From: Corynebacterium sp. HMSC29G08
GTDB lineage: Bacteria > Actinomycetota > Actinomycetes > Mycobacteriales > Mycobacteriaceae
NCBI RefSeq assembly: GCF_001806875.1
Contig: NZ_KV786211.1
Coordinates: 93,643-157,642, forward strand
DNA length: 64,000 bases
Reading direction: 5' to 3'
Part shown: piece by piece, positions 1-64,000 of the stretch
How the letters are laid out: every line of letters starts with the position of its first letter
Numbering within the stretch: the stretch's first letter is position 1
Position numbers and translations under genes: made by a program
The notes under the pieces: model-generated
What the model was told of the DNA's origin: nothing
Databases searched by the model: none
The model's input: only the letters and a program-made list of their open reading frames with translations

Positions 1-880
1 TGTCCGGCTCGGCGGCGTAGGTGCGGCCGAAGGTAGTGGTGCCAACGTCGGGCAAAGCGCCCACCTGATCGGAACCGGAGGCTTGCATGCCGAACATCCG
101 CATATCCGCACCGTCGACGATGGGGAATATGGAGCGGGACACCGACACGCGTGGGGTCCAATCGTGACCGACTTCCTTCCACACGGCACGGTAGCGGCGT
201 ATCTGGTCAGCCTGGATCTCGCCCAGAGTCGCAGCAGTGGTTTCGGAGACCAGGGTGGAAGACATCAGGTTCAGCCCGTCTTTCGCAGTCTGCTCCGCAG
301 ACGCGTGGGTGCCCGAGCCGTAGAAGATGTGCCTGCGCAGCGCGGGTGCCATGGGGAAGACGGGCAGGGCCGAGCCGGGCTGGAACATGTTGGGGTACTG
401 ACGCTCCAGCGGTGCGGCGATGGCGAACCCGGCGCCGTCGACAGCAGCCATGAAGGTCTCAAGATGGGCGCGCGCCACGTCAGCGCCGTTGGGGGCCTCG
501 CCCTTGTAGCCGAAGACCTCCCAGCCGCGCTCGGCAACCTCGGGCGCGCCGCGAGAGACTCCCAAGGCCACACGTCCGCCAGAGAGCTGATACAGGGAGG
601 CGGCCTCTTCGGCGAGGTAGAGCGGATTTTCGTAGCGCATGTCAATCACGCCGGTGCCCACCTCGATTTGCTTGGTGGTGGCGGCAACCGCACCAAGCAG
701 TGGCATCGGCGCGGAAGCCTGTTGCACGAAGTGGTGGACGCGGAAGGAGGCATTGTTCACGCCGATCTCGTCCGCAGCCTGGGCGATCTCCAAGTGGATC
801 TTGGCAATCTTCTCCGCAGATGGCCCGCGCTGGCCGCCGACGGCATAATGCCCGAAGCTCAAGAAACCGAACGCCTTCAT
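1..880 (-). CDS. LLM-class flavin-dependent oxidoreductase (3' end outside window)
   Basis: Bacterial luciferase-like monooxygenase that would use reduced flavin and oxygen on an unknown substrate. The start is ATG at 880-878, preceded by AAGAAGGG; a second ATG at 885 hits a stop after two codons. About 293 codons are visible without a stop and the gene runs off the left edge. It opens MKAFGFLSFGHYAVGG, followed by the family's EIGVNNASFRVHHF-like region and the SGGRVALGVSRGAPE segment, which matches the TIM-barrel flavin-binding core. An insertion sequence lies only 48 bp upstream of the start, so the native promoter is probably displaced. Family assignment is firm; substrate is unknown. Confidence 0.88.
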   Translation of the reverse strand, partial: MKAFGFLSFGHYAVGGQRGPSAEKIAKIHLEIAQAADEIGVNNASFRVHHFVQQASAPMPLLGAVAATTKQIEVGTGVIDMRYENPLYLAEEAASLYQLSGGRVALGVSRGAPEVAERGWEVFGYKGEAPNGADVARAHLETFMAAVDGAGFAIAAPLERQYPNMFQPGSALPVFPMAPALRRHIFYGSGTHASAEQTAKDGLNLMSSTLVSETTAATLGEIQADQIRRYRAVWKEVGHDWTPRVSVSRSIFPIVDGADMRMFGMQASGSDQVGALPDVGTTTFGRTYAAEPD

Positions 881-920
881 TGCATAACCCTTCTTTTAGT
901 GATGCGTCACCAAAGAGGGT

Positions 921-928
921 AGCATTTC
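921..928. repeat. Left target-site duplication (8 bp)
   Basis: AGCATTTC directly precedes the left inverted repeat of the insertion sequence and recurs immediately after its right end at 2426-2433. An 8-bp duplication fits IS256-family transposition. Confidence 0.85.
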
Positions 929-955
929 GGGTTAAGCGACATAATGTGTGCTTTT
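929..955 (+). repeat. IS left terminal inverted repeat
   Basis: 27-bp end starting GGGTTAAGCGACA, pairing with 2399-2425 with one mismatch (T versus A at the 14th base). The inner part ATGTGTGCTTTT is shared with both right-end copies. Confidence 0.85.
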
Positions 956-1092
956 TTGGATATGGATTCCCGGTCCTGCCTGGGCCTACGGCGGGAGAGT
1001 GCTCGTTGAATCGGGATTCCCGACCGTGGACCGGAAGGTCCACCACTTCAGGCGTTGGATGTGCTATGACAGCAAGCTGTTAAACCAGCTGC

Positions 1093-2319
1093 ATGCCAAC
1101 TCAACACAGGAAGAGAAAACACAACAGGCCCCTATGCCCGGCATGCGATCACACCGCCACGAAAATGGGCACCACCTCCAGCGGAAAACAGCGATGGCGC
1201 TGTACACACTGCGGGCACACCTTCACCAACCCGAACACGGCTAAGACCAGCGCATATCGGTTTGCCATCTTCATCGACTGGATCACCGGCCAGCGTCCCC
1301 TCGACGCTGTGGCTGCTGCACACAACGTCTCCAGGCGCACATTGATCCGCTGGTTCACCTACTTCTGGTTCATCATCGTCCCATGCAAACCAGACCCGTA
1401 CCGCGTCTACGACCAGCTGTTTATTGACGGCACCTACTTCCACAAAAAATGCCTGCTTGTCGCTGCAACCAGCGAACACGTCGTTGCCTGGCACTGGTGC
1501 ACACGAGAAACCGCCTACGACTACGCCAAACTCTTCGACCTGATCGCCGAACCCCTAGTCGTGACCACAGACGGCTCCGGTGGCGCAAACAAGGCCATCA
1601 AGCAATGCTGGCCAAACGCCTCCATCCAACGCTGCCTCGTCCACGTACGCCGCGACACCATCAAAGACACCACACGCCAACCAACAATCACCGCGCACAA
1701 AGTACTCCTTCGCCTCGGCAACCAGCTAACCCACATCACCACCCGTGACCAGGCAATTACCTGGGTACTTCGCCTCAACCGCTTCCATGACCTCTACGGT
1801 GACTGGCTCAAACAACGCGCCTACCGCAACCAAGTCGCCCCAGAAGAGATCCCAAAACGCATCCGCGACAACCAGCAATGGTGGTACACCCACCCCAGAG
1901 CCCGCAGAGCCTACCGCCGGTTCGAGCGTCTCTACCAACAAGGCCACCTCTTCGTCTGGCTCAACCCACCACACCGCACCACAACCGAGCTGAAGACCAC
2001 CACAAACAGCCTGGAAGGCGGCGTGAACGCACAGCTGAAACACCTTGCCCGAGCCCACCGCGGCGCATTTGACGAACATCAACGAATCATCATGGACTGG
2101 TGGCTCTACCTGCACACCCAACACCACGATGACCCGCTGGCGCTAGCAATCGAGCAAGACTTCGGCCGCAAAGGCTACGCACACGCCCGCCAGGCACACA
2201 TGCGTGAACGCGACCAAGCCAACTCACCCGACGGCCGGCCGAAAGTCTACGACACAGGCATCGACACCGACTTCAACCCCTCCTGGGCCATCCGACACGG
2301 CTGGGCAGGACGCTCATAA
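1093..2319 (+). CDS. IS1249-like transposase
   Basis: 408-residue DDE transposase. An N-terminal zinc ribbon is formed by C15-x2-C18 and C37-x2-C40 (CPAC, CTHC), followed by a helix-turn-helix-like region near residues 70-90 (AVAAAHNVSRRTLIRWF). The catalytic triad is probably D112 (LFIDGTYF), D160 (VVTTDGS) and E308 (NSLEGGVNA), with the C181-x2-H184 motif typical of IS256/MULE-type transposases between the second D and the E. The reading frame is intact and fills the element. The 137 bp between the left end and the start carry an imperfect inverted repeat around GATTCCCGG. Codon use leans towards C-ending codons (ACC, CGC, AAC) more than the neighbours do, which fits acquired DNA. Confidence 0.88.
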   Translation: MPTQHRKRKHNRPLCPACDHTATKMGTTSSGKQRWRCTHCGHTFTNPNTAKTSAYRFAIFIDWITGQRPLDAVAAAHNVSRRTLIRWFTYFWFIIVPCKPDPYRVYDQLFIDGTYFHKKCLLVAATSEHVVAWHWCTRETAYDYAKLFDLIAEPLVVTTDGSGGANKAIKQCWPNASIQRCLVHVRRDTIKDTTRQPTITAHKVLLRLGNQLTHITTRDQAITWVLRLNRFHDLYGDWLKQRAYRNQVAPEEIPKRIRDNQQWWYTHPRARRAYRRFERLYQQGHLFVWLNPPHRTTTELKTTTNSLEGGVNAQLKHLARAHRGAFDEHQRIIMDWWLYLHTQHHDDPLALAIEQDFGRKGYAHARQAHMRERDQANSPDGRPKVYDTGIDTDFNPSWAIRHGWAGRS

Positions 2320-2360
2320 CCCCAGCACAGCACCCCGGGCCCGGCCCATTCCAACCCCCG

Positions 2361-2385
2361 AAAAGCACACATTTTGTCACTTAAA
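2361..2385 (-). repeat. Extra internal copy of the IS right end
   Basis: AAAAGCACACATTTTGTCACTTAAA repeats the outer right end at 2399-2423 with differences only near the tip (CACTTAAA versus CGCTTAAC), 38 bp inward from it. The element therefore has two candidate right ends in the same orientation. Confidence 0.8.
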
Positions 2386-2398
2386 TCGACACGCCGAG

Positions 2399-2425
2399 AA
2401 AAGCACACATTTTGTCGCTTAACCC
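2399..2425 (-). repeat. IS right terminal inverted repeat
   Basis: Reverse complement of the left end (GGGTTAAGCGACA followed by AAATGTGTGCTTTT). It abuts the right-hand duplication AGCATTTC, so this outer copy is the one used in the insertion. Confidence 0.85.
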
Positions 2426-2433
2426 AGCATTTC
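2426..2433. repeat. Right target-site duplication (8 bp)
   Basis: AGCATTTC, identical to 921-928. The following 2434-2670 stretch holds no convincing gene or RNA. Confidence 0.85.
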
Positions 2434-2670
2434 GCTTTGAATTGTCACGGGACGTGACGGGTTAAGTCGCTGGTCAAAAGCCCGCTGCAGACGCTTCTCA
2501 ACGCTCGAATGTGCTGGCACGTTGCTGCCCCCAAGATGGTGCCAAAAGAGCTCAGACCGATCTATAGGACACTACGACACGACTGTCTCGCTGTACGCAG
2601 GCGGAATGAATGACAGTGCCTCTCCTTATCTGGTCCACGTGAGCAAAGCTCAAGCTAGGCCAGAAAAACC

Positions 2671-2700
2671 AAAACCGCCTCACCCGAACGGGCGAGGCGG
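2671..2700 (-). terminator. Intrinsic terminator of the small secreted protein gene
   Basis: Hairpin CCGCCTC-A-CCC with GGG-C-GAGGCGG around a GAAC loop at 2675-2700. On the minus strand it is followed by TTTTGGTTTTT, a U-rich tail, 22 bp after the stop of the gene at 2723. Confidence 0.8.
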
Positions 2701-2722
2701 TGATGAATGCAGCAGGGCTGTC

Positions 2723-3019
2723 TTACGGCTTGATGAACTTCTGGCCGAAAGCGAACAGGGTGCCCAGCAGACCAATGACGGCGGTAACCACGGCGATCCA
2801 GTCCTGGATCTCCTTCGGGCTCATGTCCTTCGCGGAGGACCCTTCGTCCTTCTTCTGGTTGGTCGTGTTGTTCGGCTGGTTTTGCTTTTGCGGGGTAGGA
2901 GTCGGAGTAGTTGGCTGAGTGGTGCCTTTCTTCGTTTCCTCTGCGACAGCAACGGAAACTCCGGAGGTCAGAACAGCTGCGGCGGTAGCGGCAGCGACGA
3001 TGCCCTTACGGAACTGCAT
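2723..3019 (-). CDS. Small secreted or envelope protein with C-terminal hydrophobic segment
   Basis: A 98-residue protein starting at ATG 3019 (MQFRKGIVAAA); an upstream in-frame TTG at 3031 is less likely. Residues 1-26 look like a Sec signal peptide ending near VAVAEE. A Thr/Pro/Gln/Asn-rich low-complexity stretch follows (about residues 30-60), then a motif SAKDMSPKEIQDWIAVV and a hydrophobic helix VIGLLGTLFAFGQKF ending in KP. The layout suggests export followed by insertion or oligomerisation of the C-terminal helix. It has its own promoter and terminator, so it is monocistronic. No family recognised; it differs from the known short corynebacterial porins PorA/PorH, which lack signal peptides. 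Confidence 0.75.
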   Translation of the reverse strand: MQFRKGIVAAATAAAVLTSGVSVAVAEETKKGTTQPTTPTPTPQKQNQPNNTTNQKKDEGSSAKDMSPKEIQDWIAVVTAVIGLLGTLFAFGQKFIKP

Positions 3020-3066
3020 GCGGAAATCCAATCTTTGACGGATATCTATCGATTATGACGGGGAAT

Positions 3067-3094
3067 ATATTAACAGGGTTTGAGAATTTGGCAA
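3067..3094 (-). promoter_or_regulatory. Candidate promoter of the small secreted protein gene
   Basis: On the minus strand TTGCCA (3094-3089) is followed after 16 bp by TAATAT (3072-3067), predicting a start near 3060 and a leader of about 40 nt. Inferred by eye. Confidence 0.45.
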
Positions 3095-3115
3095 GAGGTT
3101 TATTTTTCAATAGAC

Positions 3116-4063
3116 CTACCCCTCAACGACGGCGGTTTTAATCCTGACTTCTTCGGCAGGCGCGCCATCCGGGGCACCGCCCTCAACACCCGCTTCGGCG
3201 ATAGCGTCAAGCGTTTCCAAGCCAGCGTCATCAATCTGGCCGAAGTAGGTGTACAGCGGCGGCAGCACGGACGGGCCGTAGTTCAAGAAGAACTGGGAGC
3301 CATTCGTGTCAATGCCAGCGTTTGCCATGGCGATCGTGCCGCGGTCGTAGCGCTGCGGATCCTGCAGCATCATGGAGGCGTACTGGCGCTTCTCCTCATC
3401 GCTTGCGTCGTCCGGAATGCCCATCTGCGTCAGGTCAACGCTTTCAAGAGCCTCATCGGTGGGGTACTCGTTCGGGAACTGGAAGCCCGGGCCACCAGCG
3501 CCGGTGCCAGACGGGTCACCACACTGCAGCACCTTCAAGCCATCAGAAGTAGTCAAGCGGTGGCAGACGGTGTCATTGAAGTAGCCGTCCTCCGCCAAGT
3601 ACTCAATAGCGTTGACCGTGCACGGCGACACGGAGCGATCCAGCGTCATGCCAATCGGACCAGCGGAAGTATCCAGGTTCACCTTGACGGTGCCCTCAGT
3701 AGACACACCTTCGGCCTGTGGCAGGCCCTTGAAGTACTCATCGCGGTCGTCTTCGGTGTAGACGCAATCCACGGTTGCCGGCAGGGCGGCTGCGCGAGCG
3801 GTTGCGACTGCCTCGTAGGAGGTTGGGTCGAACTCTTCAGCTTCCGGTGTGGTCGTTTCCGTCTCAGATGCGGTGGTGTCCACGTCATCGTTGCTTTCCT
3901 GGTTGGCCATGAAGTAGATGCCGCCGCCTAACGCTGCGATTACAGCCAGCGAGGCTGCCGCGGTGATCCACGGGCTACGTGCCTGTTTGCGGTCGCGCGC
4001 TGCCAGTTCCTTCTCTAGGTTCTGCAGCGCCTGCTTGCCGCGCTCTTCGTTGCTTGCCACCAT
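3116..4063 (-). CDS. Membrane-anchored cyclophilin-type peptidyl-prolyl isomerase
   Basis: Catalyses cis-trans isomerisation of prolyl bonds in exported proteins. About 315 residues. A charged cytoplasmic N-terminus (ASNEERGKQALQNLEKELAARDRKQ) precedes one membrane segment (SPWITAAASLAVIAALGGGIYFMA), an acidic Thr/Glu-rich linker, and an extracytoplasmic cyclophilin domain with HRLTTSDGLKVLQCGDP, FPNEYP, GTIAMANAG and NGSQFFLNYG, the conserved core. ATG 4063 has GAGG only 2 nt away; the next codon GTG 4060 is better spaced, so either may be used. In actinobacteria this gene sits between rel and hisS, as here beside the hydrolase and hisS. Confidence 0.9.
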   Translation of the reverse strand: MVASNEERGKQALQNLEKELAARDRKQARSPWITAAASLAVIAALGGGIYFMANQESNDDVDTTASETETTTPEAEEFDPTSYEAVATARAAALPATVDCVYTEDDRDEYFKGLPQAEGVSTEGTVKVNLDTSAGPIGMTLDRSVSPCTVNAIEYLAEDGYFNDTVCHRLTTSDGLKVLQCGDPSGTGAGGPGFQFPNEYPTDEALESVDLTQMGIPDDASDEEKRQYASMMLQDPQRYDRGTIAMANAGIDTNGSQFFLNYGPSVLPPLYTYFGQIDDAGLETLDAIAEAGVEGGAPDGAPAEEVRIKTAVVEG

Positions 4064-4139
4064 CGCCTCGTTTCTTGAAAAGAGTAAAAGTTCGCTCAAA
4101 TCCTAACAGCTCGCACGACAACCCCTAGGATTCGTACGC

Positions 4140-4784
4140 ATGAGCACTTTGCGTATCCAGGGTTTCGCGGCCGGTCCGTACGGCACCAACTGCTACGTCT
4201 GCATTAATGAGGCAACCCGCCGCGGGTTTGTTGTAGACCCAGGTATGGGAGCTGCGCCAGTTGTGCGCAAGATGCTGGAGGAGAACAATTCCAAGCTTGA
4301 GGCTATCGTGCTAACCCACGGCCACATTGATCACATCCGTGATGCCGCCGAGCTAGGTGCACCCGTCTACATTCACCCGGCGGATGAGTTCATGCTCAGC
4401 GAAGGTATCCCGGAGCAGTCGCGGCTGCTTTTCGACGCTCACACGCTCCCCCTCCCAGACACCATCCACCACCTGGAAGACGGGGAAGCAATCACCGTTG
4501 CAGGAGAGACGTTTAGCGTACGCCATGCCCCTGGCCATTCACCGGGAAGCGTTTTGGTGGTGGGCGAGGAGTTTGCCTTTAGCGGTGACGTGGTGTTCCG
4601 GGGCTCAGTGGGGCGTACTGATCTGGATTATTCGGATGAGAGGGACATGGTGGCGTCGTTACGCGGGTGTGTCTGGGAGCTTGATGATGCACTCACATTG
4701 CTGCCGGGGCACGGGCCGGTGACCACCATGGCGCACGAGCGGGCAACCAACCCATTTATCCTGCGGGCGAATGCGGGGCGCTAA
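4140..4784 (+). CDS. MBL-fold metallo-hydrolase (glyoxalase II-like)
   Basis: 214-residue metallo-beta-lactamase-fold hydrolase. The zinc motif THGHIDH (residues 59-65), the later HAPGHSPGS and [15 protein letters not shown] segments and the C-terminal LLPGHGP supply the expected metal ligands. Members are usually called hydroxyacylglutathione hydrolase-like, but corynebacteria lack glutathione, so the real thioester substrate is unknown. It ends 11 bp before hisS and is probably co-transcribed with it; this pairing is common in actinobacteria. Confidence 0.9.
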
Positions 4785-4795
4785 GCTCAAAAACC

Positions 4796-6073
4796 GTGAC
4801 TGAGCAGAACTCTTTTAAGGCCCTGTCTGCCCCCAAGGGCGTACCCGATTACGTACCCCCGGCATCCGCCACGTTTATTCGCGTGCGTGATGAGTTTGCG
4901 CATCAGGCGCGCCAGGCCGGCTACCAGCACATTGAGCTGCCGGTGTTTGAGGACACGACCCTGTTCGCGCGCGGCGTGGGCGAATCCACTGACGTGGTGA
5001 GCAAAGAGATGTACACCTTTGCTGACCGCGGTGACCGCTCCGTGACCTTGCGCCCGGAAGGCACCGCAGGTGTCATGCGCGCGGTGATCGAGCACAACTT
5101 GGACCGTGGCTACCTGCCAGTAAAGCTGAACTACTACGGCCCGTTCTTCCGTTACGAGCGCCCGCAGGCCGGCCGCTACCGTCAGCTGCAACAGGTGGGC
5201 GTAGAGGCCATCGGTGTGGATGACCCGTACCTGGATGCTGAGGTCATCGCGCTTGCAGATCGCTGCTACCGCGCTGTTGGGCTCACCGGCTTCCGTCTGG
5301 AGCTGACCAGTTTGGGCTGCCGCGAGTGCCGCCCGGCCTACCGCGAGCAGCTGCAAAGCTTCCTGTTTGCGCTGCCGTTGGATGAGGAGACCCGCCACCG
5401 CGCGGAGATCAACCCGCTGCGTGTGCTGGATGACAAGCGTGACAACGTCCGTGCGATGATGGCGGATGCACCCCTAATGCTGGACCACCTGTGTGAGGGC
5501 TGCCGCAGCCACTTCGAGGCCGTCACCGGGATGCTCGACAGCATGGGCGTGGAATACGTGATCAACCCACGCATGGTGCGCGGTTTGGATTACTACACCA
5601 AGACCACGTTCGAGTTCGTCCACGACGGGCTCGGTGCGCAGTCCGGCATCGGTGGCGGAGGTCGCTACGACGGGCTCATGGCCCAGATCGGCGGCCAGGA
5701 CCTCTCCGGTATCGGCTTTGGTCTTGGCGTGGATCGTACGGTGCTTGCGCTTGAGGCTGAGGGCGTGGTGCTTGAGGGCGTTGAGCGTCGCGTGGAGGTC
5801 TTTGGCGTTGGCATCGGCGAAAAGGCCCAAGAGCGGATGGCGCTGCTGATTAATGAGCTGCGCGCTGCTGGTATCTCCACCGACATGGCCTACGGCGGCC
5901 GCGGGCTCAAGGGTGCGATGAAGGGCGCTGACCGCGCTGGCGCCAAGTTTGCGCTGGTGCTGGGGGATCGCGAGCTAGACGCCGGCGAGGTTACCGTGAA
6001 GAACCTCGCGGACCACTCCCAGGTGACGGTTGTGCTGAACGCGGAGGCGGTTGCTGCGGCTGTACAGCGGTAG
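4796..6073 (+). CDS. hisS: Histidyl-tRNA synthetase
   Basis: Charges tRNA-His. 425 residues, full length for a bacterial class II HisRS, GTG start. Visible features: KGVPDYVPP at the N-terminus, motif 2 region [23 protein letters not shown], the HisRS-specific [14 protein letters not shown] and GGGGRYDGL segments, motif 3 [10 protein letters not shown], and a C-terminal anticodon-binding domain. It follows the metallo-hydrolase closely and is separated from hipB by a 67-bp regulatory region. Confidence 0.97.
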
Positions 6074-6086
6074 CGCACGTTTAAGT

Positions 6087-6131
6087 AACAGAAACCTGTA
6101 ACGTAACTGCTTTTCCTGTTAGGTTTCTGTT
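6087..6131. promoter_or_regulatory. Inverted-repeat operator of hipBA
   Basis: AACAGAAACCT (6087-6097) and AGGTTTCTGTT (6121-6131) form a perfect 11-bp inverted repeat with a 23-bp spacer, 34 bp centre to centre. It sits just upstream of the TAAAAT -10 box, as expected for autorepression by HipB, alone or with HipA. Confidence 0.7.
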
Positions 6132-6139
6132 GCTAAAAT
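6131..6139 (+). promoter_or_regulatory. Extended -10 box of hipBA
   Basis: TGCTAAAAT with the hexamer at 6134-6139. A start about 7 nt downstream would fall on ATG 6147, so the transcript is probably leaderless. No clear -35 hexamer is visible. Confidence 0.5.
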
Positions 6140-6140
6140 C

Positions 6141-6455
6141 ATGCGCATGAGATACACGCCGACGCCCGTTCGCCGCGGGATGCGAGCGATAGGTGAGCAT
6201 GTTCGCATTCAACGCAAGCTGCTGGGGCTCACCGGCGGCATGGTTGCTGAGCGTGCTGGCATTTCGCCGACTACGCTGAGCAAGCTGGAAAACGGGCAGG
6301 GCGCCGGGTTAGACGCGACGCTTGCGGTCCTCAACGTGTTGGGACTGCTCGACCGCGTGGTCACGGCAAGCGATCCCTATCTCACAGACGTGGGTCGTTT
6401 GCGGGCCGCAGAGCAGCTGCCCGAACGGGTTCGAACCCCGAAACCGGATTTCTAG
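6141..6455 (+). CDS. hipB: HipB-like antitoxin, XRE-family regulator
   Basis: 104 residues (102 if ATG 6147 is used). The core is a Cro/CI helix-turn-helix, about residues 16-70, with LTGGMVAERAGISPTTLSKLENGQG as recognition region. The C-terminal tail is basic and proline-containing. Neither candidate ATG has a Shine-Dalgarno sequence, and the -10 box ends 1 nt before the first, which favours leaderless translation from 6147. It is followed after 11 bp by hipA and should both neutralise HipA and repress the pair via the inverted repeat upstream. Confidence 0.88.
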   Translation: MRMRYTPTPVRRGMRAIGEHVRIQRKLLGLTGGMVAERAGISPTTLSKLENGQGAGLDATLAVLNVLGLLDRVVTASDPYLTDVGRLRAAEQLPERVRTPKPDF

Positions 6456-6466
6456 GGGAGAAGGTA

Positions 6467-7666
6467 GTGGGCGACAGTAAGATTGCGGTTACCACCGTCA
6501 TTGGCGGCAATGACGTCCTTGCTGGATATATTTACCGCACGCGGGCATCGGCATCGTTTTCGTACGAACCCTCCTTTTTGGCCCGCCCGGACGCCTTTTC
6601 CCTGGCTCCAGCGCTTGGCCTTTTCTCAGGGCCACAGCCAATCTTGCCCGTAAACCCGTTTAGCGACTCCGCGCCAGATACATGGGGCCGAAAAGTGCTC
6701 ATGCGCGCAGCAGGGCGAAATCTGGACGAGGTTTCGCTGCTGCTTGGGGTCAATGACAACGGCAGGCAAGGGGCGACCCGCTTCTGGGTCGATGGAGTTG
6801 CGGTCGCAGATGGCGAAGGCGTTCCGGGTGAGCACGAACTTGCAGAGGTTTTGCGCACGGCTGATCAAGTACAGCGCGGTGACAGAGATATTCTCGAGCG
6901 CAATGTGAGGAGATTGTTCCGCGCGACTGGTTCGCTTGGCGGTGCGCGCCCCAAAGCCAACGTCCGACGTGGGCAAGAGCTGTGGCTTGCAAAGTTTCCT
7001 AAACCCCACGGGGATCAGTGGAATGTTATGGCATGGGAGGCAGCAACGCTAGGGCTGATGCAGCGAGCGGGAATTCAGGTTCCTGCCTATGAAACCCGCA
7101 CCTTCATTGTCGACGGGGAGGACCGCACAGTATTGTTCCTGCGTCGCTTCGACCGCGACTTTGCAGGGGTACGCATTCCCTACATGTCTGCTATGACCGC
7201 GCTGCAAGCCGTTGACGGAGGCGGCGGTGACTGGATCGATCTCATTGAATGGTCCCAATACAGTGGCGCAGATACTACCGAGCAATGGAGACGTGCCGTT
7301 TTCGGTGTTCTTGTTGGCAACGTGGACAACCATCTTCGCAACCACGGTTTTCTTCGAAATGGCGGGTCCTGGGTCCTATCACCGGTATTCGATGTCAACC
7401 CTACCCCGCCTGCGGACGGCGATGCCTACGAGCTCACACTCGACGGCAAGTCGCAGCTATCCCTCGAGGACTTCACAGAGCCGGCAGTGCTTGACCTCTT
7501 CGGCGTATCCCTCGATAGCGAAACCAGCGAATGGCTCCGTCAGGTGCGCAGCGTCTTGGAACAAGCGCCAGCATTAGCCACCGCACATGGTGCGGACGCA
7601 TTCAGCATAGCGGTCATGGAGGGCCGCTTTACGCACGCAAAAGAGCAAATTGAGCAGGTTACGTAG
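6467..7666 (+). CDS. hipA: HipA-like serine/threonine kinase toxin
   Basis: 399 residues, GTG start behind GGGGAGAAGG. HipA toxins phosphorylate a tRNA synthetase (GltX in E. coli) and cause dormancy. Seen here: the N-terminal HipA_N region (YIYRTRASASFSYEP, NPFSDSAPDTWGRKVL), the P-loop-like TGSLGGARPKA, LAKFP, FLRRFDRD, the catalytic GNVDNHLRNHGF and the metal-binding SPVFDVNP. All kinase elements look intact, so the protein is probably active. Its stop codon directly abuts the stop codon of sdaA on the other strand. The target in this organism is unknown; the neighbour hisS is itself a synthetase, but that link is only positional. Confidence 0.92.
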   Translation: MGDSKIAVTTVIGGNDVLAGYIYRTRASASFSYEPSFLARPDAFSLAPALGLFSGPQPILPVNPFSDSAPDTWGRKVLMRAAGRNLDEVSLLLGVNDNGRQGATRFWVDGVAVADGEGVPGEHELAEVLRTADQVQRGDRDILERNVRRLFRATGSLGGARPKANVRRGQELWLAKFPKPHGDQWNVMAWEAATLGLMQRAGIQVPAYETRTFIVDGEDRTVLFLRRFDRDFAGVRIPYMSAMTALQAVDGGGGDWIDLIEWSQYSGADTTEQWRRAVFGVLVGNVDNHLRNHGFLRNGGSWVLSPVFDVNPTPPADGDAYELTLDGKSQLSLEDFTEPAVLDLFGVSLDSETSEWLRQVRSVLEQAPALATAHGADAFSIAVMEGRFTHAKEQIEQVT

Positions 7667-9067
7667 CTAGCACTCGATGATGTTCACCGGAAGGCCAAGC
7701 TGCACCGCGAGGCCGCCCATAGACGTCTCCTTGTACTTCGTCATCATGTCGCGACCAGTAGAGGCCATGGTTTCAACGACGTCGTCGAGGGTGACAATGT
7801 TGGTGCCGTCGCCAAGCTTGCCCAAGCGCGCCGCGTTAATGGCTTTCACACCGCCAATGGCATTGCGCTCAATGCAGGGAACCTGCACAAGCCCGCCGAC
7901 CGGGTCGCAGGTAAGTCCCAAGTTATGCTCGAGTGCGATCTCGGCGGCGTTCTCTACCTGCTGTGGGGTGCCGCCAAGGATGGCGCACATACCAGCCGCA
8001 GCCATCGAAGATGCTGAGCCGACCTCGCCCTGGCAGCCAACCTCTGCACCCGAAATCGAGGCGTTGGTTTTAATAATGACGCCGATTGCGCCTGCCGTGA
8101 GCAAAAATTCGTGCACGCGGTCGCGGTCAAAATCATCCGTGAAGTCACGGCAATAATGCATCACCGACGGAATGATGCCTGCCGCGCCATTCGTCGGGGC
8201 AGTAACCACCTGACCGTGGGCAGCGTTTTCCTCATTCACCGCAAGCGCATACAGGTTGACCCACTCCATCGCGTCAAGCCCGCGTGCCGTTGACGCTTGA
8301 TACTCCGCAGTCAATAGGCGGTGCAAGCGGTTCGCGCGACGTTTGACGTTGAGACCGCCTGGCAATGTGCCCTCGGTTTTTAGCCCGTGGGCCACACACT
8401 CTTGCATCACGTCCCACACAGCGTCCAAGTGCTCCTCGAGTGCGTCCCTGCCGTGCAAGGCCTCCTCGTTTGCCCGCATGACCTGGGCGATGGTTAGACC
8501 GTGCGTGGCGCACTGCTCCATGAGCTCCTGGCCGGTGTCAAAGGGGTAGGGCACGGTCTTCTCGTGCGCGACAGCAACCACGCCAGCCTCGTTCTCATGC
8601 GCGGACATGCCAGCGCGGTCAAGGATGAACCCACCACCGATGGAGAAGTACGCAACGTTCTCTGCCAGCTGGTTGCCTTGGGCATCCCAAGCGTCAAAGA
8701 TGAGGCAGTTCGGGTGCTCTGGCACCGGCTGGGGGTTGAACTCCACCTCATACTCCACGCTGCCGGCAGGACCCGAGATGGTGCCGCTTTGCGGGATCTC
8801 TTCGCCCGGTTTCGGCGAAATGTCTGCACTGGTTGTCGTCGGCGTGTAGCCGACAAGGCCAAGCAGGACCGCGCGGTCGGTACCGTGGCCAACACCAGTA
8901 GCGGCAAGCGAGCCACGAAGTGTGACGCGCACCTTCGCCGGCAACTGCGCCATGGTGCCAACAAACGCCTGGGCTGCGCGCATCGGGCCCACCGTGTGTG
9001 AGGAAGACGGGCCGATGCCGATAGAAAACAGATCAAGAACGCTCACGGTGGCAGACTTGGATGGCAT
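7667..9067 (-). CDS. sdaA: L-serine ammonia-lyase (iron-sulfur)
   Basis: Deaminates L-serine to pyruvate and ammonia. 466 residues, single-chain type with fused beta and alpha domains. The N-terminus carries DLFSIGIGPSSSHTVGPMRAA; the C-terminal part has APTNGAAGIIP, the cluster cysteines in GLTCDPVGG and VPCIERNA, and a C-terminal cysteine (NIIEC) that in characterised homologues caps the [4Fe-4S] cluster. Start ATG has GGAGGAGGAAG just upstream. It lies 36 bp behind the HEPN-CBS gene on the same strand and may share its transcript. Confidence 0.96.
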   Translation of the reverse strand: MPSKSATVSVLDLFSIGIGPSSSHTVGPMRAAQAFVGTMAQLPAKVRVTLRGSLAATGVGHGTDRAVLLGLVGYTPTTTSADISPKPGEEIPQSGTISGPAGSVEYEVEFNPQPVPEHPNCLIFDAWDAQGNQLAENVAYFSIGGGFILDRAGMSAHENEAGVVAVAHEKTVPYPFDTGQELMEQCATHGLTIAQVMRANEEALHGRDALEEHLDAVWDVMQECVAHGLKTEGTLPGGLNVKRRANRLHRLLTAEYQASTARGLDAMEWVNLYALAVNEENAAHGQVVTAPTNGAAGIIPSVMHYCRDFTDDFDRDRVHEFLLTAGAIGVIIKTNASISGAEVGCQGEVGSASSMAAAGMCAILGGTPQQVENAAEIALEHNLGLTCDPVGGLVQVPCIERNAIGGVKAINAARLGKLGDGTNIVTLDDVVETMASTGRDMMTKYKETSMGGLAVQLGLPVNIIEC

Positions 9068-9103
9068 TGATACTTCCTCCTCCAGGGTGAGTTAGGTGTG
9101 GGC

Positions 9104-9826
9104 TTAGGTAACGGCAGCAAGTGCCGGAATGTCCGTTGGGCCGACTACGGCAATGGGGCGCTGGTCAGCGTTGCCGTGCTCCGTAATGATTGCCAAACGT
9201 GGCAGTGCGCCAGATTTGAGCGGCGTTGTCAACGCCTCGATGGCTGCGGCTGCCGGTGCGGTTCGCGGCAGAAACACCTGGTGGTCGTGTTGCCCGGAGA
9301 GTTTGAGCGCTTCGCTGATAGACGTTGAACCGACGGTGTCGTCATCTTGTAAAGCCACTGCAATCCAACGCGCAATGGCATTGGTGGTGAGCAGGCCGAC
9401 GCACACGCCACCGTCGTAAATCGGAAACTGTGTGTGGCCTGACTCCCGGATCGCATGCAGCGCATCGCGAACCGCATCACCAGGGGAGAAGGTAACCACC
9501 TTTTGGTTCTGGCCCACCACCTCTAATGCGGTGACGGGCTTGAGCAACACGTCCCGAAAATGCTCGAGTGCTGCGACGGTTTCAGGCAACGGCTCCGCGA
9601 TTGGTTTGAAGTCCCGGTACTCGCCGTGGCTGATCGCATTGCGCAGCTCAGCGTATTCCTTCAGGTCAGTGGACTGTTCCCAGGTAATCAACCCACGCTT
9701 GGCTGCCTGGGAGCACATCCACCTAAAAGAGTCGCTTTTCTTCGCGCCTAACGCCTCGCGCAGAAACCCCTCCACGTCATTGAACGCGGCGAGGAATGCA
9801 ACGGCGCGATTTGGTGAATCAGCCAT
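9104..9826 (-). CDS. HEPN domain fused to a CBS-domain pair
   Basis: 240 residues from ATG 9826. Residues 1-95 look like a helical HEPN domain; LRNAISHG contains R62-N63-x3-H67, the R-x4-H motif of HEPN ribonucleases. Residues 100-240 resemble two CBS modules (VTFSPGDAVRDALHAIRESGHTQFPIYDGG and the region ending PIAVVGPTDI), which in other proteins bind adenine nucleotides. A nucleotide-gated ribonuclease or RNA-binding protein is a reasonable inference, not shown. The gene starts 19 bp after the metallopeptidase stop and is probably co-transcribed with it. Family assignment is by motif only. Confidence 0.72.
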   Translation of the reverse strand: MADSPNRAVAFLAAFNDVEGFLREALGAKKSDSFRWMCSQAAKRGLITWEQSTDLKEYAELRNAISHGEYRDFKPIAEPLPETVAALEHFRDVLLKPVTALEVVGQNQKVVTFSPGDAVRDALHAIRESGHTQFPIYDGGVCVGLLTTNAIARWIAVALQDDDTVGSTSISEALKLSGQHDHQVFLPRTAPAAAAIEALTTPLKSGALPRLAIITEHGNADQRPIAVVGPTDIPALAAVT

Positions 9827-9845
9827 GATCGCGAGCGTACGCGAA

Positions 9846-10763
9846 TTAGTCGTTGTACACGCCTCGGTTGAGGGTGTCGCAGGCAGACATCTTGCCGGTC
9901 TGGTAGCCAGCCATAAATGCGGTGCCGCGCTGCTCGGAGGAGCCGTGGGTCCACGCGTCCGGGTCGACCTCGCCGCCGGAGCGACGCTGAATGTTGTCAT
10001 CACCGATGGACTGCGCGGTTTGGATAGCCTCGTGCAACTGCTCGTCCGAAACAGACTCCAAGCGTCCACCCTGCTGTGCGTAGTGCGCCCACAGTCCTGC
10101 ATAGCAGTCCGCCTGCAGCTCAATAGCAACCGCAGCGGAGTCCGCGCCAGGGTTCTTGTAGTCGCTCAAACCCAGGGTGCCCTCGATGTGCTGGATGTGG
10201 TGGCCCATCTCGTGCGCGGTGGCATATGCCTGAGCCAGGGGACCTGCGCTGCCACCAAGCTGCTGCAGCTGATCGAAGAAGGACACATCCAAATACGCCG
10301 TCTCATCGCGCGGGCAGTAGAACGGCCCCGTTGCGGAAGATGCGTAACCACAGCCGGAAGCTACTTCGCCCTTGAAAATGTGCATACCTGCCGGGCGGTA
10401 CTCCAAGTTGGCCTGCGCTGGCAGTACCTGGGACCACACATCATCAACGGACAGCACCGTCGCGGCGGCAAGGCAGTCGGAGTATTCGTTAGCCGCATTC
10501 GGCTGATCACAGTGCTCGAGGTTGTAGCCGCCCTGCGACTGGTACTGGCCCTGCTGGTCACCTCCAAGACCTAGGCCGCCAAGCCCACCGTTGAACAAGA
10601 ACAACAGCAGCAAAACCAGGATGATGGTCCCGCCACCACCGCCGCCAAGCAACAACGGCAGGGCAAGCAGGCCGCCTGAACCGCCTTGCTGTCCGCCACG
10701 GGAACCTGAACTGGTTTGCACACGCCCGCTTGCGCCTTGGCTGGCATCTCCTCTAAACGTCAT
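9846..10763 (-). CDS. Neutral zinc metallopeptidase, YpfJ family
   Basis: 305 residues starting MTFRGDASQG. The N-terminus is Gly/Ser-rich, followed by one transmembrane segment (GGTIILVLLLLFLFN) and an extracytoplasmic peptidase domain with the zinc motif HEMGHH and the downstream ELQADCYAGLWAHY that completes the site, plus the family's GSSEQRGTAF and YQTG motifs near the end. CACAAT lies 7 nt before the ATG and no Shine-Dalgarno is visible, so a leaderless transcript is possible. Physiological substrate unknown. Divergent from aspS. Confidence 0.9.
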   Translation of the reverse strand: MTFRGDASQGASGRVQTSSGSRGGQQGGSGGLLALPLLLGGGGGGTIILVLLLLFLFNGGLGGLGLGGDQQGQYQSQGGYNLEHCDQPNAANEYSDCLAAATVLSVDDVWSQVLPAQANLEYRPAGMHIFKGEVASGCGYASSATGPFYCPRDETAYLDVSFFDQLQQLGGSAGPLAQAYATAHEMGHHIQHIEGTLGLSDYKNPGADSAAVAIELQADCYAGLWAHYAQQGGRLESVSDEQLHEAIQTAQSIGDDNIQRRSGGEVDPDAWTHGSSEQRGTAFMAGYQTGKMSACDTLNRGVYND

Positions 10764-10866
10764 GGCTTGCATTGTGCCAAACAACCTAAGCGCATGTTGT
10801 GAGACGGTCGCGGTAGACTCTTGCGCGATACGTTTTAACGCCTTTTGGAAGGACTAGGAAAACACC

Positions 10867-12672
10867 GTGCTGCGCACTCACCTTGCGGGGAACCTCAATA
10901 AAGACCTCGATGGCCAGACTGTCACCCTCACCGGTTGGGTGGCGCGACGCCGCGACCACGGTGGCGTGATCTTCATCGATCTGCGTGACCGCTCGGGTAT
11001 CGCTCAGGTTGTCTTCCGCGAATCTGATGTGGCGGAGGCTGCGCACGACCTGCGTAGTGAGTTCGTTGTCAAGGTCACCGGCGTGGTGGAGCCACGTCCG
11101 GAAGGCTCTGCAAACCCGAACCTGGCTTCCGGCGAGATCGAGGTCAACGCCACCGAACTGACCGTATTAAATAAGTCGGCGGCGCTGCCGTTCCAGATTG
11201 AGGATGCTTCCTCCACCGAGGTCGGTGAAGAGACCCGCCTGAAGTACCGCTACCTGGATTTGCGCCGTGAGCGTCAGGCGAACGCCATGCGTCTGCGTGC
11301 AAAAGCAAACCAGGCTGCACGCCGCGTGCTGGACAACCACGATTTCGTAGAGATTGAAACGCCGACGCTGACGCGTTCCACCCCGGAAGGTGCACGCGAC
11401 TTCCTGGTGCCTGCTCGTTTGAAGCCGGGCTCTTGGTACGCACTGCCGCAGTCGCCGCAGCTATTCAAGCAGCTGCTGATGGTCTCCGGGATGGAGCGCT
11501 ACTACCAGATCGCTCGCTGTTACCGCGATGAGGATTTCCGCGCTGACCGCCAGCCGGAGTTCACTCAGCTGGACGTTGAAGCCAGCTTTGTGGATCAGGA
11601 CGACATTATTGAGCTTGCCGAGGAAATCTTGGTGGAGCTGTGGAGGCTCATCGGCTACGACATTCAGACCCCGATTCCGCGTATGACCTACAAGGAAGCG
11701 ATGGAAAAGTACGGCTCTGACAAGCCGGACCTGCGCTTTGACATCCCGCTGGTGGAGTGCACCGAGTTTTTCAAGGACACTCCGTTCCGCGTGTTCAACG
11801 CTGAGTACGTGGGGGCTGTGGTGATGGACGGTGGCGCATCCCAGCCGCGCAGGCAGTTGGATGCCTGGCAGGAGTGGGCGAAGCAGCGTGGCGCGAAGGG
11901 CTTAGCCTACATCCTGATTCAGGAGGACGGTGAGCTGACCGGTCCGGTGGCTAAGAACATCACCGACGAGGAAAAGGCTGGTATTGCAGCGCACGTTGGC
12001 GCGAAGCCTGGTGACGCAATCTTCTTCGCAGCTGGCGACACAAAGTCCTCTCGCGCGTTGCTTGGCGCTGCTCGTGGGGAGATCGCGCGCAAGCTGGACC
12101 TGATCAAGGACGGCGACTGGGCGTTTACCTGGGTTGTGGATGCACCGTTGTTCGAACCGGCTGCAGACGCAACGGCTTCCGGTGACGTAGCACTCGGGCA
12201 CTCTAAGTGGACGGCTGTGCACCACGCCTTTACCTCCCCGAAGCCTGAGTTCATGGATAACTTTGAGAACAACCCAGGCGAAGCGCTTGCATACGCGTAC
12301 GACATTGTCTGCAACGGCAATGAGATCGGTGGCGGCTCTATCCGTATCCACCAGCACGATGTGCAAAAGCGCGTCTTTGAGGTCATGGGCATCACCGATG
12401 AAGAGGCAGACGAAAAGTTTGGCTTCCTGCTTGACGCCTTCCAGTTCGGCGCTCCTCCACACGGCGGTATCGCCTTCGGGTGGGACCGCATCGTCTCCTT
12501 GCTCGGTGGTTTTGAATCCATCCGTGACGTCATTGCCTTCCCGAAGTCCGGTGGCGGTGTTGACCCGTTGACGGATGCCCCGGCGCCGATTCCGGCAGCG
12601 CAGCGTGCGGAGACCGGTGTGGATTTCAAGCCGCAGAAGAAAACCGAAAAGGCAGACGGCGACAACGCCTAA
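10867..12672 (+). CDS. aspS: Aspartyl-tRNA synthetase (probably Asp/Asn non-discriminating)
   Basis: 601 residues, GTG start. An N-terminal OB-fold ([21 protein letters not shown]) is followed by the class II core: motif 2 [24 protein letters not shown]-like region and motif 3 [13 protein letters not shown], with the bacterial GAD insertion between. Length is typical of bacterial AspRS. Whether it also charges tRNA-Asn, as many actinobacterial enzymes do, cannot be told here. It ends 18 bp before the kinase-fold gene. Confidence 0.97.
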
Positions 12673-12690
12673 CGCCGGTAGAGACCAGAT

Positions 12691-13944
12691 ATGGATCGCA
12701 ACACCGTAATTTCCACCGCGGAGAGTGTGCTTACGCGGCGCTACGGAGGTGCCCAAAAGCTCACCGACGTGACCGAGTTGTCTGGCTCAGGTGTGGCCGG
12801 GGTATACCGTGCGAAGGTAACTGCCAACCCGTTCCTGCAGCACAGGACTGTGGTGGTGAAGCATTCGCCCGAGACGGGTAACCTGCTCGACGATGCTGCG
12901 TTTTTGCGTGAGGTTGTGGCGTATCAGTTCACAACCTCGCTAAGTAGTGAGGTTCGTCCTGGCCCGGTGTTGTTGGGGTATGACGTGGATGCCCGGATGA
13001 TCATTCTTTCGGACGTTGGCGATGCTGACACGTTGGCAACCATGTTGGAGCGTGCCGATGACATCCAACACGTGCAGATTCTGCGCAACTTGGGCACGGC
13101 CCTGGGCAAGATGCACGCCGGCACGGCAGACAAAGAAACGCAGTTCAACGCGTTGTTTGCAAGGATGACGCGATCGCGCATCGGTGCGGAGAAGGTCCAG
13201 CAGCTGCGTGATCGGTTGCTGTCTCACCGCATTCGTTTGGGCTTGGCCATTCTTGAGCAGGCTGGCTTCGAGATACCAAATGAAGTAAAGGTGACCGCGT
13301 CCAACCTGCAGACTCGCTTGCTGCGAGGCGGTGTGCGTGCGTTTACGCCGTTTGATCTGAGCCCGGACAACGTCATGTACACGGATTCAGGTACGCAGTT
13401 TTTGGATTATGAGTGGGCCGGCTTCCGCGACGCTATTTTTGACGTTGCGTTTGTTGTTGCCGGATTCCCGCTGTACATTTCACCGCGCACCTACCATGAG
13501 GATGCAATCAGTGCGTTTATTGAGGCCTGGCTGCGAGAAGTTCGTGCCACCTGGCCGCTGCTGAACCACGAGGACACCCTTCAGGCGCGTATCACTGCGG
13601 GCATGATCGGGTGGGCACTGTCCAGCCTGACTATGCTCAACCCGGTTGCGCTTGCAGAGGTTGTGGCTTCGGATGAGGACTTGGCTGCAGAGTTCGCGGC
13701 CGCAGGCGTGGACGTGAACGAGGAGATTACGGAATCCGCGCTCGGATTCGCGGATGCTGGCATTCCCAGCGGCGACATGCTGCGTCCTGCAAGCGATGGG
13801 CCGTTCACTCACGAAGAGCTCATTGTTCGTGAGGATTTGCGGGAGACATTCAACGCCCTTTCTGCCTACGCGGGTACTGGCCGCGACACTGCCTACCTGG
13901 TTATTTCCCAGTTTGCCCGTGACGTTGCGCTGCGATTGAAGTAG
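12691..13944 (+). CDS. Phosphotransferase-like protein (APH/kinase fold)
   Basis: 417 residues. The N-terminal part contains VVVKHSPE (ATP-lysine strand) and the C-terminal lobe has [13 protein letters not shown] and [11 protein letters not shown], matching the catalytic and metal-binding loops of aminoglycoside/choline kinase-like enzymes: D222, N227 and the DYEW aspartate are present. The usual histidine two residues before the catalytic aspartate is replaced by proline 220. Substrate unknown; resistance is not implied. Position between aspS and rarA is usual for corynebacteria. The stop codon lies in a 12-bp tandem repeat. Confidence 0.78.
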
Positions 13945-13969
13945 AGACTGAAGTAGAGACTGAAGTAGG
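13937..13969 (+). repeat. 12-bp tandem repeat over a stop codon
   Basis: TGAAGTAGAGAC occurs twice and then as a 9-base partial copy. The stop TAG (13942-13944) of the upstream gene lies in the first copy; later copies repeat the same stop in the same frame. Confidence 0.85.
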
Positions 13970-13976
13970 TTGCACG

Positions 13977-15335
13977 GTGGCGCAGGAGGGTTTGTTTGGG
14001 GATGGGGAGGTCGGCGGGGCGTCGATAAGCAATAGAGGCTCCAGCTTTTTTGAAGTTGGGCCGCACGCACCGCTGGCTGCGCGTATGCGCCCGCGCACGA
14101 TCGATGAGATCGCCGGCCAGCGCCATCTGCTGGGTGAAGGCAAACCGCTGCGCCGTCTGATCGAAGGCTCGGGGGCGGCCAGTGTAATTCTGTACGGGCC
14201 ACCGGGGACGGGTAAAACCACGATTGCGTCGCTGATTGCGGCGACGATGGGGCAGAACTTCATTGGCCTGTCCGCGCTGACCTCGGGGGTGAAGGAGGTG
14301 CGCACGGTGATTGATACCGCGCGGCGTGACCTCACCCGTGGTGAGAAGACGGTGCTTTTCATCGATGAGGTGCATCGGTTTTCCAAAACCCAGCAGGATG
14401 CGCTACTTGCGGCGGTGGAGAACCGTACGGTGCTTCTCGTTGCGGCGACGACGGAGAACCCCTCATTTAGCGTGGTTGCCCCGCTGCTTTCGCGCTCGTT
14501 GCTGCTGAAACTTGAGCCACTGAGCGATGAGGATATCCGTGAGGTGCTTACTCGCGCTGTGGCTGATGAGCGGGGGCTTGCTAAGAGCATTTCGCTTGAT
14601 AGCGCCGCGTTGAACCAGCTCACCCTCCTCGCCTCAGGCGACGCACGACGTGCCCTGACCTACCTTGAGGCGGCTGCGGAAGCGGTGCCAGAGGGTGGGG
14701 AAGTGACGGAAGAAGTGATCCGCAACAACGTCAACCGTGCAGTGGTACGTTATGACCGCGATGGGGATCAGCACTACGACATCACCAGCGCTTTCATTAA
14801 GTCGATTCGCGGCTCGGATGTGGATGCGGCGCTGCACTATTTGGCGCGCATGATTGAGGCCGGTGAGGACCCGCGCTTTATTGCGCGGCGTTTGGTCATT
14901 CATGCTTCAGAAGACATTGGCATGGCGGATCCCACAGCCCTGCAGACTGCGAGTGCTGCGGCCCAGGCTGTGCAGTTCATCGGCATGCCGGAGGCGCGTC
15001 TGACCCTCGCACAGGCGACGATCCACCTAGCAACTGCGCCGAAATCCAACTCCGTCATCGAAGCGATCTCTGCGGCACAAGCTGATGTGCGCGCGGGCAA
15101 CGTGGGGCCTGTGCCGCCGCATTTGCGTGACGGTCACTACGAGGGTGCAAAGGCGCTTGGCCACGCCGTGGGCTACAAGTATCCGCACGATGACCCGCGC
15201 GGTGTAGTGGAGCAGCAGTACATCCCGGAAGGGTTGGAAGATGCGGTGTACTACCAGCCGACAAACCACGGTGCGGAGAAAAGGATCAGTGAATACCTTG
15301 GGCGGCTTCGCAGGATGGTGCGGGGTCGCGGGTAG
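13977..15335 (+). CDS. rarA: Replication-associated recombination protein A (MgsA/RarA)
   Basis: 452-residue AAA+ ATPase acting at stalled replication forks. GTG start. Walker [10 protein letters not shown] and Walker [10 protein letters not shown] are intact, with sensor region [10 protein letters not shown] and the C-terminal RarA tetramerisation region ([27 protein letters not shown]). The N-terminus carries a copy of the window-wide repeat GTCGATAAGC (14021-14030), encoding Ser-Ile-Ser with the rare codon ATA. It precedes alaS, the usual actinobacterial order. Confidence 0.95.
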
Positions 15336-15392
15336 AGTATTGCCGGACTAAATTTTGCTATGAGATTTTCTCGTTGAAAGGACAGGCACGTC

Positions 15393-18062
15393 GTGCAGAC
15401 TCATGAGATTCGCGAGCGGTTTACCAACCACTTCGTGAGGAGCGGACACACTGAGGTGCCCAGCGCCTCACTCATTCTTGATGATCCGACGTTGCTCTTC
15501 GTCAACGCCGGCATGGTGCCGTTCAAGCCGTACTTCCTAGGCCAGCAGACACCGCCATTTGAAAACGGCACTGCGACCTCGATTCAGAAGTGCGTGCGTA
15601 CCCTTGACATCGAAGAAGTGGGTATTACTACCCGCCACAACACGTTCTTCCAGATGGCGGGCAACTTCTCCTTTGGCCAGTACTTCAAGGAAGGTGCCAT
15701 CACGCATGCGTGGTCGCTGCTGACTGGCGCTGTGGAAGACGGTGGGCTGGGTCTTGACTCGGAGCGTCTGTGGGTAACGGTGTTTACCGAGGACGATGAG
15801 GCGGCGCAGATTTGGCAGAACGTTATCGGCGTGCCGTCGCAGCGCATTCAGCGCATGGGCATGGAAGACAACTTCTGGTCCATGGGTGTGCCTGGCCCGT
15901 GCGGACCCTGCTCTGAGATCTACTACGACCGCGGCCCGGAATACGGCAAAGAGGGCGGCCCGATTGCGGACGATAACCGTTACATGGAGATCTGGAACTT
16001 GGTCTTCATGGAGTCCATCCGCGGCGCTGGTGATAAGAAGGGCGGCTTTGAGATTCTCGGCGAGCTGCCGAATAAAAACATCGATACCGGCCTGGGTATT
16101 GAGCGTGTTGCCTGCATCCTGCAGGGCGTGGACAATGTCTACGAGACCGACCTGCTGCGCCCTGTGATTGACATGGCCGAGCAGCTCACCGGCACGAAGT
16201 ATGACGCTGGCACTCCAGCGGATGACGTTCGCTTCCGTGTGATCGCAGACCACTCGCGTACGTCCATGATGATCATCCTGGATGGTGTTACCCCGTCCAA
16301 TGAGGGCCGCGGCTACATCTTGCGCCGTCTGCTGCGTCGCATCATCCGCTCCGCACGCCTGTTGGGTGCAACCGGTGCAGTGATGCAGCCGCTGATGGAG
16401 ACGATCATGGATACGATGACGCCGTCGTATCCGGAGATTGCAGATAACCGCGACCGTATTCTGCGTGTGGCTATGGCTGAGGAGCGCGCGTTTTCCAAGA
16501 CGCTGGAATCCGGCACCCACCGCTTTGATGAAACTGCCGCCGCACTGAAGTCTGCCGGTAACACCCAGATCTCCGGCGAGCAGGCGTTTGAGCTGCACGA
16601 CACCTACGGTTTCCCGATTGACCTGACACTGGAGATGGCACGTGAGGCTGGGTTGGACGTGGATATGGACGCATTCCACGCCTCAATGGAGCAGCAGCGC
16701 GCTCGTGCCAAGGCTGACAACAAGGCCAAGAAGATGGGCAACCGTGATGACTCGCTCTACCGCGAGTGGGTGGACGCTAACCCGACGCAGTTCGTGGGCT
16801 TTGAGGAGCTCACCCACAGCGCCAATGTGATCGGCCTTGTCCGTGACGGTGAGAAGGTCGGCGAGGTCACCGCAGGCGATGAGGTTGAGGTGATCCTGGA
16901 TGTCACCCCGATGTACGCCGAGGCCGGTGGCCAGATGGCTGACCGTGGTCGCATCGTTGTGGGCGATACCGTGCTCAACGTCAATGACGTGCAAAAGATT
17001 GGTAAGAAACTCTGGGTTCACAAGGCAACCGTGCAAAACGGAGGCCTGGACCTTGGCCAGGCGGTCACTGCTGAGGTGGATGAGGCGTGGCGCCACGGTG
17101 CCCGCCAGGCACACACCGCAACGCACCTGATCCACGCAGCGCTTCGTGAGGTGCTAGGCCCAACCGCAGTCCAGGCAGGTTCCTTGAATAAGCCGGGTTA
17201 CCTGCGCTTTGACTTCAACTACACCGAGCAGCTGTCCGATGCGCAGCTGCAAGAGATTGCCACCATTACCAATCAGGCAGTGGACGCGGACTTTGCCGTC
17301 AACACCATTGAGACCAGCCTTGAGGAAGCCAAGGCTATGGGTGCAATGGCGCTCTTCGGTGAGAATTACGGCGATCAGGTGCGCGTGGTGGAGATCGGCG
17401 GCCCGTTCTCCATCGAACTGTGTGGTGGTACTCACGTCAGCCACTCTTCCCAGATCGGTCCGGTTGCCGTGCTGGGGGAGTCTTCGGTTGGCTCCGGCGC
17501 GCGCCGCATTGAGGCCTACTCTGGCCTGGAATCTTTCCGTTACTTCTCCAAGGAAGCAGCGTTGGCATCCGGCCTGGCTGCGGAATTGAAGACCCCGACA
17601 GATCAGTTGCCCGAGCGCATTGCTCAGCTGACTGAGCGTTTGCGTGCGGCGGAAAAGGAAGTGGAGAACCTCCACCGGCAGCAGCTTCTTTCCAATACCG
17701 GTGCCATTGTTGCTGGCGCGCAGGAGCTGTCTAACGGCCGCAAGCTGGCAGCCGTGCACCTGCCGGAAGGCATTAACACTGGTGACCTGCGCACGATGGC
17801 TAGCGACATCCGGGGTAAGTTCGGCGCTGCCGACGCTGTGGTGGTGCTCGCTTCCAAGGCTGGCGCTAAGGCTTCATTCGCCATCGCCGCTACTGAGGCA
17901 GCTGTGGACGCTGGCATCAAGGCTGGCGAACTGGTTGCAGCCTTTGGCTCCCACGTGGGAGGCAAGGGCGGTGGCAAGCCGGATCTAGCCCAGGGCTCTG
18001 GTAACAATCCGGAGGGTATCGATGCTGGTTTGGCAGCGTTGCGCGAGCAGTTGGACGCCTAA
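15393..18062 (+). CDS. alaS: Alanyl-tRNA synthetase
   Basis: 889 residues, GTG start after a GAAAGGAC ribosome site. Class II core near the N-terminus ([36 protein letters not shown]), editing-domain zinc motif [11 protein letters not shown] and CGGTHV, and the C-terminal DHHA1/C-Ala domain with [19 protein letters not shown]. Length and domain order are standard. A strong terminator follows, so alaS ends its transcription unit. Confidence 0.97.
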
Positions 18063-18082
18063 GATAACGAATTGATTACGTG

Positions 18083-18117
18083 ACACGCCGAGCGCTGGGT
18101 GCGCTTCGGCGTGTTTT
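18083..18117 (+). terminator. Intrinsic terminator after alaS
   Basis: ACACGCCGA (18083-18091) pairs with TCGGCGTGT (18106-18114), with further GCGC pairing inside, followed by TTTT. Confidence 0.85.
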
Positions 18118-18138
18118 CGCATTAGCGTCGGTAATGCA

Positions 18139-18182
18139 CCAGCAGTGCTTGGAAAAAGTTTTGCGAGAATAAGCACTGCTGG
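18139..18182. repeat. Inverted repeat upstream of ruvX
   Basis: CCAGCAGTGCTT (18139-18150) and AAGCACTGCTGG (18171-18182) are perfect 12-bp arms with a 20-bp AT-rich spacer. It lies beyond the alaS terminator and before ruvX, so it may be an operator or an RNA hairpin in the leader. Confidence 0.75.
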
Positions 18183-18218
18183 ATAGCGCTATGTAAAGAC
18201 AGTTGAAGGATCATTGCG

Positions 18219-18713
18219 ATGAAGGTAGAGCCAGACACACCTGGTGTGGATGACCCGGGCCCCGGCCGCCGTTTAGGGGTGGATGTAGGCACGGTGCGCA
18301 TTGGGGTGGCTGTCTCTGACCGTGACGCGCGTATGGCCACGCCACTAGAAACTGTTTCCCGTGTCACTGGCTTCAAAGACCGCGACGGTGAAGATATTGA
18401 CCGTCTTGTTCAGCTGGCAAACGAGTATGAAGCAGTAGAGGTGGTAGTTGGGCTGCCGCGAGACTTGCAGGGCAACGGCAGCAACAGCGTCAAACACGCC
18501 AAAGAGATCGCTTTCCGCATCCGCCGACGCACAGGCCTGCCGGTGCGAATGGCGGATGAGCGGCTCACTACCGTCGTCGCAGCGTCCGCAATGCGCGCTG
18601 CTGGCACTTCTGAGAAGCAAGGTCGCAAGTTTATTGACCAAGCTGCCGCCGTGGAGATCCTCCAATCTTGGCTAGATGGGCGCAACAACAACCTGAAGGA
18701 GAACGAATCGTGA
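18219..18713 (+). CDS. ruvX: Putative pre-16S rRNA nuclease / Holliday junction resolvase-like protein
   Basis: 164-residue YqgF-family RNase H fold protein. [17 protein letters not shown] carries the first acidic residue, [15 protein letters not shown] the central motif, and DERLTT plus [12 protein letters not shown] the remaining conserved acids. Known homologues mature 16S rRNA. The stop overlaps the GTG start of mltG by 4 bp (GTGA), indicating translational coupling. Confidence 0.93.
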
Positions 18714-19858
18714 CCACCCGACGAAGCGCACAGCGCAAGACGCGCAGCATCGCCGTGCTTATCGCCTCGATCCTGCTCATCATCGGGCTGATCGCCGTGA
18801 TCGCAGTGTCACGCGGAAGCGGTTCCAGGGACTTTAGCGGGGAGGGCAATGGCGTGGAAGAGATCGTGGAGATCCCCGAGGGATCTACTATCTCTGCGCT
18901 TGGGCCAGAGCTGGAGGAGCGCGGCATTGTAGCCTCCAACAGTGCATTTCAAGCTGCTGCGGCGAACAACCGCGACGCGGACAACATCCACCCAGGTTTC
19001 TATCGCTTGCAGGGCGAGATGAGCGCCAAAGCTGCCGTAGCGGCGCTGGTGAATGAAGCCAACAAGATTACCCCGCTGAAGGTGTACGGCGGTGCAACGC
19101 TGATGGACATCAACGTCCTTGGTGGGCAGACTCGTTTCGGTATTTTGTCCATGATCCAGGACGTCACTTGCGGTGGTATGAACATAAGCGACTGCGTGGA
19201 CATTGAGCAGCTGAATAAGGCTGCGGCGGACGCGGATCCTGCCGCGCTTGGCGTGCCGGAGTGGGCACGTGAGCAGGTGGCCCAGCGCGCAGGTGATGCG
19301 AAGCGCCTCGAAGGACTTATTGCGCCGGGCGAATACATCATTGACCCGGGTGCAAGCGCGGAAGAGATTCTGACTGAGCTGATTACTCGCTCCGCAAAGG
19401 CATACGAGTCAACGGGGATCAAGGACCGCGCTGCGGCAGTTGGCATGTCGCCATATGAGCTGCTGATCGCGGCTTCTCTGGTGGAGCGCGAGGCGCCAGC
19501 TGGTGAGTTTGACAAGGTGGCACGCGTGATCTTGAACCGTCTGGATGCGCCGATGCGTCTTGAGTTTGATTCCACTGTGAACTACGGCCTGCCGTCTGTA
19601 GAGGTGGCGACCACGGATGAGGACCGCGCTCGTGTGACCCCGTGGAATACCTACGCCAAGGATGGCCTGCCGGAGACGCCGATTGCGTCGCCGTCGATCG
19701 AGGCTATTGAAGCGATGGAGAACCCGGCGGAGGGCAACTGGTTGTTCTTTGTCACCGTGGATAAGGACGGGACGACTGTGTTTAACGACACCTTCGAGCA
19801 GCACATGGCCGACACGGTTCGCGCTATTGAAAGTGGCGTGCTGGATTCGCAGCGCTAG
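18710..19858 (+). CDS. mltG: Endolytic murein transglycosylase
   Basis: 382 residues from GTG 18710, placed by AAGGAG and the overlap with ruvX. It cuts nascent peptidoglycan glycan strands at the membrane. A basic N-terminus precedes one transmembrane helix ([20 protein letters not shown]); the YceG domain follows with the catalytic glutamate in [12 protein letters not shown] and the FDSTVNYGL and [16 protein letters not shown] motifs. Lies in the usual ruvX-mltG-aroE order. Confidence 0.94.
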
Positions 19859-19875
19859 GTGTGAAGGCGATGAGT

Positions 19876-20685
19876 ATGTTGCGCGCAGCCGTACTTGGCT
19901 TTCCTATTGAGCACTCGCTTTCGCCGGTACTGCACTCGGCGGGGTTTAAGGCTGCCGGTTTAGACAATTGGGAGTACACCCGTTTTGAGTGCAAGGCAGA
20001 GGACCTGCCACGCATTGTCGGTGGTGTCGATGAGAGTTTCCGCGGTTTCTCGGTGACCATGCCTGCGAAGTTTGCGGCGCTTGAGTTTGCGGATGAGGTG
20101 ACTGACCGGGCACGTGAGATCGGTTCGGCAAACACGCTTGTGCGTATCGGTGAGCAGTCTTGGCGTGCGGATAACACGGACTGTGAAGGCCTGCTGATCG
20201 CTTTGGAAGAGTTGATGCGTGGTACGCCGATTCGCACTGCTGTGGTGGTGGGGGCAGGTGGTACGGCTCGTCCTGCTGTATGGGCGCTACGCCATCTCGG
20301 TGCTTCGCAGGTGACTATCTTGAACCGCTCTGACCGCGCAGATGAGTTTGCCGAGTTGACCGCAGGGATGCACGCCGCGTTTGTTCCTTTTGAGGGTGCT
20401 GATATAGAGCAGATCACTATGGCGGCGGATGTGGTGGTCTCCACGGTGCCGTCGGCAGGCATCGAGCCCTATGTGCCGGCATTAGCTCACGCCCCGGTGT
20501 TGGACGTGATCTATGACCCTTGGCCGACACCCCTTGCGGTCTGCGCCGCTTCCAATGGGTATCACGCCGTGGGCGGGCTTTCCATGCTGGCCGGGCAGTC
20601 CTACTCCCAGTTTGAGCAGTTCACCGGGGTTGAGGCTCCGCGTGAGAAAATGCGCAACGCGCTGTTCGCACACATTCAGCGCTGA
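19876..20685 (+). CDS. aroE: Shikimate dehydrogenase
   Basis: Reduces 3-dehydroshikimate with NADPH. About 270 residues starting MLRAAVLGFPIEHSLSPVLH; GAAGG is well spaced for ATG 19876, though in-frame ATG 19870 and GTG 19861 also exist. Substrate motif PIEHSLSP, catalytic FRGFSVTMPAK lysine region, NTDCEG, and the NADP-binding VVVGAGGTARPAVWAL are visible. Follows mltG by a few bases and precedes the other aro genes. Confidence 0.95.
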   Translation: MLRAAVLGFPIEHSLSPVLHSAGFKAAGLDNWEYTRFECKAEDLPRIVGGVDESFRGFSVTMPAKFAALEFADEVTDRAREIGSANTLVRIGEQSWRADNTDCEGLLIALEELMRGTPIRTAVVVGAGGTARPAVWALRHLGASQVTILNRSDRADEFAELTAGMHAAFVPFEGADIEQITMAADVVVSTVPSAGIEPYVPALAHAPVLDVIYDPWPTPLAVCAASNGYHAVGGLSMLAGQSYSQFEQFTGVEAPREKMRNALFAHIQR

Positions 20686-20698
20686 TAGAATCCCCGGC

Positions 20699-21088
20699 AT
20701 GGGGATCGGGGTATTTGTTTTATGGTCGCTGGGGCTTTTGCTTATCGACGTCTGGCGTAACACCCTTCCCAACATCCTGACCCTTCCAGCTGCGGCGGTG
20801 GCAGTGGGTGCGTGTATTGTGCACCCGCAGTGGGCATGGGGGCTGGTGTGGGGGTTGGGGTATCTGGCGTTTGGGCGTGGCATTGGCGGGGGTGACATCA
20901 AACTTGCAGTTCCACTCGGGGTGGCGGTGGCCGCGATGGGTGGTTTCAGCGGGGTTATTGCCGCCATTGCGTTATCGTCGCTGCTTACGGTATGCATTGC
21001 GTTTCTTTTGCGGCGTGAAGCGGTGCCGCATGGGCCGTCGATGATTATCTCAACATGGTGTCTTGCAGCAGTCTGTGCGTTTTCGTAG
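20699..21088 (+). CDS. Prepilin peptidase, A24 family (short form)
   Basis: 129 residues with about four hydrophobic segments and the aspartate protease motif GGGDIKLAVPLG; a first aspartate lies in LLLIDVWRNTLPN. This is the short TadV/CpaA-like catalytic form without the N-methylating domain. It would cleave type IV pilin-like signal peptides, but no pilin genes are present in the window. TAGAAT (20685-20690) lies 8 nt before the ATG with no ribosome site, suggesting a leaderless start. Embedded between aroE and aroC. Confidence 0.88.
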   Translation: MGIGVFVLWSLGLLLIDVWRNTLPNILTLPAAAVAVGACIVHPQWAWGLVWGLGYLAFGRGIGGGDIKLAVPLGVAVAAMGGFSGVIAAIALSSLLTVCIAFLLRREAVPHGPSMIISTWCLAAVCAFS

Positions 21089-21111
21089 TGCAGATGTGAG
21101 ACAATGCTGCA

Positions 21112-22338
21112 ATGCTTCGTTGGACTACCGCTGGGGAATCTCATGGACAGGCGCTTGTAGCGCTTATTGAAAACTTGCCGGCTGGGGTGCCGGTGACCAA
21201 GGAGGAGATTGGCCATCAGTTAGCCCGCCGCCGTCTCGGCTACGGACGTGGTGCGCGTATGAAATTTGAGGCCGATGAGCTCACCTTGCTCACTGGCGTC
21301 GTGCATGGGCGCACGATTGGCAGTCCGATTGCCATCCAGATTGGCAACACCGAGTGGCCGAAGTGGACCACCATTATGAGCGCTGAGCCGGTGGATGAGT
21401 CGGATCCGGAAGTTGCGAAGGCACTGGCTTCTGGCCGCGGCGCGAAACTGACGCGCCCGCGCCCGGGTCACGCTGACTTCGCTGGCATGGTGAAGTACGG
21501 CTTTGACTCTGCACGCCCGGTACTGGAACGCTCTTCAGCACGTGAGACGGCAGCGCGCGTTGCCGCTGGTGCTGTCGCGCGTAGCTTCCTGCGTGAAACG
21601 CTGGGGGTCGAGGTGTTCTCGCACGTAGTCTCTATCGGTGAATCCGCGGCGTATGAGGGGCAGTCTCCCGCGTTTGCGGACATTGAGGCCATTGATGCTT
21701 CTCCGGTTCGGGCCTTTACCAAGGACGCGGAGGCTGACATGGTCGCCTGCATTGAGGCGGCGAAGAAGGCTGGCGACACCCTCGGCGGCATTGTTGAGGT
21801 GATTGTGGATGGCCTGCCTATCGGTCTTGGCTCCCACATCTCCGGTGAACACCGTTTGGATGCGCAGCTGGCTGGCGCGCTGATGGGCATCCAGAGTGTG
21901 AAGGGTGTGGAGATTGGTGATGGCTTTGAGGAAGCTCGCCGTCGCGGCTCCGCAGCGCACGATGAAATGGTTCGTGAGGACGGTCAGTTGCGTCGCCTGT
22001 CCAACCGTGCCGGTGGCCTGGAAGGTGGCATGACCAACGGCGAGCAGCTGCGCGTCCGCGCAGCCATGAAACCGATCTCCACGGTGCCGCGTGCACTGAA
22101 AACTGTAGACATGTCTTCTGGTGATGCCGCAACGGGTATTCACCAGCGTTCTGACGTGTGTGCAGTGCCAGCAGGCGGTGTCGTAGCTGAAGCTATGGTC
22201 GCCTTGGTGCTTGCACGCGCTGTTACCGAGAAGTTTGGGGGAGACAGCCTCGAAGAGGTCAAACGCAATATCGGCTCTTACAAGGAGTACGTGTCTCAGC
22301 GCCTTGCATTCGGTGACGTTAAAGAGGGAGAGAACTAG
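21112..22338 (+). CDS. aroC: Chorismate synthase
   Basis: Converts EPSP to chorismate using reduced FMN. 408 residues, full length. The signature [18 protein letters not shown] is at the N-terminus; [15 protein letters not shown] and [18 protein letters not shown] follow, and the third signature region is [11 protein letters not shown]...[14 protein letters not shown]. The stop is directly followed by the aroK start, so the two are coupled. Confidence 0.97.
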
Positions 22339-22893
22339 ATGTCTGACGCCACGCTCGCGTCGCCGGAGTCGGCGCACGTTGTGAATTCTTCTCCGCGCGT
22401 TGTCCTGGTCGGTCCGCCGGGGGCAGGTAAAACCACGATTGGTCGTAGGTTGGGCAGTGCTCTGAATTTGCCAGTGGTGGATTCGGATACGTTGATTGAG
22501 CAGGGTGAAGGCAAGTCCTGCGGTGAGATATTCAGCGAGTTGGGAGAAACAGCGTTCCGCGAGGTTGAAGCAGGCTACGTTGCTCGTGCGTTGGCTACGG
22601 GCGGCGTGGTCAGCCTTGGCGGTGGAGCGGTGCTGACTGAGTCCACCCGCACCCTGTTGCAGAACCACACGGTGGTGTGGATTGATGTCACCGTAGAGGA
22701 GGGGATCCGCCGTACCGCAGAGGACACATCGCGGCCAGTGCTACAGGCGGATGATCCTCATGAGCACTACCGCAACCTGCTAGTTACGCGTGAACCGTTC
22801 TATCGTGAGGTAGCGGATCACCGTGTACGGACGGATTCGCGGCCGCCGCAGCGGGTGGTGGCTGAGGTCTTGAGCTTTATCGATACTGAATAG
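22339..22893 (+). CDS. aroK: Shikimate kinase
   Basis: 184 residues. Walker [16 protein letters not shown], shikimate-binding [13 protein letters not shown] and the GGGAVLTE turn are present, with the lid arginine near [10 protein letters not shown]. Starts at the base after the aroC stop. Confidence 0.96.
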
Positions 22894-22928
22894 ATACAAC
22901 AAGTACACAAGAGGTTGGGGTTAACGCG

Positions 22929-24011
22929 ATGCCAATGATCCAGGTCACGGGACAAAGCCCGTACAACATCCACATCGGCTATGACATCACCGGCGAGGTT
23001 GCCGGAAGAGTGAAAGACATTGGCGCGCGCAAAGTGGCCATTATCCACCAACAGCCGCTCAGCGCGGTTGCTCGCGGTGTAGCCCACGACATTGAGGCGC
23101 TTGGCATCGAGGCTGTACTAGCCCCTGTACCCGACGCTGAAGATGCGAAGACGCTCACAGTTGCCGGCGAACTGTGGAACATGCTCGGTTCCCGTGGCTT
23201 TTCGCGCCAGGACGCGGTCATCGGTCTTGGCGGCGGCGCGGTGACTGACCTGGCTGGGTTTGTTGCCTCCGCGTGGATGCGTGGCATCAAGGTCATCCAG
23301 GTTCCTACCACGCTGCTTGCCATGGTTGACGCAGCAGTCGGTGGCAAGACTGGTATCAACACAGAGGCAGGCAAGAACCTTGTTGGCGCATTCCACGAGC
23401 CGGATTCGGTCATCATTGACCTTGAGCGCATGCACACCTTGCCGGAAGAGGAGATCATCTCGGGTTCTGCTGAGCTGATCAAGACTGGCTTTATTGCAGA
23501 CCCGAAGATTCTTGAGCTTTATCGCGACGGTGCCGACGCGCACTGGGAGGAACTGGTAACCCGTTCCGTGGCGGTTAAAGCCAACGTGGTCAGCCAGGAC
23601 CTGAAGGAGTCGGGCCTGCGTGAAATCCTCAACTATGGCCACACGCTGGGACACGCGGTTGAGCTGCGAGAAGACTACACGTGGCGCCATGGCAACGCGG
23701 TTGCCGTGGGCATGATGTTTGCGGCCAAGCTCGCGCAAAACAGGGGATTGATTGATGAGGCGCTGTTTGCCCTCCACCACGAGATTCTCTCCGCAGTAGG
23801 TCTGCCCACCACGTATGACCCTGATGCGTTTGGTGAGTTGTACGAGGCCATGGGCCGTGACAAGAAGAACCGTGACGGACGCATTCGCTTCGTAGTGCTC
23901 AACGGCTTGGGCTCGTGCACCAGGCTTGAAGACGCCACGATGGAGGAAATGCGCGCGGCCTACGAGGCAATTACCGCTACAGCGGTAGAGGTAGAGGTAG
24001 AGGAGGCATAA
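22929..24011 (+). CDS. aroB: 3-dehydroquinate synthase
   Basis: 360 residues. NAD-binding [35 protein letters not shown], and the zinc ligands in [22 protein letters not shown] and [11 protein letters not shown] are visible. Converts DAHP to 3-dehydroquinate. Ends in a short Glu/Val-rich tail coded by a GTAGAG repeat (about 23985-24005). Followed by aroQ 4 bp later. Confidence 0.97.
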
Positions 24012-24015
24012 ACCA

Positions 24016-24474
24016 ATGGCAGACTCGTTGAAGATTGTTGTCCTCAATGGCCCTAACTTGAATCGATTGGGCAAGCGGCAGCCGGAGGTCTACGGAAGGG
24101 TGGGACTCGTGGACGTCGAAAAGCAACTAAAAGTTCGTGCTGCCGAACTTGGAGCAGAGATTGACTTTAAGCAGACCAACCACGAAGGCGAGATGATTGA
24201 ATGGGTCCATCAGGCGGCTGACGATCGGGCGCCGGTGATTATCAACCCAGGAGGCTGGACGCACACGTCAGTGGCATTGCGCGACGCGCTGGCTGAGGTG
24301 GCTGACGGTGCAGGGTTCATCGAGGTGCATATCTCCAATGTCCACGCGCGTGAGGCGTTTCGGAACCACTCGTATCTTTCCCCGATTGCTATCGGCGTGA
24401 TTGCAGGCCTCGGTGTGCACGGCTACACCCTGGCACTGGAACACTTGGTGGCACGGGCAAATAAGGAGGCATAA
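24016..24474 (+). CDS. aroQ: 3-dehydroquinate dehydratase, type II
   Basis: 152 residues. [17 protein letters not shown] contains the catalytic tyrosine; [27 protein letters not shown] and [18 protein letters not shown] are the conserved substrate loops. Converts 3-dehydroquinate to 3-dehydroshikimate. Lies between aroB and the peptidase with only a few bases on each side. Confidence 0.96.
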
Positions 24475-24476
24475 CC

Positions 24477-25568
24477 ATGGGAATGGCAGATACTCGCTTT
24501 GAAAAGCGTCGGCGGAAGCTGGCGTCTGAACTTGCGGCCAAGCGGGTGGATGACATGCTGGTCACCCACATCACGCACGTGCGTTACCTTTCCGGGTTCA
24601 CCGGTTCTAACGCTGCATTGTTGGTTTCCAAAGACCGCAGCGCGGCCATTGCTACGGACGGCCGATACACCACCCAGATTGCCAGCGAAGTGCCCGATAT
24701 TGAGGCAACGATTACCCGTCAGCTGGCCAAGGAGCTATTGGCCCCGGTAGTGCCGGGCCACCGAGTGGGCTTTGAGGCTGATTACGTCAGTGTGGCGCAG
24801 CTGGAGCGCATGAAGGCTGCTTGCCCTGAGGGCGTTGAGTTGGTGCCGGTAACGGGTGTGATTGAGCAGATCCGCTTGACCAAGGACAACTTGGAGCTGA
24901 CCCGCCTAGCAGAGGCCGCGGAGCTTGCCACCCAGGCGCTGACCGAAATGGTGGAGGCCGGTGGGGTACGAGAAGGCCGCAGCGAGCGCGATATTGCTGC
25001 GGACTTGGAATTCCGCATGCGAATGCTCGGTGCTGAGCGCCCAAGCTTTGACACGATCGTGGCCTCGGGCCCGAATTCTGCGATGCCGCACCACTCCGCC
25101 GGTGACCGTGTGCTGGCCAAGGGTGACTTGGTCACCATTGACTTTGGTATGCACCGTTTGGGCTTTAACTCAGATATGACGCGTACCTTTGCCATTGGTG
25201 AGCCGAGTGCCACGCTGCGCGAGATCTATGAGGTCACGCTCGCTGCACAGCTTGCGGGTGTGAAGGCATCCACGCCGGGCACCGCGCTTGTTGATGTTGA
25301 CGCTGCTTGCCGCGAGGTGATTACTAACGCTGGCTATGGCGACTATTTCGTGCACTCCACAGGCCACGGAGTGGGTCTTGATGTGCACGAGGCACCGTCC
25401 GCCGCAAAGACCGGCGAAGGCGTGCTGCGCGAAGACATGACGCTGACCATTGAGCCGGGCATTTACCTGCCGGGGGAGGGTGGTGTGCGTATTGAAGACA
25501 CGTTGTTCATCACTTCTGGCGTGCCGCACATTATCACTAGTTACCCCAAGGAATTGATAGTGCTGTAG
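24477..25568 (+). CDS. M24-family aminopeptidase (Xaa-Pro type)
   Basis: 363 residues behind AGGAGG. An N-terminal creatinase-like domain (VTHITHVRYLSGFTGSNAALLV) is followed by the pita-bread metallopeptidase domain with metal ligands in TIDFGMHRLGFNSDMTRT, VHSTGHGVGLDVHE, LTIEPGIY and VRIEDT. Probably releases N-terminal residues before proline. Precedes efp, the conserved actinobacterial order. Confidence 0.93.
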   Translation: MGMADTRFEKRRRKLASELAAKRVDDMLVTHITHVRYLSGFTGSNAALLVSKDRSAAIATDGRYTTQIASEVPDIEATITRQLAKELLAPVVPGHRVGFEADYVSVAQLERMKAACPEGVELVPVTGVIEQIRLTKDNLELTRLAEAAELATQALTEMVEAGGVREGRSERDIAADLEFRMRMLGAERPSFDTIVASGPNSAMPHHSAGDRVLAKGDLVTIDFGMHRLGFNSDMTRTFAIGEPSATLREIYEVTLAAQLAGVKASTPGTALVDVDAACREVITNAGYGDYFVHSTGHGVGLDVHEAPSAAKTGEGVLREDMTLTIEPGIYLPGEGGVRIEDTLFITSGVPHIITSYPKELIVL

Positions 25569-25610
25569 CATTGCGGTGTTTGATCGCAATGTCCCAAGGA
25601 GGCAAAACCC

Positions 25611-26174
25611 GTGGCAACTACTGCCGATTTTAAGAATGGCCTTGTGCTGAAGGTAGACGGCAAGCTGCAGCAGATCGTCGAGTTCCAGCACGTTAAGCCG
25701 GGTAAGGGCCCTGCATTCGTGCGCACCAAGCTCAAGGACGTCGTCTCTGGCAAGACCGTGGACAAGACCTGGAACGCTGGCGTGAAGGTTGACACCGCAA
25801 CGGTTGACCGTCGTGACATGACCTACCTGTACAACGATGGCACCAGCTTCGTTGTTATGGATGACAAGACCTACGAGCAGTACGAACTGCCGACGGACGC
25901 GTTCGGTGACGCTGGTCGTTTCCTGCTGGAGAACATGCGCGTACAGGTGTCCTTCCACGAGGGTGAGGCGCTGTTTGGTGAGCTGCCGATCTCCGTTGAC
26001 CTGAAGATTGAGCACACCGATCCGGGCCTCCAGGGCGATCGCTCCACTGGCGGCACGAAGCCGGCCACCCTGGAGACGGGCGCTGAGATCCAGGTGCCGC
26101 TGTTCCTAGAGACCGGCAACGTGGTGAAGGTTGACACCCGCACGGGCGAGTACCTCTCCCGCGTGAACAACTAA
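25611..26174 (+). CDS. efp: Elongation factor P
   Basis: 187 residues, GTG start behind AGGAGG. Relieves ribosome stalling at polyproline. The KOW-like N-domain contains [18 protein letters not shown] with the tip lysine, and the C-terminal OB domain ends [13 protein letters not shown]. Its stop TAA overlaps the nusB ATG by one base. Confidence 0.97.
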
Positions 26175-26653
26175 TGCCTGATCACAAGCGCCACGGCGCG
26201 CGCTATCGTGCGCGTCGCCGTGCAGTAGACATTCTGTTTGAGGCGGAAACCCGCGATATCGACCCGGTGGCGATTGTTGAGGACCGGGTTGAACTGGCAC
26301 GGAATCCCAACAACGCTGTAGCGCCGGTTGCGCAGTACACGCGCGACATCATCAGCGGTGCCGCTGAGCGTCTGGATGATCTTGATGATCAGATTGAGCG
26401 GTTCTTGGACCGCGATTGGGAACTCTACCGCCTGCCAGCGGTAGATCGCCAGATTCTGCGTGTAGCTACGTGGGAAATCCTGTTTAACGACGAGGTTGAT
26501 GCCGCTATCGCCATCGCCAACGCGTTGGAGATGGCTACGGAGTACTCCGGCAACCAGGCTCCGCCGTACATTCATGCGATGCTGGATGGCATTGTGCAGG
26601 CCAACTCCCCGGACGCTCCGGGAGATGCGGCTGAAGACACTGACCAAAGCTAA
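26174..26653 (+). CDS. nusB: Transcription antitermination factor NusB
   Basis: 159 residues; all-helical NusB fold with [16 protein letters not shown] at the start and [17 protein letters not shown] and [12 protein letters not shown]-like segments. Acts with NusE on rRNA antitermination. The acidic tail ([11 protein letters not shown]) is a common variable end. Translationally coupled to efp. Confidence 0.95.
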
Positions 26654-26662
26654 GGAGAAGCA

Positions 26663-27514
26663 GTGGCAAAGCTCACCGTTGAGGAAGCAAAATCGCACCT
26701 AGTTGGGCCCAACTTTCAACTTGATGACGTTGATCCGGCTTCCACGCCCGGGCTATCAGACTCGGACGATGTGGATGAGGTTTTCAACGACCGAGACGAT
26801 GAGCTAGATGAGCTGCAAGAGAAGCTCTACGCAAACGGCCGTGCCGGCAATGAGCGGGCCGGGTCAGTGCTTCTCGTGCTTCAGGGCATGGACACCGCGG
26901 GCAAGGGCGGCATTGTGCGCCATGTCATTGGCGCAACGATGGACATCCAGGGCGTGCACGTTAAGGCTTTTGGCCGCCCGACCGAAGAGGAAGCGGCACA
27001 CGATTTCCTGTGGCGCTTTGAGCCGCACCTGCCCAAGCCAGGCCAGATAGCCGTGTTCGACCGCTCGCACTATGAAGATGTATTGGTACAGCGTGTGAAG
27101 CAGATGGCGCCGCCTGAGGAGATTGAGCGCCGTTACGGCGCCATCGTGGATTTTGAGGCGGAGCTTGCGGCCCGCGGCACGAAGATTATTAAGATCATGC
27201 CGCATATCTCCCGCGATTTTCAGGCTGAAAACCTGCGCAAGCGAATTGAAAACCCGAAGAAGCACTGGAAATACAACCCCGGTGACATCGAAGACCGCAA
27301 GTTGTGGTCACAGTTTATGGCGGCCTACCAGATCGCCATGACGCGTACTTCGACCGACGTTGCGCCGTGGTACTGCGTGCCGTCGGACAATAAGAAGTAC
27401 TGCCGCGCAGTTGTCAAGACCTTGCTTGCAGACGCTCTTGGTTCCTTGGACCTTGAGTGGCCGGAGGCGGACTTCGATCCCGACATTGAACTCAAGCGCC
27501 TCGCAGAATCCTAG
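26663..27514 (+). CDS. ppk2: Polyphosphate kinase 2 family protein
   Basis: 283 residues, GTG start behind TAAGGAGAAG. PPK2 enzymes transfer phosphate between polyphosphate and nucleotides. Walker A LQGMDTAGKGGIVRHVIG, Walker B VFDRSHYEDVLVQRV and the lid region HISRDFQAENLRKRIENPKKHWKY are present. Substrate preference (ADP, GDP or AMP) cannot be settled from these motifs. Located 9 bp after nusB; no clear terminator follows. Confidence 0.94.
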   Translation: MAKLTVEEAKSHLVGPNFQLDDVDPASTPGLSDSDDVDEVFNDRDDELDELQEKLYANGRAGNERAGSVLLVLQGMDTAGKGGIVRHVIGATMDIQGVHVKAFGRPTEEEAAHDFLWRFEPHLPKPGQIAVFDRSHYEDVLVQRVKQMAPPEEIERRYGAIVDFEAELAARGTKIIKIMPHISRDFQAENLRKRIENPKKHWKYNPGDIEDRKLWSQFMAAYQIAMTRTSTDVAPWYCVPSDNKKYCRAVVKTLLADALGSLDLEWPEADFDPDIELKRLAES

Positions 27515-27625
27515 ACACCGTGGACCTTACCTAGGACGGAAAACCAGGTGGGAGGCCAGGCTACTTGATCGGTAAAGAGTGATGCGGATGCCCGGTTTCT
27601 GCAATTGAACGGGCAGACTGGGTGG

Positions 27626-28624
27626 GTGAAAAAAATCTCTCAGCTGTACAAAGTAGCGGCAATGGCGGCCGCGTTGGGTTTGACTTTGGCGGGCTGCTCG
27701 TCCACTGGCGGTGCGCCGCTTAATGGTGACGCCAGTGGGGAGACCGCCGGTGGGGTAGACACCCCGCGATATGTTGTGGCGATGGTTACCCATGGTGCGC
27801 CGGGTGACACGTATTGGGATCTTGTACGTAAGGGGGCAGAAGACGCGGCGAAGAAAGACAATATTGAGCTGCGTTATTCCTCTGATCCACAGGCGCCCAA
27901 CCAAGCAAACTTGGTGCGCTCCGCCGTGGACGCAAACGTGGACGGCATTGCCGTTACGTTGCCTAACGCTGAGGCAATCGGGCCAGCGGCTCAGAACGCT
28001 GTTGATGCGGGCATTCCTGTTGTCGGCTTAAACGCTGGCATGAACGAATACACCACGTACGGCATGACAGGCTTCTTTGGCCAGGACGAGACTGTTGCAG
28101 GTACCGCTGCGGGTGAGCGTCTTAAAGAGGAAGGTAAATCCAAGGTGCTCTGCGTTATTCATGAACAGGGCAATTCTTCCCAGGAGGCGCGCTGCAACGG
28201 TGTGAAAGAGGGCCTCGACGGGGAAGTGGAACTGCTCTACGTCAACGGACAAGACCTAACGTCGGTGCAGTCGACGATTAACTCCAAGCTTTCGCAGGAC
28301 AAGTCCTTTGATACGGTGTTCGCGCTCCAGGCCCCAGTGGCAATGCGCGCAACGGAGGCCATCACCCAGTCCGGTTCTGAAGCGCAGGTGGTCACCTTTG
28401 ATACCAACGCTGAGCTGGTCGACGCTATCGCAGACGGCCGGGTGGCGTGGGCTGTGGATCAACAGCCGTACCTGCAGGGCTATCTTGCAGTGGATTCGTT
28501 GTGGGTGGCTAAGCGCAACGGTGGCACCTTCGGCGGAGGCCAGCCGGTGTATACGGGTCCGAGCTTTGTTGATAAGGACAATGTGGAACAAATCGCTGAG
28601 GCTGCAAAGGCAGGTCTTCGATGA
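27626..28624 (+). CDS. Sugar ABC transporter substrate-binding lipoprotein (CUT2 type)
   Basis: 332 residues from GTG 27626. Signal peptide with lipobox LTLAGC, so the mature protein is lipid-anchored at the cysteine. Periplasmic-binding-protein type I fold of the ribose/xylose class: MVTHGAPGDTYWDLVRKGAEDAAK, ANVDGIAVTLPNAEAI, AGIPVVGLNAG, GFFGQDETVAG and TFDTNAELVDAIADG. The ligand is probably a pentose, hexose or polyol. TGCCCG/CGGGCA (27589-27615) makes a weak hairpin just before the start. The stop overlaps the permease start by 4 bp. Confidence 0.92.
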   Translation: MKKISQLYKVAAMAAALGLTLAGCSSTGGAPLNGDASGETAGGVDTPRYVVAMVTHGAPGDTYWDLVRKGAEDAAKKDNIELRYSSDPQAPNQANLVRSAVDANVDGIAVTLPNAEAIGPAAQNAVDAGIPVVGLNAGMNEYTTYGMTGFFGQDETVAGTAAGERLKEEGKSKVLCVIHEQGNSSQEARCNGVKEGLDGEVELLYVNGQDLTSVQSTINSKLSQDKSFDTVFALQAPVAMRATEAITQSGSEAQVVTFDTNAELVDAIADGRVAWAVDQQPYLQGYLAVDSLWVAKRNGGTFGGGQPVYTGPSFVDKDNVEQIAEAAKAGLR

Positions 28625-29673
28625 CCACGGCTATTGAAGATGAGTCGACAGATTCAGGCTCTGATGATCGTCTCCGTAGCCACACTGGGTTTGCCAAACT
28701 GATTCGCCGGCCGGAGCTTGCCAGCCTGCTTGGCTTCCTCCTCATTTTGGGTCTGTTCCTCGCCGTCGCCCCAGCGTTTCGCTCCTTCGATGCGATGGCG
28801 ACCATTTTGTACGCCAGCTCCACGCTGGGCATCGTTGCTCTGGCGGTGGGTTTGCTCATGATTGGTGGAGCGTTTGACCTGTCATCCGGTGTTGCGGTGA
28901 CCACGGCGGCGTTGGCGGCATCGATGCTCAACTACAACCTGCACTTGAACTCCTGGGTGGGTGCGGGTCTCGCGCTCATCATTGCGCTGGCTATCGGTGC
29001 GTTGAACGGCGTCCTGGTCACCCGGACTGGTATCGATAGCTTCCTGATCACCCTGGCGGCGTTTCTGATGCTGCAGGGCTTAAACCTGGCAGTGACCAAG
29101 CTGGTGACCGGCCAGGTGGCCACCCCGTCGATTGCGAATATGGAGGGGTTTGCCTCTGCCCGCACCGTTTTCGCGGGAAGCTTCTACATCGGCAGCGTGC
29201 GTGTCAGCGTGACTGTTATCTGGTGGTTGCTCTTCGTGGCTATTGCATCTTTCGTGTTGTTCCGTACAAAGTTTGGCAACTGGATCACCGCCGTCGGCGG
29301 CGACGAGGAAGCTGCACGCGCTGTGGGTGTTCCTGTGCGCATGGTCAAGATTGTGCTGTTTATGACGGTTGGTTTCGCCGCCTGGTTCGTGGGCATGCAC
29401 ACGCTGTTTGCGTTCGATTCGATCCAGGCGGGCCAAGGTGTGGGCAATGAGTTCCTCTACATCATCGCCGCAGTGATCGGCGGTTGTGCAATGAAGGGCG
29501 GCCGTGGCACGGCGATTGGAACGATGATCGGTGCGCTGATCTTCGGCATGACCAATCAAGGCATCGTCTACGCCGGCTGGAATCCAGACTGGTTTAAGTT
29601 CTTCCTCGGCGCGATGCTGCTGTTCGCAGTGTTGACTAATACGTCATTCGCAAAGATTACGAAGGGGCGCTAA
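28621..29673 (+). CDS. Sugar ABC transporter permease (CUT2 type)
   Basis: 350 residues with eight to ten hydrophobic segments (for example LASLLGFLLILGLFLAVAP, ALIIALAIGALNGVLVT). LNGVLVTRTGIDSFLITLAAFLMLQG and the C-terminal AAVIGGCAMKGGRGTAIGTMIGAL match the RbsC/FrcC permease class. Coupled to the binding protein through ATGA and followed 3 bp later by the ATPase. Confidence 0.92.
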   Translation: MTTAIEDESTDSGSDDRLRSHTGFAKLIRRPELASLLGFLLILGLFLAVAPAFRSFDAMATILYASSTLGIVALAVGLLMIGGAFDLSSGVAVTTAALAASMLNYNLHLNSWVGAGLALIIALAIGALNGVLVTRTGIDSFLITLAAFLMLQGLNLAVTKLVTGQVATPSIANMEGFASARTVFAGSFYIGSVRVSVTVIWWLLFVAIASFVLFRTKFGNWITAVGGDEEAARAVGVPVRMVKIVLFMTVGFAAWFVGMHTLFAFDSIQAGQGVGNEFLYIIAAVIGGCAMKGGRGTAIGTMIGALIFGMTNQGIVYAGWNPDWFKFFLGAMLLFAVLTNTSFAKITKGR

Positions 29674-29676
29674 GCC

Positions 29677-30438
29677 ATGGCCATCATTGAACTGCGCGAC
29701 ATCACCAAGTCCTATGGCACGTTTGACGCACTGCGCGGCGTAAACCTGCGTATTGAACAAGGCGAAGTCACCTGTGTGCTGGGTGACAATGGTGCCGGCA
29801 AGTCAACCTTGATCAAGATCCTTGCGGGTCTGCACGCACCAACCAGTGGGCAGCTGCTTATCGACGGCTCGCCGACCACGCTTTCTTCCCCCCGCGACGC
29901 CCTCACTGCCGGAATTGCCACTGTGTACCAAAACCTGGCGATTGTAGATGAGCTTAGCGTGTGGCGAAATTTCTTCCTGGGCCAAGAACTGACCGGGCCA
30001 TTAGGAACGCTGAAGCAAAAAGAAATGCAGCGGATTTGCTCTGAGCAGCTGCTGGAAATGGGCATTGACATCCCTGACGTCAACGTTGAGGCCGGCAACC
30101 TTTCTGGCGGTCAGCGCCAGGTTGTGGCGATTGCCAGGGCTGTCTACTTCGGTGCCCGAGTGGTGGTGTTGGATGAACCAACCGCAGCCCTTGGCGTGAA
30201 GCAGTCGGGCGTGGTGCTGAAGTTCATCGCCGCTGCCCGCGACAGTGGCGTGGCCGTGGTGCTGGTAACCCATAACCCGCACCACGCCTTCCTCGTGGGG
30301 GATCACTTCACCATCTTGAAGTTGGGCCGCCAAGAGCTCGACGCCCCGCGTGAAGCAATCACGGTTGATGAACTCACACGTCAAATGTCGGGTGGAGAGG
30401 AACTTGAGGCGCTTCGTCATGAGCTGCGGATGGGTTAG
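29677..30438 (+). CDS. Sugar ABC transporter ATP-binding protein, single-domain
   Basis: 253 residues with one ABC domain: Walker A GDNGAGKSTLIK, Q-loop YQNLAIVDELS, signature LSGGQRQVVAIARA, Walker B VVVLDEPTAALG and H-loop VTHNPHHA. Most CUT2 importers use a double-domain ATPase; this is the single-domain FrcA-like form. The stop lies in the first half of a 14-bp tandem repeat shared with the end of the convergent YbjN-like gene. Confidence 0.93.
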   Translation: MAIIELRDITKSYGTFDALRGVNLRIEQGEVTCVLGDNGAGKSTLIKILAGLHAPTSGQLLIDGSPTTLSSPRDALTAGIATVYQNLAIVDELSVWRNFFLGQELTGPLGTLKQKEMQRICSEQLLEMGIDIPDVNVEAGNLSGGQRQVVAIARAVYFGARVVVLDEPTAALGVKQSGVVLKFIAAARDSGVAVVLVTHNPHHAFLVGDHFTILKLGRQELDAPREAITVDELTRQMSGGEELEALRHELRMG

Positions 30439-30461
30439 TCCGAGCCTGTTAGTCCGAGCCA
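30434..30461. repeat. 14-bp tandem repeat at convergent gene ends
   Basis: GTTAGTCCGAGCCT is followed by GTTAGTCCGAGCCA. The first copy contains the stop TAG of the ABC ATPase; the second contains the minus-strand stop of the neighbouring gene. Confidence 0.85.
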
Positions 30462-30904
30462 GGTGAAGCTTCCATGTCGTTGAGTTCTTCGAAGTGCGTG
30501 AGCATGATCTGATGACCGGTGGTGATGGCGTCAACGCCGCGTCGGAAAGCATGTTCAAGCTGCGCATCAGTGAGCCCTCCTGCAACACTAAGTTCATGCT
30601 CTGAGCGCACTACCAGGGTGTCAAAGTTGGTGACTACCAGCTGGCGGGCTAGTACGTAGGACGCATTTGCCTGATTCGCGGCCAAAAAGTAGTTGGCCTG
30701 GGCGCTTTGGGTGGGCTCATCCGTGGCAAAGTCGCTTCGGATCACCAGCACGGTTTCCAACAGCACGAAAAACAGCGGCATGCCGTTGACGTTGGCCTGA
30801 GCGGAACGGCCTGTAATCGCCTCCTCCAGCTCAATGCCGAAGTTTTCCGCGGTGGCAATAATCCGATCTAGCGTGACCTGGGTTGGGGTATTAGTGGTGC
30901 TCAT
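30449..30904 (-). CDS. YbjN-like protein (second of pair)
   Basis: 151 residues starting MSTTNTPTQVTLDRIIATAENFGIELEE. The alpha/beta pattern with VNGMPLFFVLLETVLVIRSDFATDE, ANQANASYVLARQLVVTN and DAQLEHAFRRGVDAITTGHQIM matches the bacterial sensory-transduction/YbjN family, which resembles type III secretion chaperones in fold. Function unknown. Its start overlaps the end of the upstream paralogue by 14 bp, so the two are translationally coupled. Confidence 0.8.
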   Translation of the reverse strand: MSTTNTPTQVTLDRIIATAENFGIELEEAITGRSAQANVNGMPLFFVLLETVLVIRSDFATDEPTQSAQANYFLAANQANASYVLARQLVVTNFDTLVVRSEHELSVAGGLTDAQLEHAFRRGVDAITTGHQIMLTHFEELNDMEASPGSD

Positions 30905-31367
30905 TGTGGGTATCCGTCCAATCAACAAGGGTGGGCAGGGACTGCTCGATCTGGGCAAACGTTTCCAGCGTCATCTGGATGGTGCTGATGACAAAGATTT
31001 CCAACTGCTCACCAGTGAGTCCTTCCGCAGTATCGACTGTGCGGGTAGCGGAGGTAGCCAACATGCCGTCGGCGGTCTCAAGCATGCGCAGCGTCGGGGC
31101 GAAACGCGCCTGGTTGCGCTCATTGATGGTGTACAACAACTGCGGTGCCAGCTCAGGTGGAGCCATGCCGCGCCAGATGGATTCAAACACCAGGCTGTCA
31201 TCACTGATAGCAAAGAAAATGGTGCAGTTTTCAAAACCTGACATGAGCTTGTCGTCGTCTACCTGGAAGTTGAGGTCACGGTCACGAAACACGTCGGCGA
31301 CCGCCTCAAGTGTTACGGCGACTGGGGAAGTCGGGGGAGTCGGGGGAGTCGGGGGCGTCACAGCCAT
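30891..31367 (-). CDS. YbjN-like protein (first of pair)
   Basis: 158 residues from ATG 31367 behind AAGGAGAAT. A Pro/Thr-rich head (TPPTPPTPPTSP) is encoded by a 9-bp tandem repeat; the YbjN domain follows (LEAVADVFRDRDLNFQVDDD, LLYTINERNQARFAPTLRM, GEQLEIFVISTIQMTLETFA). Distantly similar to the gene behind it, consistent with tandem duplication. Divergent from pyrR. Role unknown. Confidence 0.82.
   Translation of the reverse strand: MAVTPPTPPTPPTSPVAVTLEAVADVFRDRDLNFQVDDDKLMSGFENCTIFFAISDDSLVFESIWRGMAPPELAPQLLYTINERNQARFAPTLRMLETADGMLATSATRTVDTAEGLTGEQLEIFVISTIQMTLETFAQIEQSLPTLVDWTDTHNEHH
31331..31359 (-). repeat. 9-bp tandem repeat coding Thr-Pro-Pro
   Basis: TCGGGGGAG repeated twice, then TCGGGGGCG and TC. 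It lies in the N-terminus of the first YbjN-like gene and adds or removes TPP units without changing frame. Confidence 0.85.
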
Positions 31368-31482
31368 ATTCTCCTTGGATATTTGGCTTGGGGGTACACA
31401 TTCTCTGAGGCGATGGTAAACCACCAACCCACCACCGGTAGAGGATGCTACGCTTGGACGCGTCGTTGACACCACCTTTAAA

Positions 31483-31509
31483 TTCCGCACTGTGAGGCGG
31501 GGAAGGAGG
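31483..31509 (+). promoter_or_regulatory. Candidate PyrR-binding hairpin over the pyrR ribosome site
   Basis: TTCCGC (31483-31488) can pair with GCGGGGAA (31497-31504) around CTGTGAG, directly abutting the Shine-Dalgarno AAGGAGG (31503-31509). The CNGNGAGGC-like loop resembles PyrR-binding loops, and in mycobacteria PyrR represses its own operon translationally by binding such a leader. Inferred from sequence only. Confidence 0.5.
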
Positions 31510-31513
31510 ACCG

Positions 31514-32074
31514 ATGAGCGACGAGAACCGCGCGACGGTTGAGCTGTTGACAGCCTCAGACGTCGGGCGCACGATCGCACGCATCGCGCACCAAATAATT
31601 GAGAAAACCGCGCTTGATGGCGAGGACGCACCAACAGTCATGCTGCTTGGGATTCCGTCCGGCGGAGTGCCACTTGCGCATCGTATTGCTGATGCCATCC
31701 AAGAGTTTGCTGGCGTAACCGTCCCCGTGGGCAGCCTAGATGTCACGCTGTACCGCGATGATTTGAGGGATAAGCCGCACAGGGCACTGCGGCCCACCAG
31801 CATTCCAGCCAACATTGATGGCACCACGGTCATCCTGGTGGATGACGTGCTGTATTCCGGCCGCACCATCCGCGCAGCGTTGGATTCGCTTCGAGATATT
31901 GGTCGGCCGAAGGTGATTCAGCTCGCGGTTTTGGTTGACCGTGGGCACCGTGAGCTGCCAATCCGCGCTGACTACGTTGGCAAGAACATCCCAACCGCAA
32001 TGACGGAGGACGTGACTGTCACGCTCACGCCCATCGATGCCGTTGATGGCGTGACGCTGATAAGAGAGGGCTGA
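31514..32074 (+). CDS. pyrR: Bifunctional pyr operon regulator / uracil phosphoribosyltransferase
   Basis: 186 residues. The PRPP-binding motif [19 protein letters not shown] is perfect, with [10 protein letters not shown] and [10 protein letters not shown] typical of PyrR. It senses UMP/UTP and binds pyr mRNA; it also has UPRTase activity in homologues. First gene of the pyrimidine operon, followed 10 bp later by pyrB. Confidence 0.96.
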
Positions 32075-32084
32075 GGCTCAAGCA

Positions 32085-33029
32085 ATGAAGCATTTAATTG
32101 ACATTGCAGACTTAAGCCGTCAAGAGATTGTTGGCCTGATGGATGAGGCCGACCGCTTCCGTGAGGCGCTTGATGGCCGCGAGATCAAGAAACTGCCTAC
32201 GCTCCGCGGACGCACCATTTTCACCTTGTTCTACGAGAACTCCACACGCACTAGGTCTTCATTTGAAACTGCCGGCAAGTGGATGAGCGCGGATGTGATT
32301 AACGTCTCGGCTGCTAGCTCGAGTGTGAAGAAGGGGGAGTCGCTGAAAGACACGGCGTCCACGATCGCTTCGATCGGCGCAGATGCCGTTGTCATGCGCC
32401 ATCCGTCATCGGGTGCGCCGAACCTGCTACGCAAGTGGCTGCCGGAGACTTCCATCATCAACGCGGGCGACGGTCAGCACCAGCACCCGACACAGGCACT
32501 GTTGGACGCGGTGACCATGCGCCAACACATTGGTGACGTGCAGGGCAAGAAGGTTCTGATCGTCGGCGATATCTTGCACTCGCGCGTGGCCCGCTCCAAC
32601 GTGGACTTGCTGTCCACCCTGGGAGCTGAGGTGGTGCTGGTCGCACCGCCGACGTTGCTGCCCATGGGCGTTGAGCATTGGTCGGCGCGTGTCTCCTATG
32701 ACTTTGACGCGGAGGTTGCCCAAGGGGCGGATGTGGTGATGATGCTGCGCGTCCAGGCTGAGCGCATGGACGGCGGCTTTTTCCCCACGCACCGTGAGTA
32801 CGCCACACTGTTCGGCCTGTCGGCTCAGCGTGCGGACCAGCTGGGGCCGGAAACCCTGATCATGCATCCCGGCCCGATGCTGCGAGGCATGGAAATCAAC
32901 TTCGATGTGGCTGATCGCGACAACACTGTGGTGCTTAACCAGGTCTCTAACGGTGTCTACACCCGCATGGCGGTGCTGTTTACCCTGTTGAGCTCGGGGG
33001 AGGACGCGTTGGAAGGAAAGGTGAAGTAA
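32085..33029 (+). CDS. pyrB: Aspartate carbamoyltransferase catalytic chain
   Basis: 314 residues. The carbamoyl-phosphate site [23 protein letters not shown], the HPSSGAPN loop and [14 protein letters not shown] are all present. Joins carbamoyl phosphate with aspartate. No regulatory chain gene (pyrI) follows; the stop is directly followed by the TTG start of pyrC. Confidence 0.97.
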
Positions 33030-34316
33030 TTGAGTACCACCGCATTGACCACCGCATTGACTAACGTTCGCCCGTACGGTGAGGACGCCACCACGGTGCT
33101 GATCCGCGACGGTGTGATTGCGCAGGTCGGACCGGACGTTGACGTCAGCGACGTCGATGAGGTGCTGGACTGCGACGGCCTAGTCTTGTTGCCGGGCCTG
33201 GTAGATATGCACGTGCACCTGCGTGAGCCGGGCCGTGAAGATACCGAAACTATTGCCACTGGTTCGGACGCCGCGGCGAAGGGTGGGTTTACCGCCGTGT
33301 TCACCATGGCGAACACTAACCCCGTGATTGACCAGCCGTTTATCGCGGACGGTGTCTGGGACAAGGGACAGGCGTACGGCAAGTGTGACGTCTACCCGGT
33401 GGGCTCTATTTCCAAGAACCTGGAGGGCAAAGAGCTCACTGAGATTGGTCTGATGAGCCGCGGGCACGTCCGCATGTTTTCTGACGACGGTCGTTGCGTC
33501 AATGACCCGCAGCTGATGCGCCGCGCGATTGAGTACGCCAAGGCGTATGACGTGGTGTTGGCGCAGCACGCTGAGGATCACCGCATGACCGTCCACAGCG
33601 TTGCCCATGAAGGTGAGCAAGCTGCGCGTCTGGGTCTGACTGGCTGGCCGCGTGTTGCGGAGGAATCCGTTGTTGCACGTGACCTGATCATGACCCGTGA
33701 CTACGGCGGGCGCTACCACCTGTGCCACGCCTCTACTGCTGGCACGGTTGAGCTGCTGCGCTGGGCGAAGGCGCAGGGGATTGAGATCACCGCCGAGGTG
33801 ACGCCGCATCACCTGCTGCTCACTGATGAGCTGCTCGCTACTTATGACGGCAACTACCGCGTCAACCCGCCGCTTCGTGAGCACGAGGATGCGGTGGCGC
33901 TTCGCGATGCGTTGCTTGAGGGCATCGTGGATGTTGTGGCCACGGATCACGCTCCGCATGGGTCTGAAGATAAATGCGTGGAGTTTGACCACGCGAAGCC
34001 GGGCATGCTTGGCCTTGAGACGTCGCTGGCGGCAATCCACCAAGTATTCGTTGAGTCTGGTCTGGCGGATTGGCGTTTTGTGGCCAAGGTGATGAGTGAG
34101 CGCCCGGCAGAGATTCTGCGTCTGGAGGACCAGGGGCGCCCGATCGCTGTGGGGGAGCCAGCGAACCTGACACTTGTGAACCCGAATGACCCCTGGACTG
34201 CTCGTGGCGCCGATATGGCGTCGAAGGCTTCGAATACTCCCTATGAGGGCATGGAATTTTCCGCCCGCGTTGTTGCCACTTGGCTGCGCGGCACGCCGAC
34301 CTACACCAACATTTAA
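33030..34316 (+). CDS. pyrC: Dihydroorotase
   Basis: 428 residues, type I dihydroorotase. TTG start directly after the pyrB stop, with GGAAAGGTG 5' of it. Metal motif [10 protein letters not shown], later HAEDH, CHAST and VATDHAPHG are intact. The first residues [10 protein letters not shown] come from a 12-bp duplication (33036-33059). Followed 10 bp later by the shortened carA. Confidence 0.96.
33036..33059 (+). repeat. 12-bp tandem duplication at the pyrC start
   Basis: ACCACCGCATTG occurs twice in a row, in frame, duplicating Thr-Thr-Ala-Leu and leaving a second and third in-frame TTG as possible starts. Confidence 0.85.
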
Positions 34317-34326
34317 GGAACCGATT

Positions 34327-34767
34327 ATGAACGCACGTAAGAAGGCAGAGCTTTTGCTTGCCGACGGCACGTCTTTCCCCGGATACCTCTTCGGCGCAAC
34401 ACCCACCGCAGAGATCTCTGGCGCCGCCACTGTAACCACGAACATGTTCGCCTATCAGCGCGAAATGACTGATCCGGCCCGCAAGGGGCAGGTGCTCATC
34501 TTCGCTGCACCGCAGGTTGGCAACGCTGGTTGGAACGATGAGGACATAGCCAACCCAGAAGGCCGCATCACCGTTGGGACCGTAGTGGTGAGGGATCTCA
34601 CCACCCGAGTTTCTAACTTCCGCTCGGTGCGCTCCTTGGAGGAAGAGATGACCGCGCAAGGCATGAGCGGTATCTACGGGGTGGACACCCGCAAACTGGT
34701 CCGACACCTGTCTCAGATGGGCAACGAAAGCGTTGTCGCCACCCTCGTAGTCAAGGAGGAAAACTAA
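34327..34767 (+). CDS. carA: Carbamoyl-phosphate synthase small subunit, N-terminal domain only
   Basis: Only 146 residues from ATG 34327, against about 370-400 for CarA. The whole product matches the N-terminal domain that docks on CarB: LLLADGTSFPGYLFGA, MFAYQREMTDPARKGQ, APQVGNAGWNDED, VVVRDLTTRVSNFRS and MSGIYGVDTRKLVRHL. It stops (VVKEEN) where the glutaminase domain should begin, so the Cys-His-Glu triad is absent. No glutaminase remnant follows: carB starts at the next base and its ribosome site AAGGAGG is inside the last carA codons. The clean frame argues for a retained functional domain, not decay. The enzyme may use free ammonia or borrow a glutaminase from elsewhere; both are inference. 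Confidence 0.85.
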   Translation: MNARKKAELLLADGTSFPGYLFGATPTAEISGAATVTTNMFAYQREMTDPARKGQVLIFAAPQVGNAGWNDEDIANPEGRITVGTVVVRDLTTRVSNFRSVRSLEEEMTAQGMSGIYGVDTRKLVRHLSQMGNESVVATLVVKEEN

Positions 34768-38134
<3,367 letters not shown>

Positions 38135-38148
<14 letters not shown>

Positions 38149-38956
38149 CCGTCTCGTAGAGGCAGGTCGCACGCATGGGCGCCTGTGCGTCGGCATTGAC
38201 CCCCATGCAGCGCTGCTTGAGCAGTGGGGACTTGCAAACACTGTCGACGGCTTGCGTACCTTCGCCATGACGTGTGTGGAAGCCTTCGGCGGCCACGTAG
38301 CGGCGATCAAGCCCCAGGTGGCGTTCTTTGAGCGTTTCGGTGCACAGGGCTTTGCCGTGCTGGAGGAAACCCTTGCAGCGACGCGTGAGCTTGGGACGAT
38401 CACAATTGCAGACGCCAAACGCGGAGACATTGGGTCCACCATGGCCGGCTACGCCGCCGCATGGCTGGAACCCGGCGCACCCCTGGAGGCAGACGCAATG
38501 ACATTGACGCCCTACCTCGGAGTGGAATCGCTTGCCCCAGCGATTGAGCTTGCCCAGCAACATGGCAAAGGCGTGTTCGTGATGTCAGCAAACTCCAACC
38601 CTGAGGCCGAGCGGTTCCAGACCTCCACATTGAACAGTGGGGTGACCGTTGCGCAGTTCATGGTTGATGAGTGCGCGAAGTTCAACGCGGATGCCGCTTC
38701 CCGTGGGCAAGTGGGGGATGTGGGTGTGGTGGTTGGCGCGACCGTGGATAAGCCTCCAGCCCTTGCATCCCTCAATGCTCCGGTGCTGATGCCAGGTGTG
38801 GGTGCGCAAGGAGCAAGCTTTGCGGACGTTGACCGCATTGCCGGTACGCGTGCACACCTGGTGTTTCCTAACGTTTCGCGCTCTGTGTTGCGTCATGGGC
38901 CGAAAGTCGATGACCTGCGCAATCAGGCCGTCGAGCTGGGGAAACGCACTAATTAG
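38135..38956 (+). CDS. pyrF: Orotidine 5'-phosphate decarboxylase, type 2
   Basis: 273 residues from ATG 38135 (AAGG 8 nt upstream). [13 protein letters not shown], the catalytic [12 protein letters not shown], and [10 protein letters not shown] plus MPGVGAQGA match the PyrF subfamily common in mycobacteria. Makes UMP. Last gene of the pyr operon, followed by a strong terminator. pyrD and pyrE are not in the window. Confidence 0.95.
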
Positions 38957-38968
38957 GAGGGGCAATTC

Positions 38969-38998
38969 ACTACCAGGGAGAATCCCTGGTAGTTTATT
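38969..38998 (+). terminator. Intrinsic terminator of the pyr operon
   Basis: ACTACCAGGGA and TCCCTGGTAGT form a perfect 11-bp stem with a GAA loop (38969-38993), followed by TTATT, 13 bp after the pyrF stop. Confidence 0.85.
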
Positions 38999-39073
38999 GG
39001 CGTCGATGCGTTGACATGGCTAAATGCGCTAAACCGCAAACCCAAGTCAATACGGCAGCACGTGATGCAGTGC

Positions 39074-39079
39074 TACACT
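39074..39079 (+). promoter_or_regulatory. Candidate -10 box of mihF
   Basis: TACACT within TGCTACACTAGA. Transcription from about 39086 would give a leader of roughly 120 nt before mihF, containing the palindrome ACAGTTG-AG-CAACTGT (39156-39171). No good -35 is seen. Confidence 0.35.
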
Positions 39080-39207
39080 AGACCGAAGCTGGCGAGTTGC
39101 AACGATGCAATTACCCAACCTGGGTATAGAGTGCTTCTCGGCAATAACGCTGAGGACAGTTGAGCAACTGTACCAGTTGAAACTACGAATAAAATTTTGG
39201 AGGACCC

Positions 39208-39528
39208 ATGGCACTTCCCGAGTTGACCCCGGAGCAGCGCAAGGCAGCCCTTGAGAAGGCTGCAGAGGCACGTAAGGCACGTGCAGAGCTGAAGGCTTCC
39301 CTCAAGCGTGGCGAGATCACCCTGAAGGACGTCCTGGACAAGGCTGACACCGACGAGATTATTGGCAAGACCAAGGTCTCCGCACTGCTCGAGGCTATGC
39401 CGAAGGTGGGCAAGGTCAAGGCTCGCGAGATCATGGAGGAACTGGAGATCGCTCAGACCCGCCGCCTGCGTGGTCTTGGTGACCGTCAGCGTCGCGCTCT
39501 GCTCGAGCGTTTCGGCTTCGACGCGTAA
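39208..39528 (+). CDS. mihF: Actinobacterial integration host factor (mIHF)
   Basis: 106 residues behind TTTTGGAGG. Nucleoid-associated DNA-binding protein. A Lys/Ala/Glu-rich helical N-terminus (LTPEQRKAALEKAAEARKARAELK) leads into the helix-two-turn-helix region LLEAMPKVGKVKAREIMEELEIA and the basic RRLRGLGDRQRRALLERFG. Essential in mycobacteria. Precedes gmk and rpoZ as in other actinobacteria. Confidence 0.95.
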   Translation: MALPELTPEQRKAALEKAAEARKARAELKASLKRGEITLKDVLDKADTDEIIGKTKVSALLEAMPKVGKVKAREIMEELEIAQTRRLRGLGDRQRRALLERFGFDA

Positions 39529-39543
39529 GAGAATTACGCACCC

Positions 39544-40134
39544 GTGGATACCGTGAAGAATGATGCAGCGCGTGGCCGGCTGATTGTTCTGGCTGGCCCG
39601 TCCGCAGTGGGCAAATCCACTGTGGTTCAGCGCCTTGTTACGGATGTGCCGAATCTGTACTTTTCGGTATCCATGACCACGCGTGCCCCACGCCCCGGTG
39701 AGGTCGACGGCAGGGATTATTTCTTCGTCTCTCCGACTGACTTCCAGGAGCGCATCGATGCCGGTGAAATGCTGGAGTGGGCCGACATTCATGGCGGTTT
39801 GCAGCGTTCCGGTACGCCGGCTGGCCCTGTGCGTGAAGCACTGGAGGCTGGGCGACCGGTGTTGACTGAAGTCGACCTGGTTGGCGCGCGTGAGATTAAG
39901 CGGTTGATGCCTGAGGCGAAGACAGTGTTCCTTGCACCCCCTTCGTGGGAAGTGCTGGTGGAGCGTCTGACTGGTCGTGGGACTGAGACTGAGGACGTGA
40001 TTAAGCGTCGACTAGAAACCGCCCGAGGCGAACTTGATGCCCAGCATGAGTTTGACTCCATTGTGGTCAACGACGATGTTGACCGGGCAGTTGCCGCCAT
40101 TGCGGCCCTTTTGACTGATACAACAAATGAGTAG
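39544..40134 (+). CDS. gmk: Guanylate kinase
   Basis: 196 residues, GTG start. P-loop [16 protein letters not shown]-binding [22 protein letters not shown] and the lid region [20 protein letters not shown]. Converts GMP to GDP. Follows mihF by 15 bp and precedes rpoZ by 8 bp. Confidence 0.97.
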
Positions 40135-40142
40135 GTGTTGAG

Positions 40143-40448
40143 TTGAGCAACGTCACTGATGAGCTGTCGACCACGGCCGCCGCGTCTGCGGAGCGTGTGT
40201 ACGACGAACCGGAGGGCATCACGGCTCCTCCGATCGATGAGCTGCTGACCAAGGTTTCGTCGAAGTACGCATTGGTCATCTTTGCGGCCAAGCGTGCTCG
40301 CCAGATCAACAGCTTCTACCAGAACTCTGATGAGGGTGTGTTCGAGTTCATCGGCCCCCTGGTCAACCCGGAGCCAGGTGAGAAGCCGCTTTCCATCGCA
40401 CTGCGTGAGATCCAGGCGGGTCTTCTGGAGCACGAAGAGGGCAACTAA
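40143..40448 (+). CDS. rpoZ: RNA polymerase omega subunit
   Basis: 101 residues, TTG start. [31 protein letters not shown] is the conserved omega core, followed by [18 protein letters not shown]. Helps assemble the beta' subunit. A terminator follows directly. Confidence 0.95.
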
Positions 40449-40472
40449 GCTTTCGCACACAAGGTTCTGTAG

Positions 40473-40511
40473 CCGCGCACTTCGCCATATGCTGGCAGGT
40501 GTGCGGTTTTT
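40473..40511 (+). terminator. Intrinsic terminator after rpoZ
   Basis: CCGCGCAC (40473-40480) pairs with GTGTGCGG (40499-40506, one G-U), followed by TTTTT. Confidence 0.75.
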
Positions 40512-40519
40512 GCGTTGCG

Positions 40520-40525
40520 TAGACT
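40520..40525 (+). promoter_or_regulatory. -10 box of coaBC
   Basis: TAGACT ends 8 nt before ATG 40534. With no ribosome site present, transcription and translation probably start at the same base. Confidence 0.45.
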
Positions 40526-40533
40526 TTGAGCCT

Positions 40534-41742
40534 ATGAGCAAAAGCAACGTAGTGATCGGTATTGCTGGTGGCATCGCGGCCTACAAGGCAGTCGGGCTGA
40601 TTCGAGAGTTCACGGAGACTGGGGACAACGTGAAGGTGGTGCCGACACAGAACGCGCTACGCTTTGTGGGTGCCGCAACGCTTGAGGCGCTGTCTGGAAA
40701 CCCTGTTGACACTGAGGTGTTTAGCCGCGTAGATGAGGTCCAGCACGTTCGCATTGGTCAGGAGGCTGGCCTGATTGTCATTGCTCCCGCAACGGCTGAC
40801 TTGATTGCGCGCCTAGCTGCGGGGCGTGCTGATGATCTGTTGACTTCGACGGTGCTGGTAGCAACGTGTCCCGTTGTGTTGGCGCCTGCGATGCACACGG
40901 AGATGTGGCTTAACCCGGCCACACAGGAGAATGTGGCAACGCTGCGTCGCCGAGGGGTGACGGTGTTGGAGCCGGCACACGGCAGGCTAACTGGTAAGGA
41001 CACTGGCCCAGGGCGGATGCTGGAGCCTGTGCAGATTGCGCAGCTTGCGCGCACGGTGTTAGCAACCGGCCCGATTACGCGCAGCCTGGAGGGCAAGCGC
41101 GTACTGATTAGTGCCGGCGGTACGCAGGAGAATATTGACCCGGTGCGTTTCATTGGTAACCGTTCCTCGGGCAAGCAGGGCTTTGCGCTTGCAGACGTTG
41201 CGGTGCACCGCGGAGCCGACGTCACCATTATTGCTGCCAATACTGATGCGTTGGATACGCCTGCCGGTGCCGAGGTTGTGCGCGTGCGTTCAACTAGAGA
41301 GCTGGAGGAAGCCATGAACGAACACGCTGCGCAGGCGGACGTGGTGATCATGGCCGCCGCCGTTGCTGATTATCGCCCGGAGCAGGAAGCGACGAGCAAG
41401 CTGAAGAAGGGCCAAGCCGATGACTCGCTGTCCACGCTGCACTTGGTGGAAAATCCCGATGTGCTGCGTGGGCTGGTTGAGCGCCGCCAGGCGGGCGAGA
41501 CGGACGCTGTCATTGTTGGATTTGCCGCTGAGACCGATAACCCATTGGAGTTTGGGCGTGCGAAGCTCAAGCGCAAGGGTGCGGATCTGCTGATGGTCAA
41601 TGCGGTCACGGGCGGCAAAGTGTTCGGTGAGTCCCACAATGAGGGTTGGATTCTTGGCGCTGATGGCTCACAAACCGAAGTGGCGCAGGGCTCAAAGCAC
41701 GAGGTGGCGGTAGCAATTTGGAATGCGATTGAGGCCTACTGA
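40534..41742 (+). CDS. coaBC: Bifunctional phosphopantothenoylcysteine decarboxylase / phosphopantothenate-cysteine ligase
   Basis: 402 residues from ATG 40534. The N-terminal flavoprotein decarboxylase has GIAGGIAAYKAVGLIREF, the catalytic histidine in VQHVRIG and the flavin loop APAMHTEMWLNPATQENV. The C-terminal ligase domain has SAGGTQENIDPVRFIGNRSSGKQG and AAAVADYRPE. Two consecutive steps of CoA synthesis. The start follows a -10 box by 8 nt, suggesting a leaderless transcript. Confidence 0.96.
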   Translation: MSKSNVVIGIAGGIAAYKAVGLIREFTETGDNVKVVPTQNALRFVGAATLEALSGNPVDTEVFSRVDEVQHVRIGQEAGLIVIAPATADLIARLAAGRADDLLTSTVLVATCPVVLAPAMHTEMWLNPATQENVATLRRRGVTVLEPAHGRLTGKDTGPGRMLEPVQIAQLARTVLATGPITRSLEGKRVLISAGGTQENIDPVRFIGNRSSGKQGFALADVAVHRGADVTIIAANTDALDTPAGAEVVRVRSTRELEEAMNEHAAQADVVIMAAAVADYRPEQEATSKLKKGQADDSLSTLHLVENPDVLRGLVERRQAGETDAVIVGFAAETDNPLEFGRAKLKRKGADLLMVNAVTGGKVFGESHNEGWILGADGSQTEVAQGSKHEVAVAIWNAIEAY

Positions 41743-41762
41743 AATTAATGGACCGCCCAGCT

Positions 41763-41791
41763 TTGCCAACTTAGACCGCTTGGTCTAGTGT
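41763..41791 (+). promoter_or_regulatory. metK promoter
   Basis: TTGCCA (41763-41768), 17-bp spacer, TAGTGT (41786-41791). The predicted start falls on the A of ATG 41799, so the mRNA should be leaderless; no Shine-Dalgarno is present. Confidence 0.65.
41772..41787. promoter_or_regulatory. McbR-type operator at metK
   Basis: TAGACCGCTTGGTCTA fits the McbR consensus TAGAC-N6-GTCTA of Corynebacterium glutamicum exactly and has 6-bp perfect arms. It lies in the promoter spacer and overlaps the -10 box, ideal for repression. McbR is released by S-adenosylhomocysteine in C. glutamicum, and metK is a known target there. Confidence 0.8.
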
Positions 41792-41798
41792 GTTGGGC

Positions 41799-43025
41799 AT
41801 GTCTGAACAGCACGAGGGAACGTTCCACCGCCTCTTCACCAGTGAGTCCGTGACTGAAGGCCACCCCGATAAGATCTGCGACTCTATCTCGGATGCCATC
41901 TTGGATGACATGCTTGCCCAAGACCCGAAGTCGCGCGTAGCGGTTGAAACCCTCGTGACCACCGGACAGGTCCACGTGGTGGGAGAGGTGCGAACCAGCG
42001 CCTATTCCAACATTGCCAAGATTGTGCGTGACCGCCTGGTGGAGATCGGCTTTACTTCCTCTGAGGTTGGCTTTGACGGACACACCTGTGGTGTCAATGT
42101 TGCAATTGGTGATCAGTCGGAGGAAATCTCCGCGGGAGTGACCACGTCCCAGGAGGTGCGTGAGCACGCCTCCAAGGAGGAGCTTGCGCAGTCCGGTGCA
42201 GGCGACCAAGGCCTGATGTTTGGCTACGCAACGGATGAAACTCCGGAGTATATGCCGCTGCCAATCGCTACGGCACACCACTTGAGCCGCCGCCTGGCTC
42301 AGGTGCGCCACAAAGGCATTGTGAGCGGGCTTCGCCCGGACGGTAAGACTCAGGTCACCTTTGCTTATGACGGGGAGACCCCGGTGCACTTGGATACCGT
42401 GGTGATTTCCACCCAGCACGACCCGGACTTCACTGGCGATGAGCTTGCCGCGGCAATGCGTAAACACGTGCTTGAGTGGGTAGTTGAAGACGCTGATCTG
42501 GGCGCCTTCTACAACGAAGACACGAAGCTTTTGGTTAACCCGTCCGGATCTTTCGTCCTGGGTGGCCCGATGGGTGATGCGGGATTGACTGGCCGCAAGA
42601 TCATTGTGGATACCTATGGCGGCATGGCTCGTCACGGTGGCGGCGCGTTTTCCGGCAAAGATCCCTCAAAGGTGGACCGCTCCGCGGCTTATGCCATGCG
42701 CTGGGTTGCAAAGAACATTGTCGCCGCAGGCTTGGCCAAGCGCGTTGAGGTCCAGGTGGCCTACGCTATTGGCCGCGCGAACCCGGTGGGCTTGTACGTG
42801 GAAACCTTTGGTACGGCGGTTGACGGACAGAGCAGTGAGTCCATTCAACAGGCTGTACAGAAGGTCTTTGACCTGCGCCCAGATGCGATCATTCAGGAGC
42901 TCGACCTGCTTCGCCCGATCTACGCTCAGACGGCAACCTATGGCCACTTTGGACGTACGGATATTGACCTCCCGTGGGAGCGCCTAGACAAGGTTGAGGA
43001 GCTCAAGCGCGCAGCGGGAATCTAG
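41799..43025 (+). CDS. metK: S-adenosylmethionine synthetase
   Basis: 408 residues from ATG 41799. [36 protein letters not shown], and the P-loop-like [19 protein letters not shown] are all present. Makes S-adenosylmethionine from methionine and ATP. Expression is probably controlled by McbR at the overlapping operator. The last four bases overlap the end of the convergent gene. Confidence 0.97.
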
Positions 43026-43885
43026 GACTCCTGCTCCTCCCACTTCGCTTTTTCGGCGTCGGACTTCTTCTTGTTGCGTAACGCGACGACGCCGATGACA
43101 ATGCCGATGAGTACGGGGACCCAGATTTTCGAGTACTCCAAAAGCCAAGCCACCCAGTAGGGCAGGTCCGGCAGGTCCGGCAAGGCAATATTCGGCGTTG
43201 GCAACCTCACCTGTGGAAGCTGTGGTACTGGCAAGTCAACGTGGGGTAGCCGGATCTGCGGCAGGGTGAAGTCCGGCAGATCAATATCTGGCAGGTGCTG
43301 CGCAATCCAAGCAAGAAAACGCCCGATGACAGGCGGAAGCAGCAACACAGCCAGCGCCCAACCACCTTTTCCGATGCCCTGTGCGATGGGGAAGAAGGTG
43401 CGCTTGATGTTGCTGGATTCCATAGCTTGGCGGCGGCGCGCGCCCCGCGATCCTTCCGGCGGATCAAACTCCACTACGGTTTTGCCCTCGCGGTAATCCA
43501 CCTCCAGCAGTTCTTTGAATATGTTGAAAGTGAGGTTGAGATGCGGTTTCGCGCGGTCAACGCCGAAGTGCGTCATTATTTTCAGTGCATCTTTAGGGCC
43601 TTGGCCGAATAGAGGGATTCGCCCGGAATCTAGCTCCTCGTACTGTGTTTGCACCTCACCGTTAACGCGGACTTCCAGCCGCGTCGGCGGCCTGCCAAAT
43701 CCCGCACGCAGTCGTTCTGCCACGCTGCCGTTTGCGGGTATGTGCTTGATCAATTCGGGATGCTCGACGAATCGCTCTGGCAGCTCACCTGGCCACGAGG
43801 GGTCGGTTTCCAAAAACTCGGTATCGTAGCCTATACGCACTTCGATCAGGCCGTGTTCGGGATGGTTGAGGCTCCAGGTTTCCAC
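43022..43885 (-). CDS. Membrane protein with LPxxx pentad repeats, function unknown
   Basis: 287 residues, GTG start behind GAAAGGAC. The N-terminal 150 residues are soluble and acidic ([35 protein letters not shown]). A hydrophobic segment ([20 protein letters not shown]) leads into a run of Leu-Pro pentads ([25 protein letters not shown], about residues 205-230), then a membrane helix ([16 protein letters not shown]) and a basic, charged tail. The repeat could form an extended rod or polyproline-like strand. No family recognised. Third gene of a minus-strand trio behind the deacetylase. Confidence 0.8.
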
Positions 43886-43900
43886 AGGTGTCCTTTCCTG

Positions 43901-43925
43901 GCTACTTTTGGCGCTACTTTTTGGC
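43901..43925 (-). repeat. 12/13-bp tandem repeat over a stop codon
   Basis: GCTACTTTTGGC is followed by GCTACTTTTTGGC. On the minus strand the stop TAG (43916-43914) of the four-helix gene lies in one copy and a second TAG in the other. Confidence 0.8.
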
Positions 43926-44273
43926 GCCAGCGCTTACGCGGCCACCGATCACGCCACCGAGCCAGCTGCACAGTCCAGCGATGACAACGCAACCAATGCC
44001 ATACACAAAGGTTCCCTCGTTGAGGTAGAGCACCTTGGCAAGCCAAAAGCCAACCCCGCACAGTAAGGGGATGGAATACGTGGGGCGGAACAACGTGGCG
44101 TCGATAAGCGAAACAAGCCCTGCAGTGCCAAAGAGAAACGCAATCATGGCCGCGGGCGCGCTGCTGCCGGCAGCAGGAATGAGCGCGAGTGGAACCACGA
44201 TATACGCTGCAAGAAGGAGATACGGCATGGCTTTAAGCCAGCCGCGGCGTGTTTGTTCCTCAGTTTCAGCCAT
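43914..44273 (-). CDS. Small integral membrane protein, four helices
   Basis: 119 residues with four hydrophobic segments (AMPYLLLAAYIVVPLALIPAA, AAMIAFLFGTAGLVSLIDA, TYSIPLLCGVGFWLAKVL, GIGCVVIAGLCSWLGGVIGG) and charged ends. No family recognised. SLIDAT is encoded by a copy of the window-wide repeat. Lies 22 bp behind the deacetylase and 28 bp before the LPxxx gene, so the three probably form one transcript. Confidence 0.78.
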   Translation of the reverse strand: MAETEEQTRRGWLKAMPYLLLAAYIVVPLALIPAAGSSAPAAMIAFLFGTAGLVSLIDATLFRPTYSIPLLCGVGFWLAKVLYLNEGTFVYGIGCVVIAGLCSWLGGVIGGRVSAGAKK

Positions 44274-44295
44274 GCGTCACAGTCTATTGGGCACT

Positions 44296-45201
44296 CTACG
44301 GGTGCTGCGAGTACACGCGACCCGCCTGGGGCGAAGTAATCATCTGGTCCAGCGAGACAGGGCGCAGCCCCTTGGCGCGCAGGCCATCAATCACGCACGG
44401 CACTGCGTCCACTGTGGGGCCGTGGATGTCATGCATCAACACCACAGAGCCTGGGCGCGAATTCTGCACGGCAACCGCGCACGTCTTGGTCGCGTTGCGG
44501 TGCTTCCAGTCAAGCGTGTCTACGTTCCACAGCGCGACAGCCATGCCGCGGCTTTGAGCCGCAGCGGTCACGCGCGCGTCATACTCGCCGTAGGGTGGGC
44601 GCAACCATCGAGGGGATTGGCCAGTGGTGTCGTTGATGGCCGCATTTGCCCGGTCGAGCTGGTGGTTGATGCCGTTGTGAGATAAACGTGGCAGCTCGCG
44701 GTGGTCCGCGGTGTGGTTGCCAATGGTGTGGCCGCCATTGCGGATGCGTTGCATGGTTGCTGGATATTTGCGGGCGTTGTTACCCATCACGAAAAAGGAC
44801 GCTTTGACGTTCTTCTTATCCAGGATGTCCAGCAGTCGCTCGGTCTCGGGGGCTGGGCCGTCATCAAAGGTCAACGCCACGCAATTGGCACAGGAATCCG
44901 GCGCAGGTTTCGGCTCCTGGGTGCTTTCACGTTCCGGTTCCGCAGGGGGCACTGGGTACGAAGGCAGAGCTGGTTCGTACGGGCGAAGCTCGTTCGGAAT
45001 CGCATTGCGTACCTGTGGGGGTAGGGCGTTGAAGCCTTGCCGCCATGCGTTGTTAACCGCCTGTGAACTGCGCACACCTAAATCGCTCGCCCCAGAGGAC
45101 AGGGCATCGAACGAGGAGGCCGAAGCCTGGATCTCAGCGGTAGGTACAACAAGGGCCAGGCAGCACAATGCAGCCGCAACGGCGCGCGAAACACGATTCA
45201 T
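44296..45201 (-). CDS. Secreted polysaccharide deacetylase (NodB domain)
   Basis: 301 residues. A signal peptide (residues 1-27, ending near QASA) is followed by a Pro-rich linker and a NodB domain from about residue 105: TFDDGPAPETERLLD, metal histidines in HTIGNHTADH, RPPYGEYD, WNVDTLDW and VLMHDIHGPT. All five family motifs are present. It probably deacetylates peptidoglycan or another envelope glycan. Divergent from priA; first of three minus-strand envelope genes. Confidence 0.93.
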   Translation of the reverse strand: MNRVSRAVAAALCCLALVVPTAEIQASASSFDALSSGASDLGVRSSQAVNNAWRQGFNALPPQVRNAIPNELRPYEPALPSYPVPPAEPERESTQEPKPAPDSCANCVALTFDDGPAPETERLLDILDKKNVKASFFVMGNNARKYPATMQRIRNGGHTIGNHTADHRELPRLSHNGINHQLDRANAAINDTTGQSPRWLRPPYGEYDARVTAAAQSRGMAVALWNVDTLDWKHRNATKTCAVAVQNSRPGSVVLMHDIHGPTVDAVPCVIDGLRAKGLRPVSLDQMITSPQAGRVYSQHP

Positions 45202-45302
45202 CTTTAGGGCAAACTCATAGGGATAACTAACGATTTCTATCGCTCACGAGTATGCGCCTGCAACCTACTGATAGCCAATCGGAGGCAGTGCTTGAGATTC
45301 AT

Positions 45303-45308
45303 TAGAAT
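45303..45308 (+). promoter_or_regulatory. -10 box of priA
   Basis: TAGAAT ends 8 nt before ATG 45317; no ribosome site is present, so a leaderless transcript is likely. Confidence 0.45.
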
Positions 45309-45316
45309 TTCACAGC

Positions 45317-47311
45317 ATGTCACAAAACCAAGCCGTCTCCCAGCCCGTGGTTCGGGTGTTGCCGCTGCTTGGTTTGGCGCACCTGGACAGGGAATTTGAT
45401 TACCTGGTTTCTGAGGCTGATTCGGCGTCCGTGCGCCCGGGAGTCAAGGTGCGCATCCGCTTCGCCGGCCGCCTGGTGGATGCGCTGGTGTTGGAACGTG
45501 CCTCCACCTCCACACATGAGGGCAAGTTGCGGTTCATCGAGCGGGTCATCTCTCCGGAGGTAGTGGCTCCCAGGGAGCTTCGTTTGCTTATCGACGCCCT
45601 TGCCAACCGCTACGGCGCCACCCGCTCGGACCTCTACCGTGCTGCGATCCCGGCGCGCCACGCGAAGGCCGAGGAGACGGATACCTCCACACCGTGGCCG
45701 GAGTTGGGACAGGCGCAGGAGCCGGATTTGTCGGCGTGGAGTGCCTATGAGTTCGGTGAGTCCTTTGTGGATGCGGTGTTGGGCGGCGCGGTGGCGCGTG
45801 CCGCCTGGCAGGTGGCGCCGGGGGATGATTGGGCGGCAGCTGTTGCGGCGCTTGTGGTGAAGGTGGCGCTTGAGGGTTTCTCTGCGCTGGTGGTGGTGCC
45901 GGATCAGCGTGATGTGGACTTGGTTGAGGCGGCGTTGCGGGAGTTAGTGTCGGCGAAGCAGGTGACAACGCTGACGGCGTCCCAAGGCCCGCAGGCGCGC
46001 TACTCGCGGTATCTGTCTGTTATCCATGGGCAGGCGCGGATTGTAGTGGGCACGCGTTCGGCGGCATTTGCGCCGATGCAGAATTTGCGGCTGATGGTGG
46101 TGATGTTTGACGGGGATGATTCGCTGGTTGATCCCCGCGAGCCCTATTTTCATGCGCGTGAGGTGTTGACAACGCGCTCGGGGATCGAGCATGCGTCATT
46201 GATCATTGGCGGGCATACTCGTACCGCGGAGACGCAGCTGTTGGTGGAGAGCGGTTGGATGCACAGCCTGGTGGCTCCCCGTGAGGCGTTGCGTGCGCGG
46301 ATGCCACGTATTCATGCAGCGGGCGATTCTGATTTTGAGCTGGAGCGCGACCCGCGTGCACGCCAGGCGCGACTGCCGTCGGTGGCCTTTCAAGCCGCGG
46401 CACGGGCGTTGGAGCGCGACCAGCCGGTGCTGTTCCAGGTGCCGCGCACGGGGTATATCCAAACGTTGGCGTGTGGCACGTGTCGCACACCGTCGAGGTG
46501 CCGTTGGTGTATGGGCCCGCTTGGATTGCCGTCGAGTGGTGAGGCAGCGGCGCCGACATGTCGCTGGTGTGGGCGAATAGATGCGCAGCATGTGTGCCCG
46601 TCGTGCGGATCGCGCAAGGTGCGTGCCGTGGTGGTGGGTACGGAACGCACTGCCGAAGAGTTGGGACGCGCATTTGCCAAGTACCGGGTGGTCACCTCCT
46701 GGGGCGAGAAGGTGCGCGACACTGTGCCAGACAAGGCGGCGATTGTGGTGGCTACGCCTGGCGCGGAGCCGCGCGCAGGTTACGGTGCTGCGGTGTTGCT
46801 GGATACGTGGGCCCTGTTGCAGCGCCCGGATCTGCGCGCTGTGGAGGATGCGTTTGCTCGCTGGGCTGCGGCTGCCACCCTTGTGCGCCACGAAGGGGAA
46901 GTGGTGGTGGTTGCAGATCCCGCCCTGCCTGCGGTGCAGCACCTGATCCGCTGGGATATGCCTGGGTTTGCTGCCCTTGAGCTTGCGCAGCGTCGCGACG
47001 CCCGCTTCCCGCCCGCAGTGCACATTGCGCTTGTCGACGCCCCGCGGGCCGCCCTCGACGACTTCTTCAACAATCTGGACCTGCCCGCCCATGCCGAGTT
47101 GCTTGGGCCCGTGGACCTGCCGCCTGGCGAGCATTTGCCGGGCGAGTGGGACGTTGCCCAGTTTGGGCCAGCGCAGCGGATGCTGGTGCGCGCGCCGCTG
47201 GCTGGGCGAAACGCGTTGGGGATCGCGCTTCGCGCAGGTTTGGTGAGCCGTGGTGCCCGCCGGGCGGACCTGCCGTTGAGGGTGCAGGTCAATCCGATCA
47301 ACATCGGATAA
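45317..47311 (+). CDS. priA: Primosomal protein N' (PriA), helicase motifs lost
   Basis: 664 residues. The N-terminal DNA 3'-end-binding domain (VVRVLPLLGLAHLDREFDYLV) and the zinc-binding cysteines (CGTCRTPSRCRWC, CRWCGR, CPSCGS) are intact. The Walker A loop is replaced by APGDDWAAA near residues 167-175 and the DEEH box by FDGDDSLVDPREPY, so ATP hydrolysis is unlikely. Loss of helicase motifs is known for actinobacterial PriA, which is thought to keep a replication-restart loading role. Next gene in related genomes is def, here only a remnant. Confidence 0.93.
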   Translation: MSQNQAVSQPVVRVLPLLGLAHLDREFDYLVSEADSASVRPGVKVRIRFAGRLVDALVLERASTSTHEGKLRFIERVISPEVVAPRELRLLIDALANRYGATRSDLYRAAIPARHAKAEETDTSTPWPELGQAQEPDLSAWSAYEFGESFVDAVLGGAVARAAWQVAPGDDWAAAVAALVVKVALEGFSALVVVPDQRDVDLVEAALRELVSAKQVTTLTASQGPQARYSRYLSVIHGQARIVVGTRSAAFAPMQNLRLMVVMFDGDDSLVDPREPYFHAREVLTTRSGIEHASLIIGGHTRTAETQLLVESGWMHSLVAPREALRARMPRIHAAGDSDFELERDPRARQARLPSVAFQAAARALERDQPVLFQVPRTGYIQTLACGTCRTPSRCRWCMGPLGLPSSGEAAAPTCRWCGRIDAQHVCPSCGSRKVRAVVVGTERTAEELGRAFAKYRVVTSWGEKVRDTVPDKAAIVVATPGAEPRAGYGAAVLLDTWALLQRPDLRAVEDAFARWAAAATLVRHEGEVVVVADPALPAVQHLIRWDMPGFAALELAQRRDARFPPAVHIALVDAPRAALDDFFNNLDLPAHAELLGPVDLPPGEHLPGEWDVAQFGPAQRMLVRAPLAGRNALGIALRAGLVSRGARRADLPLRVQVNPINIG

Positions 47312-47321
47312 GTTGAAGCGC

Positions 47322-47497
47322 ATGGTACACCGCCCTGTTCGTTTGTTGGGAGACCCCGTGCTATCAGACCCCGCGCTATCAGTCGCTGCGTCCAGCACGA
47401 GAGCGATCACCTAGACGGGGTACTGTTCCTTACACGTATGCAACCGGCAGTATGCGCGGCCGCAATGGCTGAGATTCGCGCCGCTGAATGGTCATAA
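47322..47497 (+). pseudogene. def: Peptide deformylase remnant (internal deletion, frameshift)
   Basis: Def removes the formyl group from nascent proteins and usually lies between priA and fmt. Here ATG 47322 opens MVHRPVRLLGDPVLSDPALS, the typical Def N-terminus, and about 20 codons later the other end appears in another frame: CAC at 47396 starts HESDHLDGVLFLTRM, the HExxH zinc motif and its flank, running to TAA 47497. About 100 central codons, including the GxGLAA and EGCLS motifs, are gone, so the gene is dead. A 15-bp near-perfect tandem repeat (47352-47381) lies in the N-terminal piece. Another def is expected elsewhere in the genome. Confidence 0.82.
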
Positions 47498-47527
47498 AAG
47501 CAGGTTAGAGAAAGAGAAAGGCAAGAG

Positions 47528-48451
47528 ATGCGCTTGGTATTTGCCGGCACGCCGGAGCCTGCGGTGGAGTCGTTGAGGCAGCTGATCGAATCGCAGCACG
47601 AGGTGGTTGCGGTGCTCACCCGACCGGATGCGAGGAAAGGCCGTGGCCGCACGCTGCACCCCTCGCCGGTCAAAGAGCTCGCACTGGAACATGGCATTGA
47701 GGTGCTTACCCCGGTCACGCTGAAGGACAACGAAGAGATCCGCCAGCGTTTGCGCGAGCTTGCACCTGACTGCATCCCGGTTGTGGCCTACGGCAACCTG
47801 ATTCCAGAGGACATGCTGGACATCGCTCAGCACGGCTGGGTGAACCTGCACTTTTCGCTTCTGCCGCAGTGGCGTGGCGCAGCACCCGTACAGCACTCGA
47901 TTTTAGGCGGTGAGACAGAAACGGGGGCGACGGTTTTCCGTATCGACCAGGGCTTGGACACCGGCGAAATCCTCAACGTGCTACCGGATGAGATTGCGTC
48001 GGACGATACGTCTGACGCGCTGCTTGCTCGCCTTGCACGCCGCGGCGCCGCAACTTTGGTGGAGACTATGGACGGGCTTGAAAACGGCACGATTACTCCG
48101 CGTCCTCAAAAGGGCGAGGCCAGCTACGCCGCCAAGATCATGGTGGATGATGCGCGTATCAACTGGGCGCACACCGCTGAGGAGATCGATCGCGCTATCC
48201 GCGCCTACACGTCTGCGCCCGGTGCGTGGACCACGCTCGGTGGGCAGCGGGTCAAGGTGGAGCCGGTAGTGCCTTCAGATACGGACTCGCTGGCACCGGG
48301 GGAGGTTGCGGCTACCAAGAAGGAGGTACGCGTAGGCACTGGCACTGCGGACCTAATATTGACGCGCATCCAGCCTCCAGGAAAGAAAATGATGAACGCG
48401 GCTGACTGGGCGCGCGGTCTTCGCGCAGATGAGCAGGTGGTGTTCGAGTGA
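47528..48451 (+). CDS. fmt: Methionyl-tRNA formyltransferase
   Basis: 307 residues behind GAAAGG. MRLVFAGTPEPAVESL, TRPDARKGRG, the catalytic region NLHFSLLPQWRGAAPVQHSIL with the conserved Asn/His, and the C-terminal OB domain (INWAHTAEEIDRAIRAY, RIQPPGKKMM) are all present. Formylates initiator tRNA. The stop overlaps the GTG start of rsmB. Confidence 0.97.
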   Translation: MRLVFAGTPEPAVESLRQLIESQHEVVAVLTRPDARKGRGRTLHPSPVKELALEHGIEVLTPVTLKDNEEIRQRLRELAPDCIPVVAYGNLIPEDMLDIAQHGWVNLHFSLLPQWRGAAPVQHSILGGETETGATVFRIDQGLDTGEILNVLPDEIASDDTSDALLARLARRGAATLVETMDGLENGTITPRPQKGEASYAAKIMVDDARINWAHTAEEIDRAIRAYTSAPGAWTTLGGQRVKVEPVVPSDTDSLAPGEVAATKKEVRVGTGTADLILTRIQPPGKKMMNAADWARGLRADEQVVFE

Positions 48452-49938
48452 GCGGCGGATTTCGCTCCCGTGCTGCGGGGCGCAGGCAGGAGCCGAAGCG
48501 GCCTACTGGGTTTGCAGAGCAACAAAAGCAGCAAAAATTGCAGCGTCAACAGAAACAGCAACAGCAACAGAAACAGGAGCCGAGTCCGGAAGGCACTGGT
48601 AGGCAGCGCTACAGCGTGAAATCCCGCCCAGCGTCTATCGGTGATGCGCCGCGTGAAGCAGCGTTTGAAACGGTGTTGCGCGTGACCCGTGACGGCGCAT
48701 TTGCCAACCTCACGCTGCCCGGCCTGCTGCGTGAGCGCAAGATTACTGGCCGCGACGCCGCCTTTGCCACGGAGCTGACCTACGGCACCCTACGCACCAT
48801 GGGTGTGTTGGATGCGGTCATTGGTGCGAACTCCTCGCGCCCACTCGATCAGATTAACCCTGAGGTGTTGGCAGCGCTTCGCCTTGGCGCCTACCAGGTG
48901 CTCTACACACGCGTGGAAAACCACGCGGCGGTGGATACCTCGGTTCGCCTGGTGGAGGCCGCGAACCAGGAGAAAGCGAAGGGCTTTGCCAACGGTGTGC
49001 TGCGCTCCATCACCCGCACTCCGGTTCAGGAGTGGCTGGCCAAGTTTGACCGCAACCATGCGCATCCGGAGTGGATTGTAAAAAGCTTTGAAGCCGCGTT
49101 GGGGGAGGCGGCCGATACTGAGCTGGACGCTGCGCTGAAGGCGGATTCGGAGCGCCCAATCGTGCACCTAGTTGCGCGCCCAGGCGAGATCACCGCTGAA
49201 GAATTGGCGCTGACCACCGGCGGAAGCCAGGGCAAGTACTCGCCGTACGCCGTCTACTTGGAAGAGGGTGACCCGGGCCAGCTGCAGGAGGTCCGCGACG
49301 GTCTTGCGGGTGTGCAGGACGAAGGCTCGCAACTCATCGCCCGCGCGCTGGCGGAAGTGCCTGTGGACAACGATCAAGGCCGCTGGCTTGATTTGTGTGC
49401 AGGCCCGGGCGGCAAAGCGGCGCTGACCGGCGCGATTGCCGCGATTGACGGTGCGCACGTTGACGCAATCGAGGTCGCCCCTCACCGCGCTGAGCTGATT
49501 CGCAAGGCGGTTGGCAACCTGCCGGTGACGGTGAAAGTTGCAGATGGTCGCGACCCGGGGCTGGAAGCCGGCAGCTATGACCGGGTACTGGTCGATGCCC
49601 CGTGTTCGGGCCTTGGTGCGCTACGTCGTCGCCCGGAAGCCCGTTGGGTGAAAGCGGAAGACGATATCGCCGAGCTGAACACCCTGCAGGCTGAACTGTT
49701 GGCGTCTGCGGTTAATCTGGCGAAGCCGGGTGGTGTGATTGTGTACTCCACGTGCAGTCCGGATGTGAGAGAGACGCGGGGGATCGTCGATAAGCAAAAG
49801 GCTCTTGGCAAAGTGGAGGAGCTCGATGCTCGCCCGTACGCCATGGACAATGTCGGCGAGGGCCCGAGCGTGCAGATGTGGCCGCACCGACACGGCACCG
49901 ATGCCATGTTTTTCGCGGTGTTGCGCAAGCTACCCTAG
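48448..49938 (+). CDS. rsmB: 16S rRNA m5C967 methyltransferase (RsmB/Sun)
   Basis: 496 residues, GTG start overlapping fmt by 4 bp. A low-complexity Gln/Lys-rich N-terminus (residues 25-50) precedes a NusB-like RNA-binding domain and the SAM methyltransferase domain with DLCAGPGGKAALTGA, VDAPCSGLGALRRRPE and the catalytic YSTCSPDVRE. Contains a copy of GTCGATAAGC in the Val-Asp-Lys frame (49786-49795). Confidence 0.95.
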   Translation: MSGGFRSRAAGRRQEPKRPTGFAEQQKQQKLQRQQKQQQQQKQEPSPEGTGRQRYSVKSRPASIGDAPREAAFETVLRVTRDGAFANLTLPGLLRERKITGRDAAFATELTYGTLRTMGVLDAVIGANSSRPLDQINPEVLAALRLGAYQVLYTRVENHAAVDTSVRLVEAANQEKAKGFANGVLRSITRTPVQEWLAKFDRNHAHPEWIVKSFEAALGEAADTELDAALKADSERPIVHLVARPGEITAEELALTTGGSQGKYSPYAVYLEEGDPGQLQEVRDGLAGVQDEGSQLIARALAEVPVDNDQGRWLDLCAGPGGKAALTGAIAAIDGAHVDAIEVAPHRAELIRKAVGNLPVTVKVADGRDPGLEAGSYDRVLVDAPCSGLGALRRRPEARWVKAEDDIAELNTLQAELLASAVNLAKPGGVIVYSTCSPDVRETRGIVDKQKALGKVEELDARPYAMDNVGEGPSVQMWPHRHGTDAMFFAVLRKLP

Positions 49939-49942
49939 AACC

Positions 49943-50605
49943 ATGATTTACATTGCACCGTCAATTCTGGCGGCAGACTATGCGGCGCTTGGTGAAGACG
50001 TACGGAAGGTGGCCAACGCCGACCTGATCCACGTTGACATCATGGACGGCCACTTTGTTCCTAACCTTTCGTTCGGCCCAGACGTGACCAAGGCCGTCAA
50101 TGGTGTGACGGCGCAGTTTTTGGATATGCACCTGATGATCGAGCAACCGGAGCGTTGGTTTGAAACCTATGCTGCGGCTGGTGGCGACCGGATGGTGTTC
50201 CACGTTGAGGCTGTGGATGACCACGTTGCAGCTGCACGTCTGTGCAAGGAGCTCGGCGTGCAGTCTGGTTTTGCCATTAAGCCGGGCACTCCGGTTGAGC
50301 CGTACCTGGATAGCCTTGAGCACTTCGATGAAGTCATGGTGATGAGCGTGGAGCCCGGTTTTGGCGGGCAAAAGTTCATGCCAGAGGTGCTGACGAAGGT
50401 GATGACGTTGCGTGACGCCATCGCGCAGCAGGGGCTGGACACCATCATTGGTATTGACGGCGGTATTTCCGGCGAGACCATCGCCCAAGCCGCTGCTGCC
50501 GGTGTGGATGCGTTTGTGGCTGGTAGCGCGGTTTTTGGTGCGGAGAACCCGGCGGAGGCTGTGAGGCGTTTGCGTGAGCTTGCACGTGAGGCTCGTGAAT
50601 CCTGA
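49943..50605 (+). CDS. rpe: Ribulose-phosphate 3-epimerase
   Basis: 220 residues from ATG 49943. IYIAPSILAADYAALGEDV, HVDIMDGHFVPNLSFGP, MHLMIEQP, MSVEPGFGGQKF and IGIDGGISGET carry all metal-binding and catalytic residues. Interconverts ribulose-5-P and xylulose-5-P. Overlaps the ribD start; its product pool supplies the riboflavin precursor ribulose-5-P. Confidence 0.97.
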   Translation: MIYIAPSILAADYAALGEDVRKVANADLIHVDIMDGHFVPNLSFGPDVTKAVNGVTAQFLDMHLMIEQPERWFETYAAAGGDRMVFHVEAVDDHVAAARLCKELGVQSGFAIKPGTPVEPYLDSLEHFDEVMVMSVEPGFGGQKFMPEVLTKVMTLRDAIAQQGLDTIIGIDGGISGETIAQAAAAGVDAFVAGSAVFGAENPAEAVRRLRELAREARES

Positions 50606-51581
50606 GCGACTGACGGAAGGTATCATCGCGGCAATCCAGGCTGGTGAGTCCGTCCGCGGCACTACCTCGCCCAATCCTCCGGTGGGCTGCATGCTTATCG
50701 ACGCCTCCGGCAACGCCATCGCCCACGGCGCCACGCAACCCGCAGGCGGCGCACATGCGGAGGCGGTTGCGCTGCGTAAAGCAGGCGAACGGGCACGCGG
50801 CGCAACGGCGATTGTGACCTTAGAGCCGTGCAACCACACAGGACGTACCGGCCCGTGTGCACAGGCGCTGGTTGACGCGGGCATTGCTGAGGTGGTCTAC
50901 CTCGTGGCGGACCCGAACCCGATTGCCGCAGGCGGTGCGCAGTTCTTGCGTGAGCACGGCGTGAGCGTTTCCCACATGCCGACTCCGGTTGAGGCACTTG
51001 AGCCATGGCTGACGGCCACGCGCCTGGGCAGGCCAGCAGTGACGTGGAAGTATGCAGCCACCGCGGACGGATTTACCGCTGCCGCAGACGGCACGAGCCA
51101 GTGGATCACCGCTCAGGAAGCTCGTGAGTTTGCGCACGAAGACCGAGCGACGCGGGATGCGATCATCGTGGGCAGCGGCACGGCGCTTGCAGATCAGCCG
51201 AAGCTGACCGCCCGCACGCCCGATGGCACGCTCTATGACCATCAGCCACGCCGCGTGGTGGTTGGTTCGCGGGCGGCCGCCGGCGAGATCCAGGGAGATT
51301 ACGAGTGCTATGCCACCCCGCAGGAAGCCCTGCAGGCGCTGTGGAATAGCGGCGCGCGCGACGTGTTGCTAGAAGGTGGGGCCAGCCTAGCCCACAGCTT
51401 CCTTGCAGCCGACTTAGTGGACACGGTGCAAGCCTACATTGCGCCGATGTTTCTTGGTGCCGGCCGGGGAGTGTTGGCAGGTCCGGTTGCGGAAACGCTG
51501 GCGGATGCCCGCCGCTTTGCCCCGGTTCGCACCATGTTGTTAGGCAAAGACGTAATTTTTGAGATGAAAAGGCAGGCGTAG
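50574..51581 (+). CDS. ribD: Bifunctional riboflavin biosynthesis deaminase/reductase
   Basis: About 330 residues. Starts at GTG 50574, 50586 or 50595 are all possible inside the end of rpe. The deaminase domain has TTSPNPPVGC, GGAHAEAVAL and the zinc motif EPCNHTGRTGPC; the reductase domain has VTWKYAATADG, IIVGSGTALADQPKLTAR and LLEGGASLAHSFL. Two successive steps of the flavin route. Confidence 0.95.
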   Translation: MSLHVRLVNPERLTEGIIAAIQAGESVRGTTSPNPPVGCMLIDASGNAIAHGATQPAGGAHAEAVALRKAGERARGATAIVTLEPCNHTGRTGPCAQALVDAGIAEVVYLVADPNPIAAGGAQFLREHGVSVSHMPTPVEALEPWLTATRLGRPAVTWKYAATADGFTAAADGTSQWITAQEAREFAHEDRATRDAIIVGSGTALADQPKLTARTPDGTLYDHQPRRVVVGSRAAAGEIQGDYECYATPQEALQALWNSGARDVLLEGGASLAHSFLAADLVDTVQAYIAPMFLGAGRGVLAGPVAETLADARRFAPVRTMLLGKDVIFEMKRQA

Positions 51582-51586
51582 ATCGA

Positions 51587-52174
51587 ATGTTTACGGGTTT
51601 GGTGGAGGAGCGCGGTCGTGTCGACAAGCTTGAGCAGCTTGAAGATGCGGTGCGGATTCACATCCACGCCCCGCTAGTGACCGCTGACGCGCGCCCAGGC
51701 GACTCGATCGCTGTGGACGGGGTGTGTCTGACGGTCGTGGACCTGGTAGAGGCCACGTTTAGCGCAGACGTGATGCGTGAGAGCCTTGAACGTTCCCGCA
51801 TTGGCAGCTACCAGGAGGGTTCGGTTGTAAACCTGGAGCGTGCGCTTTTGGCTACCCAGCGTTTGGGTGGCCACATTGTGCAGGGACATGTAGACGGTAC
51901 AACGCAGCTGATCAGCCGCACACCCTCTGAGCACTGGGAGGTGTTCCGTTTCGGGCTGCCGGAGGCATTGGCACACTATGTGGTGGAGAAAGGCTCCATT
52001 GCGGTCAACGGTACATCGCTGACTGTTTCCGCTGTTGGCGCTGAGTGGTTCGAGGTCAGTCTCATCCCAACCACGCTGCGCGAGACCACAGCCGGGGAGC
52101 TAGAGCTAGGCGAAACGGTCAACCTAGAAGTTGACATCGTGGCCAAGTACGTTGAGAAAATGGTGCGGAACTAA
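51587..52174 (+). CDS. ribE: Riboflavin synthase alpha chain
   Basis: 195 residues. The start [15 protein letters not shown] and the two lumazine-binding repeats ([15 protein letters not shown] and [13 protein letters not shown]) are typical, with [12 protein letters not shown] between. Dismutates 6,7-dimethyl-8-ribityllumazine to riboflavin. Lies 5 bp after ribD. Confidence 0.97.
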
Positions 52175-52185
52175 GGTTGGCCAGT

Positions 52186-53448
52186 ATGAATGCGCCCGTC
52201 AGGTTGGATAGTGTCGAGGATGCCATTGCTGCGATTGCCCGCGGTGAGGCTGTGGTGGTTGTAGATGATGAGGACCGTGAGAACGAGGGAGACCTCATCT
52301 TCGCCGCCGAGCGTGCAACTCCCGAGCTTGTTGCGTTTATGGTGCGTTATTCCTCCGGCTACATTTGTGTGGCCATGGAGGATGAGCGTGCACGTGAGCT
52401 CGATTTGCCGCCGATGGTTGCGCAGAATGAGGATGCACGTCAGACCGCGTACGCCGTGACTGTGGATGCCGCTACTGGCACTACGGGTATTTCTGCCCGG
52501 TCGCGTGCGGAGACGATCACCCGGTTGGCCGATGCGTCGTTCGGGCCCCAAGATTTCACTCGCCCCGGTCACGTAGTGCCGTTGCGTGCGCGTAAGCATG
52601 GCGTGCTTGCACGTGACGGCCACACGGAGGCGGCGGTGGACCTTGCCCGCCTGGCAGGCCTTTCGCCCGTGGGGGCGTTGTGCGAGATCGTTTCCGAGGA
52701 TGAGCCGACTGAGATGGCGCGTGCGGATGAGCTGCGGCGTTTCGCTGATACTCACGGCCTGGTCATGATTTCGATTGAGCAGTTGATTGCTTTTCGACGC
52801 CGCACGCAACCCCTTATCACCCGCACCGCCGAAACTCGCTTGCCTACGGAGTTCGGCGAGTTCCGTGCCTACGGTTACCGCAGCGATGTGGACGGGATTG
52901 AGCACGTAGCGTTAGTTGTGGGAGACGTGTCCGGGGCAGATGGGGAGCCGGTCTTGGTGCGCGTGCATTCGGAGTGCCTGACCGGTGATGTGTTTGCCTC
53001 GAAGCGTTGTGACTGTGGCCCGCAACTCCACGAGTCCATGCGCCGCGTTCAGGAAGCTGGGCGCGGTGTGGTGGTCTACGTTCGCGGACACGAGGGCCGT
53101 GGCATCGGGCTTTCCGCCAAACTGAACGCCTACCACCTGCAGGACCAGGGGCTTGACACTGTTGATGCGAACTTGGAGCAGGGGTTGCCTGTGGACGCGC
53201 GCGAGTACTCGGTTGCCGGTCACATCCTGGCAGACCTTGGCGTGGCCTCGCTGACAGTGCTGTCAAACAACCCGGACAAGGTCGCAGCACTCAGCGGCTA
53301 CGGGCCTGAAGTGCGCGGTAGGGCCAGCATTGAGGTAGTCCCTTCGCACGACAACATCGCCTACCTGCGCACCAAACGCGACCGCATGGGGCACGATTTG
53401 CAGGCCGTAGGCGAGTGGTTGGCCCAGCACCCAGGTGGCGCCAACTAG
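52186..53448 (+). CDS. ribBA: Bifunctional DHBP synthase / GTP cyclohydrolase II
   Basis: 420 residues from ATG 52186 (AAGG 9 nt upstream). The RibB half has [19 protein letters not shown] and [14 protein letters not shown]; the RibA half has [24 protein letters not shown] with three zinc cysteines, and [19 protein letters not shown]. Supplies both branches of riboflavin synthesis. Confidence 0.97.
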
Positions 53449-53473
53449 GGTCGGTGGCGTGCGCGTGGTGTAC

Positions 53474-53490
53474 ACGTGGCGTCGATAAGC
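53474..53490 (+). repeat. Intergenic copy of the GTCGATAAGC repeat
   Basis: ACGTGGCGTCGATAAGC, the full 17-mer, lies between ribBA and ribH. It is identical to 44093-44109 and 63868-63884; the 10-base core occurs 11 times in the window. This copy is non-coding. Confidence 0.85.
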
Positions 53491-53531
53491 TAAGCGAGAA
53501 AGCAAGCTGAAAGGCAAAAAGGAGCACGAAG

Positions 53532-54017
53532 ATGGCTGTAACCGGAGCCCCCGAGGCGTACCAGTTACGCGCTGAGGGGTTGACCCTGGCCGTTGTGGCG
53601 ACGCGATGGAACGCACGCGTGGTCGAGCAGATGACCGAACGCGCGCTAGACACTGCGCGCGAACGCGGAGTGAAAACAGACCTGTACTTGGTGGACGGTG
53701 CCCTTGAGCTGCCAGTTGTCGTGCAGGCGTGCGCCAAGCGTTATGACGCGGTGGTGGCCCTCGGCTGCGTTATCCGCGGCGAAACCGCGCACTTCCAGTA
53801 CGTGTGCGACTCCGTCACCGAAGGCCTGACCCGCATCGCGCTGGATGAGGAAACGCCGATTGGTAACGGCGTGCTTACCGTCGAGGAAGAAGACCAGGCG
53901 TACGAGCGTGCCGGCGGGGAAGACGCCAAGGAAGACAAGGGCGCAGCTGCAGTGCAGGCGGCGCTTAGCGCGGCCGTTGAGCTGCGCAAGGTTCGCTCCT
54001 TGCCGCTGAAAGGATAG
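53532..54017 (+). CDS. ribH: 6,7-dimethyl-8-ribityllumazine synthase
   Basis: 161 residues behind AAAAAGGAG. VVATRWNARVVEQM, VDGALELPVVVQAC, ALGCVIRGETAHFQYVCDSV and PIGNGVLTVEEEDQAYERAG are the conserved substrate loops. Forms the lumazine used by RibE. 83 bp after ribBA, 10 bp before the PH-domain gene. Confidence 0.96.
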   Translation: MAVTGAPEAYQLRAEGLTLAVVATRWNARVVEQMTERALDTARERGVKTDLYLVDGALELPVVVQACAKRYDAVVALGCVIRGETAHFQYVCDSVTEGLTRIALDEETPIGNGVLTVEEEDQAYERAGGEDAKEDKGAAAVQAALSAAVELRKVRSLPLKG

Positions 54018-54027
54018 GATCAAGCGC

Positions 54028-54546
54028 GTGAATACCCGGGGATTAGACGAAAAAGAACTGGCCTACCTCACAGCACTGGACCCAAACGCTGTCACCAGTA
54101 CCAAGCCGTGGGAATTTGAGACGAAGTCCCCGTACTTAAAACGCGTGGCCGTGATCTGGATCCTGATTGTGATGGCAGTGCACATCTTCATGGCGGCCGT
54201 TGTGGATGTGCAGTTCACCGGTGTGACGCTCACCTGGCTGGACAAATTCGCGTTTGTGGGTGTCGGTTTGGTGATCTCGGTGATGTCTTGGATCGCCCTG
54301 AACCGTCCGCGCGTTCGCGCCAATGAAGATGGCGTGCAGGTGATCAACATTGTGGGCACCCGCTTTTACCCATGGGCATTGGTGTACGGATTGAGTTTTC
54401 CTAAAGGCAAGCGCATGGCACGCCTTGAGCTGCCGGATTTTGAATACGTTCCCCTGTGGGCAATTCAGGCTGGCGACAAGGAACGTGCGCTGGCTGCGGT
54501 GGATGGTTTCCGCGAGCTGGAAGCCAAGTACATGCCAAAGGATTAA
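54028..54546 (+). CDS. PH-domain membrane protein downstream of ribH
   Basis: 172 residues, GTG start. Two transmembrane segments (VAVIWILIVMAVHIFMAAVV and FAFVGVGLVISVMSWIAL) are followed by a bacterial PH-like domain (RPRVRANEDGVQVINIVGTRFYPWALVYGLSFPK). Usually found behind ribH in actinobacteria; function unknown. Confidence 0.85.
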   Translation: MNTRGLDEKELAYLTALDPNAVTSTKPWEFETKSPYLKRVAVIWILIVMAVHIFMAAVVDVQFTGVTLTWLDKFAFVGVGLVISVMSWIALNRPRVRANEDGVQVINIVGTRFYPWALVYGLSFPKGKRMARLELPDFEYVPLWAIQAGDKERALAAVDGFRELEAKYMPKD

Positions 54547-54555
54547 CGGGTAGCG

Positions 54556-56619
54556 GTGGCAAACCCAAAGGATTACCGTCCGGCGCCGGGGGCGATTCCT
54601 ACGGAGCCGGGCGTGTACAAATTCCGTGACGCTTCGGGCCGCGTGATCTACGTAGGCAAGGCTAAAAGCCTGCGTGCGCGTCTGAACAATTACTTCCAGC
54701 CGCCGAACACACTCCACCCGCGCACGCGCCAGATGGTGTTTACAGCAGCCAGTGTGGAGTGGACGGTGGTTGCCTCTGAGGTAGAGGCGCTGGCGTTGGA
54801 ATACACGTGGATCAAGCGCTTTGACCCGTGGTTTAACGTCATGTACCGCGACGACAAGACGTATCCCATGCTTGCCGTCAGCGTGAAGGAACGCTACCCC
54901 CGTGCGTTCTTCTACCGTGGTCCCAAGCGCAAAGGTGTCCGCTACTTTGGCCCCTACTCCCATGCGTGGGCGGTGCGCGAAACCTTAGACCTGCTCACCC
55001 GTGTGTTTCCTATCCGCACCTGCTCGAACGGTGTGTTTAACCGGCACGAGTCGCTTGGGCGGCCCTGCTTGTTGGGCTACATCGACAAATGCGCAGCACC
55101 ATGTGTCGGACGCGTCAGCGAAGCAGAATACGACGAGATTGTCGCAGGCTTCATGGGCTTTATGTCCGGGCGTACGGACGCGCTGGTTCGCGGCATCACT
55201 GAACAGATGCACACGGCTGCCGAGAACCTTGAGTTTGAAAAAGCTGCCCGGCTTCGCGACGATCTCGGGGCCGTCAACAAAGTCATGGAACGACAGACCG
55301 TGGTGCTGTCCCAAGACATCGACGCAGACATCATCGCCTTTGCCACCGATGAGCTGGAGGCGGCAGTCCAGATTTTCACCGTTCGCGACGGCCGCATCCG
55401 CTCCCAGCGCGGCTGGGTTGTGGAGAAAACTGGGGATGAACCGGGATCGATGGAACGCCTTGAGGAAGGTGCGCAAGACCCCGCGCTGCCGACGTTGATG
55501 CAGAACTTCCTCGTGCAGTACTACTCGGATGCCGTTGAACGTTGTCGGCAGGAGGCCGAGGAAGATCAGCGCATTGAGGAACAAAAGGTTCGTCGCCGTG
55601 GCGTTGACCAGGAGTCACGTGCCGCCGTCAAGGCGCCAATTCCAGTGCCTCGTGAGATTTTGGTGGAGGTGTTGCCAGAGGAGACCTCCGACGTAGAAAC
55701 GTTGCTGGCACAACTGCGTGGCGGACCTGTTGAGGTGCGCGTGCCGCAGCGCGGTGACAAACGCGCGCTTATGGAAACGGTGCACAAAAACGCCGCAGAG
55801 GCGCTGCACCAGCACAAACTGAAGCGTGTTGGTGATCTGACCGCGCGCAGCCAGGCACTGCAGGACATTCAGGACGCACTGATGATGGACGAAGCCCCAC
55901 TGCGCATTGAGTGCACGGATATTTCGCATATTCAGGGCACGGACGTGGTGGCGTCGCTCGTCGTGTTCGAAGATGGGCTGCCAAAGAAGAACGACTACCG
56001 CCGCTACCGCATCAAGGAAGCAGCAGGTGACGGACGTTCAGATGATGTAGGTTCCATCGCCGAGGTCACGCGCCGCCGCTTTAAGCGCTACAACGAGGAC
56101 AAGCTGGCAAATCCGGATGAGGTGCAAGAAGCCCAGGAGTTTGCAGACGAGGCCGATGAGACCGCGGGCGCGGCGAAGCGGTTTGCCTACCCGCCACAGC
56201 TGTTCATCGTGGATGGCGGCAAGCCCCAGGTGAACGCCGCCCAAGCTGTCTTTGATGAGCTGGGGATTGTAGACGTCCAGCTGATCGGCCTAGCCAAGCG
56301 CCTTGAAGAGGTGTGGGTGCCCGACGACGATGAGCCTCTGATTTTGCCGCGTAACTCCGAAGGCATGTACCTGCTCCAGCAGATTCGAGACGAGGCACAC
56401 CGCTTTGCCATCACGTACCACCGCCAGCAACGCTCCAAACGGATGCGAGCATCTGTGCTGGACGATATCCAGGGCCTTGGGCCGACACGCCGCACGGATC
56501 TGGTGAAGCACTTCGGTTCAGTAAAGAAGCTGAAGGAAGCCTCGCTGGAGGATATCCAAGAGGTCAAAGGCATCGGGCCGAAGCTTGCCGACGTGATTTT
56601 CCAGCACCTGCAAAAGTAA
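54556..56619 (+). CDS. uvrC: Excinuclease ABC subunit C
   Basis: 687 residues, GTG start. GIY-YIG nuclease ([27 protein letters not shown]), UVR motif ([18 protein letters not shown]), RNase H-like nuclease ([24 protein letters not shown]) and two C-terminal helix-hairpin-helix motifs ([37 protein letters not shown]). Makes the dual incision in nucleotide excision repair. Confidence 0.97.
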
Positions 56620-56656
56620 GTCATGCTTACTCACCGCAGCGGTTAGGATGGGGCTC

Positions 56657-57526
56657 ATGCGCAAACATATCCGACCGGTGATCATCACGGGCCTCTCAGG
56701 TGGTGGCCTGTCCACTGCAGCAAAGGTGTTTGAAGACAAAGGTTTCTTTGTCTCCCAGAACTTGCCACCGCAGCTGATTTTGGAGCTTGTAGATCTAGCA
56801 GCGGCTGAGGATTCTCCCGTGGAGCGTCTCGCGGTGGTTACTGATGTACGTGCGGATGACTTCAACGGGTCGATGGTTGAGACCGTGGACGCGTTGAAGG
56901 AACGCGGTCACGTCCCATTCGTCCTGTTCCTAGAGGCGCGCGATGACGTGCTGATTCGCCGTTTTGATTCGGTGCGCCGCACGCACCCGTTGCAGGGCAA
57001 CGACACGCTGTCCACAGGTATTGAGCGCGAGCGCGAGATGCTTGATGAGATGCGCAATCACGCGGACGTGATCATTGATACGTCTAACCTGTCGGTGCAT
57101 GATCTTCGCCGCGCGGTGGAGGCCTCCGTCGGGGAGTTGCCGGCAGACCGTCAGCATGTCACCTTGGAGTCCTTTGGTTTTAAGCACGGCTCCCCGCGCG
57201 ATGCGGACATTGTGGTGGATGTGCGCTTTTTGCCCAACCCGTACTGGATTGAGGAGCTACGCGAATATCGCGGAGTGGATAAACCCGTGGCCGATTATGT
57301 GCTGTCGCAGGAGGGTGCCACGGAGTACGTAGATAGCTTTGTTTCACTGTTGACCAGCACGCTTGCAGGCTACCGTCACGAGGGCAAGGACTTCATCACC
57401 GTCGGAGTGGGCTGCACAGGCGGCCACCACCGTTCCGTTGCAGTGGCTGAGGCCATTGGGAAACGCCTGCGGCAGCAGGGCAACGTGGACGTCAGTGTGA
57501 TCCACCGCGATCTGGAACGCCATTAG
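56657..57526 (+). CDS. rapZ: RapZ-family protein with altered P-loop
   Basis: 289 residues; ATG 56657 is preferred because TAGGAT ends 7 nt upstream and no ribosome site is visible (ATG 56648 is also in frame). The family P-loop GxSGxG[KR]S is changed to GLSGGGLST, leucine 18 replacing the lysine/arginine. The second half is well conserved: [25 protein letters not shown] and [16 protein letters not shown]. In E. coli RapZ controls glucosamine-6-P synthase through small RNAs; in actinobacteria the role is unclear. Starts the rapZ-yvcK-whiA cluster. Confidence 0.93.
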
Positions 57527-57566
57527 GCACGAGCACGCCAAAATTTAACGAAGAAAGGCTGTTTTC

Positions 57567-58547
57567 GTGACCGTATCTGACGCATCATCACTCGTGTTTA
57601 CCTGCCTTGGGGGTGGCCACGGGCTTTACCAAACGTTGCGCGCCGCCCGTCGTGCAGGTGCTTCATTCATCAACGCTGTAGTCACGGTGGCTGATGATGG
57701 CGGCTCATCTGGGCGCTTGCGCCGCGAGATGAGCATCGTTCCGCCGGGGGATCTCAGGATGGCACTCGCCGCGTTGACGGAAGATTCACAAGGCGGTGAG
57801 GTGTGGCGCGAGGCGCTGCAGCACCGCTTCGGGGGACACGGTGCGATGGCCGGACATGCCGTGGGCAACCTCATTTTGGCTGGCCTTGCTGAGAAGTTCG
57901 GCAGCATGCAGCAGGCACTTGACGTGGTGGCTGAGTGGACTGGATCTGTCGGCAGAGTCATTCCTGTGTGCCCGACCCCGCTGGAGATTGAAGCAGATGT
58001 TGCCGGACTTGATGATGATCCGCGGGTGCTTCGCTCCGTACGCGGCCAGGTAGCTGTTGCCACGACGCCAGGTGCGGTGCGGCGAGTGCGCGTCCTCCCA
58101 GACCACCCTGCGGCGTCACCCGAGGCATTGCAGGCGATTAAGGACGCCGACGTGGTTACCATCGGCCCCGGCTCATGGTTCTCTTCCGTCATTCCGCATT
58201 TGTTGGTGCCGGATATTGTGGAGGCGCTCAACACTACAGAAGCGACGGTGGCGGTTGTCCTAAACCTCTCGCCGGAAGCGGGGGAAACTCACGGCTTCTC
58301 GGCTGAGCGCCACCTGCATGTGTTCGCGCAGCACGCGCCGAATTTGCACGTGGATTATTTCCTCGCAGATTCGTCGATAAGCATGAGCGAGGGCGAGCGA
58401 GAGTACCTGCGGCGTGCCGCAGCCAAGGTGGATGCTGAAGTACGCTTCTGCGACGTGCGTGAGCTTGATAACACTGGGGCACTGTCCGATCGGCATGATC
58501 CTCAGAAGCTGGCTACCGCCCTGCTGAAGCTATTGGACGCGCGCTAG
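57567..58547 (+). CDS. yvcK: YvcK/CofD-like gluconeogenesis factor (CuvA)
   Basis: 326 residues, GTG start behind AAGAAAGG. CLGGGHGLYQTLRA, VVTVADDGGSSGRLRRE, PPGDLRMALAAL, GHAVGNLILAGL and TIGPGSWFSSVIPHLLV are the family's nucleotide-sugar-binding motifs. Homologues bind UDP-GlcNAc and affect cell shape and growth on gluconeogenic carbon. Carries GTCGATAAGC at 58373-58382 in the Ser-Ile-Ser frame, again with the rare ATA codon. Confidence 0.94.
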   Translation: MTVSDASSLVFTCLGGGHGLYQTLRAARRAGASFINAVVTVADDGGSSGRLRREMSIVPPGDLRMALAALTEDSQGGEVWREALQHRFGGHGAMAGHAVGNLILAGLAEKFGSMQQALDVVAEWTGSVGRVIPVCPTPLEIEADVAGLDDDPRVLRSVRGQVAVATTPGAVRRVRVLPDHPAASPEALQAIKDADVVTIGPGSWFSSVIPHLLVPDIVEALNTTEATVAVVLNLSPEAGETHGFSAERHLHVFAQHAPNLHVDYFLADSSISMSEGEREYLRRAAAKVDAEVRFCDVRELDNTGALSDRHDPQKLATALLKLLDAR

Positions 58548-58586
58548 AATTAGTGTCTGTTTTTGGCTTGGGAAGGATATAAACAG

Positions 58587-59603
58587 GTGGCGCTGACCGC
58601 AAAGGTGAAAGACGAGCTGCTGGGAGTACACCGGACAACGGCTGAGGCTCGGGCAGCAGAGGCGACAGCAATGATCCGCTTCGCCGGTGAGTTTTCATCC
58701 ACTCCGCGGGGCATTGTTATCACCTGTGACTTTGGCGAGCGTGCGGTGGCGCAGCGCCTCGCCTCGTTCTTGGAAGAGCTGTGTAACGCGGCGTGCGAAA
58801 TCGTCACCATTGAGCCAGGCACGGTGAGCCGGGAAACCCGCTACCAGCTCACTGTGACTGATGGCGCACATGACGTGATTCGCCGACTGAAGCTGGTGAC
58901 TCCCTCAGGGCATGTCGTTGTTGGGATGCCGCGCCAAGTTATTTCCGGGCCGATTACGTGTGTGGAAGCAGCGTGGCGTGGGGCGTTTCTCGCACGCGGG
59001 TCGCTGAGCGAACCGGGCCGCACTGGTGCCTTGGACGTTGCATGTCCAGGTCAGGAGGCCGCGCTTGCACTCGTCGGCCTTGCGCGTCGGCTGAGTGTGG
59101 CGGCGAAAACGCGTGAGACAAGGGGAGTGGAGCGCGTCTACATTCGCGACGGCGAAACCATTGGCATCCTGCTGAGCCGCATGGGTGCCCCGCGCACGCG
59201 CATCGAATGGGATGAAAAACGCCAAGCCAAACAGACAAACGCCCATGAAGGCCAGCGCCTCGCCACCTTTGATGACGCAAACACACGCCGCTCTGCGCAG
59301 GCAGCTGCCACTGCCGCGCTGCGCGTTGAGCGTGCACTGGAGATTCTTGGAGACGATGTGCCGGAGCACCTCGCCGAAGCCGGCTTCTTGCGCGTCGAGC
59401 ACCGCGTTGCCTCTTTGGAAGAGCTTGGTCGTTTAGCCGATCCGCAGATGACTAAGGATGCTGTCGCGGGCAGAATTCGGCGCTTGTTGTCGCTGGCGGA
59501 TAAGCGCGCTGAAGAATTGGGAATCCCTGATACCCAGGCCGCGGTGCTGACGGCGAAGGCTGCGAAGGCTGCGAAGGATGCCAGTGAAGCCTCCTCCAAA
59601 TAG
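58587..59603 (+). CDS. whiA: WhiA-type transcription regulator
   Basis: 338 residues from GTG 58587 (VALTAKVKDELLGV), with AAGGA upstream. An N-terminal degenerate LAGLIDADG endonuclease-like domain is followed by a C-terminal HTH (EHLAEAGFLRVEHRVASLEELGRLADPQMTKDAVAGRIRRLL). In Streptomyces and corynebacteria WhiA acts in cell division control. The C-terminal Ala/Lys tail is encoded by a 9-bp repeat GCGAAGGCT. Confidence 0.95.
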   Translation: MALTAKVKDELLGVHRTTAEARAAEATAMIRFAGEFSSTPRGIVITCDFGERAVAQRLASFLEELCNAACEIVTIEPGTVSRETRYQLTVTDGAHDVIRRLKLVTPSGHVVVGMPRQVISGPITCVEAAWRGAFLARGSLSEPGRTGALDVACPGQEAALALVGLARRLSVAAKTRETRGVERVYIRDGETIGILLSRMGAPRTRIEWDEKRQAKQTNAHEGQRLATFDDANTRRSAQAAATAALRVERALEILGDDVPEHLAEAGFLRVEHRVASLEELGRLADPQMTKDAVAGRIRRLLSLADKRAEELGIPDTQAAVLTAKAAKAAKDASEASSK

Positions 59604-59683
59604 GTGGTACTAATTCCTTTTTTCTTCTGCAACTATTGGGCTAGCTGACTACACTGGTTTGCGGTAATACATCTCAACATTGA

Positions 59684-60709
<1,026 letters not shown>

Positions 60710-60723
60710 CACCCCGTTGTTTT

Positions 60724-60767
60724 GGGCCCGGTGAAGTGCAACAGCGCACTTTGCGGGCCCTTTCTTT
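60724..60767 (+). terminator. Terminator-like hairpin between gap and pgk
   Basis: GGGCCCG (60724-60730) pairs with CGGGCCC (60754-60760), with an inner AAGTGC/GCACTT stem, followed by TTTCTTT, 2 nt before the pgk ribosome site AAGGAG. Probably a partial terminator that lowers pgk relative to gap expression, or a processing site. Confidence 0.7.
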
Positions 60768-60782
60768 CAAGGAGAAACCTTC

Positions 60783-62000
60783 ATGGCTACGAAGACACTG
60801 CAGCAGCTTATCGACGAAGGCGTGGACGGCCGCCACGTCCTCGTCCGCTCCGACTTCAACGTTCCGTTGGACGATAACGGCAACATTACTGACCCGGGCC
60901 GCATTGACGCATCACTGCCAACACTGAAGGCGCTGCTCGATGGCGGCGCAAAGGTGATTGTCATGGCGCACCTGGGCCGCCCGAAGGGCGAGGTCAACCC
61001 GAAGTTCTCGCTGGCACCTGTGGCAGAGGCGCTGTCTGAGCGTCTGGGCCAGTTCGTCGCGCTGGCCGGTGATGTCAGTGGTGAGGACGCACACGAGCGC
61101 GCCAACGGTCTGACTGAAGGCGAGATCATGCTGGTGGAAAACGTGCGCTTTGATCCGCGTGAGACCTCAAAGGATGAGGCTGAGCGTGCGGAGTTCGCCG
61201 AGGAGCTGGCTGCACTGGCTGCCGATGACGGTGCGTTTGTCTCCGACGGCTTCGGCGTTGTCCACCGCGCACAGACCTCTGTGTACGACGTGGCGAAGAA
61301 GTTGCCGGCCTACGCAGGCTTCCTGGTGGAGAAGGAAGTGGAAACGCTGTCCAAGGTCAAGGACGCTCCTGAGCATCCGTATGTGGTGGTGCTCGGTGGC
61401 TCCAAGGTCTCCGACAAGCTCGGCGTGATCGAGGCGCTGGCTTCAAAGGCCGACAAGGTCATCATCGGTGGCGGCATGTGCTACACCTTCCTCGCAGCCC
61501 AGGGTCATAACGTGCAGAAGTCCTTGCTGCAGGAAGACATGATTGACACCTGCAAGGAGCTCATGGCTAAGTACGGCGACAAGTTGCTGCTGCCTGTGGA
61601 CGTTGCAGCTGCGCCGGAGTTTGCCAAGGACGCGGAGAAGAAGATCGTCGGCCTAGACGAGATCCCCGAAGGCTGGATGGGCTTGGACATCGGCCCGGAG
61701 ACCGCCAAGAACTACGCAGACGCCATTAAGGACTCCAAGACGGTGTTCTGGAACGGCCCGATGGGTGTCTTCGAGTTCCCGAATTTCGCAGACGGTACGA
61801 AGGCTGTCGCTGACGCCATGATCGCAGCCACTCAAGACAACGGCTCCTTCACGGTGGTCGGTGGTGGTGACTCCGCAGCATCCGTACGCCTGCTGGGCTT
61901 GGATGAGGACGGCTTTAGCCACATCTCCACCGGCGGTGGCGCATCGCTGGAGCTCATCGAGGGCAAGGAACTGCCCGGCGTATCCGTTCTTTCGAAGTAA
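60783..62000 (+). CDS. pgk: Phosphoglycerate kinase
   Basis: 405 residues. [59 protein letters not shown] and the hinge [13 protein letters not shown] are present. Makes ATP from 1,3-bisphosphoglycerate. The N-terminal QQLIDEG is coded by GCTTATCGAC, a copy of the window-wide repeat. Confidence 0.98.
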
Positions 62001-62014
62001 GGAGAGTAGAAGTT

Positions 62015-62794
62015 ATGGCACGCACCCCGCTGATTGCTGGTAACTGGAAGATGAACCACGACCACTTGGAGGCGATCCAGAGCGCGCAGAAACTTGCTTT
62101 CGCGTTTCCTAAGGACGGCTACGAGTACGTCGATGTTGCCCTGATGGTGCCCTTTACGGATCTGCGTTCAGTGCAGACCCTGGTGGAGGGCGACAAGCTG
62201 TCCATCACCTACGGCGCCCAGGATGTGTCCGAGCACGACAACGGTGCCTACACGGGTGAGATCTCTGCAAGCATGCTGGAGAAGCTCGGCTGCACGTGGG
62301 TGGTTGTTGGTCACTCGGAGCGTCGTGAGTACCACGACGAATCCAATGAGCTGGTCGCGGCAAAAGCCGCAAAGGCGATTGCTCACGGTATGACGCCCAT
62401 TGTGTGCGTCGGTGAGCCGCTCGAGGTCCGAGAGGCCGGCGAGCACGTTTCTTACGTTGTGGAGCAGACCCGCGAATCGCTCAAAGGCCTGGACCTGTCC
62501 AAGGTTGTGATTGCCTACGAGCCGGTGTGGGCGATTGGCACCGGCAAGGTGGCATCTGCCGCAGACGCACAGGAAGTATGCCACGCCATCCGTGGGCTGG
62601 TTCGCGAGCTTTCTGACGACGCCACAGCCGACGCCATCCGCATCCTCTACGGCGGTTCCGTCAAGGCGGACACCGTGGCAGAGATCATTGGTGAGGCCGA
62701 TGTTGACGGTGGCTTGGTCGGCGGCGCGTCGCTGGATGGTCAGGATTTCGCACGACTGGCAGCTGCTGCAGCACAAGCCGTGTCTGGTTCCTAG
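62015..62794 (+). CDS. tpiA: Triosephosphate isomerase
   Basis: 259 residues. [13 protein letters not shown] carries the catalytic lysine, [10 protein letters not shown] the histidine and [14 protein letters not shown] the glutamate; the phosphate loop is [10 protein letters not shown]. 14 bp after pgk. Confidence 0.98.
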
Positions 62795-62861
62795 ACAAGG
62801 CTGACAGTGGTGTAGGATCTGCAGAGGTTAAAAGGTTGTCTACCCGAGGAGGGTTTTGCGC

Positions 62862-63110
62862 ATGACGCTCACGCTGGAGATTGTGCTGGTCGTCTCATCC
62901 ATTTTGATGACGGTCTTCGTACTCCTGCACAAGGGCAAGGGTGGCGGCCTGTCCAGCCTTTTCGGTGGCGGCGTACAGGCTAACCTGTCTGGCTCCACCA
63001 CGGTGGAGAAAAACCTGGATCGCGTGACCGTGATCCTGGCGCTCATTTGGATCGCGTGCATTATTGGTCTGAACCTGATTCACGCGTTTGCTACGCCGGC
63101 ACTGCCGTAA
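62862..63110 (+). CDS. secG: Protein translocase subunit SecG
   Basis: 82 residues from ATG 62862 behind CGAGGAGGG. Two transmembrane helices (LEIVLVVSSILMTVFVLLH and VTVILALIWIACIIGLNLI) flank the SecG loop KGKGGGLSSLFGGG. In C. glutamicum the gene for PEP carboxylase lies between tpiA and secG; it is absent here. Followed by a strong terminator. Confidence 0.95.
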   Translation: MTLTLEIVLVVSSILMTVFVLLHKGKGGGLSSLFGGGVQANLSGSTTVEKNLDRVTVILALIWIACIIGLNLIHAFATPALP

Positions 63111-63128
63111 AGCAGCTACCGCTGTAAA

Positions 63129-63176
63129 CGAAACTCCCCGCGCACCGTTTTAGGTGGCGGGGAGTTTCGCTTTGCC
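63129..63176. terminator. Terminator between convergent secG and pgl
   Basis: CGAAACTCCCCGC (63129-63141) and GCGGGGAGTTTCG (63157-63169) form a perfect 13-bp stem with an inner CACC/GGTG pairing. CTTTG follows on the plus strand. The symmetric position suggests it serves both genes. Confidence 0.85.
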
Positions 63177-63199
63177 GGATACATCCAGCGAAGCAAAAA

Positions 63200-63916
63200 C
63201 TAGGGCAGTTGGCTTGCGGCGTCGTCGGTTACGTACAGGACGGTTTCCTTCACACCGCGCGCACCGGCACACGGCCAATCAAGCGGGTCCGCGCCAGCTA
63301 CAAGAGCAGCCGTAGCCTCCGCCTTCTCCGCCCCGGAAACAAGCAGCCACACACGGTCCGCAGCACGCACTGCAGGCAACGTCAACGACGCACGCTCCGC
63401 CGGCGGTTTCGGCGAATCGGTCACTGCAACGACAGTTGCGCTCTCCTCACGTACGGCATCGGTGTGCGGAAACAGCGAGTTGATGTGGCCTTCGCCACCC
63501 ATGCCCAAAAGGTGCAGGTCAAAACCATCCGGAGCGAACGTTGCCACCGTACGTGCGTAAGCGTCAACGGCATCGGTCATGTCACCGCCGTCCAGGCCGT
63601 AACCGTGGATATTGTCCTCCGGGATAGCTATATGAGAAAGAAGGGCATCGCGAGCCTGCCCCTCATTGGAATCCGGGTGGCTGACGGGGACGTTTCGCTC
63701 ATCGCCGAAGAAAACGTGCACGCGAGACCAATCGATTGCAGCGTCGGCGGCGGCAAGCTCAGCCACGCGCTTCAGCAACGCAATGCCGGCGGTGCCGCCG
63801 GTGAGCACGATTCGGGCTTCGCCGCCATCCGTTTGCAGGGTTTGGATGAGGGTAGTGAGGTGGGACGACGTGGCGTCGATAAGCAATGAAAGCTCTGGGA
63901 ACTTATGAATCTGCAT
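63200..63916 (-). CDS. pgl: 6-phosphogluconolactonase
   Basis: 238-residue DevB-type enzyme of the oxidative pentose phosphate pathway. ARIVLTGGTAGIALLKRV, VHVFFGDERNVPVSHPDSNE, DLHLLGMGGEGHINSLFP and the C-terminal GARGVKETVLYVTDDAA are the family motifs. LLIDAT near the start is encoded by the 17-base repeat. Its start overlaps the opcA end by 14 bp, so the two are translationally coupled. Confidence 0.95.
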   Translation of the reverse strand: MQIHKFPELSLLIDATSSHLTTLIQTLQTDGGEARIVLTGGTAGIALLKRVAELAAADAAIDWSRVHVFFGDERNVPVSHPDSNEGQARDALLSHIAIPEDNIHGYGLDGGDMTDAVDAYARTVATFAPDGFDLHLLGMGGEGHINSLFPHTDAVREESATVVAVTDSPKPPAERASLTLPAVRAADRVWLLVSGAEKAEATAALVAGADPLDWPCAGARGVKETVLYVTDDAASQLP

Positions 63917-64000
63917 GGGTTTTCACTCCTTGTAACGCGCGGCCATACGTGGCGTCCGGACCCAGGTGTCGAAGCTCCTCGGCGAGGCACTCGGCGTCCG
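63903..64000 (-). CDS. opcA: OpcA, glucose-6-phosphate dehydrogenase assembly protein (C-terminal end only)
   Basis: Thirty-two codons enter from the right edge and read DAECLAEELRHLGPDATYGRAL followed by QGVKTHADS and a stop at 63905-63903. The ECLAEELR-HL-PD--Y--ALQG pattern matches the OpcA C-terminus of corynebacteria, and its position directly before pgl is the conserved one. OpcA is needed for activity of the Zwf complex. Most of the gene lies outside. Confidence 0.8.
   Translation of the reverse strand, partial: DAECLAEELRHLGPDATYGRALQGVKTHADS

Follow-up and report, generated by a model that had tools for sequence, protein, structure and literature searches.

A glutaminase-free CarA in Corynebacterium: a free-standing docking domain and the probable ammonia dependence of its carbamoyl-phosphate synthase

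The carA gene in the pyrimidine operon of Corynebacterium sp. HMSC29G08 encodes only the domain by which CarA docks on CarB, and the glutaminase part of the protein is missing. The short gene is no artefact; it is conserved among its carriers and selection acts on it. Comparing the sequences, we give a probability of about three in four to the reading that CarA and CarB make up a working carbamoyl-phosphate synthase (CPS) which depends on ammonia and is capped by the glutaminase-free CarA domain. With rather less assurance we also lean towards a fuller proposal, that of an obligately ammonia-dependent bacterial CPS in which the glutaminase was deleted, the free CarA docking domain kept and CarB remodelled to match, and which would have spread inside a housekeeping operon as a cassette of short carA and the N-terminal half of carB. 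The gene lies in a stretch of 64,000 nucleotides, called the window in what follows, and the features that concern us are listed below.

31514..32074, + strand: pyrR, which opens the pyrimidine operon containing carAB
32085..33029, + strand: pyrB, aspartate carbamoyltransferase catalytic subunit
33030..34316, + strand: pyrC, dihydroorotase
34327..34767, + strand: short carA, a stand-alone CarA N-terminal (CarB-docking) domain of 146 aa without the glutaminase domain (from the open reading frame, Pfam, an AlphaFold2 model and a structure match)
34753..34759, + strand: AAGGAGG, a ribosome-site-like sequence for carB within the last carA codons (read from the sequence)
34768..38148, + strand: carB, full-length CPS large subunit of 1126 aa (from the open reading frame, Pfam and NCBIfam)
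35440..35586, + strand: CarB residues 225-273, with nine of the 17 group-specific sites (site comparison)
35572..35574, + strand: CarB codon 269, ATT (Ile), aligned with E. coli Arg265 (alignment)
35800..35823, + strand: CarB residues 345-352, with the inserted Gly345, T349, L351 and the changed F352 position
38129..38956, + strand: pyrF, orotidine-5'-phosphate decarboxylase, start codon uncertain

The short CarA and its operon

The short carA runs from an ATG at 34327 to a TAA at 34765-34767, and its translation agrees with the 146 residues and the position given in a preliminary description of this DNA. Pfam finds a sole match in the product, PF00988 over residues 9-134 (1-122 of the 126 profile positions); a GATase domain is not detected, so that the Cys-His-Glu triad of the class I GATases is absent; the earlier claim that the CarA N-terminal domain is kept and the class I glutaminase missing is thus borne out. 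Against the NCBIfam CarA model the product scores 109.5 bits, the cut-off being 307.35. Because its score lies so far under the NCBIfam CarA cut-offs, automatic annotation may leave such a gene unnamed or label it partial.

A model of the short CarA was made with AlphaFold2 from an alignment of 13 sequences (10 short and 3 full-length CarA) and has a mean pLDDT of 88.2. It aligns over 136 residues with residues 2-137 of E. coli CarA (Z 21.0, rmsd 1.5 Å, 33% identity) and matches human CPS1 with Z 19.6-19.8. The extent of the E. coli alignment suggests that the chain corresponds approximately to the whole domain. Over 12 short CarA sequences, with identity down to 46%, 33 columns are invariant. 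The cut in carA had been called clean; the chain does end at the domain boundary, but the short form carries derived changes of its own and its identity to E. coli CarA is moderate, so that the difference goes beyond a clean deletion.

The operon has the order pyrR, pyrB, pyrC, carA, carB, pyrF, and carB starts at 34768, the base directly after the carA stop codon. As had been stated, CarB is full length: both synthetase (ATP-grasp) halves and the oligomerisation and MGS domains were all found, and the carB ribosome site placed in the last carA codons is indeed present as an AAGGAGG. The assembly of this genome (2.41 Mb, 88 contigs) was searched for a full-length carA elsewhere, which had been named as a point against the preliminary reading, and no second carA was found, PF00988 occurring once in the genome profile search.

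Distribution and exchange within the genus

We used an alignment of 12 short forms as the query against 242 Corynebacterium genomes and found the domain in 240 of them. Fifteen of the 242 carry a short carA, C. riegelii, C. glaucum, C. stercoris and C. haemomassiliense being among the carriers, while 225 have a carA frame of at least 383 aa (the smallest has 383) and two are without carA and carB. The question of whether close relatives share the short gene is thereby answered in the affirmative, and the CarB of one carrier, G059, is 98% identical to that of the window. By predicted start the 15 short CarAs have 140-163 aa (for the 140 aa of G140 the start may be set too late), in open frames of 157-232 aa; they lie 0-23 bp before carB and are followed by a CarB of 1115-1127 aa. 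The spacing is 0 bp in six genomes and 14-23 bp in nine. Eight of the short-form genomes are single contigs (G009, G016, G059, G177, G179, G189, G211 and G217), and the identical gene structure in independent and in single-contig genomes rules out an assembly artefact or gap, including the missing segment at the carA-carB joint considered in the preliminary description. A lone pseudogene is likewise ruled out by a form common to 15 genomes.

An order-level search covered 397 genomes, four of which, all drafts, gave no match. Among the best matches listed there was no clear case of the short form outside the genus, the one exception being a 281-aa frame in G394 that lies at the edge of a contig. 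A separate observation concerns G137, where two equal-scoring CarA N-domain matches lie about 7 kb apart (G137:C2:1062488-1062865 and 1069454-1069831), possibly a duplicated carA.

The flanking genes and the two halves of carB give different accounts of the carriers. In a tree built on the pyrB, pyrC, gmk and metK genes of 61 genomes the short forms are scattered: G140 stands beside the full-length G238 and G054, five others fall inside a group with the full-length G048, G069, G077 and G215, and the well-supported branches force at least four changes of state. A single short clade is rejected by these flanking genes (p-AU 5.9e-7) and by the C-terminal half of carB (601-1126; p-AU 8.0e-6). With carB residues 1-420, in contrast, all 15 short forms make one clade with a support of 1.0, with or without the changed sites, and with outgroups added this clade falls inside Corynebacterium; residues 421-600 also keep all 15 together (support 0.90). 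The single clade of the N-terminal half, set against its rejection by the C-terminal half and the flanks, suggests that short carA and the N-terminal half of carB have probably been exchanged between species. Transfer is favoured over convergence on the strength of these trees, and both a gain of the short form and a return of the full-length one are possible directions.

The carB of G140 appears to be a mosaic. Up to about codon 550 it resembles the short group in most 50-codon stretches, and past that point it is 92-100% like its full-length relatives, the switch lying close to the border of the CarB halves. The short CarA of the same genome shows 64-68% identity with seven short forms and 43-52% with the other seven; with the N-domain of G238/G054 the figure is 42%. 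The short CarAs are thus diverse, and we count this against the explanation that we prefer. At the codon level, where identity is near saturation and of little help on the question of transfer, G140 and G238 are 54% identical in carB 151-350 and 64-69% in the other parts of carB, pyrB and pyrC, G140 is 55-64% identical to the other short forms over carB 151-350, and G158 shows no clear drop in that comparison.

Selection, matching changes in CarB and the nitrogen donor

Pairwise dN/dS was estimated by NG86 for eight short pairs and, over the first 150 carA codons, for seven full-length control pairs. The ratios, which are rough because some genomes enter more than one pair and carA dS is low in part of the pairs, were 0.12-0.31 for short carA in seven of the eight pairs (the eighth being identical), 0.02-0.06 for carB in those same short-form pairs and 0.03-0.23 for the N-domain of full-length carA in the controls. 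Short carA exceeds carB several-fold in this ratio and also exceeds most of the seven controls, and the short CarA is under purifying yet loose selection, looser than in most controls. Sixteen CarB positions regarded as catalytic are unchanged in all 15 short and all 46 full forms compared.

Seventeen CarB sites separate the short from the full group, and all of them lie within residues 92-351. A site was called group-specific when one state was held by at least 13 of the 15 short forms and another by at least 90% of 46 full ones (46 of the 225 full-length carriers were compared); site 260 is among the 17, even though the window itself has the full-length state at this position. Polarised with 18 outgroup genomes of the order, all with a full-length CarA, most of the short-group states are derived. 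Nine of the 17 sites fall in one 50-residue stretch, a concentration reached by 31 of 20000 random placements within residues 1-420 in a test made post hoc, and the confinement of the sites to the N-terminal half partly follows from the different history of the C-terminal half. Residue 269 is Ile in all 15 short forms and Arg in 64 of 64 full-length-CarA relatives (R269I), and its counterpart R265 of E. coli CarB is presumably a residue of the ammonia-tunnel wall. At residue 262 the short forms have Glu (15/15) and the full forms Asp (64/64); Gly345 is inserted in the CarB of every short form, and F352, kept in all 64 full forms, is lost in all 15 short ones. On the side of CarA, Ser47 (E. coli numbering), which we assume to be part of the glutamine site, is kept by all 64 full forms, whereas not one of the 15 short forms has a Ser there. 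P92 and F168 each occur in two of the 18 outgroups, the short-group states P92, F168, C170 and C232 are also those of E. coli, and the human ammonia-specific CPS I keeps an Arg at the R265 position. Given the Arg of CPS I and the four states shared with E. coli, such changes are therefore not general marks of ammonia use.

In order to find a possible substitute for the lost domain, GATases were searched in 24 genomes, namely 12 of the 15 with short CarA (all save G211, G217 and G237), 10 with full-length CarA, and the two CPS-less genomes G129 and G143. The GATase part of full-length CarA scores 141-153 bits, and matches were listed down to an E of about 1.7e-6, which is far weaker. The window's own genome has GATases of the GuaA, TrpG, HisH, PurQ, GatD-like and PRK07567 types and no CarA-like spare one, and no CarA-like GATase was seen among the matches listed in the 12 short-CarA genomes. 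In the other 11 of these, the strong match in a small frame is the TrpG orthologue, 65-95% identical to the window genome's own TrpG and 24-29% identical to a CarA GATase; the remaining strong matches in short genomes are long frames of GuaA or PyrG size, by families checked in the window's own genome. A free-standing CarA-like GATase is on these grounds rejected for the 12 short genomes, and the search proposed in the preliminary description, for such a GATase or for a second carA, came out empty for the 12 genomes and for the window's own genome respectively. The GATase of CTP synthase (pyrG) was not found in the latter assembly, probably through a contig break, and G059, a close relative, has a 627-aa frame of the pyrG kind; with 88 contigs and pyrG not found, a gene may therefore have been missed in this assembly.

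Two observations favour free ammonia as the probable donor: the GATase search showed no CarA-like spare enzyme, and all 15 short forms have lost CarA Ser47. A passage in PMC6245113 states that E. coli CarB forms carbamoyl phosphate from ammonia, and part of PMC4655335 describes E. coli variants whose glutamine tunnel is blocked or perforated and which are still active on external ammonia, and an alternative ammonia path proposed for E. coli CPS. Against the ammonia reading we count the very high ammonia that E. coli CPS requires, according to the same passage in PMC6245113, together with the distribution of urease, present in only two of the 15 short-CarA genomes (G000 and G059) and in 90 of 227 others. 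Urease as a shared source of ammonia is ruled out group-wide by this count.

It is unlikely, in our estimate, that ammonia reaches the synthase in trans from a separate glutamine amidotransferase bound to CarB or to the short CarA. Remote genes for synthetase and glutaminase are common in the enzyme class, at 27% of the carAB arrangements in Table 1 of PMC3376133, and the PRK07567-type GATase of the window's own genome scores 253.3 bits, just under its cut-off of 264. Matches of PRK07567-like frame size and score, however, also occur in full-length-CarA genomes; none of the own GATases is CarA-like; and the loss of CarA Ser47 and CarB R265 argues against docking in the old manner. We hold it a little less probable again that CarB alone uses ammonia, the short CarA being a remnant or a leader for translational coupling without structural role. 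Such a view could draw on the faster evolution of CarA (dN/dS 0.12-0.31, with 0.02-0.06 for CarB), on the ribosome-like site for carB inside the window's carA and on the 0 bp between the genes in six of 15 genomes, but the 33 invariant columns and a model that covers the domain argue against it, and the spacing of 14-23 bp in the other nine genomes implies that coupling is not needed.

The possibility that the locus is decaying, in species which take up pyrimidines and arginine so that CPS becomes dispensable, seems to us very slight. Both carA and carB have been lost in two of the 242 genomes, which could be taken in its favour; CarB of the short forms, though, is under strong purifying selection with the 16 checked positions kept, and pyrB, pyrC and argG are present in all 15. 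Since argG was found in all 39 genomes searched, these 15 included, loss of arginine synthesis is ruled out. The two CPS-less genomes, with no CarA match and only weak CarB matches in the genus search, themselves have genes for an ornithine carbamoyltransferase and a carbamate kinase downstream of pyrBC, a possible other source of carbamoyl phosphate. In G129 (L167 7540-9584) the two genes stand directly after pyrC, where carAB would be expected, and the carbamate kinase is above the cut-off of NCBIfam arcC; in G143 (L168 5501-12471) a YfcC-like transporter comes next after pyrB and pyrC, and only then the ornithine carbamoyltransferase and the carbamate kinase. Formation of carbamoyl phosphate from arginine via ornithine carbamoyltransferase is reported for Thermococcus kodakarensis in a passage of PMC13260591, and the arrangement in the two genomes is consistent with a lasting need for carbamoyl phosphate met by another route.

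Under the preferred reading, that of an ammonia-dependent CPS capped by the CarA domain, the pair would be active in vivo as a synthase that no longer hydrolyses glutamine. CarB would run both ATP-dependent steps with free ammonia entering from the solvent, and the 146-residue CarA, the old docking domain, would form a structural cap over two domains of CarB, the carboxyphosphate domain and the oligomerisation domain; part of PMC6245113 describes contacts of the E. coli small subunit with both, the oligomerisation domain being residues 401-552. Once the GATase was lost, CarB may have been remodelled on the surface left exposed and at the ammonia tunnel, which on the glutamine side had become a dead end (R269I, Gly345 inserted, A351L, F352 changed), and CarA may have shed residues formerly needed for the glutamine site. 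Short carA and the CarB N-terminal half, adapted to each other as a unit, would then have been swapped among Corynebacterium species by recombination in the pyr operon. The preliminary description had seen here selection for a glutaminase-free CPS, and this is well supported by the occurrence in 15 genomes, dN/dS below 1, the kept CarB positions presumed catalytic, the matching changes in the N-terminal half and the apparent exchange as a unit.

Comparison with known systems

No description of a short or glutaminase-free bacterial CarA was found among the open-access papers searched. Table 1 of PMC3376133, the part of that source which concerns us, divides about 600 genomes with carAB into fused (1%), clustered (72%) and remote (27%) arrangements and has none without a glutaminase. 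The passage of PMC6022934 that describes CPS I, II and III, the split CPS of Aquifex and the 41 kDa CPS of Methanobrevibacter smithii leaves a lone CarA docking domain unmentioned. CPS is a textbook ammonia-channelling enzyme, and a natural form without glutaminase would allow a direct test of the CarA docking domain alone, would show by what means an ammonia tunnel is shut or put to new use, and would test whether free ammonia can feed bacterial pyrimidine and arginine synthesis. Close full-length relatives, such as G238 or G054 beside G140, are natural comparison pairs.

The pair resembles the E. coli-type CarAB (CPS II) in the domain order of CarB, the catalytic positions checked, the fold of the CarA N-domain (Z 21.0) and the pyr operon context, and differs from it in having no GATase domain with its Cys-His-Glu triad, in the 17 CarB sites within residues 92-351 and in the loss of CarA Ser47. 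With mitochondrial CPS I (human CPS1) it shares the kept CarA-like N-domain (Z 19.6-19.8) and, as we expect, the use of ammonia. The analogy to CPS I drawn in the preliminary description holds as a functional likeness, but not in structure: CPS I retains an inactive GATase-like domain and needs N-acetylglutamate, as passages in PMC4655335 and PMC6022934 have it, whereas here the domain is absent and carA and carB are separate genes.

Among microbial enzymes, the small CPS of M. smithii comes close in consisting of synthetase units alone, no glutaminase part being mentioned in the relevant passage of PMC6022934; it is, however, a 41 kDa protein with a single ATP-grasp unit that acts as a dimer, whereas the present enzyme has a 1126-aa CarB with both halves and a CarA docking domain. 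Single-domain NadE (NAD synthetase) likewise lacks a glutaminase although its class is glutamine-dependent, and is reported in part of PMC3376133 to work on free ammonia in vivo, but it belongs to another enzyme family, and its ammonia form is proposed there to be ancestral, whereas the GATase has been lost here. The split CPS of Aquifex aeolicus also has its parts on separate genes (PMC6022934, in the same passage), but there the glutaminase subunit is retained and it is the two halves of CarB that are split. Carbamate kinase-like CPS has the amino-acid-kinase fold, whereas the CarB described here matches ATP-grasp families.
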